DNA of 64,000 nt from [Leptolyngbya] sp. PCC 7376 (GTDB lineage: Bacteria; Cyanobacteriota; Cyanobacteriia; Cyanobacteriales; MRBY01). Shown here piece by piece: positions 1 to 64,000 of the stretch. The DNA is taken from contig NC_019683.1 in assembly GCF_000316605.1 (NCBI RefSeq), positions 4,758,036 to 4,822,035 of the forward strand, in the 5' to 3' direction. Position 1 is the stretch's first letter. Each line of letters begins with the position of its first letter. Under the pieces are notes generated by a model. That model saw only the letters and a list, made by a program, of their open reading frames with translations. It was not told where the DNA came from and did not search any database. The position numbers were made by a program, and so were the translations under genes.

Positions 1-647
1 ACATCCCTCACATAGATAAAATCCCTTGTCTGCCTACCATCACCATAGATAGTGATTGGCAGATTCGACTTCATCGCATTTGAAAAAATAGAGATAACCC
101 CAGAATAATCAGAGTCTGGGCTTTGTCTTTCTCCAAAAACATTAAAAAACCTTAATGCAACAAAAGAAAACCCAAATTCTTTAGCAAATAAAGCGCCATA
201 TTTTTCTCCACTCAACTTTTGCAGACCATAGGGAGATAAAGGGTTTACCTCAAAGCGTTCATTAATCGGTGTTTCTTTCGATTCACCATATACTGCAGCC
301 GAACTTGCATACACTAATCTAGGAATACGAAGCTTTTTGCAGAACTCAATAATCTTTATCGTGCTAGAAAGATTAGCGTTGTGAGCCGACAAAGGTTTTT
401 CCCATGAAGCACTAATGGAGGCATTTGCCACCAAATGTACAACTCCATCAAAAGAATCAGGAAAATCCTTTAAATCACATTCTAAAATATCCTTGTAAAT
501 GAACTTGAGTCGAGGGTGTTCAGGAAGATTTTTCAAATTCCCAGTCGCTAAATTATCAACAACAGTCACATCACACTCATTCTGAATCAGAAGATCTACC
601 AAATGAGAGCCGATAAAACCAGCGCCACCAACGACCAAAATATTCAT
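1..647 (-). CDS. NAD-dependent epimerase/dehydratase (extended SDR), 3' end outside window
   Basis: Partial gene: the first 215 or so codons are present and the rest lies to the left of the window. The N-terminus reads MNILVVGGAGFIGSH, a Rossmann NAD-binding GxxGxxG motif. It is followed by the extended-SDR signature with a Ser/Ser-Ala region and YGLQK (the catalytic YxxxK) near residue 140, and then a FNVFGERQ segment typical of UDP-glucose 4-epimerase / UDP-glucuronate epimerase relatives. Such enzymes interconvert nucleotide sugars for exopolysaccharide or LPS. The ATG at 645-647 gives the complete NAD motif, so it is the natural start. The neighbouring cyanoexosortase pair fits an envelope or exopolysaccharide locus. 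The exact sugar substrate cannot be told from this fragment. Confidence 0.9.
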   Translation of the reverse strand, partial: MNILVVGGAGFIGSHLVDLLIQNECDVTVVDNLATGNLKNLPEHPRLKFIYKDILECDLKDFPDSFDGVVHLVANASISASWEKPLSAHNANLSSTIKIIEFCKKLRIPRLVYASSAAVYGESKETPINERFEVNPLSPYGLQKLSGEKYGALFAKEFGFSFVALRFFNVFGERQSPDSDYSGVISIFSNAMKSNLPITIYGDGRQTRDFIYVRD

Positions 648-889
648 ACGATAAATCTGTTTCAAAAAAATTGAGGGGGACAAACTATTCCTAGTCGTAT
701 CAAGCCCTGACAGTTCAATTTCCAGGGTGAGTAGCCTAACAAAACATTGTGTTCAAAGTTAAGGAAAATCTAAGTTCCAGCAAAGTTGATTGAATAAAAA
801 TATCGTCTCTTCAATTCTCAGCTTCATCTAGGGAATACAAGGTTGACATTTTTGCAGCAAATTCAGATTCTCCATTTGTGATGAGTTGA

Positions 890-1546
890 TCATTCCTCCA
901 AATCCAGGGTTTGCCAAATTGCCAATAGCGTTTCAGTGGAGTCAGAGGTAACGGGAAAAAGACTGAGCGATCGCCACTGACAGGTATGGGGAATCAAATT
1001 CTCTTGGTTTATAAACCATTGCCCCAACTGAGTGAGGCTGAAACTGGCTTTAATTTGTGCAACTTTAAATTGATCTGCGGTAACCGTTGCTCGGTGGGAT
1101 GCAGTTAAACAAGCCATCATAGTGAGGTGATCATCTTGAGTAAACACACTGTAATGGCCAATATCTGCATGGTATTTCAGAGTAGAGGAGAGATCATCAC
1201 TATAATTTTTTAGATATTTTTTCAAATCTCCATTCGATTGCGATATAGTTGCTCGTTGAAGCGTTAAGGTAAATGCCTGCTGAGTTAGTGTTTGTTTCAT
1301 TCCATCTTGAAAATACCCGGGAATAATCTGGTTTATTTCCGCTTCGGTGAGCACATGAGTCGCAATATTTTGCCATCCATCAATCTGCTTTGGATCATAG
1401 TTAATAGCAGAAAGTGTATGAACCTCACTCAAAGAATTTAAGAGAAGTTTTAAGCTCACAGCGCAAAGGGCGATCACCTGTAAAAAGATAAATTTTTGAT
1501 GCCACAGATTTAAACGTTTTGCCATTGCTGGACTTGCCATCCCCAT
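890..1546 (-). CDS. Cyanoexosortase A system-associated protein
   Basis: A 218-residue protein with one hydrophobic N-terminal segment (about residues 17-37) and a soluble remainder. It has no enzymatic motif I recognise. Its start overlaps the 3' end of the exosortase gene by 37 nt, so the two are translationally coupled. Cyanobacterial exosortase genes are commonly followed by a small EpsI-like partner, and the size, topology and position match the cyanoexosortase A-associated family. The call rests mainly on that context. An internal ATG about seven codons in (MAKRLNL) is an alternative start that would shorten the overlap to 16 nt. Role inferred: accessory factor for export or processing of PEP-CTERM-type proteins. 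Confidence 0.7.
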   Translation of the reverse strand: MGMASPAMAKRLNLWHQKFIFLQVIALCAVSLKLLLNSLSEVHTLSAINYDPKQIDGWQNIATHVLTEAEINQIIPGYFQDGMKQTLTQQAFTLTLQRATISQSNGDLKKYLKNYSDDLSSTLKYHADIGHYSVFTQDDHLTMMACLTASHRATVTADQFKVAQIKASFSLTQLGQWFINQENLIPHTCQWRSLSLFPVTSDSTETLLAIWQTLDLEE

Positions 1547-2355
1547 AATGCTAAAGCACCCAAACCAATCACACTAAAAATCAGTGATCCGGTTCCTAAA
1601 TGCCAATAGTCAAATGCAGCTTCATCTCCAAGGGAAACCAAAACCGCCATCATTGCAACTCGCATCCCATTTAGCAGAAAACCAATGGCGATCGCCCCAC
1701 CTAGAAAAATGCTAGTTTTGCGCCAGTGAAATGGATTTAGTACAAGATAAATCAGACTAAAACCGACTAACTGCAAGATCATTTTTAGACCAGAACAGCC
1801 ATGATAAACTTCGATTGTTCCAGTCCCTAGACGAATCAAAGTACCAATTCTTTCTGCTTGTAAACCAACAGAGAAGAGAATTAGATGGGTGAATTTTGCT
1901 GTCAATAATGATAAATCAACAATTACATAAATAATTTCCCAGGGAAATGCTAAAAATCCTAATAAAAAGAAGCCTGACCTGAAGATTCGAAAACTTTGCC
2001 AACCATAGCAAAGTAATCCCCAATTCGTAAGACTTAAAAATGGCAGTAGCCGTAAAAAGGCTTCATCTTCGCCATATCCCCATGCTTTCAGAATTAGCCA
2101 TAAATTAATCCCAATTGCAGTGGCGATCGCTCCAATTTCAGATTTAGGATTATTCGTTAATTGTCCAGTGTCCCACCAGCAATAGAGTAGTGTAACTAAA
2201 AATAGACCTGTCACACTACTAACTTCTGGGCGATCGCTCTGTCGTAGCAGGACGAATAAAAGAGCAAGATAGCTACTGCCAAGGAACAATGGCATATTCT
2301 GTTTTAATCGTTTCAGAGAAAGTGCCACAGCATCAGTACAGGTTTGGGACAACAA
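1510..2355 (-). CDS. crtA: Cyanoexosortase A (exosortase/archaeosortase family)
   Basis: A 281-residue polytopic membrane protein. It contains the exosortase catalytic triad in the usual order and spacing: Cys187 in YHGCSGLK, Arg232 in NGMRVA and His252 in DYWHLGTG. Exosortases are membrane transpeptidase-like enzymes that recognise and process C-terminal PEP-CTERM sorting signals on exported proteins, usually together with exopolysaccharide production. Hydrophobic segments cover most of the length, which is normal for the family. The first in-frame codon is TTG at 2353-2355; ATG at 2293-2295 (residue 21) is an alternative start. No PEP-CTERM substrate is visible in this window. The gene is coupled to the downstream partner protein. 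Confidence 0.85.
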   Translation of the reverse strand: MLSQTCTDAVALSLKRLKQNMPLFLGSSYLALLFVLLRQSDRPEVSSVTGLFLVTLLYCWWDTGQLTNNPKSEIGAIATAIGINLWLILKAWGYGEDEAFLRLLPFLSLTNWGLLCYGWQSFRIFRSGFFLLGFLAFPWEIIYVIVDLSLLTAKFTHLILFSVGLQAERIGTLIRLGTGTIEVYHGCSGLKMILQLVGFSLIYLVLNPFHWRKTSIFLGGAIAIGFLLNGMRVAMMAVLVSLGDEAAFDYWHLGTGSLIFSVIGLGALALWGWQVQQWQNV

Positions 2356-2537
2356 ATTTCAAACAACAAAAAAAGAGTCATGAATCTCTCACAACTCCAA
2401 TATAAATAAAGCTTTTTACGGAAAATGTAATAGCTAATTAAAAGTGTCAAAGGGGTCAGAACTAGCGATAGATACAGTTAAGTCTCACATTAAGATTGAC
2501 TTAAACCCAATACAGCACTCTAGTTCATTTAAGCAAT

Positions 2538-2906
2538 TTACCCTTCACTAATTTGCTTCAAGTGAATATGCTTGTAACCAATTTTGATTTCAAACTCATC
2601 GCCGGGTTTAAGATTCATTTGATTCGTATAAGTTGAACCAATTACAATCTGACCATTTTTGTGAACACTAACGCGATAAGTTGGTTCGCGCCCGCGACCA
2701 TCTTGGCTACCACCGGGATCCAAAGGTAAACCTTTTGCCTCAAGAACGGCATCATAGAAGCCTGTCAAATTCACACGAGTTTGACCATTTTTTGTAGTGC
2801 TATAGCCACAAAGTTTTGCTGTTTCGCGACGAGGCAAATGAGATAATTCTTTTACTTTACTAAGAAGCGCTTTCCCTTTTAGGGGAGCTGTTGCTGTTTC
2901 GCTCAT
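2538..2906 (-). CDS. cyAbrB-type transcriptional regulator
   Basis: A 122-residue protein of the cyanobacterial AbrB-like family. The N-terminal half has KALLSKVKEL and a GYSTTKNGQTRVNLTGFYDAV stretch. The C-terminal half has the swapped-hairpin DNA-binding region with VHKNGQIVIG and LKPGDEFEIKIGYKHI. These proteins are abundant nucleoid-associated regulators of carbon and nitrogen metabolism. The PLKGKALL and LPRRETAKLCGY segments resemble the cyAbrB1 (Sll0359-like) branch more than cyAbrB2, judged from memory. It is transcribed divergently from sdhB across a 263-bp AT-rich spacer that should hold both promoters; I can see no specific operator there. Confidence 0.9.
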   Translation of the reverse strand: MSETATAPLKGKALLSKVKELSHLPRRETAKLCGYSTTKNGQTRVNLTGFYDAVLEAKGLPLDPGGSQDGRGREPTYRVSVHKNGQIVIGSTYTNQMNLKPGDEFEIKIGYKHIHLKQISEG

Positions 2907-3169
2907 AATCTCTCGAACTTTTTATGTTTTGTGTCGACGTTTTTCTCAGTGATAAATTTATCACATATGTAAATATAACCGCAAAAAAATAATTTTGATC
3001 AAAAAAATAAAAATCTTTTTCAAAAAATCATTTTCTATTTTTTTATAATCACTAAGCAATACTGAAATAAATGTCAAGTTTATTGAACTTTACTGCTTAG
3101 AGTCCGATCTTTTAAGCGGGCATTTTAAACTAGGGTTGAAGAGAATCGCCACAAAATTAGGCAAGCACA

Positions 3170-4171
3170 ATGGATATTACATTACAAATCCAGCGTCAGT
3201 CAGAGAGAAATATAGCGCCAAAATTTAAGTCTTATCGATTATCTGTACCTGAGAGCACAACAATTTTAGATTGTTTAAATCAGATTAAATGGCAACAGGA
3301 TGGGAGCCTTGCTTTTCGTAAAAACTGTCGCAATACCATCTGTGGAAGTTGTGCGATAACGATTAATGGTCGCTCTGCTTTGGCTTGTAAAGAAAATGTT
3401 GGGTCAGAGATCAAACGTTTACAGAAAATTGATCCTGATGCGGCCAAAGATCCTATTTTGGCGATCGCCCCATTAAAAAATATGCCGATTATCAAAGATT
3501 TAGTCGTTGATATGAAAGGGTTTTGGGATAACCTCGAAAACGTTGAACCCTATGTCAGTACCGGAGCTCGCCAAATTCCAGAACGCGAATTTTTACAGAC
3601 GCCAGCGGAACGCGAACAATTAAATCAAACTGGTAATTGTATTCTTTGTGGCGCTTGTTATTCGGAATGTAATGCCGTTGCCGTTAATCCGAAATTTGCC
3701 GGTCCCCATGCCCTTGCTAAAGCTCAGCGAATGGTTGCCGATTCCCGCGATCGCCGCACCGATGAACGACTCGAAAATTATCACGATTCTGAATCTGGCG
3801 TCTGGGCCTGTACCCGTTGCTATCAATGCAATAGCGTTTGTCCCCAAGACGTAGCACCGATGGATCAGATTACCAAGATAAAAAGTCAACTACTTCAACG
3901 CCAAAACCCTAATACAAACCGGACAATCCGTCACCGTAAAACATTGATTAACCTCGTTAAACAAGGCGGTTGGATTGATGAACGACGCTTTGCCTTTCTT
4001 GTAATGGGTCTACAGAATGTTAGTGAAATTTTCCCGCTCGGTTGGCGGATGCTCACCCACGGAAAACTCCCTGTATCTTTCGAAGCATCGGAAGGAACAG
4101 CAGAAGTAAAAAGTTTAATTAAACAAGTGGAAACCCTTATCGAGTCCAGTTCTGATAATCCAGTAAAATAA
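3170..4171 (+). CDS. sdhB: Succinate dehydrogenase/fumarate reductase iron-sulfur subunit
   Basis: A 333-residue SdhB. The N-terminal ferredoxin fold carries the 2Fe-2S ligands in CRNTICGSC with a later Cys in LACKEN. The C-terminal domain has CILCGACYSEC and CTRCYQCNSVCP for the 4Fe-4S and 3Fe-4S clusters. It passes electrons from the flavoprotein SdhA towards plastoquinone at the thylakoid or cytoplasmic membrane. The protein is longer than the roughly 240-residue enterobacterial SdhB, with an extended C-terminal region. No sdhA or membrane anchor is adjacent, which is common in cyanobacteria where the subunits are scattered. ycf4 follows after 46 bp on the same strand. Confidence 0.95.
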   Translation: MDITLQIQRQSERNIAPKFKSYRLSVPESTTILDCLNQIKWQQDGSLAFRKNCRNTICGSCAITINGRSALACKENVGSEIKRLQKIDPDAAKDPILAIAPLKNMPIIKDLVVDMKGFWDNLENVEPYVSTGARQIPEREFLQTPAEREQLNQTGNCILCGACYSECNAVAVNPKFAGPHALAKAQRMVADSRDRRTDERLENYHDSESGVWACTRCYQCNSVCPQDVAPMDQITKIKSQLLQRQNPNTNRTIRHRKTLINLVKQGGWIDERRFAFLVMGLQNVSEIFPLGWRMLTHGKLPVSFEASEGTAEVKSLIKQVETLIESSSDNPVK

Positions 4172-4217
4172 GGATTCTAAAATAAACATCTTCTAAAAAT
4201 TCTTAGATATAAATCCT

Positions 4218-4790
4218 ATGGCAGCAAAGGCAATGGCTTCGACTGACACGGATGCAGTTTTGCGTCAATCTATTCTCGGTTCCCGCCGTTTTAGTAATTT
4301 CCTCTGGGCAACAGTCTCCGCAATTGGTGGCGTTGGTTTTCTTTTAGCTGGTTTATCGAGCTATTTCCATACTAATTTTTTAATTGTTAGTGATCCGAGC
4401 GCTCTCCAGTTTATTCCTCAGGGCGCTGCCCTCAGTTTTTATGGTCTAGCTGGAACTTCTCTCTCCCTTTACCTTTGGTTCGTTTCGTTTTTAAACGTCG
4501 GCGGTGGCTACAACGAATTTAATAAAGACACTGGCAAAGTGACAATCTTTCGCTATGGTTTTGTCGGCAAAAATCGCATCATTGATTTGAACTATAAACT
4601 CTCCGATATTGTCGCAATTCGAGCCGAAATTAAAGAGGGTTTAAATCCCCGCCGTGTCCTTTATCTACGCGTTAAAAATAAAGGCGATATTCCGATTACT
4701 CGCGTGGGTGAACCCATTGCCCTTTCTAAGCTCGAAAATCAAGGTGCTGAATTAGCGAGATTTTTAAGCCTACCTCTCGAAGGACTCTAA
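4218..4790 (+). CDS. ycf4: Photosystem I assembly protein Ycf4
   Basis: A 190-residue protein with two N-terminal transmembrane helices (about residues 30-50 and 70-92) and a soluble C-terminal domain. Family hallmarks are the RRFSNFLWA start of the membrane region, the FIPQGAALSFYGLAG lumen-facing loop and the IFRYGFVGKNR segment. Ycf4 is a thylakoid protein that promotes assembly of the photosystem I complex. Length is normal (about 185 residues). It lies 46 bp after sdhB and is followed by a strong hairpin/T-run at 4838-4889, so sdhB and ycf4 may share a transcript that ends there. Confidence 0.95.
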   Translation: MAAKAMASTDTDAVLRQSILGSRRFSNFLWATVSAIGGVGFLLAGLSSYFHTNFLIVSDPSALQFIPQGAALSFYGLAGTSLSLYLWFVSFLNVGGGYNEFNKDTGKVTIFRYGFVGKNRIIDLNYKLSDIVAIRAEIKEGLNPRRVLYLRVKNKGDIPITRVGEPIALSKLENQGAELARFLSLPLEGL

Positions 4791-4837
4791 AACAGTGATG
4801 TTTACACCCTTAGTGTTTTAGTTCGAAAGCTATTTTT

Positions 4838-4889
4838 GGGAACTTTATGATGTGATCGACACGTCACGTCGAGTTCCCTCCTTTTTTTT
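4838..4889 (+). terminator. Rho-independent terminator after ycf4
   Basis: The arms GGGAACT (4838-4844) and AGTTCCC (4872-4878) pair perfectly around a 27-nt interior, and eight T follow at 4882-4889. The longest open frame of the next gene would start inside this structure, which argues for the later start at 4930. Confidence 0.7.
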
Positions 4890-4929
4890 ATTGTTGCCGT
4901 TTTTAAGTTTACAGAGGAAAAAAATCCAA

Positions 4930-5655
4930 ATGAGACATCCGTGGCAAGTTTTGTGCATCGCCATTTTGGTCGGAAGTTTAACGCTAGTAGGTTGTGCACC
5001 GACTCCAACTTCTGAGAGTAGTGACTCTACGACAACGACTGAATCAACCACAACGGTTAACCCGTTTGCTGAGTATACGCCCCGTTTAGAAGGTATGGCT
5101 AAGGTGGAAATGCTCGTCAATGGTGAGTCAATTATCATTGAGCTAAATGGTGAAGAAGCACCGATTACAGCGGGTAATTTTGCGGATTTGGTAGAACGCG
5201 GCGTCTATGATGGCCTCGCTTTCCACCGCGTCATTCGTGATCCTGAGCCTTTTGTCGCACAGGGTGGGGATCCAGTTGGTAAGGATCCAGATGTACCTAT
5301 CGCTCAGTTAGGACGAGGTGGCTATACCGAGCCAGAAACAGGAGTTCGTCGGGATTTACCGCTAGAAATCAAGCTGAAGGATAGTGAAGAGCCTGTGTAT
5401 GGCCGCGCTAGTCTTGATCCAACTAAGGTTGTCCTCAAACACGAAAAGGGGACGATCGCCATGGCCCGTTCCCAAGCGCCTAATTCGGCATCGGCACAGT
5501 TTTATTTCACGTTGGCTGAACTTGCTTTCCTTGATGGCAATTATGCAGTCTTCGGTAAAGTCGTCGAAGGAATTGATGTGGTTGATAATATCCAAATGGG
5601 CGATCGCATCGAATCAGCAACAATTATTGAAGGTCTAGACAACCTCATTAAATAA
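4930..5655 (+). CDS. Cyclophilin-type peptidyl-prolyl isomerase, predicted lipoprotein
   Basis: I place the start at the ATG at 4930, preceded by AGAGGA at about 8 nt. The open frame extends upstream to 4852, but that extension lies in the ycf4 terminator and would bury the signal peptide. From 4930 the protein is 241 residues and begins with a hydrophobic signal ending in the lipobox LVGC, so it is probably lipidated and exported. A Ser/Thr-rich linker follows. The cyclophilin domain then shows LAFHRVI, QGGDP, TIAMARSQ, NSASAQFYF and NYAVFGKV, the usual active-site blocks. It would catalyse prolyl cis-trans isomerisation during folding of lumenal or periplasmic proteins. A long insert between GGDP and TIAMA is typical of cyanobacterial members. 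Confidence 0.93.
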   Translation: MRHPWQVLCIAILVGSLTLVGCAPTPTSESSDSTTTTESTTTVNPFAEYTPRLEGMAKVEMLVNGESIIIELNGEEAPITAGNFADLVERGVYDGLAFHRVIRDPEPFVAQGGDPVGKDPDVPIAQLGRGGYTEPETGVRRDLPLEIKLKDSEEPVYGRASLDPTKVVLKHEKGTIAMARSQAPNSASAQFYFTLAELAFLDGNYAVFGKVVEGIDVVDNIQMGDRIESATIIEGLDNLIK

Positions 5656-5701
5656 GTCTTGCTGAATTTTATTTAGGTTAATTAAATAGACCGAAATGTC
5701 G

Positions 5702-5730
5702 GGGTAATCTGAAAGAGATTGCCCTTTTTT
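5702..5730 (+). terminator. Rho-independent terminator after the cyclophilin gene
   Basis: GGGTAATCT (5702-5710), loop GAAAG, then AGATTGCCC (5716-5724; one G-T wobble) followed by six T at 5725-5730. Confidence 0.75.
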
Positions 5731-5758
5731 ATTTGTTGGGAGTCGTTGGAGTTAGCTC

Positions 5759-6895
5759 ATGGTGCGCGTTGTCGTCACTGGCATTAGTTTGTGTTCGGGT
5801 CTAGGAAATCTTGCCCAGTCATGGCAAAGTCTACTTGATGGTCAAACGGCGATTCAGTTGCGACAACCTTTTCTTGAATTGCCTGTTATTCCAGTGGCGA
5901 TGCTCGGGAAATATCCTCTCGATCTGGAGGCTTGGCGATCACAACTCGTGACTGAAGTTTTGGCAGATGCGAAATTAACTGGGCCATTAAAAAATTGTGC
6001 CGTGGTAGTGGGTTCAAGCCGCGGTTTTCAGGGCAGAATTGAAACCCTCAATCAGCGTTTTCATCAAGGTGATGGGTATTTATCAAACTGGTTAGAGCTT
6101 TTACCGCAACAGTTGGCGATCGCCACCGCCAAGCAAATTGGCTCGCAAAGCGGTTTACTTGCGCCGATGGGTGCTTGTACAACGGGTTTATGGTCGCTAT
6201 GTCAGGGATTTGAACTATTACAGCGAGGCGAATGTCCGCAAGTTTTGGTTGGAGCCATTGAATCACCCATTACACAGCTAAGTATTGCTGGGTTTCAGAA
6301 AATGGGTGCGATGGCAGAACAAGGTTGTTTTCCGTTTGATAAACATCGCGAAGGGTTAGTGCTCGGGGAAAACGGCGCGATGATGATGCTCGAAAATTTG
6401 GATTCAGCGAAAAAGCGGCAAGCCAAAATTTATGGGGAAGTTCTCGGTTGGAGTTTCACTTGTGATGCTCACCATGTCAGCGCGCCCCAAAAGTCCCATC
6501 AACCTGCATTACGGGCGATCGCCCAATGTTTGGAACGGTCAAGTTTAAGTCCAGATGACATTGATCATATTCATCCCCACGGCACGAGCACGACACTCAA
6601 TGACCAAGCCGAAGCCGCGATGATCACAGATTCATTTTCCCATCGTCCATGGGTAAGTGGCAGTAAAGGAGCAACGGGTCATAGCCTTGGTGCATCAGGT
6701 ATTCTCAGCGCTGCTTTTTCGCTAATGATGTTGCGATCGCAACGGTTATTTCCTTGCGTGGGTCTTAGAAATCCTGAGTTTGATCTCAATTTTGTCTGGC
6801 AATCTCAACCCCAATCTCTCCGTCATGCCCTCTGTTTAAGTTTTGGGTTCGGTGGACAAAATGGGGCGATCGCCTTCAAATCCTTGACGAACTAA
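5759..6895 (+). CDS. Beta-ketoacyl-ACP synthase (KAS I/II-like, FabF branch)
   Basis: A 378-residue thiolase-fold condensing enzyme. The catalytic triad is intact: Cys140 in MGACTTG, His274 in HPHGTST and His308 in GATGHSLGASG, with Lys303 of SKGATG also conserved. The C-terminal SFGFGGQNGAI motif is present. It is shorter than canonical FabF (about 415 residues), which suggests a divergent paralogue rather than the main fatty-acid elongation enzyme. The expected reaction is decarboxylative condensation of malonyl-ACP with an acyl primer. No acyl carrier protein or other fatty-acid gene is adjacent, so the substrate is open. The terminator upstream makes it a separate transcription unit. Confidence 0.88.
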   Translation: MVRVVVTGISLCSGLGNLAQSWQSLLDGQTAIQLRQPFLELPVIPVAMLGKYPLDLEAWRSQLVTEVLADAKLTGPLKNCAVVVGSSRGFQGRIETLNQRFHQGDGYLSNWLELLPQQLAIATAKQIGSQSGLLAPMGACTTGLWSLCQGFELLQRGECPQVLVGAIESPITQLSIAGFQKMGAMAEQGCFPFDKHREGLVLGENGAMMMLENLDSAKKRQAKIYGEVLGWSFTCDAHHVSAPQKSHQPALRAIAQCLERSSLSPDDIDHIHPHGTSTTLNDQAEAAMITDSFSHRPWVSGSKGATGHSLGASGILSAAFSLMMLRSQRLFPCVGLRNPEFDLNFVWQSQPQSLRHALCLSFGFGGQNGAIAFKSLTN

Positions 6896-6898
6896 TTA

Positions 6899-6919
6899 TT
6901 AACATGAGTTCGGGATAAG
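6899..6919 (+). repeat. Copy A of a GAACTCA(C/T)GTTA repeat (inverted relative to copies B and C)
   Basis: TTAACATGAGTTCGGGATAAG lies just after the ketosynthase stop. Its reverse complement matches copy B (7135-7156) at about 19 of 22 positions, so the two flank a 258-bp gene-free segment as imperfect terminal inverted repeats. The segment between them is AT-rich with no gene that I can support. Confidence 0.6.
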
Positions 6920-7134
6920 AAAAATATGCAAAAGTTGTTCCTAATCTAGGGTTAAGGCTTATTTTTTCTATTAACCAGCAATTATTTTATGCAATCCTCT
7001 AGCGATTAAGCTAAATAAAGCAAAATACTTTCAATCAAAATGCCTTGTTGCAAATCAAAAAAGATACAAGACTCTAAACAAACTCTTGATTTATAAGAAT
7101 TACAGCCTAACTTCTATAAGCTTCATCCCAATTG

Positions 7135-7156
7135 CTTAACCCGAACTCACGTTATT
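7135..7156 (-). repeat. Copy B of the GAACTCACGTTA repeat, overlapping the cupin stop codon
   Basis: The stretch TTGCTTAACCCGAACTCACG and the following TTA (7132-7154) match copy C (8553-8575) in the same orientation with three mismatches in 23. The TTA read on the minus strand is the cupin stop codon, as in copy C, where it is the nadB stop codon. Confidence 0.65.
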
Positions 7157-7475
7157 TAGAGAGTTTTGCAGGATAGAAAATGAATAGCTTACAGCCTGTC
7201 ATAGATTGAGGAATATGGCTTGAGCCAATTGGATGGTGGATGAATGTGCCTGCAGGGTAGTCTCTCAGACCATCATTGAAGATGCCACTAATGACAAAAA
7301 TCTCCTCTGAGTTGTCATCATGAGAGTCGATGCCATTCCATTTCGCACCGGGAGCAATCTCAACAACCATTGCTTGTGAATTTGACTTGCCTTGCCACAA
7401 AAGACAAACAGATATTCCTTCTGTCACATATTGGGGAGTGACATCTTCTAAGCGCTTCCAAACAATTTCTGTCAT
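7152..7475 (-). CDS. Cupin-domain protein (ChrR-like small cupin)
   Basis: A 107-residue single-domain cupin. The first cupin motif is recognisable as DSHDDNSEEIFVISG, where the His, Glu and later His residues would bind a metal. The second motif follows as YPAGTFIHHPIGSSH. Small cupins of this type act as metal-dependent dioxygenase-like enzymes or stress-sensing regulatory domains; the substrate is unknown. It is divergently transcribed from the LysR gene, with 106 bp between the two starts, the classic arrangement of a LysR regulator and its target. The pair sits between short direct repeats, which hints at a mobile or insertable unit. Confidence 0.8.
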   Translation of the reverse strand: MTEIVWKRLEDVTPQYVTEGISVCLLWQGKSNSQAMVVEIAPGAKWNGIDSHDDNSEEIFVISGIFNDGLRDYPAGTFIHHPIGSSHIPQSMTGCKLFIFYPAKLSK

Positions 7476-7581
7476 GAATTAAGGTTCTTTTTCTCACTAC
7501 ATTTGGAGATTATCATTCATGGCTTATTTATTAAAATGAATTATGTGAACTATTAATTCATTTTCTTCGATATCAATCAAA

Positions 7582-8469
7582 ATGGAATTTAAGCATCTCC
7601 AAACTTTCCAAGCAGTTGCAACTGAAGGTAGTTTTCTCAAAGCTGCTGAAAAGTTGAAATACGCACAATCTACGATTACGCTGCACATTCAAAAGCTAGA
7701 AAAAGAATTGGGTGTTCAACTCTTCTCTCGCCAAAATAGACGAACCGAGCTGACAGTTGCAGGGAGAACACTACAGAGTCATGCTGAGCACCTGCTCTAT
7801 AGGGCAGAACAGCTTCAACAAACAATGACTGGATTAGTCACAGGTGAAGCCGGGCAGCTACGAATTGGTTCTGTCGAACCTGTAGCTAGTGTTCATCTAC
7901 CGACTGTCCTAGTTGAGTTTTGTCGTCAATACCCGAAAGTGAGGCTTACACTCGAAGTCGGTGTGACACGAACCATTAGTCGTAGGGTTGCTTCTGGGAA
8001 GTTAGATTTGGCGATTTGCTCGCCACCAGCAGCAAACCTAGGTTTAGACTTCCATATGTTATTCCAAGACCCAATCTCTTTACTTTTGCCAAAATCTCAC
8101 ATGCTTACTACAAGTCAAAATATTGCCATCACTGATCTTTCAGAAGAACGTTTGATCTTAACTGAAGAGCACTGTCCCTACCGTGATGTCTTAGAAAAAG
8201 CATTGCTTTCTCATAATATCAATCCATATTCAGGTGTTGAGAGTATGAGTTCGGGTGCTCTCAAGCAGATGGTTTGTCATGGGCTTGGTATTGGTATTTT
8301 ACCAACAGCAGCGATCAATCCATTACCAAATAAAACTGTTGAGCGTCATTTAAGTGATCTGGACTTGTATCTCTCTATCGGCTTAGCAATAAATCCAGAT
8401 ATTGTTGTGCCAGGTTCAGCTCTCGCATCTTTGGCCACCGCTATAAAAAATCATTTTAATATAGCTTGA
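7582..8469 (+). CDS. LysR-family transcriptional regulator
   Basis: A 295-residue LysR-type regulator. Residues 1-60 form the winged helix-turn-helix (MEFKHLQTFQAVATEGSF, then the recognition region AQSTITLHIQKLEKELG and LFSRQNR). Residues from about 90 form the periplasmic-binding-protein-like effector domain (LRIGSVEPVASVHLP). Such proteins bind the promoter they share with a divergent gene and respond to a small ligand. Here the divergent cupin gene is the obvious candidate target (inference). Length is normal. The ligand cannot be inferred from sequence. Confidence 0.93.
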   Translation: MEFKHLQTFQAVATEGSFLKAAEKLKYAQSTITLHIQKLEKELGVQLFSRQNRRTELTVAGRTLQSHAEHLLYRAEQLQQTMTGLVTGEAGQLRIGSVEPVASVHLPTVLVEFCRQYPKVRLTLEVGVTRTISRRVASGKLDLAICSPPAANLGLDFHMLFQDPISLLLPKSHMLTTSQNIAITDLSEERLILTEEHCPYRDVLEKALLSHNINPYSGVESMSSGALKQMVCHGLGIGILPTAAINPLPNKTVERHLSDLDLYLSIGLAINPDIVVPGSALASLATAIKNHFNIA

Positions 8470-8555
8470 TAGATGCCACTCAAGATGATTTGCTCGAAGT
8501 CATCAGTGCTTAGATTAGCTAGAACTTTTAGCCTACGTCTGTTTAAGAGAATTTG

Positions 8556-8577
8556 CTCAACTTGAACTCACGTTACT
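8556..8577 (-). repeat. Copy C of the GAACTCACGTTA repeat, overlapping the nadB stop codon
   Basis: The stretch TTGCTCAACTTGAACTCACG and the following TTA (8553-8575) form the second half of a direct repeat with copy B (three mismatches in 23). Copies B and C flank the cupin and LysR genes. Confidence 0.6.
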
Positions 8578-10231
8578 CAAGTAATGGCGATCGCCGAAAC
8601 TGATCATTTTCGATCAAAGTATGCACCTGCCAATCCGGTTGAGTCGCCGCATAATCTAGGCGGTAATGGCCTCCTCGACTCTCAGTTCGCCATGCTGCAC
8701 TTTTGAGGATGAGAAAAGCAACATCTGCCAAGTTACATGTTTCTGCATAGAGGCGAATCTCCGTTTCTGCATCGGGATGTTCCAATTGAATTTCAGCATC
8801 TTCTGCCAAATTCAAAAATTGCGCAAAAGGCATCCTATGCAACTGATCACGCCATGCCGACACCTGGGCGATCGCCTCATCGAGGGTTTGCTGATCACGA
8901 CAAATCCCTGCACTTTGCCACAGTAAAAAAGGTAAATCTGCCCGAATGGTTTGGGCTTTAACAGTCTCTCGTCGCCAATGCTCTGTTATCACCTTAGGTA
9001 CTATATTCTCTGTAAGCTCACTGGGAGCTGCAGGTTCAAAATTCTGTAACTGTGCCGCAAAAACCAAACATTCCAACAAAGAATTACTCGCTAATCGATT
9101 CGCGCCATGCACCCCAGTGCTCGACGTTTCGCCAATAGCATACAGTCCTGAAATGGAGGTCTCACAGATTGCGTCAGTTTTAATGCCACCCATCCAATAG
9201 TGCGCCGCCGGAGCAACAGGAATCGGTTCCGAAAAAACATCTACGCCATACTCTGCACAAAATCGAATGATATTGGGAAAACGTCGCCGCACTTTTTCTT
9301 CGGGAATAACGCTTAAATCAAGATAAACATTGGCATTGGCTGGATCGCCTGCATTTTCAGCGAGATAACTAAAAATGGCACGGCTCACCACATCTCGCGG
9401 CGCTAATTCCCCGTCTGGATGGTAATCAAAGGCAAAGCGATCACCATTAAAACCGAGCAGATGTGCTCCTTCGCCCCGCACTGCTTCACTAATTAAAAAT
9501 CTGGGTGCACCGGGTTTCGATAATGCTGTCGGATGAAATTGGAAAAATTCAAGATCTCGTAATTGCGCCCCCAAACGCCATGCCAGAGCGACGCCATCCC
9601 CTGTACTGACGGTCGGATTCGTGGTTTGGGCAAAAACCTGTCCGCCACCACCGGTTGCTAAAATTATCGATCCCGAGGCAATCCAGCGGATTTGACCATC
9701 ATGTAAAACACTGACCCCTTGGCATTTGCCGTCTTCATCTCGGCGTAACTGCAACGCAAAAGCTTGGGGCACCACGTGAATATTGGGGCGATCAAGCACT
9801 TGCTCAATCAGGGTGGTAATAATCGCTTTACCTGTCGTGTCCTTCGAGTGCAACACCCGTGGTCGAGAATGGGCAGCTTCAAGGGTCATCGCCAACTGAC
9901 CATTTTTCCGATCAAAGTCCACTCCCATCTGCACCAAGTGATGAATAGCATCCTTGGCATTATCAACTAGAAACCTCACCGCTGCGGGGTCACAAAGACC
10001 AGCGCCAGCGGTAAGCGTATCCTTAAAATGTAGGTCTGGTGAATCTGTTGGGGCGATCGCCGCCGCAATGCCACCTTGTGCCCATTTACTCGATCCCGTG
10101 CGGAGCTTCGCCTTTGTGATTAAACCGACCCGTAAATGACTGGGTAATGATAATGCCGCATACAGACCAGCCGCACCACTCCCAATCACCACAACATCAA
10201 ATTGGTTCGGCAAAGTTGTCTCACTGGTCAT
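8573..10231 (-). CDS. nadB: L-aspartate oxidase
   Basis: A 552-residue flavoprotein of the fumarate reductase/succinate dehydrogenase family. It has the FAD dinucleotide-binding motif VVIGSGAAGLYAAL near the N-terminus, the KWAQGGIAAA block, the substrate-loop motif HPTALS, and the second FAD contact GLYAIGETSSTGVHGANRLASN. NadB oxidises L-aspartate to iminoaspartate, the first step of de novo NAD synthesis, which NadA then condenses with dihydroxyacetone phosphate. The spacing GVHGANRLASNSLLE favours aspartate oxidase over SdhA. Neither nadA nor nadC is adjacent. The cytoplasmic enzyme is of normal length. Confidence 0.94.
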   Translation of the reverse strand: MTSETTLPNQFDVVVIGSGAAGLYAALSLPSHLRVGLITKAKLRTGSSKWAQGGIAAAIAPTDSPDLHFKDTLTAGAGLCDPAAVRFLVDNAKDAIHHLVQMGVDFDRKNGQLAMTLEAAHSRPRVLHSKDTTGKAIITTLIEQVLDRPNIHVVPQAFALQLRRDEDGKCQGVSVLHDGQIRWIASGSIILATGGGGQVFAQTTNPTVSTGDGVALAWRLGAQLRDLEFFQFHPTALSKPGAPRFLISEAVRGEGAHLLGFNGDRFAFDYHPDGELAPRDVVSRAIFSYLAENAGDPANANVYLDLSVIPEEKVRRRFPNIIRFCAEYGVDVFSEPIPVAPAAHYWMGGIKTDAICETSISGLYAIGETSSTGVHGANRLASNSLLECLVFAAQLQNFEPAAPSELTENIVPKVITEHWRRETVKAQTIRADLPFLLWQSAGICRDQQTLDEAIAQVSAWRDQLHRMPFAQFLNLAEDAEIQLEHPDAETEIRLYAETCNLADVAFLILKSAAWRTESRGGHYRLDYAATQPDWQVHTLIENDQFRRSPLLE

Positions 10232-10362
10232 GCGTTTGCGGGGGCGGTAGGGCAGTTTAGGGCATAAATTCTAATCACTATAGCCTTAAAGTTCCGTTAA
10301 TGCTCTACTCCTCTCGGATAGGCGATCACCCCTCGACCAGAAAAAATCAGCAGAGACTCAGT

Positions 10363-10581
10363 CTAAATTTTGGTGCAACTTTGCACCTCGAAGATAGGGC
10401 CAATCATGGCAATAGACATCGCATTTTCTAACACTTGACCCGTAACCGTCACATTTAAGTCTGGCTGCTGAAATTCTGAAGACAACTTCCGCAATTCATA
10501 AACTTGGGAGTCCGTCGCCACCAATGCCCACGTACCAACACCAACATTTCGCTTTTCAATTTTTCCAGTAAGTTCTGCCAT
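10363..10581 (-). CDS. Conserved small hypothetical protein (72 aa)
   Basis: A compact 72-residue protein starting MAELTGKIEKRNVGVGTW. The alternation of short hydrophobic strands (TWALVATDSQVYEL, NVTVTGQVL, GPIFEVQSC) suggests a small beta-barrel or OB-like fold, but I do not recognise the family. It sits alone between nadB and fbp on the same strand. A weak hairpin upstream (10624-10647) may separate it from fbp. Coding is supported by a clean ATG and the beta-strand pattern. No function is assigned. Confidence 0.65.
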   Translation of the reverse strand: MAELTGKIEKRNVGVGTWALVATDSQVYELRKLSSEFQQPDLNVTVTGQVLENAMSIAMIGPIFEVQSCTKI

Positions 10582-10623
10582 CGTTATTTATGCTCCATTC
10601 CTACTTAGCAAAACAAGAAAAGA

Positions 10624-10647
10624 AAGAGGTGATCGCCCCTTCCTCTT
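10624..10647 (-). terminator. Possible terminator after fbp
   Basis: On the minus strand AAGAGG and CCTCTT arms (10642-10647 with 10624-10629) enclose a 12-nt loop and are followed by a T-rich tract. The stem is only six pairs and the T-run is interrupted, so the call is weak. Confidence 0.4.
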
Positions 10648-10670
10648 AAATTTATGCAATTCTCATCCGG

Positions 10671-11729
10671 CTAAACCACTTCCAGTAATTGCCGTTGGCC
10701 TTCACTAATAAACGATTCCACCAGCTCCACATCTTCAGTACTACCAAGAATTGCTGGCGTTCTTTGGTGTAGCTTTGTCGGAATAAAATCGAGCAAAGGT
10801 TTTGTACCAGTACTCGCTTTTCCACCAGCCTGCTCCACAAGCCATGCCAACGGTGCAGTTTCATAAAGCAAGCGCAATTTACCCTCAGGTTTTTTCTGCG
10901 TGCCGGGATAGAGAAACACACCACCTTGAGTCAAAATCCGATGTAAATCTCCCACTAAAGCACCACTGTAGCGAGCCGTATAACCTTCATGGCGGTGCAT
11001 GTAGCGAATATATTCACGAATAGATTCTTCCCACTGCCAGAAATTCCCTTCATTAACGCTGTAAATCTTGCCGTGTTTTGGCATCACAATATTTTCTTCA
11101 GCAAGAATGAATTCTCCCAAACTCGGGTCGAGAATAAATGAATGTACTCCTTTCCCGATGGAATAGACCAACATGGTCGAAGGGCCATAGAGAATATAGC
11201 CAGCCGCTAACTGTTTGTGGCCATTCTGAAGTAGGTCATCAGCCTCGCCATTAAGGTCTTCTCCTTCTTGCTGTCGAATCGCAAAAATTGACCCAACATT
11301 GAGATTAATATCAACATTTGAAGAGCCATCAATCGGATCGTAAAGTAGCGTGTAGCGGCCAACGGGACAATTCTCAGGAATATAGTAAGGCTTCTCCATT
11401 TCTTCGGAAGCAAGGCGACAAACTAATCCACTTTCTTTAAAGACAGAAATAAAAACATCATTGGCATAAACATCCATTTTTTTAACGGATTCACCTTGGA
11501 CATTTTCCTCCCCAGTAAAGCCTAAAACCCCTTCCATCAGACCAGCACGACTGAGACGGCGAGCGATCAATTTTCCAGCGAGGGCGATGCGATTCATGAT
11601 GGCACTGATATCTTGTGCCTCAGCATCAAAACTCTGAAGTTGTTGGAGGATATGGCGCGAGAGGGTCATGCAATCGCGATTAAGGCTGGGACTTTCAACA
11701 AAGCTTGTGGATGGTACTGTCATATGCAT
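10671..11729 (-). CDS. fbp: Fructose-1,6-bisphosphatase class I
   Basis: A 352-residue class I FBPase. The metal and phosphate-binding motif appears as [11 protein letters not shown], preceded by the acidic LASEEME segment. [10 protein letters not shown] and the [13 protein letters not shown] region are also characteristic. It hydrolyses fructose-1,6-bisphosphate to fructose-6-phosphate in gluconeogenesis and the Calvin cycle. In cyanobacteria a class II bifunctional enzyme (GlpX-like) usually carries the sedoheptulose activity, while this class I form supports gluconeogenic flux. The start at 11729 (MHMTVPS) has a second ATG two codons later that is equally plausible. Confidence 0.95.
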
Positions 11730-11998
11730 TCTGCTCCTGTGCCTGCAATCTCCATGCTAACGAGCGGATTTATCAATTAGGTTAGGAGACGGGATTAGTT
11801 AACAGTTTGGAGAATTTATTAACAGTTTGAGCATAGTAATTTACGTTTAAAAAGAATAAAAAATATATCGTTATTCAGAATCTCTTTCTAATTTCACCTG
11901 GCTCTCTCTCAGCAAAAGAGAGATGCCAAAAGCATGAAAATAACAAATATAAAAACTATCTTTAATTCTGCTCAATAAAAGTCTATTTTTGTTGGCGA

Positions 11999-12988
11999 CT
12001 AACGCCCATCAAAATAAGTGGCAGCAGCAAGTCCTGAGGCGATCGCCCCTTCGGCACCATTACCTAAACACCAGTCTCCACAAAGAATAAGCGGTAACTC
12101 TAATGGGAGATAGAGATGACTTTCACTGAATGTTTTGTCAGGGAGAGCATATCGCCAACGATGAATTTGATGCCAACTTGGTTGGGACAGGTTGAGTAAT
12201 TGTCGGATTTCTCTGATTAAAGTTTGGGCGATTGGCTGAAGATTATCGGCATCTAAATATTTTTCGGTAAAAGTGGCATTCGTTTGGAGTACGAGGGTCT
12301 GGGCTTGGGGCGATCGCTTCTTGCCATCGAGAATAATTTTCTTAAAACTAGGGTGATCACTTAAACATAATTCTTGCCATGGAAAGTTTAAATTCAATTC
12401 TTCAAAACCGAGCATTAGGGATATGGCTGGTTCATAGGTGACAGACTGGAGGCGATCGCCCAACTCTCTTGTCACGAAATTTTCGACTAAGGGTACGGCT
12501 TGAGATGCTGGAATCGCAAGAATAATAGCTTTCGCTTCTACTGTTTCATTATTTTTAAAGTGAAGCTGCCAATGGTTTTCTGCTGGAATAATTTTGTCGA
12601 GATGGAATGAACGATTAATCGTTAGGTCACGAGCAAGATATTTGGCGATCGCCGTCATACCATTTGGGGCAGCATAAAAATTTTCAGTCTCTAAAGTCTG
12701 CCAAGCATCAACAGAATTAGAATCACTATGCGCCACTTTCCAAGGTGAGATGATTTGTTCTGCCAGAAGCTTTTCAGTTAGTGCTTGCGTATGTGGCCCT
12801 TGAATATTCCAACTGGGGAGACCATGATCGAGCCGAATATCATTCACTCGTCGCGTCGCCAAACGACCGCCGACACCGCGAGACTTATCAAATAACCCGA
12901 TCTTGAGACCCTTTTTCTGACATTCCACTGCCGCAGAAATTCCGGCTAAACCAACACCAATAACCGCCACATCCAACATAGGTTTCAC
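11999..12988 (-). CDS. FAD-dependent amine-oxidase/renalase-like protein
   Basis: A 329-residue flavoprotein. The N-terminal dinucleotide fold VAVIGVGLAGISAAVECQ is followed by the diagnostic SRGVGGRLATRR motif found in renalase-like and amine-oxidase-like NAD(P)/FAD proteins. The C-terminal LILCGDWCLGNGAEGAIASG contacts FAD. Homologues oxidise reduced nicotinamide isomers or amines; the actual substrate here is unknown. A hairpin terminator (13012-13038) separates it from nrdA upstream, so it is likely transcribed on its own. Length is normal for the family. Confidence 0.85.
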   Translation of the reverse strand: MKPMLDVAVIGVGLAGISAAVECQKKGLKIGLFDKSRGVGGRLATRRVNDIRLDHGLPSWNIQGPHTQALTEKLLAEQIISPWKVAHSDSNSVDAWQTLETENFYAAPNGMTAIAKYLARDLTINRSFHLDKIIPAENHWQLHFKNNETVEAKAIILAIPASQAVPLVENFVTRELGDRLQSVTYEPAISLMLGFEELNLNFPWQELCLSDHPSFKKIILDGKKRSPQAQTLVLQTNATFTEKYLDADNLQPIAQTLIREIRQLLNLSQPSWHQIHRWRYALPDKTFSESHLYLPLELPLILCGDWCLGNGAEGAIASGLAAATYFDGR

Positions 12989-13011
12989 AAGCTCTCACAA
13001 TTTTGAGCAAT

Positions 13012-13038
13012 AAAAAAGCGACTTCTTCAAAAAGCCGC
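13012..13038 (-). terminator. Rho-independent terminator after nrdA
   Basis: Read on the minus strand: GCGGCTT, a 7-nt loop, AAGTCGC (one G-T wobble), then six T. It lies in the 80-bp gap between nrdA and the flavoprotein gene. Confidence 0.7.
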
Positions 13039-13068
13039 CAACAATTTTATAAGGTATGAAATTTCTGC

Positions 13069-15363
13069 TTAGTTTGCACAAGCAACACAGCCATCAGAAC
13101 CTTCTTTGAAGTCATCTTTTTGGACGGTGCGAATATAGTAAATTGCCTTACAGCCTTCTTTCCAAGCCATAACCAGTGTGTCGAAAATATCTTTTGCTTT
13201 AAGTGATCGCTCGGGCTCATCAGCAAAATAAACACCTTGGTTGAGGTTGAAAATTAACTCCATCGAAATACCGGTATCAATCCACTTTTGCATCGTGGCA
13301 ACAGCTTTTACAACGGTCTTTTGATCAAGACTCTTATTCTCTTGATAGAACCAGAAAGAATCGGCAATATAAGGCGGTGCAATAGGTACAGTGCCCTTCG
13401 CCCATTTGTCATAAAAGAATTTGCTGTAGGCTGGCAAAATACTTGCGGTACAACCCTGCACTAGAGAAGAAGAAGTATTCGGGGCGATCGCCGTAATGTG
13501 AGAATTACGAATACCATATTCTTTGACATCAACGCTGAGGGCTTCCCAACGGTCAGTCTTGTAAGTATTTTCGCGATACCATTCGATTGGTTTTGCTCCA
13601 ATCAAATTGCCCTTACTCCATTCGCTCCCCTCAAATGCGGCATAAGCACCCCGCTCTTTCGCCAGGTCTACAGAAGTACGAGTGCAATAGTAACCAATAT
13701 CTTCAAATAAACGGTCAATTTCATCAATGTTGCTGTAACGGAGTTTCCGTTTTGCGAGCCAATCCGCTAGACCCATCGCACCAACACCGATTGTGCGGTA
13801 ACGCTTGTTGTGAATACTGCTGTCTTCGAAAGGCGTATTGGTAATTTCGATGGTGTTATCGAGGAGCCGTACCGCAATTTCACAGACTTCACCTAGTTCC
13901 TCATCGCTAATATTGGCGAGATTTAGAGAATCTAAATTACAGGTATGGGCAAATTTACCGGGGACAACATTAGAAAAAGATTCGACACAGAGGTTAACGC
14001 CGGGAATATAGCCTTCATGTTGGTTCGGGTTAGCGCGATTGATTGTGTCCTTAAAGGCAACATAGGGCATCCCTGTCTCGATCTGCGATCGCATGATTTC
14101 TTTAAACAGGTGACGGGCATCAATACGTTTGTAGAGCTTAATTTCTTTGTCGAGACTGGCCTCGATCTGACGGTAGGCCGCATCAAATTTTTCACCCCAA
14201 AGCTCTGCTAACTCAATGCCTAGTTTTTGCTGAACTTCGAAGGGATCCACTAGTGTCCAAGATTCTTCATTTTCGACGCGACGCATAAATTCATCAGTCG
14301 CGACAATCTGTGGGAAGACATCATAGGCTTTGCGACGCTGATCACCATTTTCGGTCTGCATCTCCAAAAATTCCGGCACATCTAAATGCCAAACATCGAG
14401 AGAGACTGTAATCGCCCCTGCTCGTCTGCCACCCTGATTGACGGCGATCGCCGTGTCATTGAGTAACTTAATCCAAGGAATCACACCGCCAGAGGCATTC
14501 TCTTTGCCCATCACTTTACTGCCAGTCGCGCGAATTCGACTGACATTACAGCCAACGCCACCACCATTTTTAGAGATGCGGGCAGCATTGGTGATTTCGC
14601 GGAAAATACTTTCGAGGTTGTCCTCCATCGCAATGATGAAACAGCTCGATAGAGAACCATTCGGAACGCGTAAATTCGCTAAGATTGGCGTCGCTAGAGA
14701 AACCTTCCGAGTGGCGATCGCCTCATAAAATTTCTTCGCCCACTTCAATCGATTCTCTGGCTTTTCAGGCAGTGCAAGAAGCAATGCACAGGTTAAAAAT
14801 GCTTCCTGAGGCAACTCATGATCCAGCAGATAACGCTTCGTGAGGAGTACCGCGCCCGCATAGTCATAGTCCATATCCCAATCGGATTTTAGCCAACTAT
14901 TCGCTTCCTCTAATTCTGTGGCGGAATATTGCAACAGGCGGTCATCATAAGCACCTTCTGCCACTTTATCCGTGACCAACTGAGCGTAGTTGCCATATTG
15001 ATAGCCGCGCTCAACTAAAGTATCTTTCCACAAACTCCAGATATGCAAACGGCCTGCAACGTATCGCCAATCTGGTTCTTCTGGGCTACACATTTCCAAC
15101 GCACATTGGATCAAATTTTCTTGAATTTCTCTGGTGGTAACCCCATCCTTGAGACGCGTTTTGAGGCCAGCTTCTAATTCAATCGTATTCGCATCAAGAC
15201 CTTGACAAGCCCATTCCACAACATCGCGAATTCGAGACACATCGAGGGGCGATCGCTTCCCATTGCGCTTGACAACGTAAATAGTAGCCTCTTTAGCGGG
15301 GGTAGAAGGCTGTGGTGAATGGGTTACGCTCTCGCTAGTGTAGGGTTGCGTGGTCTTAAGCAT
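13069..15363 (-). CDS. nrdA: Class I ribonucleoside-diphosphate reductase large subunit
   Basis: A 764-residue NrdA. Residues about 28-118 form an ATP-cone regulatory domain (VVKRNGKRSPLDVSRIRDVV). The barrel holds the radical-site block NLCVESF (Asn-x-Cys-x-Glu), the redox cysteines in SLSSCFII and HTCNLDSLN, and the paired tyrosines in AIYYIRT that relay the radical. The C-terminal tail ends DGCVACAN, the CxxC pair reduced by thioredoxin. The enzyme converts ribonucleotides to deoxyribonucleotides. No nrdB lies next to it in this window, so the radical-generating subunit must be elsewhere. Length is typical of class Ia. Confidence 0.95.
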   Translation of the reverse strand: MLKTTQPYTSESVTHSPQPSTPAKEATIYVVKRNGKRSPLDVSRIRDVVEWACQGLDANTIELEAGLKTRLKDGVTTREIQENLIQCALEMCSPEEPDWRYVAGRLHIWSLWKDTLVERGYQYGNYAQLVTDKVAEGAYDDRLLQYSATELEEANSWLKSDWDMDYDYAGAVLLTKRYLLDHELPQEAFLTCALLLALPEKPENRLKWAKKFYEAIATRKVSLATPILANLRVPNGSLSSCFIIAMEDNLESIFREITNAARISKNGGGVGCNVSRIRATGSKVMGKENASGGVIPWIKLLNDTAIAVNQGGRRAGAITVSLDVWHLDVPEFLEMQTENGDQRRKAYDVFPQIVATDEFMRRVENEESWTLVDPFEVQQKLGIELAELWGEKFDAAYRQIEASLDKEIKLYKRIDARHLFKEIMRSQIETGMPYVAFKDTINRANPNQHEGYIPGVNLCVESFSNVVPGKFAHTCNLDSLNLANISDEELGEVCEIAVRLLDNTIEITNTPFEDSSIHNKRYRTIGVGAMGLADWLAKRKLRYSNIDEIDRLFEDIGYYCTRTSVDLAKERGAYAAFEGSEWSKGNLIGAKPIEWYRENTYKTDRWEALSVDVKEYGIRNSHITAIAPNTSSSLVQGCTASILPAYSKFFYDKWAKGTVPIAPPYIADSFWFYQENKSLDQKTVVKAVATMQKWIDTGISMELIFNLNQGVYFADEPERSLKAKDIFDTLVMAWKEGCKAIYYIRTVQKDDFKEGSDGCVACAN

Positions 15364-15531
15364 AAAACTGACTGTTAGTGATTCCAGTAATCAGTTTAGC
15401 GGAAAATACCATATTGGTAGTGCTAAATGAACAGATTTTTTATTCTTTGCCCCTACATAAAGTATCAATAATCCTGTACTGATAAGATTAGTAAATATTC
15501 TAATAAAAAGTCCCGATATTAAACGCCATAC

Positions 15532-16024
15532 GGCATTGTCAACTTAACTGAAGATGCTAGGAATGTAGCTACTATTTTTCTGTAAGAGCGGCTGTTTCTC
15601 ATTTAGGCAGCTCTCTCTAAGCGTGTTACTTCCTGCCAACTCTCTATCCGTTGGCTCAGTCGCCAGATAGATTAAGACACTCCATAATGGTTTTGCAGAC
15701 AGGCTCAGAATTGAGATTCACATGACGTATCAAACTAAATGGCTACTGCTATATCTGCTGGCTTAACTTGCCTACGACGAAGGTGGTTGGCAGAGGTTTG
15801 AGCAAACTTATGACACCATTGGCGGATAGTTTCATAAGTGATATCAATGCCGCGGTATTGCATCATCTTTTGGATATCGCAGTAGCTCAAGGAAAATGTG
15901 TAGTAGAGCCAGATGCAATGGCAGATTATCTCGCTCGGATAGCGATGTCTTTTGTAGAAATGATTCATTAGCTCATCCTACAGAATCTTCGCAATGAGAA
16001 CCTTTCACTTAAGTTGACAATGCC
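15532..16024. mobile_element. Internally deleted IS6-family element
   Basis: The ends are near-perfect 21-bp inverted repeats: GGCATTGTCAACTTAACTGAA at 15532-15552 and the complement of GGCATTGTCAACTTAAGTGAA at 16004-16024 (one mismatch). The 493-bp length is well short of the roughly 800 bp of an intact IS6-type element. The inside carries only the N- and C-terminal parts of a transposase, both in the same minus-strand frame, with the DDE core missing. I see no matching 8-bp target duplication. It lies in the spacer between nrdA and the SagB-like gene. Confidence 0.85.
15603..15968 (-). pseudogene. IS6-family transposase remnant
   Basis: The N-terminal 77 codons (15735-15968) encode MNHFYKRHRYPSEIICHCI and the YCDIQKMMQYRGIDITYETI helix-turn-helix region of IS6/IS26-type transposases. 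A stop follows. Further along in the same frame comes the family's C-terminal tail RLSQRIESWQEVTRLERAA, ending at the stop codon at 15603-15605. The catalytic DDE core that should lie between is deleted, leaving about 40 codons with several stops. The gene cannot make an active transposase. Confidence 0.85.
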
Positions 16025-16175
16025 GTCCATTGCTATATCTCGCTCACTGTCCGTCAAGCTACTAGAATATGGCGTTTCTTCCCATTCTAGCCTTTCTCAG
16101 AGCTCTCAAATGAGTTCTATATATTTACTTGTCTAAACTGTAAGATAGAGACGTTTTATTCGCTTTGGGGACAAT

Positions 16176-17693
16176 ATGAGCCGTTCGCTGCCAATCTCCG
16201 CTTATTATCACCAACGTACAAAATACGACCCCGAAACGATCGCCCAGCGTGGCAAACAACTGGATTGGTCAAAGCAACCCAGCCCATTTAAAGCTTACAA
16301 AATTGGTACAAGCTACGATCTCAAGCCTTACTTAGAACTCGATAAGAACGAACCAGAGTGGGAAGCCCTGTCATTTTTTCTTCTGCTCAGCTACGGACTG
16401 ACTGCCAAAATTGCGACAGGTGGCGGCCAATCCATGTATCTCCGGTCGGCTCCCTCTGCTGGGGGACTGTATCCCGCTGAGGTTTATCTCATCTCCAGAG
16501 GGACTGAGCTTTTACCCGCTGGTCTTTATCATTACCAACCCCAAACCCATAATCTCTTGCGGTTTTGGGATGATCACTGCTGGGCAGAACTCCGGGAAGC
16601 CTGTTTTCTTCATCCAGCTCTCGAAAAAACACAATTGGCTCTGGTGACCACTGCAATCTTTTATCGGTCAGCTTGGCGTTATGAAGATCGAGCCTATCGT
16701 CGCGTTTTTCTTGATACGGGTCATCTCCTCGGTAATTTCAATCTGGCAGCGTCGATTCATGGATTTCGACCCCATCTCATCGGTGGGTTTAGCGATCGCC
16801 TCATGGATGAGTTGTTATATCTCGACGGTGAAGCGGAATCGGTTACTAGTGTGCTCGCCTTGAATACCAATCCCCAAAACTCTAGTTTTGGTCGCACAAC
16901 TTTGCCGTCACCCGCCATGCTGGATTATCCAGAGTTGGATGATGGGGAGTTATTATCTGCGCTTCACCAAGCCTCAAAAATTATCACCAAGGCATCTGTC
17001 CCGCCCCGGCAACCTGATGCCCTCGAAGATAAATATAATTTTCCCTTTGGATTAAAGGTTTCCCTCGCCAGTATCTCTGCTGAGACTCGCTACAGTACTC
17101 GCATTGATTGGGGAGAGGACTTAGAAGAGCTTGAGGAAACAATACTCAAACGCCGTTCGACGCGAGGTTATACCGGAGAAGCATTAACCTTTGATGAACT
17201 AAAACAACTTCTGAACTTTACTTACCACCCTGAAGATTATGGTGAGCAGGGTTTGATGGATGACCCAGATTATTTTGACCTGAGTTTAATCGAAACATTT
17301 GTGGCAGTTTCCGGTGTGGAAGGGCTCGATTCGGGTTGTTATTATTACGCGCCAAAGGCTCAAGAATTAAGGCAAATTCGGTTTAAAAACTTCCGCGAAG
17401 AGTTGCATTATCTTTGTCTCGGCCAAAATCTTGGGCGGGATGCTGGCGCCTTAGTTTTCCATACAGCAGATCTTGCCTTGGCTGTCTCTCGGTATGGCGA
17501 TCGCGCGTATCGATATCTTCATCTTGATGCAGGTCAACTCGGACAAAGGTTTAATCTGGCTGCGATTCAGTTGGGCTTAGGTGTGAGTGGCATTGCGGGT
17601 TTCTTTGATGATCAAGTGAATGATGTGTTGGGCATTCCTGATGATGAAGCGGTGCTATATATCACGACTTTGGGCGTTCCACGTGATCAGTAA
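16176..17693 (+). CDS. SagB/ThcOx-type oxidoreductase with two nitroreductase-like domains
   Basis: A 505-residue protein built from two nitroreductase-fold halves. The first has SAPSAGGLYPAEVYLISRG, the SagB/ThcOx FMN-binding signature, and YHYQPQTHNLL. The second starts near residue 320 with ILKRRSTRGYTGEALTFDELKQLL. Each half ends with a homologous dimer-type block (LDTGHLLGNFNLAA and LDAGQLGQRFNLAA). Members oxidise azolines in peptide natural-product pathways or act on other FMN-dependent substrates. No YcaO cyclodehydratase or precursor peptide is nearby, so a RiPP role is not supported here. The repeated block indicates an internal duplication. Confidence 0.85.
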   Translation: MSRSLPISAYYHQRTKYDPETIAQRGKQLDWSKQPSPFKAYKIGTSYDLKPYLELDKNEPEWEALSFFLLLSYGLTAKIATGGGQSMYLRSAPSAGGLYPAEVYLISRGTELLPAGLYHYQPQTHNLLRFWDDHCWAELREACFLHPALEKTQLALVTTAIFYRSAWRYEDRAYRRVFLDTGHLLGNFNLAASIHGFRPHLIGGFSDRLMDELLYLDGEAESVTSVLALNTNPQNSSFGRTTLPSPAMLDYPELDDGELLSALHQASKIITKASVPPRQPDALEDKYNFPFGLKVSLASISAETRYSTRIDWGEDLEELEETILKRRSTRGYTGEALTFDELKQLLNFTYHPEDYGEQGLMDDPDYFDLSLIETFVAVSGVEGLDSGCYYYAPKAQELRQIRFKNFREELHYLCLGQNLGRDAGALVFHTADLALAVSRYGDRAYRYLHLDAGQLGQRFNLAAIQLGLGVSGIAGFFDDQVNDVLGIPDDEAVLYITTLGVPRDQ

Positions 17694-17721
17694 AACATAG
17701 GATGTGGGCATCCATTGAAGT

Positions 17722-18627
17722 CTAAAAAAGTCGTGGAATATTTAAAGAATAGGTGTTGACAGAGACCTGAGGTGGCGCACAAGCAATTCGAAAACCAACC
17801 GAATCTACCTGAAAGTCGAGATCGATAACGTATCGAAATGCTGACCGACAATATCTAGGGTGATTGAACCAGGAGCCGCCACGGAGCACTTTTGCCTCTT
17901 GATTTTCTGAGTGTTGCCATGCGCTAGCGTCCTGTGGAGCCTCTTCATAATTTCTGTGATAATCGTCTTCACACCACTCCCAGACATTACCGTGCATATC
18001 GTAGAGTTGAAAATTGTTTGAGTCGAAAGATCCTACGGGTGTTGTTCGTCCGCGAAATTTTTCTATAGTGTTATTACCGTAAACTTCGTTCGCATTGAAG
18101 TTCGCAATTTCGCCATTTATCGTTTGGCCGAAATGGAAAGATTTATAGTAATGCTTGTTCCAGTTTTCTGGGGTCATTTCCGCAGCCATATGTTTGCCTA
18201 CAACCCCACGACAGGAGTATTCCCACTCCGCCTCGGTCGGTAAACGATATTGGATTTTGGATTCTTTACTTAAGCGCGCACAAAATTCCTTCGCATCTAG
18301 CCATGACACTTGTTCAACGGGTAGATTATCTCCCTCAAACTTTGATGGCTTTGCGTCAAGTTCTCGCTCAATCGGTCTCCAGCCTGCCACAACTTTCCAC
18401 TGAGCTTGGGTTATTGGGTACTTACCAAGAAAAAATTCAGGCACTTCAACCCAGTGCTGGGGAGATTCGTTTTGGTACCAGTCATTGCCATATTCTTTCC
18501 GAAGTCTGTCTATTTCGGCTTCTGAGGTGCCCATCCAGAATCCACCTCCATCGATCTTTGTCATATCAATGGCGATTTCCTCTGGCTCCTCTACGAGGAT
18601 TTCTTTGTAGTGGATGATTTCTAACAT
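17722..18627 (-). CDS. SUMF1/FGE-domain protein (formylglycine-generating enzyme family)
   Basis: A 301-residue protein that is mostly a single SUMF1 domain: GGGFWMGTSEAE near residue 27, ESPQHWVEVPEFFLGKYPIT, LPVEQVSWLDAKEFC, YRLPTEAEWEY, GNVWEWCEDDY, LRGGSW and the terminal SVGFRIAC. True formylglycine-generating enzymes use two cysteines after the GGS motif. Here only the second remains (RYCRSAFR), so sulfatase activation is doubtful and another C-type-lectin-like or oxidative role is possible. No sulfatase is adjacent. It converges with the SagB-like gene with only 28 bp between the stop codons. Confidence 0.85.
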   Translation of the reverse strand: MLEIIHYKEILVEEPEEIAIDMTKIDGGGFWMGTSEAEIDRLRKEYGNDWYQNESPQHWVEVPEFFLGKYPITQAQWKVVAGWRPIERELDAKPSKFEGDNLPVEQVSWLDAKEFCARLSKESKIQYRLPTEAEWEYSCRGVVGKHMAAEMTPENWNKHYYKSFHFGQTINGEIANFNANEVYGNNTIEKFRGRTTPVGSFDSNNFQLYDMHGNVWEWCEDDYHRNYEEAPQDASAWQHSENQEAKVLRGGSWFNHPRYCRSAFRYVIDLDFQVDSVGFRIACAPPQVSVNTYSLNIPRLF

Positions 18628-18774
18628 GGAGTCTCAGAAGTAACAAGCATACTCTCTCAGCATATCGAACTCTTCAGTGCTGTAATCAAGAAAATGTAAT
18701 GAGTGACTTTACATAAATTTGCTTTCTTGATCAGCAAGCTTATGCAGTTTTGGTTAAACAAATGTTTGTCTAAG

Positions 18775-18821
18775 GGCATGGTCAACTTAAGTGAAAGGTT
18801 TTCACTTAAGTTGACCATGCC
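18775..18821. repeat. 47-bp perfect palindrome made of two IS6-type ends
   Basis: Two 22-bp arms (18775-18796 and 18800-18821) are exact inverted repeats around GGT. Each arm matches the terminal repeat of the IS6-family remnant at 15532/16004 apart from one base (GGCATGGTC here, GGCATTGTC there). It looks like a pair of abutted element ends with the interior lost, or a very small derivative of the same element. The IS1-family insertion starts only a few bases away. Confidence 0.85.
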
Positions 18822-18839
18822 TTTTAATCTAGGAGAGTT

Positions 18840-19256
18840 TCAATTCAGTAATGCTATACGCCAGTTGCGCAGTAAATTAATGCTTCCATTGACTCTGAAT
18901 TTTGCAAACAATGCCATAGTCAAGTCAACCATCTGTCTCGATTTTGAGACAACTTTCGTCCTGCGATGAAACCTAGCGAACCAATGGCGATTATCTGAAT
19001 TGTTTCTCTCAATTGCTATTGTCTCTTTCTTGCTAATGACATGAAAAGCATCTGGGTGATTCTCTAATAGCTGTTGATAGGGTTTCCAATTATCGGTGCA
19101 ATAGACAGTGATTTGCCATTGCGAGAACCGCTCTAGTAAATGACCTAAAGTTCGACTATCACGACTTCCCAATTCCCAGTCAATGAGTCGCCCAGTATTA
19201 CGGTCATATGCTTTCCAGACCCAAAGTTTGTTTTTTTCTCTTGGATAAAATGCCAT
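18840..19256 (-). CDS. IS1-family transposase, second frame (catalytic part)
   Basis: 138 codons encoding the C-terminal catalytic half of the IS1 transposase: REKNKLWVWKAYDRNTGRLI, the YCTDNWKPYQQLL block with one of the DDE acidic residues, and IERNNSDNRHWFARFHRRTK. It has no good ribosome-binding site of its own. Read through a -1 shift at the run of seven A on the minus strand (19231-19237), the upstream frame continues into this one, as in other IS1 elements where the fused protein is the active transposase. Confidence 0.88.
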   Translation of the reverse strand: MAFYPREKNKLWVWKAYDRNTGRLIDWELGSRDSRTLGHLLERFSQWQITVYCTDNWKPYQQLLENHPDAFHVISKKETIAIERNNSDNRHWFARFHRRTKVVSKSRQMVDLTMALFAKFRVNGSINLLRNWRIALLN

Positions 19257-19564
19257 AGCTCATCTAGCTCCACCACGACAGCAGACTCAGGAGTGGGCTT
19301 TTCATAATTGGCTTCACCGAAATCTCTTACCCAATTGAGCACTGATTGAGCTGATACACCGAGAATCTTGGCTGTCGCATTCATGGACATACCACTCATA
19401 TACATCAATACAGCTTCTAATTTCATCCAGAGAGGCTTCCCTCGTTCTTTCGAGAAGTTCGTAAATTGATAATTACACTGCTTACACTTAAATCGTTGAC
19501 GATTTTTAGCAAATCCACTTTTGATAATGTTTTGAGCGTTACATTGAGGACAATGAATTGTCAT
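19145..19564 (-). CDS. IS1-family transposase, first frame (InsA-like)
   Basis: 139 codons starting MTIHCPQCNAQNIIKSGF, with a CxxC...CxxC zinc finger (residues 5-29), then a helix-turn-helix (ATAKILGVSAQSVLNWVRDFG). It overlaps the catalytic frame by about 110 nt. The slippery run of seven A at 19231-19237 (minus strand, ...GAG AAA AAA AC...) is where a -1 shift would join the DNA-binding part to the catalytic part. If no shift occurs, this product alone is likely a DNA-binding inhibitor of transposition, as known for InsA. Confidence 0.88.
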   Translation of the reverse strand: MTIHCPQCNAQNIIKSGFAKNRQRFKCKQCNYQFTNFSKERGKPLWMKLEAVLMYMSGMSMNATAKILGVSAQSVLNWVRDFGEANYEKPTPESAVVVELDELWHFIQEKKTNFGSGKHMTVILGDSLTGNWEVVIVEL

Positions 19565-19701
19565 AGAGAGAATTTTAAGGAAACGACTCCCCCCATTTTG
19601 CTATAGCATTACCTACTTGAAACTCTCTAATCTAGATATAGACTTCTCTCTTCATTCTAAAACTATCCGGCCACTGCTACAGAAAGGATCGCTCAGATAA
19701 A

Positions 19702-19729
19702 TAAAAAACCGAGGAATTTAATTCCTCGG
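19702..19729 (-). terminator. Rho-independent terminator after fba
   Basis: Arms CCGAGGAAT (19709-19717) and ATTCCTCGG (19721-19729) are perfectly complementary around TTA. On the minus strand a run of six T follows (19703-19708). Confidence 0.85.
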
Positions 19730-19797
19730 CTCAACATAATCATGTAATTTCCAAAAGAAGCTGAAGATTAATAGCTTCAGTTCAACATAATTCTTAA

Positions 19798-20871
19798 TTA
19801 CGCTTTAACAGCAGCTTTAGCAGTGAGTTCACCGCTTGCATACTTCGCAGCAAAGTCATCAAGAGCGATTTGCTTGATCTTAGTACCTTGACCAGCACAC
19901 CAGAACTGTTGATAGCGATCGCTACAAACTTGTTGCATGTACTTGATAGAAGGCTTGAGGAAGTGGCGAGGATCGAAGTTCTTAGGATCCTTAGTAGCAG
20001 CTTCACGAATTGCAGCAGTGATTGCCAAACGGTTGTCAGTGTCGATGTTAACTTTGCGAACACCGCTCTTGATACCCTTTTGGATTTCTTCTACAGGTAC
20101 ACCATAAGTTTCAGGGATTGCACCGCCATGAGCATTGATCATGTCCAACCACTCTTGGGGTACGGAAGAAGAACCGTGCATTACCAAGTGAGTGTTGGGG
20201 AGACGATCGTGAATCTCAGCGATACGGCTGATAGCAAGAATTTCACCAGTAGGCTTACGAGTAAACTTGTATGCACCGTGGCTAGTACCAATTGCAACCG
20301 CAAGGGCATCAACCTGAGTACGCTCTACGAATTCAACAGCTTCATCAGGATCAGTGAGAAGTTGGTCTTTGCTGAGTGCGCCTTCAAAACCATGGCCGTC
20401 TTCTGCTTCACCCATGCCAGTTTCGAGGGAGCCGAGACAACCGAGTTCACCTTCTACAGATGCACCAACGGAGTGAGCAACCTTCACAACTTCAGCGGTA
20501 ACGCTAACGTTGTAGTCGAAGCTTGCGGGAGTCTTCGCATCTGCTTCGAGAGAACCATCCATCATTACGGAAGTAAAACCGTTACGGATAGCAGAGTAGC
20601 AAGTCGCAGGGCTGTTGCCGTGATCCTGGTGCATTGCTACGGGGATGTGGGGGTAGCTTTCTACTGCTGCGAGAACGAGGTGGCGGAGGAAGTTTTCGCC
20701 AGCATACTTACGCGCACCACGGGAAGCTTGGAGAATAACAGGGCTATTTGTCTCATCAGCAGCCTGCATGATGGACAGAATCTGTTCCATGTTGTTGACG
20801 TTGAATGCAGGAATGCCGTAGCCGTTCTCTGCCGCGTGATCTAAGAGCAGACGCATTGGGACGAGTGCCAT
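19798..20871 (-). CDS. fba: Fructose-bisphosphate aldolase class II
   Basis: A 357-residue class II (metal-dependent) aldolase of the Calvin-cycle subtype. The zinc-binding block [10 protein letters not shown], the [10 protein letters not shown] segment, the [13 protein letters not shown] motif and [12 protein letters not shown] are all present. It catalyses reversible condensation of glyceraldehyde-3-phosphate with dihydroxyacetone phosphate and, in cyanobacteria, also forms sedoheptulose-1,7-bisphosphate. Codon use is strongly biased, consistent with high expression. A strong terminator follows at 19702-19729, and an AGGAGG-like ribosome-binding site precedes the ATG. Confidence 0.96.
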
Positions 20872-21034
20872 AGATGTCCTCCTATATTACTTGCTTATTT
20901 TTGGCTTTTTATTGTCAAGAAAGTTAATTCTCTTATTTGTCAATATTAAGATACATTTACCTTTTTGACGAATGGATTTATACAGTTTGGTAGATTTGTT
21001 AGCGATCGCCTCAAGTCCATAAATTTTGGTTATT

Positions 21035-21988
21035 TCAAGACCCAAGATTAATTCTGACTTGGCGAGATTGATTTCCAGCCAAATTATGGGCGCTAAATCG
21101 CATCTGTCGAGCGGCAGCGATCGCCTTATTATCGAGAGCGCCATTCCCACTGGAAGAGACAATACTGGCTGCAACAACTGAGCCGGACTGACTAATTTCC
21201 ACACGCACGATCACCACGCCACTTTGGCCATTGAGATCACCACGGCGATCGCCACAACCTTGAACGCAATTAATTGGTGCGGGAGCCGGTGGAGGTGGAG
21301 CTGGTGGCGGAGGAGCAGGACGAGGTGCTGGTGGAGCGGGTCTAGGCGCAGGCGGAGAAGCTGAACTTGGAGGACGTGGTGATGGAGAGGGCTTCGGTGA
21401 TGGTGCTGGTGGACTTGGTACTGGCGAAGCAGGAACAGGCTTAGGCGAGGGAGGACTGGGTCTTGGAGATGGAGAAGCTGGTTTTGGTGAAGGGGTCGGA
21501 GTGGCTGAGGCTGGAGGTGATGGAGTCGGTACCGAGGGAGGTGTTGGCGTTGGCACTCGGGATGGTGAGGGGCTAGGACTAACAGTCTGTTTTTTTGTTG
21601 GAGCTGGATTAGGGAATGGCTGCGGGGATGGAGATCGCCGATTCTGAGTGGTACTAGGTGTCTGTGTCGCAGGAGATTTAGAGCGAGCAGAGCTGGAGTT
21701 CTGAGATGTTTGTCGGGAAGGAGTTGGCGAGGATTGTGGTTCGGCGATCGCCTGCTGCGGTTGAGATGTCGGAGCGAGGGGAGAGTCTGGTGGAACTGGC
21801 GAAGGAGAAGGGGTCAAAACTTCTTCCTGCCACAACACCACCTCAATAGGTTGTAGCTCCACTTGTTTTTGTTTTAGTTCTTGTCGAGTTGAAGCGATCG
21901 CCACATAGAGACCAATCAATCCACCATGGACAATAAAAGAAAACGCCAAACCACCCACCAGCCCAAAAGGATGGCGAAATTCCCCCAT
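21035..21988 (-). CDS. TonB-family energy transducer with long proline-rich spacer
   Basis: From the ATG at 21988 the protein is 317 residues; an upstream GTG (22027) would add 13. One N-terminal transmembrane segment (GLAFSFIVHGGLIGLYVAI) is followed by a very proline-rich region of roughly 150 residues (PTPSP, SPKP, PAPRP units). The C-terminal TonB-like domain reads GVVIVRVEISQSGSVVAAS and IVSSSGNGALDNKAIAAARQ. TonB proteins couple inner-membrane proton-motive force to outer-membrane transporters. No exbB, exbD or receptor gene is adjacent. It lies 64 bp downstream of smpB on the same strand. Confidence 0.88.
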   Translation of the reverse strand: MGEFRHPFGLVGGLAFSFIVHGGLIGLYVAIASTRQELKQKQVELQPIEVVLWQEEVLTPSPSPVPPDSPLAPTSQPQQAIAEPQSSPTPSRQTSQNSSSARSKSPATQTPSTTQNRRSPSPQPFPNPAPTKKQTVSPSPSPSRVPTPTPPSVPTPSPPASATPTPSPKPASPSPRPSPPSPKPVPASPVPSPPAPSPKPSPSPRPPSSASPPAPRPAPPAPRPAPPPPAPPPPAPAPINCVQGCGDRRGDLNGQSGVVIVRVEISQSGSVVAASIVSSSGNGALDNKAIAAARQMRFSAHNLAGNQSRQVRINLGS

Positions 21989-22052
21989 TGCAGTCAGCTC
22001 TTTCTTTTTAGCTCTAAGCACCAGCACCCTTTATATCAGACAAAAGAAGACC

Positions 22053-22520
22053 CTAACGATGTTTAAGAGCTCGTGCCATATCCCGCTTATCCTGACGACG
22101 CTTAATGGTTTCGCGCTTATCGTGGAGCTTTTTACCACGTCCTAAACCTAAACTCAGTTTGACCAAGCTTCCCTTCATATACATCTTTAAAGGAATCAAA
22201 GATAAACCTTTCTGCTCCAGCTGACCAATCAGACGCCGAATTTCTTTCTTATGTAATAACAACTTCCGATCACGCTTCGGCTCATGATTAAAATATTGCG
22301 CACTCATGTTGTAGGGCGAAATATGCACATTCAGTAACCAAGCCTCACTATTACGAATGAGGACATAGCCATCTCGTAAATTAACTTTCCCAGCGCGAAT
22401 AGACTTTACCTCTGTCCCCACTAAGCTAATACCAGCCTCTAGCGTTTCGAGAATTTCGTATCTGAACCGAGCCTGGCGATTATCACTGACTAATTTAATT
22501 GCTTTTTTCGACTCTGCCAT
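22053..22520 (-). CDS. smpB: SsrA-binding protein SmpB
   Basis: From the ATG at 22518-22520 the protein begins [19 protein letters not shown], which matches the family start; the open frame extends seven codons further but without family conservation. At 155 residues it has normal length. Hallmarks are [20 protein letters not shown], the [19 protein letters not shown] block, the [14 protein letters not shown] segment and the basic C-terminal [12 protein letters not shown] tail that enters the ribosome. SmpB binds tmRNA and is needed for rescue of stalled ribosomes. No tmRNA gene is visible in this window. Confidence 0.95.
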
Positions 22521-22672
22521 AGGTACTCGGAAAATGGACAACGACGCAAAAAAAATACGCGATTATCAATCCTAACAAATTCCTTTGCTAGGACTCTATC
22601 GCCAATACAAGACTTTGTAGATTCACAAGAACCCTGAAGACAAAAAAGCAAAGCATCAAACAGTTGCATATT

Positions 22673-22700
22673 TGACATATTCAATTTTATTTTGTATTAT
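22673..22700 (+). promoter_or_regulatory. Candidate sigma-70-type promoter for the riboswitch/DUF4278 unit
   Basis: TTGACA at 22673-22678, a 16-nt spacer, and TATTAT at 22695-22700. Transcription would begin near 22707, just before the riboswitch. The -10 element overlaps the NtcA box. Confidence 0.55.
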
Positions 22701-22707
22701 TTTATAC
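22694..22707 (+). promoter_or_regulatory. NtcA box (GTA-N8-TAC)
   Basis: GTA at 22694-22696 and TAC at 22705-22707 are separated by exactly eight bases, the NtcA consensus. Because it overlaps the proposed -10 element rather than sitting near -41, NtcA would be expected to repress here. That position is known for nitrogen-excess genes such as the glutamine synthetase inactivating factors. Confidence 0.6.
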
Positions 22708-22723
22708 AGAAAGCAAAATAAGA

Positions 22724-22799
22724 CGTTCATCTCTCTTTGCTAATGATTTTTTGAATTCGCGAGAAGAGACGGAAGTAAGGAAACATCCCGAAGGAACGC
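22724..22799 (+). ncRNA. Glutamine riboswitch (glnA / Downstream-peptide class)
   Basis: The element begins CGTTCAT (22724-22730) and ends with the conserved segments GAGACGGAAGTAAGG (22766-22780) and CCCGAAGGAACGC (22787-22799). CGTTC pairs with GAACG (22794-22798) to close the structure. This is the recognisable core of the glutamine-binding glnA/Downstream-peptide aptamers. It lies in the 5' leader of a short gene, the usual setting of the Downstream-peptide class. Directly after it CCTCA (22801-22805) is complementary to TGAGG (22826-22830) of the ribosome-binding site, a possible expression platform (inference). Confidence 0.85.
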
Positions 22800-22840
22800 A
22801 CCTCATCAACAACTAAACATAATTTTGAGGAGCTAATATC

Positions 22841-23014
22841 ATGAAATTCTCTTACAGAGGCATTCATTTCGACCGTAACCCAGTGACTGTTGAAGCGGAA
22901 GAAGGCAAGACTATCGGCAAATACCGTGGTTCTGAACTCCATGCTCACACTCCGAAGAAGCGCTTGAATGTTGTTCACCACAAAAATCTCAAGTACCGTG
23001 GCGCAAGCTACTAG
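22841..23014 (+). CDS. 57-aa DUF4278 protein under a glutamine riboswitch (PirA-like candidate)
   Basis: The ATG at 22841 follows a good ribosome-binding site GAGGAG (22827-22832). The 57-residue product starts MKFSYRGIHFDRNPV and contains three YRG motifs (YRGIHF, KYRGSEL, KYRGASY), the pattern of the short cyanobacterial DUF4278 family. The gene follows an NtcA box and a glutamine riboswitch, so it should be expressed when nitrogen is plentiful. In Synechocystis a short protein controlled in the same manner, PirA, interacts with PII and tunes arginine synthesis. Orthology with PirA is inference from architecture and size, not from alignment. Confidence 0.85.
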   Translation: MKFSYRGIHFDRNPVTVEAEEGKTIGKYRGSELHAHTPKKRLNVVHHKNLKYRGASY

Positions 23015-23232
23015 ATTCTGAAGCAGTCTCGAAAGACGTTTAGAAAAAAAGAGAAAATTTAAGTTTTAGAGAGTAGGAAGATAAATTCTTGCTCTCATTT
23101 TTTATGCGAATTTAGTGATTTATGATGGAAGCGAAAGTTTAGGAATCATGGCGATCGCCGCAGTTTATTTTTTTCCGCTATCGTTCAGCTTTTTTATACA
23201 ATAAATCTTTCTGATTTTTAAGGGATATTCTG

Positions 23233-24294
23233 TTGGGTCAAACGTTTGAGAATCAAAAGGATTGGCTAAAGTTACAAACATATCTACATAATGTCGTCAC
23301 CCCTATAGCAGAAGAGCTTGATCAAAATCCTCAGGTGCTCGGGGAATGTTTACAGAGATTAGGCGATCGCCACCTCCTTGGGTTAAAAGTAACGACGGAA
23401 TTTGGTGGGTCGGGATTTTCCTCACTCGAATATGGATTAGCTGTCACTGAAATTGCAAGAGCATCGGGGATGCTGGCTTTTTTGCAAACGCAACATCAAA
23501 GTGCCGCTGGCATGATTGCTCGATTCGGATCAGATTCCCAACGGCAATGGTTGCCGCAATTAGTTACTGGAGCGATAAAAATTGGGGTTGGATTTTCCCA
23601 TCTACGTCGTTCGGGAGAACCAATGGTACAGGCAATCCCAACTGATGATGGCTACCTGCTTACGGGCACAATTCCATGGATTACAGGATATGGTTTCTTT
23701 GAAAGGGCGATCGCCGGAGCCACTTTACCGAACGGCGATGAACTATACGGCTTTATCCCTCTCAAACAAACAAAACAAAACACTGGCGGAAAAATCGACT
23801 GCGGTGAACCATTACCTTTAGCGGCGATGGGGATGAGCCAAACAGTGGTGGTAATGCTAGACCAATGGCAACTCACTAAAGATGAGATTTTAGTCATTAA
23901 ACCTGCTGGCAGTATCCAGAAAGGCGATCGCAAAAATGTATTAAAGCATGGCTTTTTTGCCCTCGGCTGTGCCTATGGCTGCTTAGATTTCCTTCAACAA
24001 AAATTAGAACCTTCCCAATTCAATCCTTTAAAAACTCGCCTAACTCAACTACGAGACGAGATGGTTAAAGCGAGTCAAGAATTAGACTCTAATTTTGAAC
24101 AACAACTGGCACTGAGAATTCAGGTGGTGGCAATCGCCCAAGAATATGCCCAGATTGCTCTCATTAGTTCTGGGGGAGCCGGAAATCTCCTGAGTCATCC
24201 CGCACAACGACTGTACCGAGAAGCCCTAATGTTTAGTGTTTTTGGGCAAACTTCAACAATTCGCAACGCAACATTACAAACATTGATCGGCTAA
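23233..24294 (+). CDS. Acyl-CoA dehydrogenase-family flavoprotein
   Basis: A 353-residue protein with a TTG start preceded by AAGGGA at suitable distance. N-terminal helical domain (TPIAEELDQNPQVLGECL), the VTEFGGSGFSSLEYGLAVTEIAR block, the middle beta domain (VGFSHLRRSGEPM, LLTGTIPWITGYGFF), and a C-terminal helical domain ending LYREALMFSVFGQTSTIR. In true acyl-CoA dehydrogenases the last block is usually YEGT with a catalytic Glu; here it is FGQT. The protein may therefore be a monooxygenase-type or otherwise altered member. It stands alone, with no beta-oxidation genes nearby. Confidence 0.8.
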   Translation: MGQTFENQKDWLKLQTYLHNVVTPIAEELDQNPQVLGECLQRLGDRHLLGLKVTTEFGGSGFSSLEYGLAVTEIARASGMLAFLQTQHQSAAGMIARFGSDSQRQWLPQLVTGAIKIGVGFSHLRRSGEPMVQAIPTDDGYLLTGTIPWITGYGFFERAIAGATLPNGDELYGFIPLKQTKQNTGGKIDCGEPLPLAAMGMSQTVVVMLDQWQLTKDEILVIKPAGSIQKGDRKNVLKHGFFALGCAYGCLDFLQQKLEPSQFNPLKTRLTQLRDEMVKASQELDSNFEQQLALRIQVVAIAQEYAQIALISSGGAGNLLSHPAQRLYREALMFSVFGQTSTIRNATLQTLIG

Positions 24295-24331
24295 AAAATC
24301 CCACGATATACTGAGTATCCAGCAAATTAAC

Positions 24332-24403
24332 GCGGGTGTAGTTCAGTGGTAGAACGTCAGCTTCCCAAGCTGAATGTCGTGGGTTCGAATCCCATCATCC
24401 GCT
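24332..24403 (+). tRNA. tRNA-Gly(CCC)
   Basis: A 72-nt cloverleaf. Acceptor GCGGGTG pairs with CATCCGC (one G-T), the D arm is GTTC/GAAC, the anticodon stem is TCAGC/GCTGA with loop TTCCCAA giving anticodon CCC, and the T arm is GTGGG-TTCGAAT-CCCAT. The 3' CCA is not encoded. It reads GGG glycine codons. Confidence 0.95.
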
Positions 24404-24465
24404 TCCAAAATTCTTTATTGCTCCCGTAGAAATTCAAGGAGAGAATTCCTACAGCTGAGCTGGTT

Positions 24466-25677
24466 TTAGGCAAGAACAGCAGGTTCAGCTTTCTCTGTAA
24501 AGATATGAGCAATGACATCTTCAACCACTTTGTCGGGGGTTGACGCACCAGAGGTGATACCAATTTTGAGCTTGCCAGAAGGTAACCAATTATCTTGGGT
24601 CGTAATGTCTTCGCCTAACGGTTTGTGCTCAATGCGATTATCCGCGAGGAGGCGATCGCCACTATCGATGTGATAGGACGGAATTTTGTAGTCAACGGCA
24701 ATTTCCTGGAGGTGAGTTGTATTAGAAGAATTAAAACCACCGATCACAACCATCAGATCAAGGTCTTCTTTAACGAGATCGAACATCGCATCCTGACGCT
24801 CTTGGGTGGCATCACAGATCGTATTAAAGCTCATAAAATGTTGATTCAATTCCGTTGGCCCAAACTTTTCAAGCATTGTCTGTTCAAAAAGTTTACCCAT
24901 CTGCTCAGTTTCGCTCTTGAGCATCGTCGTTTGATTCGCTACGCCCACACGTTCTAAATCAATCTCAGGGTCAAAGCCTTCAGAATAGGCATTTTTGAAT
25001 TTGTCTAAAAACGCTTGGCGATCGCCGCCATTCAGGATGTAATCACGCACATAATTGGCTTCGTCGAGATTAAGCAAAACGAGATATTTTCCAGCAAAAG
25101 AGCTGGTAGCAACCGTTTCTTCATGCTTGTATTTACCATGGATGAGAGACGTATAGTCTTGTTTTTTATGCTTTTCGACAGAAGTCCAAACCTTGGATAC
25201 CCAAGGACAAGTTGTATCGACAATCGTACAACCACGGTTATTAAGCAGTTCCATTTCCTGAACCGTTGCACCGAAAGCAGGCAGAATCACGACATCACCC
25301 TGCGTCACACCACTAAAATCTTTTTCGCCATTGATCACATCAATAAAATGCACATTCATATCCCGCAGACGGTTATTAACGGAGGGATTATGAATGATTT
25401 CATTTGTGACCCAAATTTTCTCCGTGGGGAAATGTTTGCGTGTTTCATAGGCCATTGCCACTGCTCGTTCCACACCCCAGCAAAAGCCAAAAGCTTCAGC
25501 AAGGTAAATCGTTGCATCACCACGCGTAAGACTGTAATTATTGTCTCGAATTTCTTGGATTAAGCCACTTTGATACTCGCTGTTCATCATGTCAGCGACT
25601 TCATCTTCATGCCCAAAGCCACGACGGTGATAATTATCGGAATGGTTAAGGGAACGTTTAAAGGCTCTGGTATCCAT
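24466..25677 (-). CDS. ispH: 4-hydroxy-3-methylbut-2-enyl diphosphate reductase
   Basis: A 403-residue IspH of the longer cyanobacterial/plant type. The three cluster-binding cysteines lie in [30 protein letters not shown] and [27 protein letters not shown] and [15 protein letters not shown] are also diagnostic. The enzyme performs the last step of the methylerythritol phosphate pathway, reducing HMBPP to IPP and DMAPP with a 4Fe-4S cluster fed by ferredoxin, and so supplies carotenoids, the phytyl chain of chlorophyll, and quinones. It is an isolated gene; the tRNA-Gly lies just beyond its stop codon on the other strand. Confidence 0.96.
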
Positions 25678-25743
25678 AGGGCAACAATCAACTACAAACT
25701 TTCAGAAAAGATCATAACGAATTCTCGACCCTATCCGTAATAT

Positions 25744-26709
25744 TTACTTGTCAGCTTCCTTTTCTGTCTCTACGTCAGAATCTTCTGTCGAGGCTTCATC
25801 AATAACATCTAATGACACTTCGATTTCATCAATTGAGACAGTTTCAAGCTCATCCGTTGTTACAGATGCAGATTCAGCATCAGAATTTGTGGAGCTTTCC
25901 TCTTCTCCATCACCTTCAAAAATATCATCGAGATTCTGGGGATTTACAGCTTCTTCAGTCGTTTTTTCTTTGCGGCCAAACAAACGACCAAAGGAAAAAC
26001 CCTTTTTATCAATTTTGTCAGCGGGAACTTCAGGCTCAGACTCTGTCTGTTCTGCCTCTAGCTCAGCAGTTTCCGGTTCAGCTTCCGTTGTTTCGGGAGT
26101 GGCGATCACCTCAGATTCAGGTTCACCTGATATTGCTTCTGATGCTTCTTCAGGCTCAGTTTCAGCATCTGTGGCTTCTGCAACTGCAACATCAGATTCA
26201 GCAGTCACTTCAGGTGTTGTAACCTCCTCTTCAGTTTCAGGTTGCACCGGTTCAATAATGGCCTCAGATTCGGGAGATGCTTCTGTTTCCGTTACTTCAG
26301 GATCGTCAGCAGTTTGAGTTGCTTCTTCGGGTGTGACTTCAGATCTGGGGTCAGCAGCAACAGGCTGTTTTGCTTTTGGAGGGGCAGGCGATCGATTAAG
26401 TTGCTCTTTCACATAGCCCACAAGCGAAACCTGATCGAGATTTGGAATTTTTGTCGGGTCAATAATCGCTTGACGAAGACGAAGCGTTTCCCACGCAAAC
26501 CAACCTAATAAAATCACACTGGCTAGTTGACCCAAGAGCACAGCACCCGCCATTTGTCCTGCACAAACCCAAAGGATAAGCGCATAAAATAACCCCACAG
26601 CACTCCAAAAAAAGTCATCTTGGCGGTGGAGCTTCGGGAAAATAAAGGCCGTCAAAAACAGAAATGTACTCCCAATGGCAACGGCGATCGCCAAACCCTG
26701 TGCCAACAT
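25744..26709 (-). CDS. ycf66: Ycf66 family membrane protein with long acidic tail
   Basis: A 321-residue protein. The first 100 residues hold the Ycf66 domain: three hydrophobic helices (AIAVAIGSTFLFLTAFIF, AVGLFYALILWVCAG, GAVLLGQLASVILLGWFAW) and the WETLRLRQ motif. The rest is a low-complexity, strongly acidic region of Glu-Thr-Pro-Ala repeats broken by a basic patch (KGFSFGRLFGRKEKT near residue 235). Ycf66 is conserved in cyanobacteria and some plastids, and its biochemical role is unsettled. It follows minE by 87 bp on the same strand. Confidence 0.88.
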   Translation of the reverse strand: MLAQGLAIAVAIGSTFLFLTAFIFPKLHRQDDFFWSAVGLFYALILWVCAGQMAGAVLLGQLASVILLGWFAWETLRLRQAIIDPTKIPNLDQVSLVGYVKEQLNRSPAPPKAKQPVAADPRSEVTPEEATQTADDPEVTETEASPESEAIIEPVQPETEEEVTTPEVTAESDVAVAEATDAETEPEEASEAISGEPESEVIATPETTEAEPETAELEAEQTESEPEVPADKIDKKGFSFGRLFGRKEKTTEEAVNPQNLDDIFEGDGEEESSTNSDAESASVTTDELETVSIDEIEVSLDVIDEASTEDSDVETEKEADK

Positions 26710-26796
26710 GAAATCTCTACTCCTGTGATGCTAAGTGCTTGACCTATTGTGCCAGACTTGTTGAGTCTTCGAGCCAGTTAGTTAAAAAACAAAAAA

Positions 26797-27078
26797 CTAC
26801 TCTGGGGCATTGTCGTCTTTGATGCGTCGAATTGGCAGATTTGCAACTAAGGCTGTCATGCGATCGCTACTCGATAGATCGAATTCCATCTCTGACGGAT
26901 CAATCTCGACATATTTTGCGACTACAGCCAAAATCTCTTGGCGCATTTCCTCAACCTTCTCAGCACTGAGACCAACCCGATCATGAGCAATCACAAGCTT
27001 CAGGCGACGTTTCGCCTCATCACTACTGCTATCATTTCCCTGCCAGTTCAGCAGTTTTTCCAGTAAATCCTGAATCAT
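26797..27078 (-). CDS. minE: Cell division topological specificity factor MinE
   Basis: A 93-residue protein with the N-terminal membrane-targeting/MinD-binding region (MIQDLLEKLLNW) and the AKRRLKLVIAHDRVGLS contact helix, followed by the dimerisation domain (RQEILAVVAKYVEIDPSEMEF). MinE stimulates MinD ATP hydrolysis and confines the division inhibitor to the poles. It is the third gene of minC-minD-minE, 42 bp downstream of minD. Confidence 0.95.
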   Translation of the reverse strand: MIQDLLEKLLNWQGNDSSSDEAKRRLKLVIAHDRVGLSAEKVEEMRQEILAVVAKYVEIDPSEMEFDLSSSDRMTALVANLPIRRIKDDNAPE

Positions 27079-27120
27079 GGGTTCTGCGGTGTTTACTTTG
27101 CTAGTAATAATATTTTCGGG

Positions 27121-27921
27121 TTAGCCGGCAAAAAACCGACGGATTTTAGAAAGAAGCCCCTCTTGATCAGACATCAGATCAAGAAGTGGTACTTTTTCTC
27201 CTTCGAGACGACGGGCAATATTGAGGAACGCAGTAGCAGGCACCGATGTCTTTTTCTCACCGAGAACAAGGGGTTCACCCTTATTACTCGCAACAATCAC
27301 ATTTTTATCGTCTGGGACAATTCCCAACAGCGGAATCGCGAGAATTTCTAGGACATCCTCAACACTCATCATCTCATTCTGCTTAATCATGTCTGGCTTC
27401 AGACGGTTCACAATCAGGCGAGTGCGTTTGATGCCATAGGCTTCGAGTAACCCAACAACCCGATCTGCGTCACGCACAGCGGTAATCTCAGGCGTTGTAA
27501 CAACCAAAGCCTCACGGGCCGCAGAAATCGCATTGCGGAAACCCATTTCAATCCCAGCAGGGCTATCCACCAAAATATAGTCAAATGCTTTGTTCAGCTT
27601 CATAATGAGCTGCTTCATCTGGGTCGGCGTAACGGATTCTTTGTTACGGTTCTGGGCGGCGGGTAAAAGAACCAATCCATTTTGTCGCTTATCCTTCACG
27701 AGGGCCTGCTCTAGGCGACATTCTCCGGCGATCGCCTCCACAGCAGTATAAACTACACGATTTTCTAAACCGAGGAGTAGATCGAGATTTCGGAGACCAA
27801 AATCCGCATCAACAAGGGCAACTTTCTTCCCCAACTTAACGAGGGCTGAACCTAAGTTTGCCGTACAGGTAGTTTTGCCAACGCCCCCTTTGCCGGAGGT
27901 TACAACGATAACGCGACTCAT
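27121..27921 (-). CDS. minD: Septum site-determining ATPase MinD
   Basis: A 266-residue deviant Walker-A ATPase. The motif SGKGGVGKTTCTANLG begins at residue 9. DADFGLRNLDLLLGLENRV and VDSPAGIEMGF are the switch regions. The C-terminus LLSKIRRFFAG forms the amphipathic helix that binds the membrane. MinD recruits MinC to block Z-ring assembly away from midcell and is released by MinE. It lies between minC and minE in the usual order. Confidence 0.97.
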   Translation of the reverse strand: MSRVIVVTSGKGGVGKTTCTANLGSALVKLGKKVALVDADFGLRNLDLLLGLENRVVYTAVEAIAGECRLEQALVKDKRQNGLVLLPAAQNRNKESVTPTQMKQLIMKLNKAFDYILVDSPAGIEMGFRNAISAAREALVVTTPEITAVRDADRVVGLLEAYGIKRTRLIVNRLKPDMIKQNEMMSVEDVLEILAIPLLGIVPDDKNVIVASNKGEPLVLGEKKTSVPATAFLNIARRLEGEKVPLLDLMSDQEGLLSKIRRFFAG

Positions 27922-28024
27922 ATAGTTCTCGGATAAATAAACTGGATTTATAAAAAATTAAATGCAAAGCACAGATTCCAAAATCTTAGCCTGTGATGCA
28001 GTGGGAAAGGTGTGCCAATGTAGT

Positions 28025-28918
28025 TTATAGATTAAGGGGATCTGGCATTTCCTCCCAAATTTGCCCATCTTCTTCGTAAAAATAATTTTTAGAAAATTTT
28101 AAGGCTGAGGCAAGGCGAATCCCTTCTGTTGTGAGATAGGCAGTCTCTGGTTGTAAATGATCAGGGTTTTTCAGTGAAGATCGTGCCACCATATCCGCAA
28201 TTCGTAATTGGGTCGGTTGCATCTGTAGCGCCATAATCCGGCAGGAGCGATCGCCATCAGATCCAGCATGGGCAACCCCACGCAGACAGCCCCAAATTAT
28301 GATATTTCGCTCCGCAATAATGACACCACCTGGATTCACATCACCGACCACCACAATCGATCCTTTATGGCGAATTTCCACACCAGAGCGAATCGTTTGC
28401 GACACATACAACGCATCACTACCATCACTCACAGGCTTAATCGGCTCCAATTTACTCGGAATATCCGCGAGCAATTTGGCCAGGGGTTCTTGTTCGACAC
28501 CATAACCAGCGGTGGCGGCGGCGATCGCCGTTTGTCTGCGGCTTGTGCGAACTCGTTTTAACTGCAATTGATGTTGCGCGAGTAGCTCAGCTAACTGTTG
28601 GAGCTGACGACCACCAAGCAGCTGATTTTGGGCCAGTAAACTCACATTTAACACCGGAAATTCTTGGTGCTGATCGAGGTGTTGGGCTAATAACTCCCAA
28701 GTGGCATCCCAGTCCTCAATCGGTCGCCGCGCTGTTGTCGGTAACACAAGGGTCAGCTGTTCCTCCTCTAAACCCAGTTGAATTTCGAGGGGGGAAGTAT
28801 CTTCGACGATAACATTCTCAGCAGAAGTCGACTCTGACTCTATATTCTGTCCAGGGTCATCAGGGGTTTGTTTAGATTTTGAGGCGGGTTGGTTCTGTTG
28901 CTCATCCATTCGTGACAT
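28025..28918 (-). CDS. minC: Septum site-determining protein MinC
   Basis: A 297-residue MinC. A low-complexity N-terminal extension (residues 1-45, Gln/Ser/Glu-rich) precedes the FtsZ-inhibiting N domain (PIEDWDATWELLAQHL). The C-terminal beta-helix has the conserved GSIVVVGDVNPGGVIIAE and ITVWGCLRGVAHAG-like block (here IIIWGCLRGVAHAGS) that dimerises and binds MinD. It is the first gene of the min operon, 103 bp before minD. Confidence 0.94.
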   Translation of the reverse strand: MSRMDEQQNQPASKSKQTPDDPGQNIESESTSAENVIVEDTSPLEIQLGLEEEQLTLVLPTTARRPIEDWDATWELLAQHLDQHQEFPVLNVSLLAQNQLLGGRQLQQLAELLAQHQLQLKRVRTSRRQTAIAAATAGYGVEQEPLAKLLADIPSKLEPIKPVSDGSDALYVSQTIRSGVEIRHKGSIVVVGDVNPGGVIIAERNIIIWGCLRGVAHAGSDGDRSCRIMALQMQPTQLRIADMVARSSLKNPDHLQPETAYLTTEGIRLASALKFSKNYFYEEDGQIWEEMPDPLNL

Positions 28919-29000
28919 CCGGCAGTCTTCACTGATTTATAGCAGCACTTTGGGGATTGCGCCAAAAAAATCGTGGCTGTGATGAGTAAATTGAGATGCT

Positions 29001-30164
29001 TTACAGGCTTCCCATAAATTGATTGAGACGTTCCATACCTTTCTCCAAAGTTGCGAGATCAGTGGCATAGGAGAGACGAATACAGTTGTCATTGCCAAAG
29101 GCGACGCCCGGAATTGTGGCAACTTTTTGCTCATCAAGAAATCTTTTGCAGAAGGTCAATGAATCTAAGCCGCTTTTACTGACATCGACAAAAATATAAA
29201 AGGCGCCATCGGGAGCTGGGCAACTCAGGCCATCAATACTGCGCACAGCATCGAGCACAAATGTCCGACGTTTCGCGAATGCCGAGAGCATTTCATTCAC
29301 ACAATCTAAACCACCCTCTAACGCGGCGATCGCCCCAAATTGCGCAAAGGTACAAACATTAGAGGTGCTGTGGCTCTGGATCGTGGTCATCGCCTTAATA
29401 ATTTCGAGGGGCGCACCAATATAACCTAGTCGCCAACCCGTCATCGAAAACGCTTTTGCAAAGCCATTACAAGTAATCGTTAGCGGAAAGATTGCGTCAC
29501 TGACAGACCCAATACTCTGATGAACAGTCCCGTCATACAGAATTTTTTCGTAGATTTCATCGGAAACAACTAAGAGCTGATGTTCCACTAAAACCTCGGC
29601 GATCACCGCCACTTCAGCAGGGTTATAGACAGAACCTGTGGGATTAGACGGCGAATTAAAAACAAATAATTTTGTCTTGTCCGTAATCGCAGCGCGCAAC
29701 TGATCAGGCGTAATTTTGTATTGATTTTCCGCCGTCGCATCAATATAAACGGGTGTCCCACCAGCAAGGATCACCATCTCGGGATAACTCACCCAATAGG
29801 GCGCCGGAATAATCACCTCATCCCCTGGCTCAATGAGCGCCATCATCAGGTTGTACAGAGAATGTTTGCCCCCGTTGGTGACGATAATATTTTCTTTTTC
29901 GTAAGGGAGATTATTTTCTTCGTTAAATTTACGGGCGATCGCCTGCCGTAATAAAGGTTCTCCTGCAGCTGCACCATAACGAGTTTTTCCATCATCCAGC
30001 GCCTGTTTCGCTGCGGCAACAATATGAGCTGGCGTTGCAAAATCTGGTTCTCCAGCACTAAAGCTACAGACATCGATCCCATCAGCCTTCATTGCCTTTG
30101 CTTTTGCTGAAATTGTTAAAGTGATAGAGGGCTTTACTTGACCAACTCTTGATGCCAAATTCAT
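29001..30164 (-). CDS. Pyridoxal-phosphate-dependent aspartate-type aminotransferase (class I)
   Basis: A 387-residue fold-type I aminotransferase. The PLP lysine is in [16 protein letters not shown], with [13 protein letters not shown] for the coenzyme phosphate region and [13 protein letters not shown] for the Asp-x-x-Tyr ring contact. The N-terminal [15 protein letters not shown] and [13 protein letters not shown] blocks are those of the Thermus-type (subgroup Ib) aspartate/prephenate aminotransferases. It transfers the amino group between aspartate and 2-oxoglutarate or a keto acid such as prephenate. hisC, a related aminotransferase, starts 239 bp away on the other strand. Confidence 0.92.
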
Positions 30165-30403
30165 GGTGATGTTTCTGTAAATTAGGTGAGACTAAAATTT
30201 AGGGGTAAGGTGCCAACCGTAGCGCGTACCTACCGCTCGCATTAACCTTTAACAGTAGAGCGCAGCTAGATCGCACAGCCGTTATTTTTACATAATGCAA
30301 TCTTAAACTTATGCTCGATTTGAACTAGATTACTATTTACCTTTTGGCGGCTTTTTTCAGTTCTCCATACATTTCGCTCTAACACTCTTTTTGTGGTGGT
30401 TAT

Positions 30404-31528
30404 ATGTCTTTTCTTCGTGCCGATCTTGACCAACTAAAAGCCTACGTTTCACACCCTGGTGGCGCAACAACGCAGCAAGTCGACATCCTCGATACCAATG
30501 AAAGTCCTTATGACCTGCCTACGGAACTTAAAGAGAAACTGGCGGATCATTATGTCAATGCGATCGCCACAAATCGCTATCCAGATGGCAGCCAGCACCA
30601 CCTCAAAACGTTAATAGCCTCCTACGTCCAGCAGTCGGCGAGATTAACTGCGAGTTTGGGAACCCAAAATGTTTCTGTGGGTAATGGCTCTGATGAATTA
30701 ATTCGGTCAATTTTAATCGCCACTTGTCTCGGAGGCGAAGGGTCAATTCTTGTTGCAGACCCAACGTTTTCGATGTATCGCATTTTGGCGACCACCCTCG
30801 GGATTCCGACCATCACAGTCAATCGTCACCTCAGTGATTTTTCGATGGATCTCGACGCAGCGCAACAGGCGATCGCCCAAACAAAACGACCACCCGTCAG
30901 AGTTGTATTTGTCGTTCACCCGAACTCTCCCACTGGACAATGCCTCACACCAGCCGAAATCGATTGGCTGCGATCGCTCCCTGAAGATATTTTGGTGGTT
31001 GTCGACGAAGCTTATTACGAATTTAGTCAGCAGACTCTTCTCGCCGAGGTCTTAAATCGTCCGAACTGGTTGATTATGCGCACCTTCTCTAAAGCTTTTC
31101 GATTAGCTGCTTTGCGAGTGGGATATGCGATCGCCCAACCAGAAGTGATTACGGCTCTAGAGAAAGTCCGACTGCCTTATAACCTACCGAGTTTTTCCCA
31201 AGCAGCTGCGATTCTTGCCCTTGAACATAAAGATTATTTACTGGCCACAGTTCCCGAAATTCAAGCAGAGCGAGAAAAACTCTTTACCCAACTCCGAAAT
31301 GTAGACAAGCTCAAACTTTGGCATAGCGATGCTAACTTTATCCATGCTCGTCTACAGCCAATTAGGCAACCCCAAGATGAGAAATTAGCCCAACTCGTAG
31401 AAACACTGAAGACACAAGGCACATTAATTCGGCATACTGGAGGGGGATTACGGATCAGCGTGGGTGCTGTACAGGAAAATCAACGGACGTTGGTGCGTCT
31501 AACGAAGTCAATAGAGCTGCTCTCGTAA
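30404..31528 (+). CDS. hisC: Histidinol-phosphate aminotransferase
   Basis: A 374-residue PLP enzyme of the HisC branch. It shows LDTNESPYDLP near the N-terminus, NRYPDGSQHHLK, VGNGSDELIRSIL, HPNSPTGQCL, VVDEAYYEFS and the lysine motif RTFSKAFRLAALRVGYAIA. It converts imidazole-acetol phosphate and glutamate to histidinol phosphate in histidine biosynthesis. Length and motif set fit HisC, though paralogues can act on aromatic keto acids. No other his gene is linked. Confidence 0.92.
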   Translation: MSFLRADLDQLKAYVSHPGGATTQQVDILDTNESPYDLPTELKEKLADHYVNAIATNRYPDGSQHHLKTLIASYVQQSARLTASLGTQNVSVGNGSDELIRSILIATCLGGEGSILVADPTFSMYRILATTLGIPTITVNRHLSDFSMDLDAAQQAIAQTKRPPVRVVFVVHPNSPTGQCLTPAEIDWLRSLPEDILVVVDEAYYEFSQQTLLAEVLNRPNWLIMRTFSKAFRLAALRVGYAIAQPEVITALEKVRLPYNLPSFSQAAAILALEHKDYLLATVPEIQAEREKLFTQLRNVDKLKLWHSDANFIHARLQPIRQPQDEKLAQLVETLKTQGTLIRHTGGGLRISVGAVQENQRTLVRLTKSIELLS

Positions 31529-31775
31529 CCTCATCTCACACCAGAAAAAGCATAAGCATGATTGCTCCGGGTCAGCATACTGTATCTATCGCTTTACATT
31601 ACAGGAGACACGTGCGTATTTCTTGCGGATTGCTCTGCTGCTGCTGCGTATAGCATTAACAAGCATCTTTTAACATCACTCTTTGATGCCCACACATTTT
31701 CTCGTGTGGATATTGAGGAATTATGTTTTCTCAGTGTAGTTTTGAGTATCAGCATTAATCTGCCATCACCCCGTA

Positions 31776-34331
31776 ATGATTTCGAAGCCCTCTCTGAAAT
31801 GGTCTGACCACCTTCTGCCGCGTTTAATTATGCCGGCTCTGGTGGCAAGTCTGAGTATTACCGGAGGTGTACTTGGCGCGAAATATTTGGGTTGGCTCCA
31901 GACCATTGAGCTGAATGCCCTTGATCGGATGATCCGCTTGCAAGCAATGGTTGGCGATCGCCCAACAACTCTCGATGATCGTTTTCTAATTGTCGAAATT
32001 GATGATCAAGACCTACAAAATTTCCAACAAATTCCCCTAACCGATGACATTGTTGCGACTGCCCTCGAAAACTTGCAGAAGCATGACCCTAAAGTTATCG
32101 GACTCGATATCTATCGCAATATTCCCAACCCTCCTGGCACTAAACGTCTCGCCACACAGCTCGCCAAAGAGAACCTGATTGCAATTTACAATCCCCAACA
32201 TGGTTTACCGCTGGACTCATCTGGAGAAAATATTCAAGAAAACCAAGGATTTAATCTTGTCATCATCGATTCAGATAATATCCAGCGTCGCAAATTACTA
32301 GCTCTCCGTAGTGAAAATCGTCCTCTATACTCTTTCGGTTTACTAGTCAGCCAAGTTTATCTAGGCGAATCCGATCATCCGATCGAGCTCGAAGACAATG
32401 GCTTGAAACTAGGTAGCCATTATATTCCTGCCATCAATCAACATTCTGGAGGATATCGTTTACCAGCATCAGAAGCTCGCGGCTGGCAAACTTTGCTTCA
32501 ATTTTCTGCTCAACAACAAATCGCTCAAAGTGTCACCATCAGCGACATTGTTGCTGAAACTTTTGACCCAGAGCTTGTTCAAGATCGTATTGTCTTAATT
32601 GGCAGCACAGCAAAAACCCAGAAAGATACCTTTATGACCCCCTACAGCGTCAGCAAGACGGATGGTCATCTCACGCCGGGTGTCTTTCTCCATGCTCAAG
32701 CCATTCAGAAAATTTTAGATACGGCGACGGACGGCGATCATTTTTTCTCTTACTGGACTGAAGGTCAAGAATTTGTTTGGATTTTTATCTGGGCATCCAT
32801 TGGCGGAGCAACAACTTGGCTGTTTTACCGCACCAAACTGTTTGTGGGAGTCAGTATTGGGAATGTAACTATCCTCTGCGGCAGTAGCTACTTGCTCTTT
32901 TTAAGTAATGTTTGGATTCCAGTGGCAGCACCAATAATTGCCTTATTTGTCAGCTGGAGTAGTGTCCTCGCATATCGTTTATTTTATGAAGAAAAATATG
33001 ATGTCCTCACTGGACTGCAGAACCGCGATTCCTTTTTGCAACAAGTATCTCTCAGTAATGCAAGCCTTACAGACCCATCTAATACAGGGGCGATCGCCGT
33101 CTTATCCGTAGACATTGACCGATTTAAATCCATTAATGAGAGCTACGGTCATTACCATGGCGACGCGATCCTCAAACAAGTTGTCCAACGCCTTCGCTCA
33201 CAGCTTCCTCAAGATCGCCAATTGGCTCGGATGGGAGCAAATGAATTCGGTATTCTCGTCTCCAATCTCACCACAGACACTGCCGTTATCGATATCGTTG
33301 ACAACATTAAGCGCAAACTCAAAGAGCCGTTTCAGATCAACGAGCAAAAACTCTATCTAACTTGCAGCACAGGTGTTGCGCTCCACACCAGCGAAACTTG
33401 CATTACAGCTGAAGATTTATGGCTACAGGCACACACAGCCATGAATCGCGCCAAAACATCAAGACGTGGCAACTACGAGATTTTTGCGGCAGGGATGCAA
33501 ACCCAATCATTAAATCGCCTCACCCTTGAAAGTGATCTTCGCCAAGCAATTGAACAAGATGAATTCCAGCTTGTTTATCAACCCATCTTTGCTATGGACA
33601 CTGGACTTCTACAAGGATTTGAAGCCTTAGTACGATGGCATAGCCCCACCAGAGGGCTCGTCTCACCCAATCGCTTTATTTCCATCGCCGAAGAAACAGA
33701 CCTTATTCTTCCTATCGGCCAGTGGGTACTCGAAGAAGGTTGTCGACAATTTAAAGAATGGCAAGAAACACTCAATCTCGATGAAAGATTAGTCTTGAGC
33801 ATCAACCTCTCCAGTCGACAATTTAGTCAAAGCAATCTAAAAAAAAGCGTCGAAACCATCCTGAAAAACACAGGGTTAGATGCCTCCTCGCTCAAACTAG
33901 AAGTCACCGAAAGCATGGTGATGGATGACATAAAAGAAACGATTAAAACGCTGAATGAGCTCAAGACTCTAAATGTAAAATTGAGCATTGACGATTTTGG
34001 AACAGGCTATTCTTCATTGAGTTACCTCAACGACTTTCCAGTTGACACCTTAAAAATAGACCGCTCCTTCGTTAGTAAGATTTCAGAAAAAGCGAGTAGT
34101 CTTGCTATCCCAAGTGCAGTTATCGCCCTCGGCCATAACTTAGGGATGGATATCGTGGCAGAAGGCATCGAAAATATCTCGCAGTTTCAAATCCTTAAAA
34201 GCCTGAATTGTGAATATGGTCAGGGTTTCTTCTTCGCTAAACCATTAGAGCGAAAAGCAGTAACGCCATTCCTCAAAAAATGGAATAATCACCCTTTTGA
34301 CCCCGATATTTTTGTCACAAACAGCAAATAG
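31776..34331 (+). CDS. CHASE2-GGDEF-EAL membrane signalling protein
   Basis: An 851-residue protein. A transmembrane segment (about residues 16-38) leads into an extracytoplasmic CHASE2 sensor (roughly 40-330; DRFLIVEIDDQDL, ILLIGSTA-like block at DRIVLIGSTAKTQKD). Two or three transmembrane helices (about 335-405) connect to a GGDEF domain (DVLTGLQNR to about 575) and an EAL domain (about 590-840). The GGDEF signature is GANEF (487-491), which probably destroys cyclase activity. The EAL domain keeps FEALVRW (Glu616), EVTESMV, DDFGTGYSSL, LKIDRSFV and AEGIE, so it is probably an active c-di-GMP phosphodiesterase. Confidence 0.93.
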   Translation: MISKPSLKWSDHLLPRLIMPALVASLSITGGVLGAKYLGWLQTIELNALDRMIRLQAMVGDRPTTLDDRFLIVEIDDQDLQNFQQIPLTDDIVATALENLQKHDPKVIGLDIYRNIPNPPGTKRLATQLAKENLIAIYNPQHGLPLDSSGENIQENQGFNLVIIDSDNIQRRKLLALRSENRPLYSFGLLVSQVYLGESDHPIELEDNGLKLGSHYIPAINQHSGGYRLPASEARGWQTLLQFSAQQQIAQSVTISDIVAETFDPELVQDRIVLIGSTAKTQKDTFMTPYSVSKTDGHLTPGVFLHAQAIQKILDTATDGDHFFSYWTEGQEFVWIFIWASIGGATTWLFYRTKLFVGVSIGNVTILCGSSYLLFLSNVWIPVAAPIIALFVSWSSVLAYRLFYEEKYDVLTGLQNRDSFLQQVSLSNASLTDPSNTGAIAVLSVDIDRFKSINESYGHYHGDAILKQVVQRLRSQLPQDRQLARMGANEFGILVSNLTTDTAVIDIVDNIKRKLKEPFQINEQKLYLTCSTGVALHTSETCITAEDLWLQAHTAMNRAKTSRRGNYEIFAAGMQTQSLNRLTLESDLRQAIEQDEFQLVYQPIFAMDTGLLQGFEALVRWHSPTRGLVSPNRFISIAEETDLILPIGQWVLEEGCRQFKEWQETLNLDERLVLSINLSSRQFSQSNLKKSVETILKNTGLDASSLKLEVTESMVMDDIKETIKTLNELKTLNVKLSIDDFGTGYSSLSYLNDFPVDTLKIDRSFVSKISEKASSLAIPSAVIALGHNLGMDIVAEGIENISQFQILKSLNCEYGQGFFFAKPLERKAVTPFLKKWNNHPFDPDIFVTNSK

Positions 34332-34659
34332 GTTTTTTTGACTAGAATTCTTTATTGCGGCTAGCGACAAGGATTAACTTTAGACTCATCCTAAAGACAG
34401 ACTAGTTCGTTTCATTTCAGGCTGCCCGAAGGAACATATTGATCAATATCCGCAGCTTGCACAAGAAAGAGTTGCGATAAAAATGAGAACTAAGTTAAAT
34501 TTAGTTAAGACATCGTCATAAAAAGCGTAATCTTTAATCAAAACCTTGACAGCAATTGTTTAGTGTATTAGGCAAAGTCATTTGCCATTAAATATAGTAC
34601 GGACAGTTGGCTAAATTTTAGATACGAAGTATTGAATAAAAAATAGCGAAGATTAACCC
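34332..34659. other. 328-bp intergenic region upstream of ftsH
   Basis: AT-rich with no supportable gene. A perfect short hairpin GGCAAA-GTCA-TTTGCC lies at 34571-34586, about 75 bp before the ftsH ATG, and TTGACA occurs about 30 bp before that. It presumably holds the ftsH promoter, but I cannot place the start site. Confidence 0.4.
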
Positions 34660-36549
34660 ATGAAATCATCTTGGAAAACCATTGTCCTATGGGCATTGCC
34701 GCTGCTTGTCATCGGCTTTTTTGTCTGGCAGGGGGCTTTCTCATCAAATCCTGCGAATCTCTCTAACGGCAATACTGCGAATATCCGCATGAGCTATGGT
34801 CGCTTCTTGGAATATCTCGATGCTGGTCGTGTGACAAGTGTTGATTTGTACGAAGGTGGACGTACGGCAATTGTTTCGGCTGTTGATCCTGATCTCGATA
34901 ATCGTGCTCAGCAACTCCGTGTCGATCTCCCAGGGAATTCGCCTGAATTGATCACGAAGCTTCGTGACGCAAGGGTTGACTTTGATTCTCACCCCGTTAG
35001 CAATAATGGTGCTGTGTGGGGCATTTTGGGTAATTTAATCTTCCCTGTTCTTTTAATTTCCGCTCTATTCCTTCTGTTCCGCCGCTCCAGCAATATGCCC
35101 GGTGGACCTGGTCAAGCAATGAACTTTGGTAAGTCCAAGGCGAAGTTCATGATGGAAGCTGAGACTGGCATTATGTTCGATGATGTCGCTGGTATTGAAG
35201 AAGCGAAGGAAGAACTGCAAGAGGTTGTGACTTTCCTCAAGCAGCCTGAAAAGTTCACTGCTGTTGGTGCGCGTATTCCTAAGGGTGTCCTTCTTGTGGG
35301 CCCTCCCGGAACCGGTAAGACTCTCCTCGCTAAGGCGATCGCCGGTGAAGCGGGTGTACCGTTCTTCAGTATTTCTGGTTCTGAATTTGTTGAGATGTTC
35401 GTCGGTGTTGGTGCATCCCGCGTCCGCGACCTTTTCAAAAAAGCAAAAGAAAATGCGCCTTGCCTAATCTTTATTGATGAGATTGATGCCGTTGGTCGTC
35501 AGCGTGGCGCTGGTATTGGTGGCGGTAATGATGAGCGTGAACAAACTTTGAACCAACTCCTCACTGAGATGGATGGTTTCGAAGGCAACACAGGTATCAT
35601 CATCATCGCGGCAACTAACCGTCCTGATGTTCTCGACTCTGCACTCATGCGTCCTGGTCGTTTTGACCGTCAAGTTACCGTTGATACCCCTGACATTAAC
35701 GGCCGTCTAGAAATTCTTGAAGTTCACGCTCGCAACAAAAAGCTAGCTGAAGAGATTTCTCTCGAAGTTATTGCCCGCCGTACTCCCGGTTTCAGTGGTG
35801 CTGATCTTGCAAACCTTCTTAATGAAGCTGCTATTCTTACAGCTCGCCGCCGCAAAGAAGCGATCACAATGTTTGAGATTGATGATGCGGTTGATCGCGT
35901 TATCGCTGGTATGGAAGGGACTCCCCTTGTTGACAGTAAGAGTAAGCGCCTAATTGCGTATCACGAAATTGGTCACGCAATCGTCGGCACAATGCTCAAA
36001 GATCATGATCCTGTCCAGAAGGTCACCTTGATTCCTCGCGGCCAAGCTCAAGGTTTAACCTGGTTTACCCCTAACGAAGAGCAAGGTCTCACAACAAAAT
36101 CTGAATTGATGGCTCGTATCGCCGGCGCGCTCGGTGGTCGTGCAGCTGAGGAAGAAATCTTTGGTCATGATGAAGTGACAACGGGTGCTGGTGGCGACTT
36201 ACAACAAGTCAGTGGCATGGCCCGCCAAATGGTAACTCGCTTCGGAATGAGTGACCTTGGCCCTCTTTCCCTCGAAAGTCAGCAAGGTGAAGTTTTCCTT
36301 GGTGGTGGTTTGACCAGTCGTTCTGAGTATTCTGAAGAAGTGGCTTCTCGCATTGATGATCAGGTGCGTGTTATTGCTGAGCAAGCTCACGGCATTGCAC
36401 GCCAGATTGTTCGTGATAACCGTGAAGTCGTTGACCGCCTCGTCGATCTCTTAATCGAGCGTGAAACAATCGGTGGTGAAGAGTTACGTCAGATTGTTTC
36501 TGAATACACTGAAGTTCCTGAAAAAGAACAGTTTGTACCTCAGTTTTAA
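34660..36549 (+). CDS. ftsH2: ATP-dependent zinc metalloprotease FtsH (FtsH2/Slr0228 type)
   Basis: A 629-residue FtsH. Two transmembrane helices (about 8-25 and 110-130) bracket a lumenal domain. The AAA module has Walker A GPPGTGKT (214-221), Walker [16 protein letters not shown] and the second region of homology [20 protein letters not shown]. The protease motif is HEIGH (435-439). [20 protein letters not shown] and the overall N-terminus match the FtsH2 branch that, with FtsH3, removes damaged D1 protein during photosystem II repair. A palindromic terminator follows at 36592. Confidence 0.95.
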
Positions 36550-36591
36550 GGCTCTTTAAATCTGCTGCACAAATTTAATCTCTAAATTCCT

Positions 36592-36619
36592 AAGAGTAGG
36601 CGATCGCCTACTCTTTTTT
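36592..36619 (+). terminator. Rho-independent terminator after ftsH built around a HIP1 site
   Basis: Positions 36592-36615 form a perfect 24-bp palindrome, AAGAGTAGG plus CGATCG plus CCTACTCTT, followed by a T-rich run. The HIP1 octamer GCGATCGC sits exactly at the centre of the hairpin. Confidence 0.85.
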
Positions 36620-36702
36620 ATTGGTTTCATCTGAATTTCAAACCTTATTGCCAGTCTAATCCCATTACAATTTAGACAAGCTCTCTCAACCCCAATCAAT
36701 CA

Positions 36703-38940
36703 ATGTCGCAACTTCCCTCTGATACGAATTTGCCTGAGTCTGGCGGTGGTTTACCAATCATTGATTATTGGGCGAGAAAGAGTGTAGCGCCGAATGGGAT
36801 CAAGCTTTGGCAAACTCTAAATCATAAAAGTGCCTGTTTATCCTGTGCCTGGGGAACAGGTGGTCAGAATGGTGGCTTTGTAAACGAAGCAGGGGAATAT
36901 TTACAACGCTGTGCAAAAAGTGTTGAGGCGATCGCCGCAGAATTGCAGTCAGGAATTAAAGAAGATATTTTTAAACAAAAAACAATTTCTGAGTTGCAAC
37001 AATTAACCTCTAAAGAATGCGATAAATTGGGACGTTTGCAATACCCAATGATTCTGCGAAAAGGTTCTGAACATTACGAAAGAATTTCTTGGAAAGAGGT
37101 TTTTGAGGTTACAGAGGTAGCTTTCAAACAACCTCCGGAGCGGGTCGCCAGCTATAGTTCTGGTCGTTCATCCAATGAAGCAGCTTACCTACTGCAACTG
37201 ATGATGCGAGCAATGGATAGTAATAATTTAGCCGATTGTTCCGACCTCTGCCATGTCCCTTCCAGTGTGGCTTTAAAGCAGGTTTTTGGGTCTGGAACTT
37301 CGATGGTGAGCTTGGAGAATTTAAAGAAAAGTGACTGTGTTGTTTTAATTGGTTCTAATGCGCCTGCAAATCATCCTCGTTTAATGAATGAATTGATTGA
37401 AATTCGTGAGCGAGGTGGCCAAGTAATTATTATTAATCCTCAAATTGAAATTGGTTTAGTGAAATTTGCATCGCCAGCTTTTCCGATTAAATCGATGCTC
37501 AAAAAAGGATCAGATATTTCTAATCTTTATTTACAGCCAATTCCTGGTAGTGATGCTGTGTTATTAATTGCCATTCAAAAATCTTTAATTGAACAAGATC
37601 TTGTTGAGTTTGATTATCTCAAAAAATATACAGAAGGCTGGCAGGATGTCATCAGTTTTGCAAAGACAACAAGCTGGGAAACATTAACCGAGGTATGCGG
37701 TTTATCTCGTGAAGAAATAGAAGAGGTCGCTTATACCATTGGCAGTGCAAAAAATGTGGTGTTTGCTTGGGCAATGGGTATCACTCAGCAGAAAAATGGT
37801 ACAGATAACGTCAAGGTGATCGCCAACACGGCGTTGATGACAGGTAATGCTGGCCGAGAAGGGGCAGGAACAATGCCGATTCGTGGCCATTCCAATGTGC
37901 AAGGTTTTGGATCGATGGGGGTGACGATTCGCTTAAGCAAAGAATTGAAAGCAGCTCTCGAAAAATTGTTGGATCGTCCGCTGAAATTGAACGAGGGTTA
38001 TGATGCGCGGGGCTTGATGGAAGCTGCCGATGCAGGAAAAGTTGATAGTTTGTTTTGTCTGGGGGGAAATTTTTATGGGGCAAATCCAGATCATCTTCAG
38101 GGGAAAAGAGCTTTGGGTAAAGTGGAGACAATTTTTTATGTTTCAACGAAGCCCAATCAAGGCCATTTTCACGGTTTAGGCAGTAAGCAAACGTTAATTT
38201 TGCCAGTTTTTAATCGCTTTGAAAATCCCCATAAAACCACCACAGAATCGGGCAATAATTTTGTGCGGTTGAATGATGTGGGCAAAACCCATCTCAAGGG
38301 AGATTTAATTTCCGAGGTGGATTTAATCACTGAAATTGCCCATCGTATCCACGGGGAAGGGACGATTGCTTGGCGAAAATTGAAGGATACAGAATACGTG
38401 CGGGAACTCATTGCCCAAACGATTTCTGATTATCATCCTCTAAAAAAAGAGAATCAGCCCAGCACAGAATTTCTGATTGAAAACCGCATTTTCGAGGAGC
38501 CAAAGTTTGCGACAGAATCTGGTTTGGCTCAGATGGAGGCGATCGCCCTGCCAACATTGACAGAGCCAACACTTCAAGATTTTCAAATACCCGAAAATAC
38601 TCCGGCGATCGCCTTGATTTTAGGATCAGGCCGAAGCTACGGACAACATAATACAGTGGTTTACCAAGAGGGAGATAAGTATCGTGGCATGCCCCATCGT
38701 CATTGCATTTTGATGAATATGGATGACATAAAAAAAGCGGGTTTTACGCCCAATCAAAAGGTGACAGTGCAGGGCGATCGCCACGAACTAGAAAATATTG
38801 AAATCATTCCTGGAGCTATTCGAGAGGGAGCAACATTTATGTTTTATCCAGAATCGAATTGCCTATTTGGTGCCAACACAGATCCCAAAAGTGGGATTCC
38901 GGCCTTTAAGCGCGTTCCCATTGCCGTTTATGCTCCCTAA
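36703..38940 (+). CDS. FdhF/YdeP-family molybdopterin oxidoreductase
   Basis: A 745-residue member of the formate dehydrogenase H/YdeP family. The N-terminus carries NHKSACLSCAWGTGGQNGG, the altered cysteine region typical of YdeP, where the usual four-cysteine cluster motif is incomplete. Molybdopterin contacts appear as YSSGRSSNEAAYLLQ, VLIGSNAPANHPRLM, MGITQQKNGTDNV and the C-terminal GRSYGQHNTVVYQEGDKYRG with VTVQGDRHELE. Substrate is unknown; homologues are described as formate-dehydrogenase-like. It stands alone, with no fdhD or cofactor genes visible beside it. Confidence 0.9.
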   Translation: MSQLPSDTNLPESGGGLPIIDYWARKSVAPNGIKLWQTLNHKSACLSCAWGTGGQNGGFVNEAGEYLQRCAKSVEAIAAELQSGIKEDIFKQKTISELQQLTSKECDKLGRLQYPMILRKGSEHYERISWKEVFEVTEVAFKQPPERVASYSSGRSSNEAAYLLQLMMRAMDSNNLADCSDLCHVPSSVALKQVFGSGTSMVSLENLKKSDCVVLIGSNAPANHPRLMNELIEIRERGGQVIIINPQIEIGLVKFASPAFPIKSMLKKGSDISNLYLQPIPGSDAVLLIAIQKSLIEQDLVEFDYLKKYTEGWQDVISFAKTTSWETLTEVCGLSREEIEEVAYTIGSAKNVVFAWAMGITQQKNGTDNVKVIANTALMTGNAGREGAGTMPIRGHSNVQGFGSMGVTIRLSKELKAALEKLLDRPLKLNEGYDARGLMEAADAGKVDSLFCLGGNFYGANPDHLQGKRALGKVETIFYVSTKPNQGHFHGLGSKQTLILPVFNRFENPHKTTTESGNNFVRLNDVGKTHLKGDLISEVDLITEIAHRIHGEGTIAWRKLKDTEYVRELIAQTISDYHPLKKENQPSTEFLIENRIFEEPKFATESGLAQMEAIALPTLTEPTLQDFQIPENTPAIALILGSGRSYGQHNTVVYQEGDKYRGMPHRHCILMNMDDIKKAGFTPNQKVTVQGDRHELENIEIIPGAIREGATFMFYPESNCLFGANTDPKSGIPAFKRVPIAVYAP

Positions 38941-39030
38941 GCATCTAGAGGTTGAGCACTGCCTGTTTTACTGACAGTGACAGCCCTTTCACTTATAATG
39001 ACGAGAGCGTTTTTATCAGAGTTTAATATT

Positions 39031-39129
39031 ATGGCGTCCGCAATTATTCCTTTCGCTGGCTATATTCTTGTTTTCACAGGACTTGCCCTCGGTGGCTTTC
39101 TTGGTCTCCGCGCTGCGAACATCATCTAA
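39031..39129 (+). CDS. petL: Cytochrome b6f subunit PetL-like small membrane protein (32 aa)
   Basis: A 32-codon gene: MASAIIPFAGYILVFTGLAL followed by GGFLGLRAANII. One transmembrane helix ends in GLRAANII, close to the GLR-x-A-(K/N)-II tail of cyanobacterial PetL. PetL is a small subunit at the periphery of the b6f complex that stabilises it. The identification rests on length, single helix and C-terminal motif, since such short proteins are easy to confuse. A possible terminator follows. Confidence 0.7.
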   Translation: MASAIIPFAGYILVFTGLALGGFLGLRAANII

Positions 39130-39172
39130 GAAAAAAATATTTATTTTCTTGAGCTGTTTAACCTCGTTCTTT

Positions 39173-39196
39173 CTGCAATGGGTTGGCAGCTTTTTT
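39173..39196 (+). terminator. Possible terminator after the petL-like gene
   Basis: CTGC (39173-39176) and GCAG (39186-39189) with AA/TT extension form a short stem, followed by six T at 39191-39196. Confidence 0.4.
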
Positions 39197-39229
39197 ATTG
39201 GCAAAAAAGGTTAGGGAAAATCACCGTCA

Positions 39230-39901
39230 ATGTCTTTTTCTGTGGAACGCTGGCTCATTTCTTTTCAAGATACGGCTCAGAAATCCAAAGAGCTTATTAC
39301 GCTTTTATCCGTAGATGAACAAGAACGGGCAAAACGATTTAAGTTTACGGAATTACAGGATCGATTTATTGTCGGTCGCGGCAGTTTACGACAAATTTTA
39401 GGCTCTTACCTCCAGCAACATCCCGCAGAGATCGAGTTTTCCTATGGTGAGTATGGCAAACCTTTTGTCGAAAAACTCTCTTTCAATTTTTCCCACACAA
39501 AAGAATATGCCCTTTGTGTTGTCTCCCAGGAAGAGGCGATCGCCGTTGGTGTTGACATCGAAACACAAGATCGCGGCACACAGGCTTTAGCTTTAGCTCA
39601 ACGCTTTTTTCATCCCGACGAATATAGCTACCTTCAAACTGTGCCAGTCGATAAACAGCAGGATATTTTTCTGCAATTCTGGACAGCGAAAGAAGCTTAT
39701 TTAAAAGCGAAGGGTATTGGTTTGCAAGGTGGCTTAGATCAATTTCAAATTCAGCTCGAATCAACTCCACACATCATTTGCTCTGATGCAGAAAATTGGT
39801 CACTAAAAATGTTTCAGATCAATACAAATCATCAGGGGGCGATCGCCGTAAATTCTGCTCAGTGCCACCATATTGATCGGGGTATTTGGGGAGCAACCTA
39901 A
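39230..39901 (+). CDS. 4'-phosphopantetheinyl transferase (Sfp/HetI type)
   Basis: A 223-residue Sfp-superfamily enzyme. The family signature is intact: KPFVEKLSFNFSHTKEYALC (substrate/CoA region), AVGVDIETQDR (Mg-binding Asp and Glu) and FWTAKEAYLKAKGIGLQGG (the WxxKEA motif). It transfers phosphopantetheine from CoA to acyl carrier or peptidyl carrier domains. Cyanobacteria generally have a single Sfp-like enzyme that serves fatty-acid and secondary metabolism. The stop overlaps the convergent ygfZ-like gene by 4 bp. Confidence 0.93.
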   Translation: MSFSVERWLISFQDTAQKSKELITLLSVDEQERAKRFKFTELQDRFIVGRGSLRQILGSYLQQHPAEIEFSYGEYGKPFVEKLSFNFSHTKEYALCVVSQEEAIAVGVDIETQDRGTQALALAQRFFHPDEYSYLQTVPVDKQQDIFLQFWTAKEAYLKAKGIGLQGGLDQFQIQLESTPHIICSDAENWSLKMFQINTNHQGAIAVNSAQCHHIDRGIWGAT

Positions 39902-40944
39902 AGCTCTGGATATTCGTGGCTTACATAGGGCAAAGCAACAACTTCAGCCATAACATCTCCGGCAGTTACCACATCGCCAACATCACCGCTTTTGGTACGT
40001 ACATAACCAATCGCGAATTTATTCTCAGCGTCAACACTAGTAACAATCCCAGCCCGTTCGCCATCCACCGTCAGTTTTGTACCTGGTTCGACAGCTTCAG
40101 CTAATTTGAGTCCGAATAATCGTTGTTTGACACCTTTATAAGTATTAAGTCGCGCAATAGTCTCTTGACCGATATAACAGCCTTTATCGAAAGAAATACA
40201 GTGCCAAAGGCCAGCTTCAAGGGGATTATAATCGTCTGCCAATTCAGTATCAGGGGCAGGTCTCCCCTGATGGATACGCTGCTTTTCCCAAGCAGTTTCG
40301 CCCATCGGTACAGCGCCTAAATCAATGATTTTTTGCCAAAGTTCAACGGCATTTTCAATCGGCACAAATAGGGTGAAGCCTTCAAAGCCAAGGTCAGTAC
40401 CCGTCGCGCAAATAATTTCTGCCTCACCGATGGCGATCGCCTGATGTCCTTTATCGGGGAATATTTGTAATGGTGTTTCGGTGAGCTGTTCTAGCGTTTT
40501 TCGCGACTCAGATCCATAAAGCGTCAAGATACTAAATTGCCCAGTGATATCACTAATTTCCACCTTATCCATTGGGAAAAGAAATCGATCAAACCACTCC
40601 ATTAAAAATTCAGTTTTGCTGGGGGATACGGATACCCACAATTCGTCTTTGAAAATATGAACTGTGGCGAGATCAATCGTGCGGGCAGTGGAATTCACCA
40701 GAACCGTATCGCAACTCTGTCCGGGCTGGAGTTGCTGGATTTGATTGGTGCTCTGATTATGCAGATATCTTTGGCGGTCGGCTCCGGTAAATTTAATCAA
40801 TCCCCAATGGCTGCGATCGCCCACAACACAACCTGTTTTTAGAGCCGCAGTAATTTGATCATCAGCGCCAAAACTAAGAACCGCATTGCCAGCGTCATTG
40901 AGAGTTGCACCTTGCTGTTGGTGATAGGTGAGCAGTGGAGTCAT
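39898..40944 (-). CDS. ygfZ: YgfZ/GcvT-family folate-binding protein
   Basis: A 348-residue protein of the GcvT-like fold. The diagnostic motif FDKGCYIGQETIARLNTYKG (K-G-C-Y-x-G-Q-E) is present near residue 245, with RYLHNQSTNQI in the N-terminal region. YgfZ binds folate and assists maturation or repair of iron-sulfur enzymes. Length is normal. It converges with the phosphopantetheinyl transferase gene. Confidence 0.92.
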   Translation of the reverse strand: MTPLLTYHQQQGATLNDAGNAVLSFGADDQITAALKTGCVVGDRSHWGLIKFTGADRQRYLHNQSTNQIQQLQPGQSCDTVLVNSTARTIDLATVHIFKDELWVSVSPSKTEFLMEWFDRFLFPMDKVEISDITGQFSILTLYGSESRKTLEQLTETPLQIFPDKGHQAIAIGEAEIICATGTDLGFEGFTLFVPIENAVELWQKIIDLGAVPMGETAWEKQRIHQGRPAPDTELADDYNPLEAGLWHCISFDKGCYIGQETIARLNTYKGVKQRLFGLKLAEAVEPGTKLTVDGERAGIVTSVDAENKFAIGYVRTKSGDVGDVVTAGDVMAEVVALPYVSHEYPEL

Positions 40945-41050
40945 ATTGGTTGCACGGAGGGGAAAGCGTCACAAGCTTACATTATGACAAGAAGAGAGGT
41001 TACACTGTCATAAATTCTTTTTTGCCGTATTTTATTTGCGATCGCCACCC

Positions 41051-41185
41051 ATGGATTTATTTCGTCAGCAGATTTTACCGTTCCTCATTTTGCTCATTTT
41101 CTTACTTGCCCTAGGCATCGTGAGCGCGAGAATCTTTTTGCCGATGGATATGATGGCACCCGCACCAATTGGCTTTTTAGGTTAA
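41051..41185 (+). CDS. Small single-pass membrane protein (44 aa), unknown
   Basis: The ATG at 41051 opens a 44-codon frame: MDLFRQQILPFLILLIFLLA, then GIVSARIFLPMDMMAPAPIGFLG. One strong transmembrane helix is followed by a Pro/Met-rich tail. I do not recognise it as a known photosystem subunit. The next gene's ATG starts 10 bp after its stop codon, so the two are probably cotranscribed, which supports its being real. Confidence 0.55.
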   Translation: MDLFRQQILPFLILLIFLLALGIVSARIFLPMDMMAPAPIGFLG

Positions 41186-41195
41186 GGCATTTTTG

Positions 41196-41675
41196 ATGTT
41201 GCCAGAGGGGTTTAGGTTAGATCGCGGGAGCACAACAGATCGGGCTATACTCCTCAAATTTTTGCACCGCAGTTACCGAGAATCTTATCCGGATGCGGGC
41301 TTCGAACATTTACAAAAAACACTCCAGAGTTATTTCACTACTGAAACGCCTTTATGGTGGGCGCGCAATCAAGCTGGAGTTGCAGTGGGTTGTCTCTGGC
41401 TAGGCACAAGTATTGATCAAATTACAGGCGATCGCCACAGCCATATTTTTTTGATTTATGTATTGCCAGATTATCGTCGTCAGGGAATCGGTTCCACCCT
41501 GATGCAAACGGCAGAGGAATATGCCAAGGCTAGGGGCGATCGCCAGATTACGCTGCAAGTTTTCACGGTCAATAAAATAGCCCAAACCTTATATGAAAAC
41601 CGCGATTTTCAGCCCCATTCACTACTGATGTCAAAATCTTTATCCGACAAGTCCTCCCCTCCGAAGTCAGGGTAA
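41196..41675 (+). CDS. GNAT-family N-acetyltransferase
   Basis: A 159-residue protein from the ATG at 41196 (an in-frame TTG lies one codon earlier). The acetyl-CoA-binding motif A appears as IFLIYVLPDYRRQGIGSTLM (R-x-x-G-x-G/S-T), followed by the AEEYAKARGDRQITLQVF strand and the NKIAQTLYENRDF tail typical of the fold. It would acetylate an amine on a protein or small molecule; the substrate is unknown. It lies immediately downstream of the 44-aa membrane protein gene. Confidence 0.9.
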   Translation: MLPEGFRLDRGSTTDRAILLKFLHRSYRESYPDAGFEHLQKTLQSYFTTETPLWWARNQAGVAVGCLWLGTSIDQITGDRHSHIFLIYVLPDYRRQGIGSTLMQTAEEYAKARGDRQITLQVFTVNKIAQTLYENRDFQPHSLLMSKSLSDKSSPPKSG

Positions 41676-41717
41676 GATCAGTCACTAGGTTTAGTTGGGC
41701 TTTTGGAGTGTAATGCA

Positions 41718-42332
41718 GTGAATATTGTCATCTTTATCATCATTGGTTTTATCTTGGGGGCAGCAGCGCTGTATCTCATGCAAATGAAAGATTTAGACCG
41801 ATTAGATGAGGCTGAATTTGAACTCAAAAAGTCCCGTCGTGCCCTTGTCGATGCGGAAGCAGATCACGAGGCTAGACTTAAACAGGCGATCGCCGAACTA
41901 CAGACGAACTATCAACAAAAACGAGAGTTAGAGGTTCAGTCCCTAACCCTCGACTTTAATGAAAAAATCCAATTGCTCAAAGCAAAACTACGAAAAGTTG
42001 CTCCCACTGAAGAAATCCCGAAGCTCGATTTCGCCATACCGAAATCATCGAGCCAATCTTTAACCCTTGACCCACCGAAGCTAGCTGCTGACATTCAGTC
42101 CCTTGAGGAGCCACCCGAGCTTAAGATTTCTATTCCAACAGGGAAAAAAATCGATCCACCAATCATGGCGCAATCTTTACAAACTGATAACGCGGCGATC
42201 GCCACCCCGACTCAAGACGAGAGCGAACCACCAATCCTTGCAGCTGAGGTTATATACTCCAGCAATCCTTCAGAGCAAACCGTATCAGAACCCTCTGGCA
42301 AACAGATTGATCCGCCGATTCAAGCACAGTAA
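41718..42332 (+). CDS. Membrane-anchored coiled-coil protein, unknown function
   Basis: I choose the GTG at 41718 because GGAG lies 9 nt upstream and the hydrophobic segment starts at once (MNIVIFIIIGFILGAAALYL). The open frame begins 15 bp earlier at a TTG. A single N-terminal transmembrane helix is followed by a charged coiled coil (about residues 25-100, with DEAEFELKKSRRALVDAEAD) and a low-complexity tail containing three KxIDPPI repeats (KKIDPPIMAQ, KQIDPPIQAQ and a related PPILAAE). The KxIDPPI repeats may be short binding motifs. No family is recognised. Confidence 0.65.
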   Translation: MNIVIFIIIGFILGAAALYLMQMKDLDRLDEAEFELKKSRRALVDAEADHEARLKQAIAELQTNYQQKRELEVQSLTLDFNEKIQLLKAKLRKVAPTEEIPKLDFAIPKSSSQSLTLDPPKLAADIQSLEEPPELKISIPTGKKIDPPIMAQSLQTDNAAIATPTQDESEPPILAAEVIYSSNPSEQTVSEPSGKQIDPPIQAQ

Positions 42333-42381
42333 TTCTAATAAAGCACCGCAATTAAAATACGGCTAAATCAACTTAAAAGTC

Positions 42382-42957
42382 TTAATGGTACTGGTGATCA
42401 GTCCAATCATGTACCGAAGAAGTATATCGTCCGTAATCATTTTCAGAGAGAATTTGCTCGATTCGACGATCAACAATCCCTCGTTCAGCGGTACGTTTTA
42501 GCGCTTTTGCAATCACCAACTGCAAGTTATCCCAACTCAATGTAGGAGTTTCAGGATCTAGGAGATGAGCCCGACGGAGCAATTCTTCTAGCTGAACTAG
42601 AGTGCTTTCTGCCGTTTGGTAGCGCGGATCACGGTCAGGGGGGAGTGGTGTTGAATTCCGTAGTGGATCCCGTTGTACCGCAGCTAAAGCCTGTCGTACT
42701 GACGTCGCTACTTCTTGTTTTAATTTCAATTGGCCTTTCGCAGCCTGTCTTTCTTTCCCTTGCTCGCTAGAGGCATATAGAGGGGGCAACCGATTCAGTG
42801 CAAAAGTTGCGACTTCAGAGATATCAATATATTTCACCAACTTAGCGGGCATCGCCTTCAGCTGTCGATGAATCTCTTGATGCACCAAGGTCTCCATAAT
42901 ATTTTGGTAGGCGCGGAGATTGCCTTTGCCGGGGGAGGATTTTTTTGGTTGACCCAT
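42382..42957 (-). CDS. ComFB-domain protein (putative late competence / cyclic-dinucleotide receptor)
   Basis: A 191-residue protein. The central region (about residues 17-110) matches the ComFB domain: NIMETLVHQEIHRQL, YIDISEVATFALNRLPPLYA and the QVATSVRQAL-like helix (EVATSVRQALAAVQRD). ComFB proteins in cyanobacteria have been reported as c-di-GMP-binding receptors affecting cell size, motility or competence. A c-di-GMP turnover protein is encoded about 8 kb away (31776-34331). The Lys-rich N-terminus and helical C-terminus are outside the core domain. No competence gene is adjacent. Confidence 0.82.
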   Translation of the reverse strand: MGQPKKSSPGKGNLRAYQNIMETLVHQEIHRQLKAMPAKLVKYIDISEVATFALNRLPPLYASSEQGKERQAAKGQLKLKQEVATSVRQALAAVQRDPLRNSTPLPPDRDPRYQTAESTLVQLEELLRRAHLLDPETPTLSWDNLQLVIAKALKRTAERGIVDRRIEQILSENDYGRYTSSVHDWTDHQYH

Positions 42958-43148
42958 GATCGATTCAGACAGAGAAAGGTTTAAAAGTGCGGATGCGTGT
43001 ATCCCAGCTCAGAAGTCAGGCATGGCTAAAAGGGTTCCGGGGAACTTACGGATGCCAGACATATTTTTTATCTTACTGTGCTTACTTAGGAATTCCGTAC
43101 ATTAGTCACAGAAAACGTTGTGTTTAGTTACTATTCGTCTAACTTAAT

Positions 43149-43793
43149 TTAGTTTTTCTGGGCAACGACAGCATAAAACGGATCACGATTGCCCATACCG
43201 ATCATCTGCAAAATATTGGGCTGAGCAGATTTGGCGATCGCCTGAGGATCAGAAAAGCCCTCGGTACTCGAAAAATAACGCTTTACTAGTCGGATATGAT
43301 CCGAATCTGAACTGTCTCGCCACGCGGCGATCGCCTTCTGATAAAACATACGATTCGAGAAACTGACAATACAGAGCCCACCTGGAGCCAAGATCCGTTG
43401 AATCTCGGAAAAAATCGCCTCAGGATTTTGCAAGTACTGTACTGACACTGCAATTAACACTGCATCGAAACTCTGATCATCAAGGGGCAACTTCAGATTT
43501 TCATTGAGGTTCTGCACAAAAAAATGGTCTAAACGGGGATTTTTGGCCAGTTCATCCTCATTCATGCCATGACCTTCCACGTGGCTAAACGTCATATCCG
43601 GCAAATGAGAGACCCAACTACTCATCAAATCCAAGATCCGACTATCTGGCGTTAAAAGCTCTTCATACAGAGCCGTTAACTGTTCAATAAAACCATCATC
43701 AACATGGGTGACAAACCTTGGATAGTCATAGAAAAAGACATCATCACTGATATCTAATTTTTGGCGTTGCTCAGCAGCGAGAATCATCGGCAA
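43149..43793 (-). CDS. SAM-dependent methyltransferase (class I)
   Basis: A 214-residue protein with the class I fold. Motif I is degenerate (SRILDLMSSWVSHLP rather than D-x-G-x-G), followed by LKLPLDDQSFDAVLIAVSVQYL (motif II region) and ILAPGGLCIVSFSNRMF (motif III). The weakened glycine motif is shared with a plant/cyanobacterial group of uncharacterised methyltransferases. It is transcribed divergently from the PP2C gene with 76 bp between. The substrate is unknown. Confidence 0.8.
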   Translation of the reverse strand: MPMILAAEQRQKLDISDDVFFYDYPRFVTHVDDGFIEQLTALYEELLTPDSRILDLMSSWVSHLPDMTFSHVEGHGMNEDELAKNPRLDHFFVQNLNENLKLPLDDQSFDAVLIAVSVQYLQNPEAIFSEIQRILAPGGLCIVSFSNRMFYQKAIAAWRDSSDSDHIRLVKRYFSSTEGFSDPQAIAKSAQPNILQMIGMGNRDPFYAVVAQKN

Positions 43794-43869
43794 TGAAGTA
43801 CAGAGAATAAGTTAAATTGGGAATAATCAGGGCATTTACCCACGCTATCTGCCCCAATCAGGCACAGAT

Positions 43870-46137
43870 ATGGATATTTCTAAGGTAACGATTTCTTGCA
43901 CGAAAAGCGACTGTTCAGGCAGGTCCCCTCTACACCACTCTCACTGCAATATTTGTCAGACACCTGTCTTAAAGCGTTATCTCCATGTTCTCGCTGCACC
44001 AGAGGATTTATTAGCCCCCCAAACATTTTTGGCAGACCGATATTTGGTCACGGACATCCCTAATATCGTTCTAGACACCCAACCCCATTATTTGCCAGTT
44101 GTCACCGATAATCTACCTGCTGAAATTGAGACATATCTCAAATTATCGACCCATCTTCTGCACTGCCCTAAGGTCTTCGGACTGACCCAAAAAGAAAACG
44201 GCCACTGGCTCCTCGAATATCCCTCTGTTACCCTCACAGCAGAGGGTTTACCACAATATCCCGCATTATTTCTATCGATCAGAGAAGCTTGGCCCTCAGC
44301 AGAACCACTACAGCAACTAAATTGGCTCGGGCAAATGGCTGGTATGTTGCCCACTTTTTTAACAGAAGGAGTCGCTGGAACTTTCGATGATTTGTCTTTG
44401 CTTGGAGTGAATGGTGGCGTTGTTCAAATCCGTCAGCTACTCTTTGACCGGAATCGCAAACTTGATTTTCAAGAGTTGGCACAAGCTTGGCAAGAGTTAT
44501 TAGGCACTGCTGACAAAAGTATTGAGAAATTTTGCCGCCGTTTATACAAAGAGCTAATCCAAGGCAAAATCAACAAACCGCAACAGCTCCAAAATATTTT
44601 GACCGCTGGTATCGAGGAGCTAGGGCGATCGCACTACAAATACAAATACAGTCTTTACACCCAAACCGATTCTGGGCCAACTCGCGATCACAATGAAGAT
44701 GCTTGTTTTCCAGAATCAGGGAAAGTACATAGCAATTTTCCATTAGCCATCGTCTGTGACGGGATTGGAGGCCATGATAAAGGGGAAGTCGCGTCGGCGA
44801 TCGCCATCTCAACCCTTGCAGAACAGCTACTCATAGAAGATCCCAGCACTCTTAACCCCGCCGGAATTACAGAAGCAGTCTATGCAGCCAACGATGCCAT
44901 TACGGCTTGCAATGACGAGGAGAATCGCCGTGAACGCGAACGAATGGGAACCACCGTTGTTCTTGCTCTGACCCAAAAACCAAATATTCACCTCTGCCAT
45001 GTGGGCGACTCTCGTATTTATCGCGTCACATCTGAGAGTTGCCACCAAGTAACCTACGACGATGATCTCGGTTCCCGCGAAGTGCGCCTCGGCTATGCCT
45101 TATATCAAGATGTATTGTCCTATCCTTCTGCTGGTGCTTTAGTACAGGCACTAGGTATGAATCCTTCGCAATCGCTCCACCCAACAACCCAAACCTTTGC
45201 GGTCGATTGCGATACTGTTTATCTGCTATGTTCCGACGGTCTTAGTGATTATGGCAAGGTCGAACAGTATTGGCAGTCTGAAATTGTTCCTTTGCTCTCC
45301 GGTAACAAAGCCATTAACGACGTTGGTGAAAATCTCATCGAAATTGCCAACACAAAAAATGGACATGACAATTCGACTATTGCCCTTTTGCATATTCAAC
45401 TGAAACGACAAAAAGCTGTACCGATAAGTTTCCCTGAAGATCTCGAGGGCATCTTAAATTTGCCTGTCACCTCACAGCAGCAAAATGCGCCCTACGAGAC
45501 CAGCAACAAAAGTAATAATGCACCTCCTCCACAAACCCAACCTTCTGTGGCACCTCGCCGGAAACAGAAAGCAAATTGGCTATTGCTATGTATTGGTCTA
45601 TTAGGTATTGGGGGAATTGGGTTGTTGTCCTATGAGATGTGGCGACGACTGCAAAGTACCGATATTATTGTCACGCCTCCAGAGCCAGATACGCCCATTA
45701 TTGAACCCAAACCGATTTCTGAGGAGCCAGTCGAAACGCCCACTATTGCCATTCCAGATCCTGATGAGCTGGAACCAGAAGAAGAAACAGCGGATGCGCT
45801 CACCAAAAATCAAATTGTGCGTCTCCAATCCACAGCTCCCGTTATTGCGACTTATACTCCTCAGGCGATCGCCGATACGGAAGCTCCAACAGTTTGGATT
45901 CCCGGCGGTAGTGTGGCACAGATTAAACAGGTCAACACTGATGGCAATTTGCTTTTAGAGGTCTGTTTAGTAGGAGAACAAACACCACCTGATACAAGCA
46001 CGAAGATTTTGGCGAAGGGTAACCGAGGTTGGAGCCAACCCGATCAAGTAGAAACCCAGCAAGATCTAAATTTTGTAGTCACTTCAGATATAGAAACCCT
46101 CTGCCAAACTCAAGAAGCTCCAGTACTCGCAAATTAA
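43870..46137 (+). CDS. PP2C-type Ser/Thr protein phosphatase with zinc-ribbon N-terminus and membrane anchor
   Basis: A 755-residue protein. A CxxxxC...CxxC zinc-ribbon-like start (SCTKSDC, SHCNICQT) is followed by about 200 residues of unknown fold, then the PP2C catalytic domain (about 260-515) with metal residues in RDHNEDA (Asp273, Glu276), VCDGIGGHDKGE (Asp297), CSDGLSDY (Asp456) and HDNST (Asp500). A transmembrane helix (about 568-588) and an exported C-terminal part follow. It would remove phosphates from Ser/Thr on targets of cyanobacterial protein kinases. Downstream genes converge on it with no gap. Confidence 0.92.
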   Translation: MDISKVTISCTKSDCSGRSPLHHSHCNICQTPVLKRYLHVLAAPEDLLAPQTFLADRYLVTDIPNIVLDTQPHYLPVVTDNLPAEIETYLKLSTHLLHCPKVFGLTQKENGHWLLEYPSVTLTAEGLPQYPALFLSIREAWPSAEPLQQLNWLGQMAGMLPTFLTEGVAGTFDDLSLLGVNGGVVQIRQLLFDRNRKLDFQELAQAWQELLGTADKSIEKFCRRLYKELIQGKINKPQQLQNILTAGIEELGRSHYKYKYSLYTQTDSGPTRDHNEDACFPESGKVHSNFPLAIVCDGIGGHDKGEVASAIAISTLAEQLLIEDPSTLNPAGITEAVYAANDAITACNDEENRRERERMGTTVVLALTQKPNIHLCHVGDSRIYRVTSESCHQVTYDDDLGSREVRLGYALYQDVLSYPSAGALVQALGMNPSQSLHPTTQTFAVDCDTVYLLCSDGLSDYGKVEQYWQSEIVPLLSGNKAINDVGENLIEIANTKNGHDNSTIALLHIQLKRQKAVPISFPEDLEGILNLPVTSQQQNAPYETSNKSNNAPPPQTQPSVAPRRKQKANWLLLCIGLLGIGGIGLLSYEMWRRLQSTDIIVTPPEPDTPIIEPKPISEEPVETPTIAIPDPDELEPEEETADALTKNQIVRLQSTAPVIATYTPQAIADTEAPTVWIPGGSVAQIKQVNTDGNLLLEVCLVGEQTPPDTSTKILAKGNRGWSQPDQVETQQDLNFVVTSDIETLCQTQEAPVLAN

Positions 46138-47808
46138 TTATCGAGGGACATCTGGAGAACTCAGTTGTAGCGGCGATCGCCCAAAGGGCAGACCGTAGGG
46201 CTCAAGAATCTCAATATCGTAGCTCTGCTGTAGATAACCCCAAAATTCTAAAAAATGATCGCGCTGGGCTTCGTTGAGATGGTAAAAACCGTCATCATCT
46301 TGCCAACAAAGAGCTGTAGCAGGTGTATTTCCCATAGGATATTGCCGAAAAACATTACCTTGCTGTTCGTCCAGTTCTGGTGCTAATCCCGCTGGACGTT
46401 GACTAAACAGTAATCCTTGTAGGCGATCGCCAAAATTACGGTCATTAATTCCTTCAGCTTGGAATAGACGATGGAGGGTATCAAGGCGAAAAGGCTCACT
46501 GGGCAAAATCTTGAGCAAAATGCCGAGCAGAAAATAATCATGGTACCGGTGGCGATCATTATCAATAACTTGAGGCATCAAAGGTACAAGACCCAATCCC
46601 ACTGCAATCCGACTAATCTGAGAGGGGGCAGTATTACGAATCAGCTCAGCTTGGGGAAATTTTTGTTGGAGTGATGCCGTCAGCCATTGGTCACAATATT
46701 CAAAATTTGAACCGCTACAAATAATTTGCTGAATGCCTTGGGACATTACTCCAGCTTTCGCAAAGAGGTGATTAATCTGTTGATTGAGCTGCTGCTGAAA
46801 CGGATAAATCACTTTTCGCTCTAGTTCCGGGCGGATAACTCGCCATTCCTGTTGACCAAGATGGGCTGCAAACTCTGCACGTTGCTGGAGCAGCATTTTT
46901 GTTTGATTAGCCGCCTGTAGGAGCGATCGCCCCACTGGAGAATTTCGCCATTGCCATGCCGCCAACAGTCGACGCTCTAAATCGATTTCACCGGCGCGGG
47001 GCATAATTTTCGCGAGCTTACTCAGAGCATCCTGCAATTGCGGCAACCATTGCGGATAAATAAGTTGACATAAAATATCTTGCTGAAGCGCGCTCCCACC
47101 ATAATCAAAGCTGTGGCTATGGATTTGTGAGGCTTTGAGCTGCGGTAAATAGGAAGGCAAATCCACAACAGCTAAATCAGTATGGCTCTCATCACTATGG
47201 ATAATCAGCGTGCCGCCTTCGGTGTGGGGCAACTGAGCCTGAAAACCCAATAATGTGGCGATCGCCCCAGAGACAAACAGCACTTGCTCACCTCGATTCA
47301 CCAAGGAAACTTGGCGCAGTACCTCACGAATATTGAGGCGGTAGGTATCTCCCCAATTACTGGGCAGACTTACAATCACTCCAGCTAAACGGCCGAAGAT
47401 ATCTCGCACCCGCGTTGGCGAAAGTTCAGACACGACACTTCGATCCCGCAAAACACAGAGCAAAAAGACGAGGGCATCGCTCAATGACTTTAAAGGCAAT
47501 TCAGGTGGCGTTGACCAAGGCAAAGTGGGCAGCCATGTCCCATCCACCTCAGCTTGGTAGGTAGGAGCCAATCGTAAAAAAGGGAGCCAACCGTTAAGTG
47601 TTTTACCAGAAACGAGTCCACTCTCTACAGCAATTTGCCAAGGTTGAGAGAGGCTATCAGAAGCGGTAACTGTCATCGGCAAAGAAAATTGTTGCTGATC
47701 ACCGTTCTGCCAAAATAACGGGTATTGTTGCTGGCGATCGCCATTAATCAGTACCGCGCTCAAATGGGACGTACTAATATCTAAGCCTAGATACCACTGT
47801 TGATTCAT
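46138..47808 (-). CDS. Hsp70/actin-fold ATPase-like protein, divergent
   Basis: A 556-residue protein with the nucleotide-binding pattern of the actin/Hsp70 superfamily. Phosphate-1 is YLGLDISTSHLSAVL at the N-terminus, phosphate-2 is TLIIHSDESHTDLAVVDL and the adenosine region is IQQIICSGSNFEY. Additional DnaK-like features are weak, and the substrate-binding domain is not recognisable, so it is not a standard chaperone. It follows the 533-codon coiled-coil gene by 17 bp on the same strand and is convergent with the PP2C gene. It is probably cotranscribed with its neighbour. Role unknown. Confidence 0.75.
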   Translation of the reverse strand: MNQQWYLGLDISTSHLSAVLINGDRQQQYPLFWQNGDQQQFSLPMTVTASDSLSQPWQIAVESGLVSGKTLNGWLPFLRLAPTYQAEVDGTWLPTLPWSTPPELPLKSLSDALVFLLCVLRDRSVVSELSPTRVRDIFGRLAGVIVSLPSNWGDTYRLNIREVLRQVSLVNRGEQVLFVSGAIATLLGFQAQLPHTEGGTLIIHSDESHTDLAVVDLPSYLPQLKASQIHSHSFDYGGSALQQDILCQLIYPQWLPQLQDALSKLAKIMPRAGEIDLERRLLAAWQWRNSPVGRSLLQAANQTKMLLQQRAEFAAHLGQQEWRVIRPELERKVIYPFQQQLNQQINHLFAKAGVMSQGIQQIICSGSNFEYCDQWLTASLQQKFPQAELIRNTAPSQISRIAVGLGLVPLMPQVIDNDRHRYHDYFLLGILLKILPSEPFRLDTLHRLFQAEGINDRNFGDRLQGLLFSQRPAGLAPELDEQQGNVFRQYPMGNTPATALCWQDDDGFYHLNEAQRDHFLEFWGYLQQSYDIEILEPYGLPFGRSPLQLSSPDVPR

Positions 47809-47825
47809 ATATATCTAGCCCTAGT

Positions 47826-49427
47826 CTAAGTCCCTTGTGATGTGTCGTTGTTATCATCCCAAGGATTATCAGGCGTTTCATTCGCCACTACGTCGACTTC
47901 AATGGCTTCTCCAGAAGACTCTGAAGTGTCTGTTGTCGTTTCAAATTGCACCAAATCCTCAGCTAGCTGATTCATCTTTTCCGGGTCGAGCACAGTCACA
48001 TCCACGGGCGTTACTGAGCCTTCATCCGTATCTAAATCAGGATTGAGATCTTCTGTCGTTGTCGGCTCTGCATCAGCATCAACATCAGCAACCTCTTCCC
48101 CTTGCTCAGCCTCAGTTTCCTGAACATTCAGCGCACCATCTTCGAGCAAGTCTGTCAGTAGCTGAATCGTTTTCACTGTAGTCTTTTCTGTGCCCTCGCC
48201 ACTTGTTTCTGAAGTGGTTGGTGGTGGCGTTGCAATCACAGATTTCAAGTCAGGGGTCTGTGCCTGCGACTCTGGGGAATCCGTAGACGCTACCGCATCA
48301 CCAAAGAGAAATGTTTCGGCAGCGATCGCCTCTGAACCAGCCTCATTATCTGTCGTTGAAGATGACGAGTCATCACCATCACCAAATAGACCTTCTTCAG
48401 CTACCGATGCCGCAAAATCCAGATAGGATTCAGACCCTCTCTCTTCTGGAGTTTGAGCAGTATTGTCCGAATCATTCGATTCACCTGCTGCCTGTTCTGC
48501 TTGGTAATCGAAACTATCCGCACCAAACAGAGATGCCGTTTCTGGTGGTTCTTGGGAATCTGGAGCAACATCCTCAGCTTCGTCTCTCGTCAAATTCATC
48601 AAAGAATCTAACTCGGGGGAGTCTGGCTCCGCTGGAATATTATCTTTTGGTTCTACTGGATCGGGACTGCGAGGAATCGTCGAGGTCGAAAGATCAGCTT
48701 TATCCATCACGGCTTGCACGCCATTGAGCTGCCTTAAATTTCCCGTCAAACTTATGCCATAGGCTGCAATGTCTTGTTCAAGGGCTGTAAATACTGTGTG
48801 AATGGTGCTATCTAAATCTGAAACAGACTTATCTAAATTGTTTTGCACTGCTTGGAGATGTTCCGTTGGCGATCGCCCGGGATCCGTTTGCGCTTCACTC
48901 GCTGCAAAACCTGCATCCTCCAAACCTTGCATTGGATGAGTGACCGAACTGATATAGCGGAGTCGCTGCTCAAATAACTCAACAGCTTTACCCAGATGGG
49001 TCTGTAATAGTCCTTGAAAACGTGAGAGCAACTGCTGAGGGAACTCTCCAAGCGCTGCTTCATATTGCTGGTTAAGTCGATAAATTTCTCGCTCTAAAAT
49101 TTGTTTTTGTGCCGTTAACTGATCAAGCTCTTGGCTAATCGGAGCGACCCATTCCGTTTTCTTCAGCTGTAGCTCCTGGATCACTGCTGCGGCGATCGCC
49201 CCAGCATCACCACCACTGACGACAAGGTCACCACCACCCTCCTTATCTCGTTGGTCGTAGAGATAAACCAAATAATCCTTAACCTTAAGCAGCACTTCCT
49301 GCTGATGATTTAGATTCTGCTGAAGTTCAGCCAGTTGATCTGTCTCTGGTAGATCACAAACCCTTTCCAAATCACTAATTAAAGGCGGTAAATCGGTAGC
49401 AAAGTTCACAATGGGTAACCTGTCCAA
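47826..49427 (-). CDS. Coiled-coil protein with long acidic disordered region, unknown function
   Basis: The first in-frame start is a TTG at 49427; a GTG seven codons later, with GGACAGG upstream, is an alternative. The N-terminal half (residues about 10-210) is a predicted coiled coil with Gln/Leu-rich heptads (LAELQQNLNHQQEVLLKVKD). The C-terminal half is strongly acidic and Ser/Thr-rich, with Asp/Glu repeats and no cysteine. I find no family match. It sits 17 bp upstream of the Hsp70-like ATPase gene, so the two likely form an operon. Confidence 0.75.
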   Translation of the reverse strand: MDRLPIVNFATDLPPLISDLERVCDLPETDQLAELQQNLNHQQEVLLKVKDYLVYLYDQRDKEGGGDLVVSGGDAGAIAAAVIQELQLKKTEWVAPISQELDQLTAQKQILEREIYRLNQQYEAALGEFPQQLLSRFQGLLQTHLGKAVELFEQRLRYISSVTHPMQGLEDAGFAASEAQTDPGRSPTEHLQAVQNNLDKSVSDLDSTIHTVFTALEQDIAAYGISLTGNLRQLNGVQAVMDKADLSTSTIPRSPDPVEPKDNIPAEPDSPELDSLMNLTRDEAEDVAPDSQEPPETASLFGADSFDYQAEQAAGESNDSDNTAQTPEERGSESYLDFAASVAEEGLFGDGDDSSSSTTDNEAGSEAIAAETFLFGDAVASTDSPESQAQTPDLKSVIATPPPTTSETSGEGTEKTTVKTIQLLTDLLEDGALNVQETEAEQGEEVADVDADAEPTTTEDLNPDLDTDEGSVTPVDVTVLDPEKMNQLAEDLVQFETTTDTSESSGEAIEVDVVANETPDNPWDDNNDTSQGT

Positions 49428-49713
49428 AATTCAGAACCATCAACTAGCCCAAAACAAGATGGGCATTTTTATCATAAAGTTTAACCCTGAGAAGAGCACC
49501 AAAACATCATGAAACTGTTAATCTATGTGTCAAAATGGCTAAATTTGTTAGATTATCGCCGCTGAAACCAGATAACTTGATTACAAGTTACCAACACATC
49601 AGTTAAAAGTATTTCCGTTTCATTTAGAACAGACTATAGTAAAGCTGGTAATTTGAACTGACGACACTGCTGTTTACAGCCTATTTATTAGAAGATTTTG
49701 CACAGACAGAACT

Positions 49714-50424
49714 ATGGACGACCGCTACGGTAATCGAGAACTCGACAGCGATTTTCAGGATCTCATTGCATCCGCTCTCTTTTTTCAAGGATTACCTGCA
49801 GAGAGCCTAAAGAAGGCTGCTAGTCACGTTGTGACCCGTACCCACCCTGCAAACCAAGTAATTTTACTTGAAAATGATTGGGGTGGATCTGTGTATTTCA
49901 TCCTCGATGGCTGGGCGAAAATTCGAACTTATAATATCGACGGAAAAGAAATTACGCTCAACATTTTGGGGCGTGGCGAAGTCTTTGGTGAAATGGCAGC
50001 CTTAGATGAAGTTCCCCGTTCTACCGACGTTATCACCCTGACTCCCACAAAAATTAGTAGTATTCCAGCTCAGGACTTTGTTGACCTCATTTATGGAGAG
50101 CCGATTGCTGGAGTGCGCCTAGCTCAGCTGATGGCAAAACGTTTGCGCCAAGTTAACAGAAGATTACGTCTACGAGAAGCTGATAGTGTTTCGCGAGTGG
50201 CTGATACATTACTCTTCCTCGCAGATGGTCAAGGTAAGCCTATTGGCAAAGAAGGTCTAGAAATGCCGAACTTACCTCACCGTGAACTCAGTAGCCTTAG
50301 TGGTCTTGCACGAGAAACAGTAACCCGAGTGCTAACCAAGCTTGAAAAGAAAAATCTCATTAAGCGCACGGCAGATACTCTCTGCATCCCTGACATTAAT
50401 GCCCTTGATGACATGATCAACTAA
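49714..50424 (+). CDS. Crp/Fnr-family transcriptional regulator
   Basis: A 236-residue regulator. The N-terminal cyclic-nucleotide-binding fold contains GEVFGEMAALDEVPRSTDV, where Glu93, Arg102 and Ser103 match the cAMP ribose and phosphate contacts of Crp. The C-terminal winged helix has LSSLSGLARETVTRVLTKLE as recognition motif. It could bind cAMP, but the family also includes ligand-free members. It is followed within 10 bp by the DUF2232 gene and probably shares a transcript. It is not NtcA by sequence. Confidence 0.92.
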   Translation: MDDRYGNRELDSDFQDLIASALFFQGLPAESLKKAASHVVTRTHPANQVILLENDWGGSVYFILDGWAKIRTYNIDGKEITLNILGRGEVFGEMAALDEVPRSTDVITLTPTKISSIPAQDFVDLIYGEPIAGVRLAQLMAKRLRQVNRRLRLREADSVSRVADTLLFLADGQGKPIGKEGLEMPNLPHRELSSLSGLARETVTRVLTKLEKKNLIKRTADTLCIPDINALDDMIN

Positions 50425-50433
50425 CGGTGTGTT

Positions 50434-51180
50434 GTGACTGAGTATTCTTCTGAAGCGACAGGAACTCCCGAAGAGATTAATTGGGTTGACTTAGATGAAT
50501 TAGCTCCCGGTAGCCCGACAGAAGTTATTTCGCCACCAACACCGGCATCTTCATCGAAGCATCGCCGTACCCTTGTGCTAGTGGAAACGGCTTTTTTGGC
50601 GAGTACAGCAAGTCTAATTTGGCTGATTAATTTTTATTTTCCGATCGGGCCACTGTTGAGGTTATTTTTTCCGTTGCCGATCGCCCTTGTCTTTTTACGG
50701 TGGGGATCACGGGCAGCATGGATGGCAACGCTCGTATCAGGGTTACTACTCTCGATTTTGATGGGGCCAACCCGCAGCATTATTTACGTAATTCCCTATG
50801 GAATTATGGGTGTGCAGCTGGGGTGGATGTGGCGTAAACAGGTCGGCTGGGAATGGTCGATCGCCCTCGGAACAGTATTGGGCACAATTGGCTTTTTCTT
50901 TCGGGTTTGGCTACTGTCTTTTCTACTCGGCGAGGATTTATGGGTTTACGTCATCTCTCAAATTTCGGAGTTGGCAGACTGGATATTTTTACATCTAGGG
51001 TTATTAGTACAACCAAATTTGATGTTTATTCAGCTCTTGGCGATCGCCATGTTGCTTTTAAACAGTGTGTTGTATCTCTTCGTGGTGCATCTGGTGGCGC
51101 TAGTAATGCTAGATCGTCTTGGAAATCCGATTCCGCGGCCTCCCTACTGGGTGCAGGTTTTGATTGAGTACGAAGAATAA
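50434..51180 (+). CDS. DUF2232 (YybS-like) multi-pass membrane protein
   Basis: A 248-residue protein with a GTG start 10 bp after the Crp-family stop. A soluble N-terminal stretch (about 45 residues) precedes five or six hydrophobic helices. The arrangement, with PLLRLFFPLPIALVFLRWG and a central GIMGVQLGW loop, fits the DUF2232/YybS family, related to ECF transporter-type S components. Function is not established. It probably belongs to the operon with the upstream regulator. Confidence 0.82.
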   Translation: MTEYSSEATGTPEEINWVDLDELAPGSPTEVISPPTPASSSKHRRTLVLVETAFLASTASLIWLINFYFPIGPLLRLFFPLPIALVFLRWGSRAAWMATLVSGLLLSILMGPTRSIIYVIPYGIMGVQLGWMWRKQVGWEWSIALGTVLGTIGFFFRVWLLSFLLGEDLWVYVISQISELADWIFLHLGLLVQPNLMFIQLLAIAMLLLNSVLYLFVVHLVALVMLDRLGNPIPRPPYWVQVLIEYEE

Positions 51181-51225
51181 TTTTTTATTTGCTCCAATAA
51201 TTTTTAAATGTGAGTGGTTTTGGCT

Positions 51226-52083
51226 ATGTCCTCAAAGCTTTATCAACAGATCCGCGAATTTTATGATGAGTCCAGTGGGCTTTGGGAATCAATCTGGGGA
51301 GAGCATATGCACCACGGCTATTACGGTCAGGGCGGCACAATTCAGGTTAACCGTCGGCAAGCTCAAATTGATCTCATCGAAGAGTTTTTAGCTTGGGGCA
51401 ATGTCAAAGCAGTCGAAAATTTTGTCGATGTTGGCTGCGGTATCGGCGGTAGCACTCTGTATCTAGCAGATAAATTTGGCGCAAAAGGAGTTGGGATTAC
51501 GCTCTCGCCAGTGCAAGCCAATCGTGCAACAGAAAGGGCAACGGAGCAGAATCTACAAACTCAAGCAGAATTTAAAGTGGCAGATGCCCTCAATATGCCG
51601 TTTCGGGACGGGGAATTTGATTTGGTTTGGACGCTCGAAAGTGGGGAACATATGCCCAATAAGCGCCAGTTTTTGCAGGAATGTACTCGCGTCCTGAAGC
51701 CGGGTGGCAAATTGCTTATGGCGACTTGGTGTCATCGTCCGACTGATTCTGTGGCGGGCAGTCTCACTCCTCAAGAACAAAAACAGCTCGAAGATCTCTA
51801 TCGGGTGTATTGTCTGCCTTACGTGATTTCGCTGCCAGATTATGCGGCGATCGCCACAGAGTGCGGTTTAGAAAATATTGTTACGGCGGATTGGTCAACG
51901 GCGGTTGCACCATTTTGGGATCAAGTAATTGACTCTGCGGTAAAACCCGATGCTATTTTTGGAGTGCTCAAGGCAGGCTGGAAAACAGTCCAGGGAGCCT
52001 TGGCGCTTGATCTGATGAAGAGTGGATTTCGACGTGGCTTAATTCGATACGGCCTATTGCAAGCGACCAAGCCTTTCAAATAA
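51226..52083 (+). CDS. Gamma-tocopherol methyltransferase-like SAM methyltransferase
   Basis: From the ATG at 51226 the protein has 285 residues (an in-frame GTG lies four codons earlier). The SAM site reads FVDVGCGIGGSTLYLADKFG, with LTLSPVQ-like (ITLSPVQANRA) and FDLVWTLESGEHMPNK. The aromatic-rich GEHMHHGYY start and the C-terminal GFRRGLIRYGLLQATKPF are features of the tocopherol/quinone methyltransferase branch (Slr0089-like). It would add the last methyl group to tocopherol in the thylakoid or envelope. Distinguishing it from other quinone methyltransferases needs alignment. Confidence 0.82.
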   Translation: MSSKLYQQIREFYDESSGLWESIWGEHMHHGYYGQGGTIQVNRRQAQIDLIEEFLAWGNVKAVENFVDVGCGIGGSTLYLADKFGAKGVGITLSPVQANRATERATEQNLQTQAEFKVADALNMPFRDGEFDLVWTLESGEHMPNKRQFLQECTRVLKPGGKLLMATWCHRPTDSVAGSLTPQEQKQLEDLYRVYCLPYVISLPDYAAIATECGLENIVTADWSTAVAPFWDQVIDSAVKPDAIFGVLKAGWKTVQGALALDLMKSGFRRGLIRYGLLQATKPFK

Positions 52084-52206
52084 TCCCAGCCAATAAGAGC
52101 TGAGCATGGAAAAATTAGCCGCGTTTCAAATTTTGATCTGGCGTCAGAATTCGTCTCAGTAGGCGCAATACTGATGGTTGTCTGAGTTGAATTCGTCGCG
52201 TCGCCC

Positions 52207-53019
52207 ATGCAAGTTTTTCTGGATCTAATCAGTATTTCGCTCCTATTTATGGCTATCCTCGTCGTGATTACAGGTGGCCTAAATGCGCTTTTTGGTTGGA
52301 ATTTAGCCATTAGTGTGAGGTCAACGGTACCGACAATGGCTCTCCCTGACGATTTCACCACGGTTATCGCATTGGCGATCGCCCTACTTTTACTCAGTGG
52401 ATTCTTTTACGCCATTGCAGATCTCAAACGCACAGGGGCATTTCTCAAAAAATATCGTTGGCCAGTGTTTGCAGGAGTTGTGGTGGCGATCGCCGCAAGT
52501 GTGATTAGCCTCGCAAATTTTGCGCCGCATTTACCATTAGAATTAGCCGTCCAGAGTAGCGATGAAGAAAAAGCGATGGAGCTTTTGGAACAGCGTGATT
52601 ATCCAGCGGAAGTGCTGAATGATTTGATTTACTGGTCGCTCAAATATGAGGATTTTGAGTTGACCAAAGCGATGGTGGCCAAAGGTGCAGATTTAGAACA
52701 TCGACGCGGTGAATTTAATACGACGCTTTTACAAAGTGCTGTACTGTATTTTCCGTCAACGGCGACTGATTTTTTGATTGGGCAAGGGGTGGATGTAAAT
52801 GTCCAAGATGATTATGAACGAACCGCTCTGCACCATTTACTGAGTTATCGGGAAGGCAATATTGAGAATACTGATGAGGCCGAAATTCTGGCGATCGCCG
52901 AAACTTTAGTAGAAGCTGGCGCAAAGATAGACCTTAAATCCGAATTTGACGAAACGCCCCTGGACATTGCGAAATCTAAAAACTATGACACTATTGTGAG
53001 CTTTTTGGAATCGCTATAA
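52207..53019 (+). CDS. Membrane protein with C-terminal ankyrin repeats
   Basis: A 270-residue protein. Three hydrophobic helices occupy the N-terminal 110 residues (FLDLISISLLFMAILVVITG, VIALAIALLLLSGFFYAI, FAGVVVAIAASVISLANFA). The C-terminal part contains ankyrin-type repeats with D-x-x-x-x-T-x-L-H-x-L and GAKIDLKSEFDETPLDIAK. Ankyrin repeats mediate protein binding, so this is probably a membrane-tethered scaffold. Partners are unknown and no other ankyrin gene is adjacent. Confidence 0.85.
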   Translation: MQVFLDLISISLLFMAILVVITGGLNALFGWNLAISVRSTVPTMALPDDFTTVIALAIALLLLSGFFYAIADLKRTGAFLKKYRWPVFAGVVVAIAASVISLANFAPHLPLELAVQSSDEEKAMELLEQRDYPAEVLNDLIYWSLKYEDFELTKAMVAKGADLEHRRGEFNTTLLQSAVLYFPSTATDFLIGQGVDVNVQDDYERTALHHLLSYREGNIENTDEAEILAIAETLVEAGAKIDLKSEFDETPLDIAKSKNYDTIVSFLESL

Positions 53020-53133
53020 TTGCCAGATCTAGCCCAAGTTCGAGACAGAATTTAAGAGATAAAACGGGGTGAGCGGAGGCAACCCAAGCCTTGGTATGAT
53101 GTAGCAATTCAAAGTTTAGAGAGGCGATCGCCC

Positions 53134-53313
53134 ATGACGACTCACTTCATCACTGCTGAGATTGATCTTCAGGAAAACCCGGCAGAACTCCAAAAAGAAA
53201 TCGAAAAAGAACTCGAAAAACGCGGCGAAACACTTCGTTGGGCTATTACCGACGTAAAAGACGATAAAGCCACTGTCGAGGCGATCGCCGTCACTGCTGA
53301 CACCGAAGCATAA
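53134..53313 (+). CDS. Conserved small protein (59 aa), unknown
   Basis: The ATG at 53134 opens a 59-codon frame: MTTHFITAEIDLQENPAELQ then a charged helix (KEIEKELEKRG) and two strands (LRWAITDVKDD, KATVEAIAVTAD). The strand-helix-strand-strand outline suggests a compact alpha/beta fold. A HIP1 site near its end codes for AIA. The GlcE-like gene starts 18 bp after its stop codon, so they are probably cotranscribed. No family is recognised. Confidence 0.65.
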   Translation: MTTHFITAEIDLQENPAELQKEIEKELEKRGETLRWAITDVKDDKATVEAIAVTADTEA

Positions 53314-53331
53314 GCGCGTAAACACGTAACT

Positions 53332-54597
53332 ATGACCTTGACCGCAGCTCCCGACATCGATATTAAACAATGGCAAGATTGTCATCCCCGCTGGCACGAA
53401 ACGTTTCAGCGGGTTTCTCGTCTGGAGCCAGAAGCTCTACTGGTACCCCATAACCAAGGGGCTCTGTGTCGCATAATCCAGGATGCCCAGCAGAAACAGA
53501 AACGTCTCATCCCCTGCGGCAACGGTACAAAATTAGCGTGGGGCGGCGTCGCAAAACAGATTGACTGGCTGGTCAGCACTCAAAAACTCAATCGCATTGT
53601 GGATCATGCCGTCGATGATTTGACGATTACCGTAGAGGCTGGGGTCACTCTCAAAACCTTACAAACTCATCTCCGCCAACACAATCAGTTCTTACCCTTT
53701 GATCCAGCTTTCCCCGACGAGGCAACAATGGGTGGCATTGTCGCCACCGCGAATGCAGGTAGTTGGCGACAACGGTATGGCGGTGTCAAAGATTTATTGC
53801 TCGGCATCACGGTAGTTCGTGCCGATGGTCAACTAGCCAAAGCAGGAGGCAAAGTCGTCAAAAATGTGGCGGGCTATGACCTCATGAAACTTTTTACAGG
53901 TTCATACGGCAGTTTGGCGATCGCCACCGAACTCACGTTTCGCCTTTACCCGCAACAGCAACTCATTAAAACGGTCTTACTGACGGGCAACCAAACTCAA
54001 ATCGACACAGCCCAACGCCGACTTTTAAATTCTGTGTTGACTCCAAGTCGCGCCGATCTTTTGGCCCCGGCACTGATGCAAAAACTGGATCTCACAGAGA
54101 ATTTCGGGATGCTCGTCCGATTTGCAGCTATTCCAGAAAGTGTTGACGCACAAATTGCAGAGCTTGGGGCGATCGCCAACGATTGTGGACTTGGCATAGA
54201 ACATCACCCCGAAACACTTTGGGACACCTTGACTGAACAGATTTATAGTTATCCGGTGTCTTGCAAAATAGGTCTTTTACCGCATCAAGCCTGTAATTTT
54301 TTAGCGACTGTTGAACGTTTAACTGATGGCCAGGCGATCGCCAGCATCCATTGCAAAAGCGGCTTAGGATTAGTCGCATTTCCTCACGAAAAATTTCTGC
54401 GACAATTCCAGGATCTACGTCGTTATTGTGAACAACATCAAGGCTTTTTAACGATGCTCGATGCCCCCTACAGTACAAAAATACAATTTGATCCTTGGGG
54501 TTATGGCGGCAATGCTCTACCTCTTATGAAAAAAATCAAAGCGCAATTTGATCCACAACAACTTTTCAGTCCTGGGCGTTTTGTCGGCGGGATTTAG
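53332..54597 (+). CDS. glcE: FAD-binding oxidoreductase, glycolate oxidase GlcE-like
   Basis: A 421-residue PCMH/VAO-type flavoprotein. The FAD-binding domain covers residues about 40-210 with LIPCGNGTKLAWGG, DDLTITVEAGVTLKTLQTHL, DEATMGGIVATANAGSWRQRYGG and KVVKNVAGYDLMKLFTGS. The last is the usual GlcE/GlcD phosphate-region block. The C-terminal end LFSPGRFVGGI is typical of GlcE. GlcE is a subunit of the glycolate dehydrogenase complex that feeds photorespiration. glcD and glcF are not in this window. The single-subunit context and linked 59-aa gene leave some doubt about its exact complex. Confidence 0.88.
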   Translation: MTLTAAPDIDIKQWQDCHPRWHETFQRVSRLEPEALLVPHNQGALCRIIQDAQQKQKRLIPCGNGTKLAWGGVAKQIDWLVSTQKLNRIVDHAVDDLTITVEAGVTLKTLQTHLRQHNQFLPFDPAFPDEATMGGIVATANAGSWRQRYGGVKDLLLGITVVRADGQLAKAGGKVVKNVAGYDLMKLFTGSYGSLAIATELTFRLYPQQQLIKTVLLTGNQTQIDTAQRRLLNSVLTPSRADLLAPALMQKLDLTENFGMLVRFAAIPESVDAQIAELGAIANDCGLGIEHHPETLWDTLTEQIYSYPVSCKIGLLPHQACNFLATVERLTDGQAIASIHCKSGLGLVAFPHEKFLRQFQDLRRYCEQHQGFLTMLDAPYSTKIQFDPWGYGGNALPLMKKIKAQFDPQQLFSPGRFVGGI

Positions 54598-54601
54598 AGC
54601 T

Positions 54602-55111
54602 TTAGGTTACAGGCAAATTTTCAACAAACTGCTCTGGCTTTTCAGGAGTAATGACAACCGTTTTTTTGTCGCCAATTTCTAGCACAACCGATAGACGTGG
54701 CGCAGTGGCATAAGCATCATAGTTCCCCAATTTTTTATTCCGGAACTTGCCGACAAATGCAAAGAAACCACCATTCCCAAACAGTCGTAATGACTTATCC
54801 ATGGCTTCTGGATCATAGGTCGCACTGGTTAAATCATTAAGAGCAATTTCAGTCTGCCAACCCAATCGCTGAATGACGAGGCGATCGCCTGCTATCTCAT
54901 AGCCTCGCACCATAAATGCCGCTGACAGCACAATCACTACAATCAAGAGAGCAGCCGTAAAATAGAAAAAAGGATTCGGGTTCAGCTGCGCCACCACGAG
55001 TAAAACAATGACTGCTGCCACCAGCAAAACCCCTGTTCCTGCAGTTATATAAGTCAGGGCCTGACACCACGGAGCTTTAAAAAATAATGCCTTTGTCATT
55101 GCTTTTTCCAA
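54602..55111 (-). CDS. Membrane protein with bacterial PH-like domain
   Basis: A 169-residue protein (an ATG four codons in is an equally good start). Two transmembrane helices (about 22-43 and 50-68) are followed by a soluble domain. GYEIAGDRLVIQRLGWQTEIALNDL and SLRLFGNGGFFAF are the strands typical of bacterial PH-like or PrsW/YdbT-type domains found in membrane proteins of unknown role. It converges on the GlcE-like gene, with 4 bp between stop codons. Function is not assigned. Confidence 0.7.
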   Translation of the reverse strand: MEKAMTKALFFKAPWCQALTYITAGTGVLLVAAVIVLLVVAQLNPNPFFYFTAALLIVVIVLSAAFMVRGYEIAGDRLVIQRLGWQTEIALNDLTSATYDPEAMDKSLRLFGNGGFFAFVGKFRNKKLGNYDAYATAPRLSVVLEIGDKKTVVITPEKPEQFVENLPVT

Positions 55112-55374
55112 ATGCTACTTTCACGGTAGCTAAGCTTTAGTAAATAGGCTCTAAAATTTTGCCCAATTTAATAAAATAATAACTGTCAATAAAAAGTCTA
55201 AGCCTAAGAATATAGCTATTTGAGTGGTGAAGCAGAATATATACTCAGTACTTTTTTAAGACTATTAATTCTTCAAGAAATTTCAGGAAATTCATATCAA
55301 AACTTTGCATTTACTCTAGAATTCAGAATCTATAATTCTGTGAAGTAAGTGTCATCCTTTGGATTTTTTTCCCA

Positions 55375-58300
55375 ATGTCCAACACAGTCTCTCCTTCGGC
55401 TAGTAAATCTTTCAAAAATGCTTTTATATCCTATGGACGAGCGGACAGCCTAGACTTTGCAAAATGGCTCAACGACAAACTTGTCGACCAAGGCTATGAC
55501 ATTTGGTTTGATTTTGAAAATATTCCTCAGGGTGTCGATTACCAGAAGCAAATTGATGCGGGCATCGAAAATGCTGACAATTTCATTTTTGTAATCGCGC
55601 CCCACGCCACAAATTCTCCCTACTGTCGCAAAGAAGTTGAGTTGGCGATCGCCCTGAATAAACGCCTTGTGCCGATCATGCATGTGGAAGAAATTTCGCG
55701 AGAAACTTGGCAGGGACGAAATCCTAATGGCACCGACGAACAGTGGGAAGCTTACAAAACAGAGGGACTCCATTCTTGTTTTACGAATCTACATCCTGAG
55801 CTGGGCAAGATTAATTGGAACCAAGTCAGTTTTAAAGAAGGCGTTAACGACTACGAGCAGTCTTTTCAGGCACTCGTCGATATCTTCGAACGACAGAGTA
55901 ACTATGTCCGCCAGCACACCGAATTTCTTGATGGTGCCCTGAAATGGGAGCGGGGGCAAAAACAATCGCAACTATTGCTGGATGAGGAACAAACTCTCCG
56001 GGCACAACATTGGCTCCAAACTAAATTTCACGGAGAACAGCCCCCTTGTGTGCCAACGGATCTCCACTGCGAATTCATTACGGAGAGCTTGAAACGATTA
56101 CCGAATGGCATGTCGCAGCTCTTTTTTGCCCATGCGAATTCGGATACTGAAACGATGCAATCTCTGCGGCAGCAAATGCGGCGGGCAGGTTATAGCGTTT
56201 GGACTCCGGAAGCGGATATTCAGTCAGGGCAAGATGTGCAAGCAGAAATATTGCGAGGCATCGAAGGGGCAGATAGTTTTATTTATTTGATGTCATCCCA
56301 ATCTCTTGAATCATCGGACTGTCAGTCACAGCTACAGTATGCCCAAACCCTCAAAAAACGGATTATTCCCATCAGGCTAGAGTCCATAGGGTCTGATACA
56401 CTCCCAGCTAATCAACAAAAATTTTCGTGGATTGATTGCACTAGTGATGAGGCTGCCAGCAAACAGTTGGCGATTGCCCAAGTCTTAAAAGCAATTAAAG
56501 AAGAATCCAGCTTTTACGAACAACACCGCCAAATTTTAGTAAAAGCTCTAAGCTGGGATCGCCAAAAACGACCCAAATCATTGCTCCTACAGGGGCAGGA
56601 CTTTACCCTCGCGGAACAATGGCTTGCCCTCAGTAAGACAGAGCAGAGTTCCCGCGCCACGGATCTCCAGCAAATCTACATCAAAGCTAGCCAGGAGATG
56701 AACCAATTTTTTGATGTCTTCATTTCCTACGGACGCGCTGACAGTAAAGACTTTGCGACCATTCTCCATGATCGGCTAGTAGAACAGGGCTTTAATGTTT
56801 GGTTCGATCAAAACGATATTCCTCTAGGCGTTGACTTTCAGGAGCAGATTAATGCCGGTATCGAAAAAGCCCACAACTTCCTTTTCATCATTGCGCCCCA
56901 CTCTGTCAATTCTCCCTACTGTGGCAAAGAAGTCGATCTCGCACTTGACCTCAACAAACGCATTATCCCCATCTTGCATGTCGAGGAAATTAGCAAAGAA
57001 ACATGGCAACAGCGCAACCCTTACAAAACTGAAGAATCAGATTGGGAAGAAGCACAGAAACAAGGCGCACATTCCAGCTTCAACAACATGAACCCAGAGA
57101 TCGGCAAGATTAATTGGGTTTATTGCCGCGAACAGGACGATTTTGAGGCTTCCTTTGAAGGGTTGATGACCCTATGTCGTCAGCATGAAGACTACGTCAA
57201 ACAGCACACCGAAATCTTGGCGAAGGCTCTGTCTTGGGAGAGCCATCAAAAACAATCTCAATATTTATTAGTTGGTGAGAATCGGATCGAAGCTGAAAAA
57301 TGGCTCCTCACTCGCTTCACGGAAACCCAAGCACCTTGCTTTCCGACCGATCTTCACTGCGAATACATCACCGAAAGCATCAAAAATGCGAATAATTTGA
57401 TGACTCAAGTGTTCCTCTCCCATTCGGATGAGGATCAAGAAATTGAAGACAAAGTGCGCCGCAGTTTAATGCGGGAAGGTTACACAGTCTGGAGCAGTCA
57501 AAGAGATATTGAGGCTGGAGTCGATTTTAACGCCGCGATTAACCGAGGCATTGAAACGACTGATAATATCGTCTATTTGCTCTCTCCAAATTCTCTTGCT
57601 TCGGAATATTGTCAAAAAGAAATTGACTACGCTCTATCGCTAAATAAACGAATTATCCCGTTAAATATTGCGGCCGTCGATGAAACTAATCTTCCAGCAG
57701 CCATTCAATCATTGCAATACATTGATTTAACCAATGGCATTGAAGACGAAACTTATCAAGCTCGTCTTAATGAGTTGCTGAAAATCCTCAACCAAGACAA
57801 AGCGTACTTTGAAGAACACAAAGCGATTTTGGTACGAGGTCTCAAATGGCAAGCCCAACAAAAAAACAACAGTATTTTATTACGTGGGCACAATCTCCGG
57901 GAAGCAGAAGCATGGCTCAAGCTTGCAGCCAAACGATCAGAATATGCTGCAACTCCCCTCCACCAAGAATTTATTCAGGCGAGTCTAGACCAACTAGAAG
58001 ATGTTGCTCTTGATGTATTTGTATCCTATTCCCGCTCAGACTCAGACTTTGTGCGCCAACTCAATGATGCGCTACAAGTTCAAGGGAAAACGACTTGGTT
58101 TGATCAAGAAAATATTGCGTCAGGGACTGATTTTCAGGCAGAAATTTTCCAAGGAATTGAAACCTGCGATAACTTTCTGTTTGTGATTTCTCCAAATTCT
58201 GTTAATTCGCCTTACTGCGCTGGGGAAGTAGAGCACGCAGCGAAACTCGGTAAGCGTTTTGTGACAGTGCTTCACCAGTCAGTCAGTTCAGCATCGCTCC

Positions 58301-60801
58301 ATCCAGAACTTGAGAAAGTGCAGTGGATTGATTTCAACAAAAATGATGGTGATTTCTACGCAAACTTTAGTGAATTAATTCGTACTCTCGACACAGATCG
58401 TGAACATGTCCGCAGCCACACAAAATGGTCGCAGCGTGCTCTAGATTGGGTCAATAAAAAACGTGGTAAAGATCTATTGCTGAGAGGTAATGAGTTTGCG
58501 ATCGCCGAAAACTGGCTAAAAGAAGCAGATGACGGCAAGAAAACACCAAAGCCGACAACTCTACAGCGGGACTTTTTAATCGCGAGTAAAGAAGCCATAG
58601 AAGCTGCAATCCGCCGAGAAAAACGCATTTCGATGATTATTCGAACATTACTCGGAGTCGTAAGTGTGGCTTGCGTGATTGCATTTATCCAATACCGCCA
58701 AGCGAATTTTCAACGTAAACGGGCAGAAAGAGTTCAGGAAGGACAGATCAACGCCTTGAGCGATTATTCGGTTTCTCTCCTCGAAAACCATCAAGATCTA
58801 CAGAGTTTGATTGAGGCGATTCGTGCTGGCCGACAACTACAACTCCAGCTTAAAACGGTAGACCAATCGACCGTTGATGCCGTCACGACGACTTTGCGCG
58901 ATGCCTTACTCAATATTGAAGAAGTAAATCGGATTACAGGACACCCTTCAGCTCAAGGGATTAACGCAGTGGCCTATAGTCCTGACGAATCCATGGTTGC
59001 AACAGGTGGTGCCGATGGAAATATTCGTCTCTGGTCTGCTGAAGGTGAGTCTATACGCACCCTGGAAGACCATGAGGCTCCAATTTACGAAATGGAGTTT
59101 AGTCCTAATGGCAAGTTTTTACTCTCTGGTAGTGAAGATTTTACGGCAAGGCTTTGGGATCCTGAGACAGGAGAACTGTTGCGGACTTTTGAAGATCATG
59201 ACAATTCGATTTATGGTGTCAGTTTCAGTCCAGACAGTCAGATAATTGCTACTGCCAGCGTTGATGGAACCGTCAACATATATTCAGTCGAAGGTCAGCT
59301 CTTACAAACTTTAGAGATAGATCTTGAAAATTATGATGTCAGTTTTAATGCTGATGGATCGGCGATCGCCACAGCTAGCGAAGATGGTATTTTACGGTTT
59401 TGGGATTTAGAAGGAGAATTGCGAAATGAAGTCGAAGCCCATGAAAATGGCATTAGCACCGTTGCTTTTAGTCCCAAGGGAGATTTAGTCGCAACGGGTA
59501 GCTGGGATCAGACCGCAAAACTCTGGACAATTGATGGTGAATCAGTTGTTACACTCCAAGGCCATACTGACGAGGTTAATCATCTTTTCTTTAGTGACGA
59601 CGGTGAATTTTTAGTCACGACAAGCTACGATAATCTCGCCAAAGTTTGGTCACGTGAAGGTGAGTTACTTCATACAATTCGTGGCCATGAAGATGGCGTT
59701 TTAGGTGTCGCAATTAGTAAGGATTCTTCCACAGTTAAAACAACAAGCTTAGACGGAACAGCAAGGGTTTGGGACATTTCATCTTTACCCAATGTCAAAA
59801 CTTTTGAAGATCAAACAGCCGATATTTTCGAAGTAGAATTTTCCCCTGATGAAAAGTGGATTGGTAGCGCAGGAGATAGTGGCGCGCGAATTTGGGATCT
59901 AGAAGGGAATTTAATTTCGGATCTCGACGGGGAAAATAATGCAATGCGTGATCTCGCCTTTAGTCAGGATGGTAGGTATCTTGCGACAGGCGAAGAAAAT
60001 GGTGTCGTGAAGATCTGGGAATGGACTGGCGATAATTTTAAGCTTGTACAGACCGTCCAAAATGAGGATGCAGGGAAAATGCGGGCGATCGCCTTCCACC
60101 CTGAAGGGAAATATCTAGCAACGGCAGGAGATGGTGTCACAGTTCAATTGTGGACACTTGATGGGGAATCCGTATTCGTCTCAGAGGTGGCAGATTGGAC
60201 CAACTCGATTGCCTTTAGTCCAGATGGAGAATTTTTAATTTCTGGTGGCTGGGATCAGATGATTAGCCTTTGGGATTTAGAGGGTAACCTCCTAAATAGT
60301 TGGGAAGCACACCCTGATTCCATTAATGGTTTGGCCTTTGGGAATGATGCTCAAACAATCATTTCTGCCAGCAACGATCAGACTGCCCAAATTTGGCAAT
60401 TAGATGGCGCTTCAGGCTCGCCGACTTTAACGGTTAATCATGGAGCCGAAGTCAATAAAGCAACTCTCAGTCCTGATGGCAAAAATCTGATTACAGTCGG
60501 GGGACAAACCGTGAAGTTTTGGGATCTAGAAGGACGTTTACTCCAAACAATCGCCGCCCATAACGATATCATTTACGGTTTTGCCCTCAGTTCTGATGGC
60601 AAACAATTTGTGACTGGCAGTTATGACTCGACAGCCCGACTATGGTCATACCAACCCAAAGTGTCGGAAAAAGCCACGGAAATTTGGCAATTAGATCTGA
60701 ATGCTTTAGTAGACCATGCATGCGGTGTTGCCCGAAATTATCTGACCTTTAACCCAGATGTCTCCGATAGTGATCGCCTTCTATGCGAGCCAGACCTTTA
60801 A
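55375..60801 (+). CDS. Five-TIR, transmembrane, fourteen-WD40 protein (1808 aa)
   Basis: Five TIR domains lie in tandem, starting near residues 14, 246, 445, 676 and 878. The expected NADase glutamate after the (S/P)-x-x-C motif is Glu87, Glu519, Glu749 and Glu951 in TIR1, 3, 4 and 5. In TIR2 it is Gln319. Every TIR is followed by a helical linker with pattern L-x-W...LL...A-x-x-W-L. A transmembrane helix (about 1085-1104) leads to a short helical region and fourteen WD40 repeats (about 1195-1760), enough for two seven-bladed propellers. There is no nucleotide-binding STAND/P-loop domain. The arrangement suggests a receptor scaffold on one side of the membrane and TIR signalling on the other. 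Role is unknown; immune or stress signalling is an inference. Confidence 0.93.
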   Translation: MSNTVSPSASKSFKNAFISYGRADSLDFAKWLNDKLVDQGYDIWFDFENIPQGVDYQKQIDAGIENADNFIFVIAPHATNSPYCRKEVELAIALNKRLVPIMHVEEISRETWQGRNPNGTDEQWEAYKTEGLHSCFTNLHPELGKINWNQVSFKEGVNDYEQSFQALVDIFERQSNYVRQHTEFLDGALKWERGQKQSQLLLDEEQTLRAQHWLQTKFHGEQPPCVPTDLHCEFITESLKRLPNGMSQLFFAHANSDTETMQSLRQQMRRAGYSVWTPEADIQSGQDVQAEILRGIEGADSFIYLMSSQSLESSDCQSQLQYAQTLKKRIIPIRLESIGSDTLPANQQKFSWIDCTSDEAASKQLAIAQVLKAIKEESSFYEQHRQILVKALSWDRQKRPKSLLLQGQDFTLAEQWLALSKTEQSSRATDLQQIYIKASQEMNQFFDVFISYGRADSKDFATILHDRLVEQGFNVWFDQNDIPLGVDFQEQINAGIEKAHNFLFIIAPHSVNSPYCGKEVDLALDLNKRIIPILHVEEISKETWQQRNPYKTEESDWEEAQKQGAHSSFNNMNPEIGKINWVYCREQDDFEASFEGLMTLCRQHEDYVKQHTEILAKALSWESHQKQSQYLLVGENRIEAEKWLLTRFTETQAPCFPTDLHCEYITESIKNANNLMTQVFLSHSDEDQEIEDKVRRSLMREGYTVWSSQRDIEAGVDFNAAINRGIETTDNIVYLLSPNSLASEYCQKEIDYALSLNKRIIPLNIAAVDETNLPAAIQSLQYIDLTNGIEDETYQARLNELLKILNQDKAYFEEHKAILVRGLKWQAQQKNNSILLRGHNLREAEAWLKLAAKRSEYAATPLHQEFIQASLDQLEDVALDVFVSYSRSDSDFVRQLNDALQVQGKTTWFDQENIASGTDFQAEIFQGIETCDNFLFVISPNSVNSPYCAGEVEHAAKLGKRFVTVLHQSVSSASLHPELEKVQWIDFNKNDGDFYANFSELIRTLDTDREHVRSHTKWSQRALDWVNKKRGKDLLLRGNEFAIAENWLKEADDGKKTPKPTTLQRDFLIASKEAIEAAIRREKRISMIIRTLLGVVSVACVIAFIQYRQANFQRKRAERVQEGQINALSDYSVSLLENHQDLQSLIEAIRAGRQLQLQLKTVDQSTVDAVTTTLRDALLNIEEVNRITGHPSAQGINAVAYSPDESMVATGGADGNIRLWSAEGESIRTLEDHEAPIYEMEFSPNGKFLLSGSEDFTARLWDPETGELLRTFEDHDNSIYGVSFSPDSQIIATASVDGTVNIYSVEGQLLQTLEIDLENYDVSFNADGSAIATASEDGILRFWDLEGELRNEVEAHENGISTVAFSPKGDLVATGSWDQTAKLWTIDGESVVTLQGHTDEVNHLFFSDDGEFLVTTSYDNLAKVWSREGELLHTIRGHEDGVLGVAISKDSSTVKTTSLDGTARVWDISSLPNVKTFEDQTADIFEVEFSPDEKWIGSAGDSGARIWDLEGNLISDLDGENNAMRDLAFSQDGRYLATGEENGVVKIWEWTGDNFKLVQTVQNEDAGKMRAIAFHPEGKYLATAGDGVTVQLWTLDGESVFVSEVADWTNSIAFSPDGEFLISGGWDQMISLWDLEGNLLNSWEAHPDSINGLAFGNDAQTIISASNDQTAQIWQLDGASGSPTLTVNHGAEVNKATLSPDGKNLITVGGQTVKFWDLEGRLLQTIAAHNDIIYGFALSSDGKQFVTGSYDSTARLWSYQPKVSEKATEIWQLDLNALVDHACGVARNYLTFNPDVSDSDRLLCEPDL

Positions 60802-60863
60802 GTTTTTGCACCTACTACCCTTCTTTGTTCTTTCACACTATTTTTAGCTCAACACCTAAACCT

Positions 60864-62777
60864 ATGTTTTTTAATCAACGGTCTTTTTTGCAAAATACAA
60901 CAGTTCTCACGATGGCGATCGCCGCAGGTCTCAATATCTCCCAGCCAGCTTCGAGTCAAACAACAGTTAGCTTGCCGGGATTTGACCCCAGTGATGACGG
61001 CTTTCAGTTTTCTAACCAAACCATGGCAAATAGCCTAGAATCTAGTGCCGATCTAAAGTCAAGCATTATTCGCAACTATGCCACTGGCTACGCTGACACC
61101 CTCAAGTTTTTGTTTGGAGAAAAAGCCGTTTGCCAAGGGTACGACGAAAATGGCGAATGTTATACCTCGTTCCAAGCTCGCCAATGGATGTCTGACCAAG
61201 CTCTTCTAGCAGCAAACTATGGTGTTTGTGATGGTATGGCTGTCGCTAGCCAACTACTTTGGCTCATCGAGAACCAAGATGAAAACCCATTCAGCGATCG
61301 CAGTCAAAACCTGAGTAATCTCCTCGGTGGACAAACCGATATTGCAGCCAACTCTCTCTCACCGAGTAACTCCAGACTACAAGAATTAATTTTAGAAGCC
61401 TATGCTAGCCAAACAGCTGACGAAATTTACGAAAGTATTACTGCTAGTCGCCAAAAACTTCCGAGTGAACTCCTTGAAAATATTGCAGATAGCATCGGGG
61501 ACTACGCAGAAGATCCTTCCAAATGGCAAGGATTATTAACAATTGGAATTAATCGTATCGCCCCCGACGGACGCCTCATCGATGGCCATACCCTTGTTCC
61601 CTTTGCCGCAGAAATAATCGACGCAGAAAAACTCCTAGCCCGAGTCCACGTTTACGATGTTAACCATCCCAATACAACTCAATATCTCGAAATTGATGCT
61701 GCTGCAGAAACATGGCGATATCAGCCAGAGGGAGATACTGCGTATGAAGGAAATGCAGAGACCAAAAGCTTAGGAGTTGTCAGCCTTGCTGAACGTGCAA
61801 TACCCTACATTGATGAACCTTTCGCTTCCTGTCCATTCTGTGCAACTGGAAACAGCGAACTCGAAGTTTCTTTCGTTGGTGTAGGTGAATTATTTATCGT
61901 TCCATTTGGATTTGATGGGGAGTCAGAAACTGAAGGAATTGGCTTTGATCCAGACAAGAAGGAATATGTTGACACTTTACCTGGTGCATCCATGATTGCA
62001 ACCCAAGGAGGACTTGGGCAAAGTGTTGCCCGTAACTATACTGTCCCGGGAGATCTCGAAGGCTATTCAGTTTCTTACATTGGCCTGCCAGAAAGTGGTT
62101 TAGATGGCTATATCTCATTAACTAAGCCCGGCATCACAGCACAGCTTAATAAATCAAAAGTAGTCCCTTTCTTGGCGAGCTTAGACTATGCCCACCGACG
62201 GCAGCTCATTTATAATCCAAACCCTAAAGTTCTCAAATTTAAGAATTTAAATTATGAAGATGTTTCATTCACAGTTGATGACGAGACTAATCAAGTAAGC
62301 TACCAAGTCACTTTTGTCGGCGAAAATATCGACTGGAGTAACGAGGAAAGTAAGAAAAAATCGAGTAATCAATATTTTAGAGTTGACAAAGGTACTATGC
62401 GAGTAGATTTTGGGGGTCAAAATGAGTATGAGGATGAGGCTGATGTTTTCTTCAACATTGAAATTACACGTATCAACTCTGATGGCACAAAAACACAACT
62501 AGCCGTCGAAAATTTACAACGCAAGGTAACAGAATTCAGTTCATTTAGTTTAGTTAATCAGCCTTGGGACAAACTCGCTCAAGATGTAACAGCTCACGAC
62601 ATCAATATCGACGTCGTTGACTTACTAAAGTATTTTCCTGAGAATAAATACGATCCTAATATGAATGCATTGAACTACGTTCGTTTAAGTGATTATTGGA
62701 GAACAGAACTTGAAAAAGACATTGAGCCTAATTATGAACAGCGTCCCCATAGAGGGACAAGAAAGAAAGGGAGATAA
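60864..62777 (+). CDS. Exported protein with papain-like Cys-His-Asp motifs, first paralogue
   Basis: I place the start at the ATG at 60864. The open frame extends 27 codons upstream into the end of the TIR-WD40 gene, but the signal peptide (MFFNQRSFLQNTTVLTMAIA) begins here. The mature part carries NYGVCDGMAVASQLLW with Cys122, DGHTLVPF with His242 and VYDVNHPN with Asp265/Asn267, the order seen in papain-like cysteine peptidases. A CxxC pair follows (SCPFCATG, Cys323/326), then a predicted beta-rich C-terminal domain and a basic end (RPHRGTRKKGR). Catalysis is not proven. The gene follows the five-TIR gene by 62 bp on the same strand. Confidence 0.75.
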   Translation: MFFNQRSFLQNTTVLTMAIAAGLNISQPASSQTTVSLPGFDPSDDGFQFSNQTMANSLESSADLKSSIIRNYATGYADTLKFLFGEKAVCQGYDENGECYTSFQARQWMSDQALLAANYGVCDGMAVASQLLWLIENQDENPFSDRSQNLSNLLGGQTDIAANSLSPSNSRLQELILEAYASQTADEIYESITASRQKLPSELLENIADSIGDYAEDPSKWQGLLTIGINRIAPDGRLIDGHTLVPFAAEIIDAEKLLARVHVYDVNHPNTTQYLEIDAAAETWRYQPEGDTAYEGNAETKSLGVVSLAERAIPYIDEPFASCPFCATGNSELEVSFVGVGELFIVPFGFDGESETEGIGFDPDKKEYVDTLPGASMIATQGGLGQSVARNYTVPGDLEGYSVSYIGLPESGLDGYISLTKPGITAQLNKSKVVPFLASLDYAHRRQLIYNPNPKVLKFKNLNYEDVSFTVDDETNQVSYQVTFVGENIDWSNEESKKKSSNQYFRVDKGTMRVDFGGQNEYEDEADVFFNIEITRINSDGTKTQLAVENLQRKVTEFSSFSLVNQPWDKLAQDVTAHDINIDVVDLLKYFPENKYDPNMNALNYVRLSDYWRTELEKDIEPNYEQRPHRGTRKKGR

Positions 62778-62919
62778 GGCGCAGAACTAACCACTAATAA
62801 GAACTGGGTCGTCATCAAAAAAATCCTCTACTTTTTGCCCAAAGCCCGTAACCAGTTTGGGTCTTACTTCCCAGTTCATTTTCCGGGTGATCTATTTTTT
62901 TCTTTTTTCGTTTATTCCT

Positions 62920-64000
62920 ATGAAATTATTTTTGCGTTCTACCATTGCTGCTCTATCAATTACGCCATTTATTTTCGCTCTACCTGCGGCGATCGCCCAA
63001 ACATCCGAAAATGCAATATCTGAAAGCCTCGGTAACTTTAACCCAGTAACCGACGGCTTTTCTTTTACGAATGTGGCCCTGACCCAACAAATAAAAGAAA
63101 CTTACAAAACCGATAGAGCAGCTCAGAATGCGATTAATACCGAAGCAATGATTTTCATGTTTGGCCCTGAAGTCTGTTTAGCAGGCTCAATCAGAGAAAA
63201 CAGTACAGATAATTGTGTCCTCACCGCTGCAGCCAAACGATGGCTTTCCCAAAATATTGGCAGCATGAAAAATGGGGTTTGTGAAGGCATTGCCCTCTCC
63301 AGCCTATTTCTATGGCTGGGACGTAATGACGCCAGTAATTGGGATCGACCAAATACAGTAATTATTCCAATGGCAGGTCTTTTCACCGATGGAAAAGAGG
63401 GTACATCCCGAGCTAAGGATATCGCACTCACTAATCCCAGCCTGCATACTTACACCTCCTTACTCTTTTCGATGCAATCCCTAAAGGCTGTTTATAAAAA
63501 TGCGAACACAAATCGCACCAGCCAAACTCCATCTCAACTTTTGACAGCAATCAAAAATAGTTTCACAACCAAAAGCACCTTCAATGTAGTGAGCGATCCT
63601 CTCTACACGATTGGGATCTACAAAGTTGATACAGACAACAAACTCTCTCAAGGGCACACCCTCCTACCCTACAAAATTGAACAGACAGGAGACGGCATAG
63701 CCAAGCTTTTCGTCTATGACAGTAACTACACTTACGGTAACGACATCAGCAAAAAACAAACCGACCCTAACTCAACCTTTATCGAGTTCAATGGCAATCA
63801 GTGGAGTTACGCACCGCCAGGATTAAAAACAGCCTATCGTGGTGATAAAAATACAAAAAACCTAGACATTTCTCTACTTTCTAAACGAGATCCAGCCAGT
63901 GGGTTTCATGACTGCGCATTCTGCCGTAGCGGCATTGGTGCTTTTGAAATTGATCTACTCGGCTCTGCAAATATGACAGTGAAGAATCTAGCAACAAACC
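62920..64000 (+). CDS. Exported protein with papain-like Cys-His-Asp motifs, second paralogue (3' end outside window)
   Basis: The ATG at 62920 starts a clear signal peptide (MKLFLRSTIAALSITPFIFA then LPAAIA, cleavage after AIA). The frame is open to the right edge, giving 360 codons. It repeats the order of the first paralogue: FNPVTDGFSFTN, FGPEVC, GVCEGIALSSLFLW with Cys121, QGHTLLPY with His246, LFVYDSNYTYG with Asp267, and the CxxC pair in HDCAFCRSG (Cys332/335). The two genes are therefore a tandem duplication of one exported family. The C-terminal domain lies beyond the window. An intergenic gap of 142 bp precedes it. Confidence 0.75.
   Translation, partial: MKLFLRSTIAALSITPFIFALPAAIAQTSENAISESLGNFNPVTDGFSFTNVALTQQIKETYKTDRAAQNAINTEAMIFMFGPEVCLAGSIRENSTDNCVLTAAAKRWLSQNIGSMKNGVCEGIALSSLFLWLGRNDASNWDRPNTVIIPMAGLFTDGKEGTSRAKDIALTNPSLHTYTSLLFSMQSLKAVYKNANTNRTSQTPSQLLTAIKNSFTTKSTFNVVSDPLYTIGIYKVDTDNKLSQGHTLLPYKIEQTGDGIAKLFVYDSNYTYGNDISKKQTDPNSTFIEFNGNQWSYAPPGLKTAYRGDKNTKNLDISLLSKRDPASGFHDCAFCRSGIGAFEIDLLGSANMTVKNLATN

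Follow-up and report, generated by a model that had tools for sequence, protein, structure and literature searches.

A Cyanobacterial Five-TIR Protein with a Predicted Membrane Helix and a Predicted Pair of WD40 Propellers, and the Genomic Link of Its Family to LSDAT and SLATT Proteins

Introduction

What might a cyanobacterium do with five TIR domains in a single chain, and to what could such a chain signal? The question is raised by an open reading frame at positions 55375-60801 of a 64,000-nucleotide stretch of the genome of [Leptolyngbya] sp. PCC 7376 (NC_019683.1, 4,758,036 to 4,822,035; hereafter the window), which lies on the + strand, as do all the features of the gene given below, starts with ATG, and encodes a product of 1808 aa. 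Here, we examine the domains of this protein, its relatives, and the genes that accompany them.

Architecture and Family

Pfam assigns PF13676 (TIR_2) to five stretches of the product (whole-protein E 4.9e-130) and WD40 to ten. Residues ~12-1076 consist of five TIR-plus-linker units, with pairwise identities of 28-58%, followed by a single hydrophobic segment (residues 1087-1105, positions 58633-58689; mean Kyte-Doolittle hydropathy 2.46), a predicted transmembrane helix lying inside a longer predicted helix (1081-1138). The protein was modelled with AlphaFold2 as two halves. The first (residues 1-1110; pLDDT 87.6, pTM 0.73, 53 sequences) shows five alpha/beta units of TIR-like form with helical linkers between them; against the PDB, this array model matches SARM1, SPARTA, AbTir, and TLRs over one TIR domain each, matches that speak to the TIR fold and not to an assembly. 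In the second (residues 1080-1808; pLDDT 88.7, from 12 sequences only), a long helix precedes 56 strands in order; counted as 14 blades of four, these predict two seven-bladed WD40 propellers, at residues ~1183-1467 (58921-59775) and ~1474-1758 (59794-60648). A helical tail (60721-60786) closes the chain and carries the sole two cysteines that follow the membrane helix, Cys1783 and Cys1804, a possible disulfide. This five-TIR, one-helix, two-propeller pattern is far beyond chance, and the initial annotation, which had read from the frame five TIR domains, one membrane helix, and two propellers with fourteen WD40 repeats, is borne out. It had also held that a STAND ATPase is missing, and indeed none occurs among the matches listed (25 of 53 from Pfam and 4 from NCBIfam); residues 12-1076, between effector and repeats, are filled by TIR units, an arrangement other than that of STAND/NLR proteins.

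The same annotation had called this architecture unusual, a description to be corrected in that the family searches show it not to be isolated. The window protein retrieved 1486 relatives (best 120 listed), and its last three units retrieved 745 among the 7997 best candidates (best 120 again listed); the family is large, mostly cyanobacterial where a source is given, with further members in Candidatus Parabeggiatoa and in one record titled Gemmatimonadetes (L030), and its chains mostly bear 3, 5, 7, or 9 TIRs. Since both queries were arrays and the best scores are listed, the rarity of shorter forms cannot be concluded from these lists. A contig scan with the single protein sequence gave no matches, and a scan with an alignment of relatives (A1) was used instead; when 40 relatives were searched with the whole protein, WD40 matches dominated, and that search enters no counts. 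Among 239 loci encoding a relative, 79 were analysed. The genome of the window itself has 19 TIR_2 matches, all 19 inside five open frames. Two of these encode five-TIR arrays, namely the window gene and its paralogue near 5.00 Mb, and the other three encode three TIRs each; the tail is WD40 in four and CHASE2 in one. The five-TIR WD40 paralogue (P0004; L005:4680-9947, on G000:C1) is 78% identical to the window protein over the array and has no predicted membrane helix; thus, an array can do without the membrane. After the three-TIR CHASE2 paralogue (L002:5345-12310) come a DUF928-cluster gene and then, by eye, a CHAT-like TPR gene; arrays of the CHASE2 type in other cyanobacteria have these neighbours too. 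Among the relatives listed, the C-terminal Pfam sets comprise WD40, CHASE2, Cache, FGE-sulfatase, TPR, and FHA/pentapeptide, indicating a constant array with an exchangeable sensor.

TIR Classes and Catalytic Residues

Are the five TIRs equivalent? Alignment A1 (53 rows) supplied the training sets of the class HMMs, with units 1 and 3 as class A, units 2 and 4 as class B, and unit 5 as class C. The HMMs were applied to 238 listed proteins, 53 of which, the window protein included, were also training rows. A protein was counted as complete-looking if it began with Met, had its first TIR inside the opening 60 aa, and ran on for 60 aa beyond the last TIR; 223 qualified, the other 15 being dropped, and in all 223 the first TIR is A and the last two are B-C. 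The number of TIRs is odd in 219 of them (three, n=153; five, n=56; seven, n=8; nine, n=2); the four even-numbered exceptions comprise one AABC and three ABCABC, and one nine-TIR protein breaks the alternation (AABAABABC). The 78 complete frames in the 79 loci repeat the pattern, 69 being ABC and nine ABABC. A tree was built from 152 TIRs, 30 proteins contributing 150 and single-TIR proteins two. In it, all 59 B rows fall on one side of a branch with support 98/99, and the four groups taken together need 4 changes (minimum 3, shuffled mean 71); the inner forks are weak, given the few columns and an unsettled bootstrap, one TIR (P0119 T3) is A by HMM and placed in C on the tree, and another (P0030 T3) stands apart on a long branch. 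The five TIRs belong to three ancient classes arranged in a set order and are not repeats of a single domain. The window gene reads A-B-A-B-C and then continues into helix and sensor, the array-receptor pattern. Single-TIR WD40 proteins, which the initial annotation rightly said exist in cyanobacteria, are seen in L095 and L096: they resemble the window protein in their TIR-linker-helix-WD40 layout, a Cys-free propeller with a C-terminal Cys pair, and an LSDAT gene in the same genomes, but they have one TIR only and no class B.

The classes also differ in the residues expected of a TIR hydrolase. Among 852 TIRs assigned to a class, drawn with partly redundant rows from the loci and from the first 120 proteins listed, 288/300 A, 298/317 B, and 195/235 C retain the Glu of helix alpha-C. 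The Arg of GRAD persists in 289/300, 18/317, and 182/235, and the Asp of WFD in 293/300, 33/317, and 199/235, respectively; classes A and C keep the NADase set better than B. In the window protein, the TIR fold occurs together with this Glu in four of five domains. TIR1 (class A, residues 12-103, 55408-55683) keeps WFD and Glu87 at the NADase position, and TIR3 (class A, residues 443-535, 56701-56979) has Glu519 and Asp478, both identical in 53/53 aligned rows, with Glu519 aligned to the E in SARM1 "KEIVTAL" and in AbTIR "YELD". TIR5 (class C, residues 877-967, 58003-58275), next to the membrane, keeps WFD and Glu951. As for class B, TIR4 (residues 674-764, 57394-57666) keeps Glu749 and lacks the F-D of WFD, while TIR2 (residues 244-334, 56104-56376), with Gln319 in place of Glu and no WFD, is predicted inactive.

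The array could instead be a non-enzymatic scaffold, in the manner of animal TLR and adaptor TIRs, recruiting TIR proteins head-to-tail and making no product. Class B, mostly devoid of the Arg and the WFD Asp, and the Gln of TIR2 agree with such a role, as do some matches to solved structures: TIR4 alone ranks the TIRs of TLR15 and TLR1 just behind Cat1, TLRs are well represented among the 12 solved matches of class B (Cat1 on top at 5.7e-13), and several appear among the 38 of class A at 1e-5, one of them third-best (7ylf). Against it, class A retains the residue set, with Glu519 invariant among the aligned rows, and even class B mostly keeps its Glu. The class A profile matches the solved TIRs 7uxr, Cat1, SARM1, and AbTIR at 7.8e-11 to 3.8e-8, the first two of which we take to be TIR enzymes, and over half of the class A matches are SARM1 (with many entries), tir-1, AbTIR, Cat1, or TIR-APAZ; class C has 27 solved matches. 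Together with the co-occurrence of a TRPM-type nucleotide-sensor domain, described below, this makes a pure scaffold rather unlikely. Returning to an enzymatic array, TIR enzymes are described as requiring assembly to configure the NAD+ site (PMC8635717, in the part of this review at hand). On that ground, the covalent A-B-C chain may be a pre-wired TIR assembly, where A and C would be catalytic and B mainly a partner; the suggestion that concentrated TIRs could act as a built-in oligomer fits the fixed A-B-C order, although dispensing with ligand-driven assembly would be a further supposition.

LSDAT and SLATT Companions

Which genes accompany the arrays? LSDAT and SLATT were reportedly named in a founding study of 2015, which may already note LSDAT-SLATT pairs. 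Genes up to three frames away from the arrays, 395 neighbours at 83 loci, were clustered. Recurrent neighbours were CHAT/TPR-like genes (by eye), DUF928 genes (mainly with the CHASE2 type), and, unexpectedly, LSDAT_prok and DUF4231/SLATT. The LSDAT_prok neighbour corresponds to "SLOG in TRPM" in Pfam (E 1.5e-68), and all three SLATT proteins tested score above the NCBIfam cut-off of SLATT_1. In the 79 loci, LSDAT occurs in 19, SLATT in 18, both in 12, either in 25, and neither in 54, counts to be read with several close kin among the positive loci (L018, L019, L022, L074) and with 36 loci shorter than 15 kb; of the 43 that span at least 15 kb, 20 carry LSDAT or SLATT. The genes are linked to arrays in the relatives L109, L111, and L114; in G009 and G116 (L109 and L111), an LSDAT gene, a SLATT gene, a larger SLATT gene, and an A-B-C array receptor follow one another in this order on one strand. 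The larger SLATT of G009 carries C39 and GH19 domains (L109:6632-8827), and similar fusions join SLATT to a phage lysozyme (L084:15865-17319) or to GH19 (L022:6741-8270); these SLATT-hydrolase fusions are possibly single-chain, holin-endolysin-like lysis proteins.

A further neighbour cluster recurs in seven loci (L039:6229-6885, L044:14187-14843, L052:5740-7914, L062:7155-9365, L069:4720-6942, L060, and L067); its member in L062 is a TPR-S protein, the one in L039 has no Pfam match, and in five of the seven loci the gene sits between the TIR array gene and the SLATT gene. LSDAT was not found in the loci of this cluster. Downstream of the window gene lie two tandem genes for secreted-looking proteins, at 60864-62774 and from ~62857 to past the end of the window (whole in L004:8893-10833), which are 29% identical over part of their length. 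Both have the motif G-V-C-(D/E)-G and, further on, G-H-T-L, which on visual inspection suggest an enzyme of the Cys-His kind. Pfam gives no match for the product of 60864-62774, and NCBIfam none for either protein. As a partner of the receptor the 60864-62774 gene was discarded: in 40 genomes, the present one included, only itself and its neighbour match.

At genome level, the association is tight. The same 195 Cyanobacteriia genomes, the present one included, were searched for LSDAT, DUF4231, and class B TIRs (alignment A4), a best E of <=1e-27 denoting a class B array and <=1e-19 the TIR group including single-TIR kin, both cut-offs set post hoc. LSDAT is present in 52 genomes and DUF4231 in 67, some of the latter weak; class B arrays occur in 29, so arrays are not universal. 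All 29 array genomes carry LSDAT, and 28 carry DUF4231/SLATT (G100 does not). LSDAT is found in 49 of the 50 genomes with the TIR group, single-TIR kin counted (G229 being the exception), versus 3 of the 145 others (G146, G166, and G219), counts on which the Fisher tests ignore relatedness. When only TIR-bearing genomes are considered as a control, the proportions are 49/50 with the group and 3/32 without, and both states are met within one genus (the present genome vs. G003) and within families f50, f53, f34, and f59. Single-TIR relatives also accompany LSDAT (G014, G047); the link is therefore to the TIR group, not to five TIRs. The genome of the window has exactly one LSDAT gene (251 aa; Pfam 230 bits, cut-off 25.4) and one DUF4231/SLATT gene (261 aa; DUF4231 in Pfam 95.5, cut-off 24.7; SLATT_1 in NCBIfam 101.8, cut-off 41), which share a strand at ~3.561-3.563 Mb with ~0.3 kb between them; one genome thus encodes a SLOG sensor, a SLATT protein, and the candidate maker of the messenger. 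The pair, outside the window, is not beside the receptors and lies far from all five arrays. Compared with solved structures, this LSDAT matches TRPM8 (3.7e-7) and TRPM2 (~1e-5, 7aov, to 2e-4), the SLATT protein matching none; the related domain of TRPM2 binds ADP-ribose.

Do these companions take part in signalling? The array might drain NAD+ directly, in a SARM1-like suicide, LSDAT and SLATT being mere companions in defence islands. TIR proteins can act through NAD+ depletion (PMC10474274, available text), defence genes cluster, and the 54 of 79 loci with neither gene, together with the distance between pair and receptors in the present genome, count against a messenger route. Conversely, 49/50 against 3/145 is tighter than we would expect from island sharing, LSDAT is scarce in TIR-bearing genomes outside the group, and a pair that lies in no island with the receptors is hard to call an island companion, so that direct drainage seems to us decidedly unlikely. 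The messenger route, in which LSDAT and SLATT would act after the array, is the reading pursued below.

Side of the Membrane

Membrane placement had been expected to separate the propellers from the TIRs. For 118 distinct WD40-tailed proteins, we counted cysteines in the propeller core, which was taken to begin ~40 aa past the start of the helix and to stop 75 aa short of the end. The 113 helix-bearing cores hold 66 Cys in 72,514 aa (none in 80 cores, at least one in 33), versus 31 in 2,844 aa in the five helix-less cores (9, 3, 0, 12, and 7), ~12 times more per residue; in the array part, the two groups have 1.11 and 1.25 Cys/100 aa. In 93 of 114 relatives the helix has more positive charge on its N side, and the reverse holds in 8. 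Cys depletion and this family-wide charge bias favour propellers outside the cytoplasm, a placement predicted from composition. The separation thus finds support in the Cys counts, yet it meets exceptions: the flanks of the window helix (N side +2, C side +4) are opposite to the charge rule, and the paralogue L003 of the same genome has a helix plus 8 Cys after it. The C-terminal Cys pair was set aside as a sign of outside location, given that the helix-less P0004 has it too; only overall Cys depletion is used here as topology evidence. P0004, with 9 Cys in its propeller core, and the window protein, with none, form a natural pair for topology comparison. A helix-bearing WD40 frame (L099:1654-6501), open at one end and with no TIR in the available part, has only the C-terminal pair of Cys after its helix, a hint that cyanobacteria may have a broader set of WD40 proteins placed outside the cytoplasm.

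As for the sensors, Cache is an extracellular receptor domain. CHASE2 has been described likewise (PMC8195603, in the portion available), and the same array is fused to both. That the propellers are cytoplasmic, with the helix as an anchor only and the low Cys content as a quirk of homogenised WD40 repeats, would agree with the reversed flanks of the window helix, with L003, and with the Cys pair of P0004, but it is improbable in view of the Cys-rich helix-less cores (one of the five has none), the charge bias across the family, the fusions to CHASE2 and Cache, and the contrast, within one genome, between the Cys-free propeller of L099 and L100, a WD40 frame with 27 Cys and no helix in its available part.

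Relation to Known Systems

Propellers placed outside and TIRs inside would recall animal Toll-like receptors, membrane receptors with the TIR in the cytoplasm and the sensor outside, an arrangement here predicted for the window protein. The window family differs in its N-terminal TIRs, mostly three to nine per chain and probably catalytic, and in its WD40, CHASE2, or Cache sensors. SARM1 shares the TIR fold and the NADase residue set; yet it has one TIR per chain and forms an octamer, whereas the window protein holds several TIRs in one chain. That a TIR protein makes a nucleotide and an effector reads it is already known from Thoeris, in which a TIR enzyme yields an NAD-derived messenger for a separate effector and ThsA can be SIR2-SLOG (PMC11204291, as far as the accessible text goes). 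By contrast, the window family combines a fused TIR array on a predicted membrane receptor with an LSDAT_prok sensor and a SLATT effector. The NCBIfam model of type III ThcB4 scores 153.5 bits against the window protein, below its cut-off of 220, PADLOC ThsB models, which carry no cut-off, match it, and Pfam finds no ThsA-type effector domain in four genes near the window gene. Closest to the downstream part are the nucleotide-driven SLOG/SLATT conflict systems of Burroughs, Aravind et al., where SLATT, found beside phage TIR genes, is a predicted membrane effector regulated by ADPr derivatives; the accessible sections of these papers describe no multi-TIR receptor upstream (PMC9503650, PMC7159879). 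This published prediction supports SLATT as the last step (PMC9503650, same sections).

Chains with more than one TIR have precedents: mollusc Tolls with one extra TIR (PMC4929906, available part) and a Dictyostelium protein with two tandem TIRs (PMC13142454, in excerpt). DGR-diversified proteins were considered and set aside, TIR domains but no TIR array being mentioned in the available sections (PMC10907252, PMC7517822). In the open-licence literature searched we recognised no multi-TIR bacterial receptor, nor did we find there a tight link of such receptors to LSDAT.

Proposed Pathway and Significance

Overall, we propose that the receptor makes an NAD-derived messenger that acts through LSDAT on SLATT, with the propellers outside the cytoplasm, a model to which we give an even chance. 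Binding or clustering at the propellers would switch on the cytoplasmic array, where A and C would be the catalytic TIRs and B, mainly a structural partner, would complete or hold the active assembly. The array would convert NAD+ to an ADP-ribose-type alarm molecule (ADPR or a cyclic form); the single LSDAT of the genome would bind this messenger, much as the related TRPM2 domain does with ADPR, and SLATT, joined in some relatives by wall hydrolases, would open or break the membrane. Growth arrest or lysis would be the end result, and the sensed event, at a guess, phage attack or envelope damage. A broader reading, which we put forward tentatively and hold somewhat doubtful, is that in cyanobacteria many swappable-sensor membrane receptors, each with a covalent and strictly ordered A-B-C signalosome, feed one NAD-derived messenger to one LSDAT sensor and SLATT pore, as a bacterial counterpart of Toll receptors joined to a TRPM2-like branch; in some lineages cell-wall hydrolases would arm this pore as a suicide device of the holin-endolysin kind; the window protein would then be one of five receptors sharing a single effector pair.

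If the proposed pathway is true, bacteria would possess Toll-like membrane receptors whose TIR assembly is pre-wired in one chain and in fixed order, holding in a single molecule what SARM1, plant, and animal TIRs build from many; the role of each TIR in assembly would then be testable by single-domain changes. TIR signalling would also be tied, in bacteria, to a TRPM-type sensor, with a likely effector named, and the near one-to-one link between the TIR group and LSDAT across genomes makes this a concrete, testable pathway.
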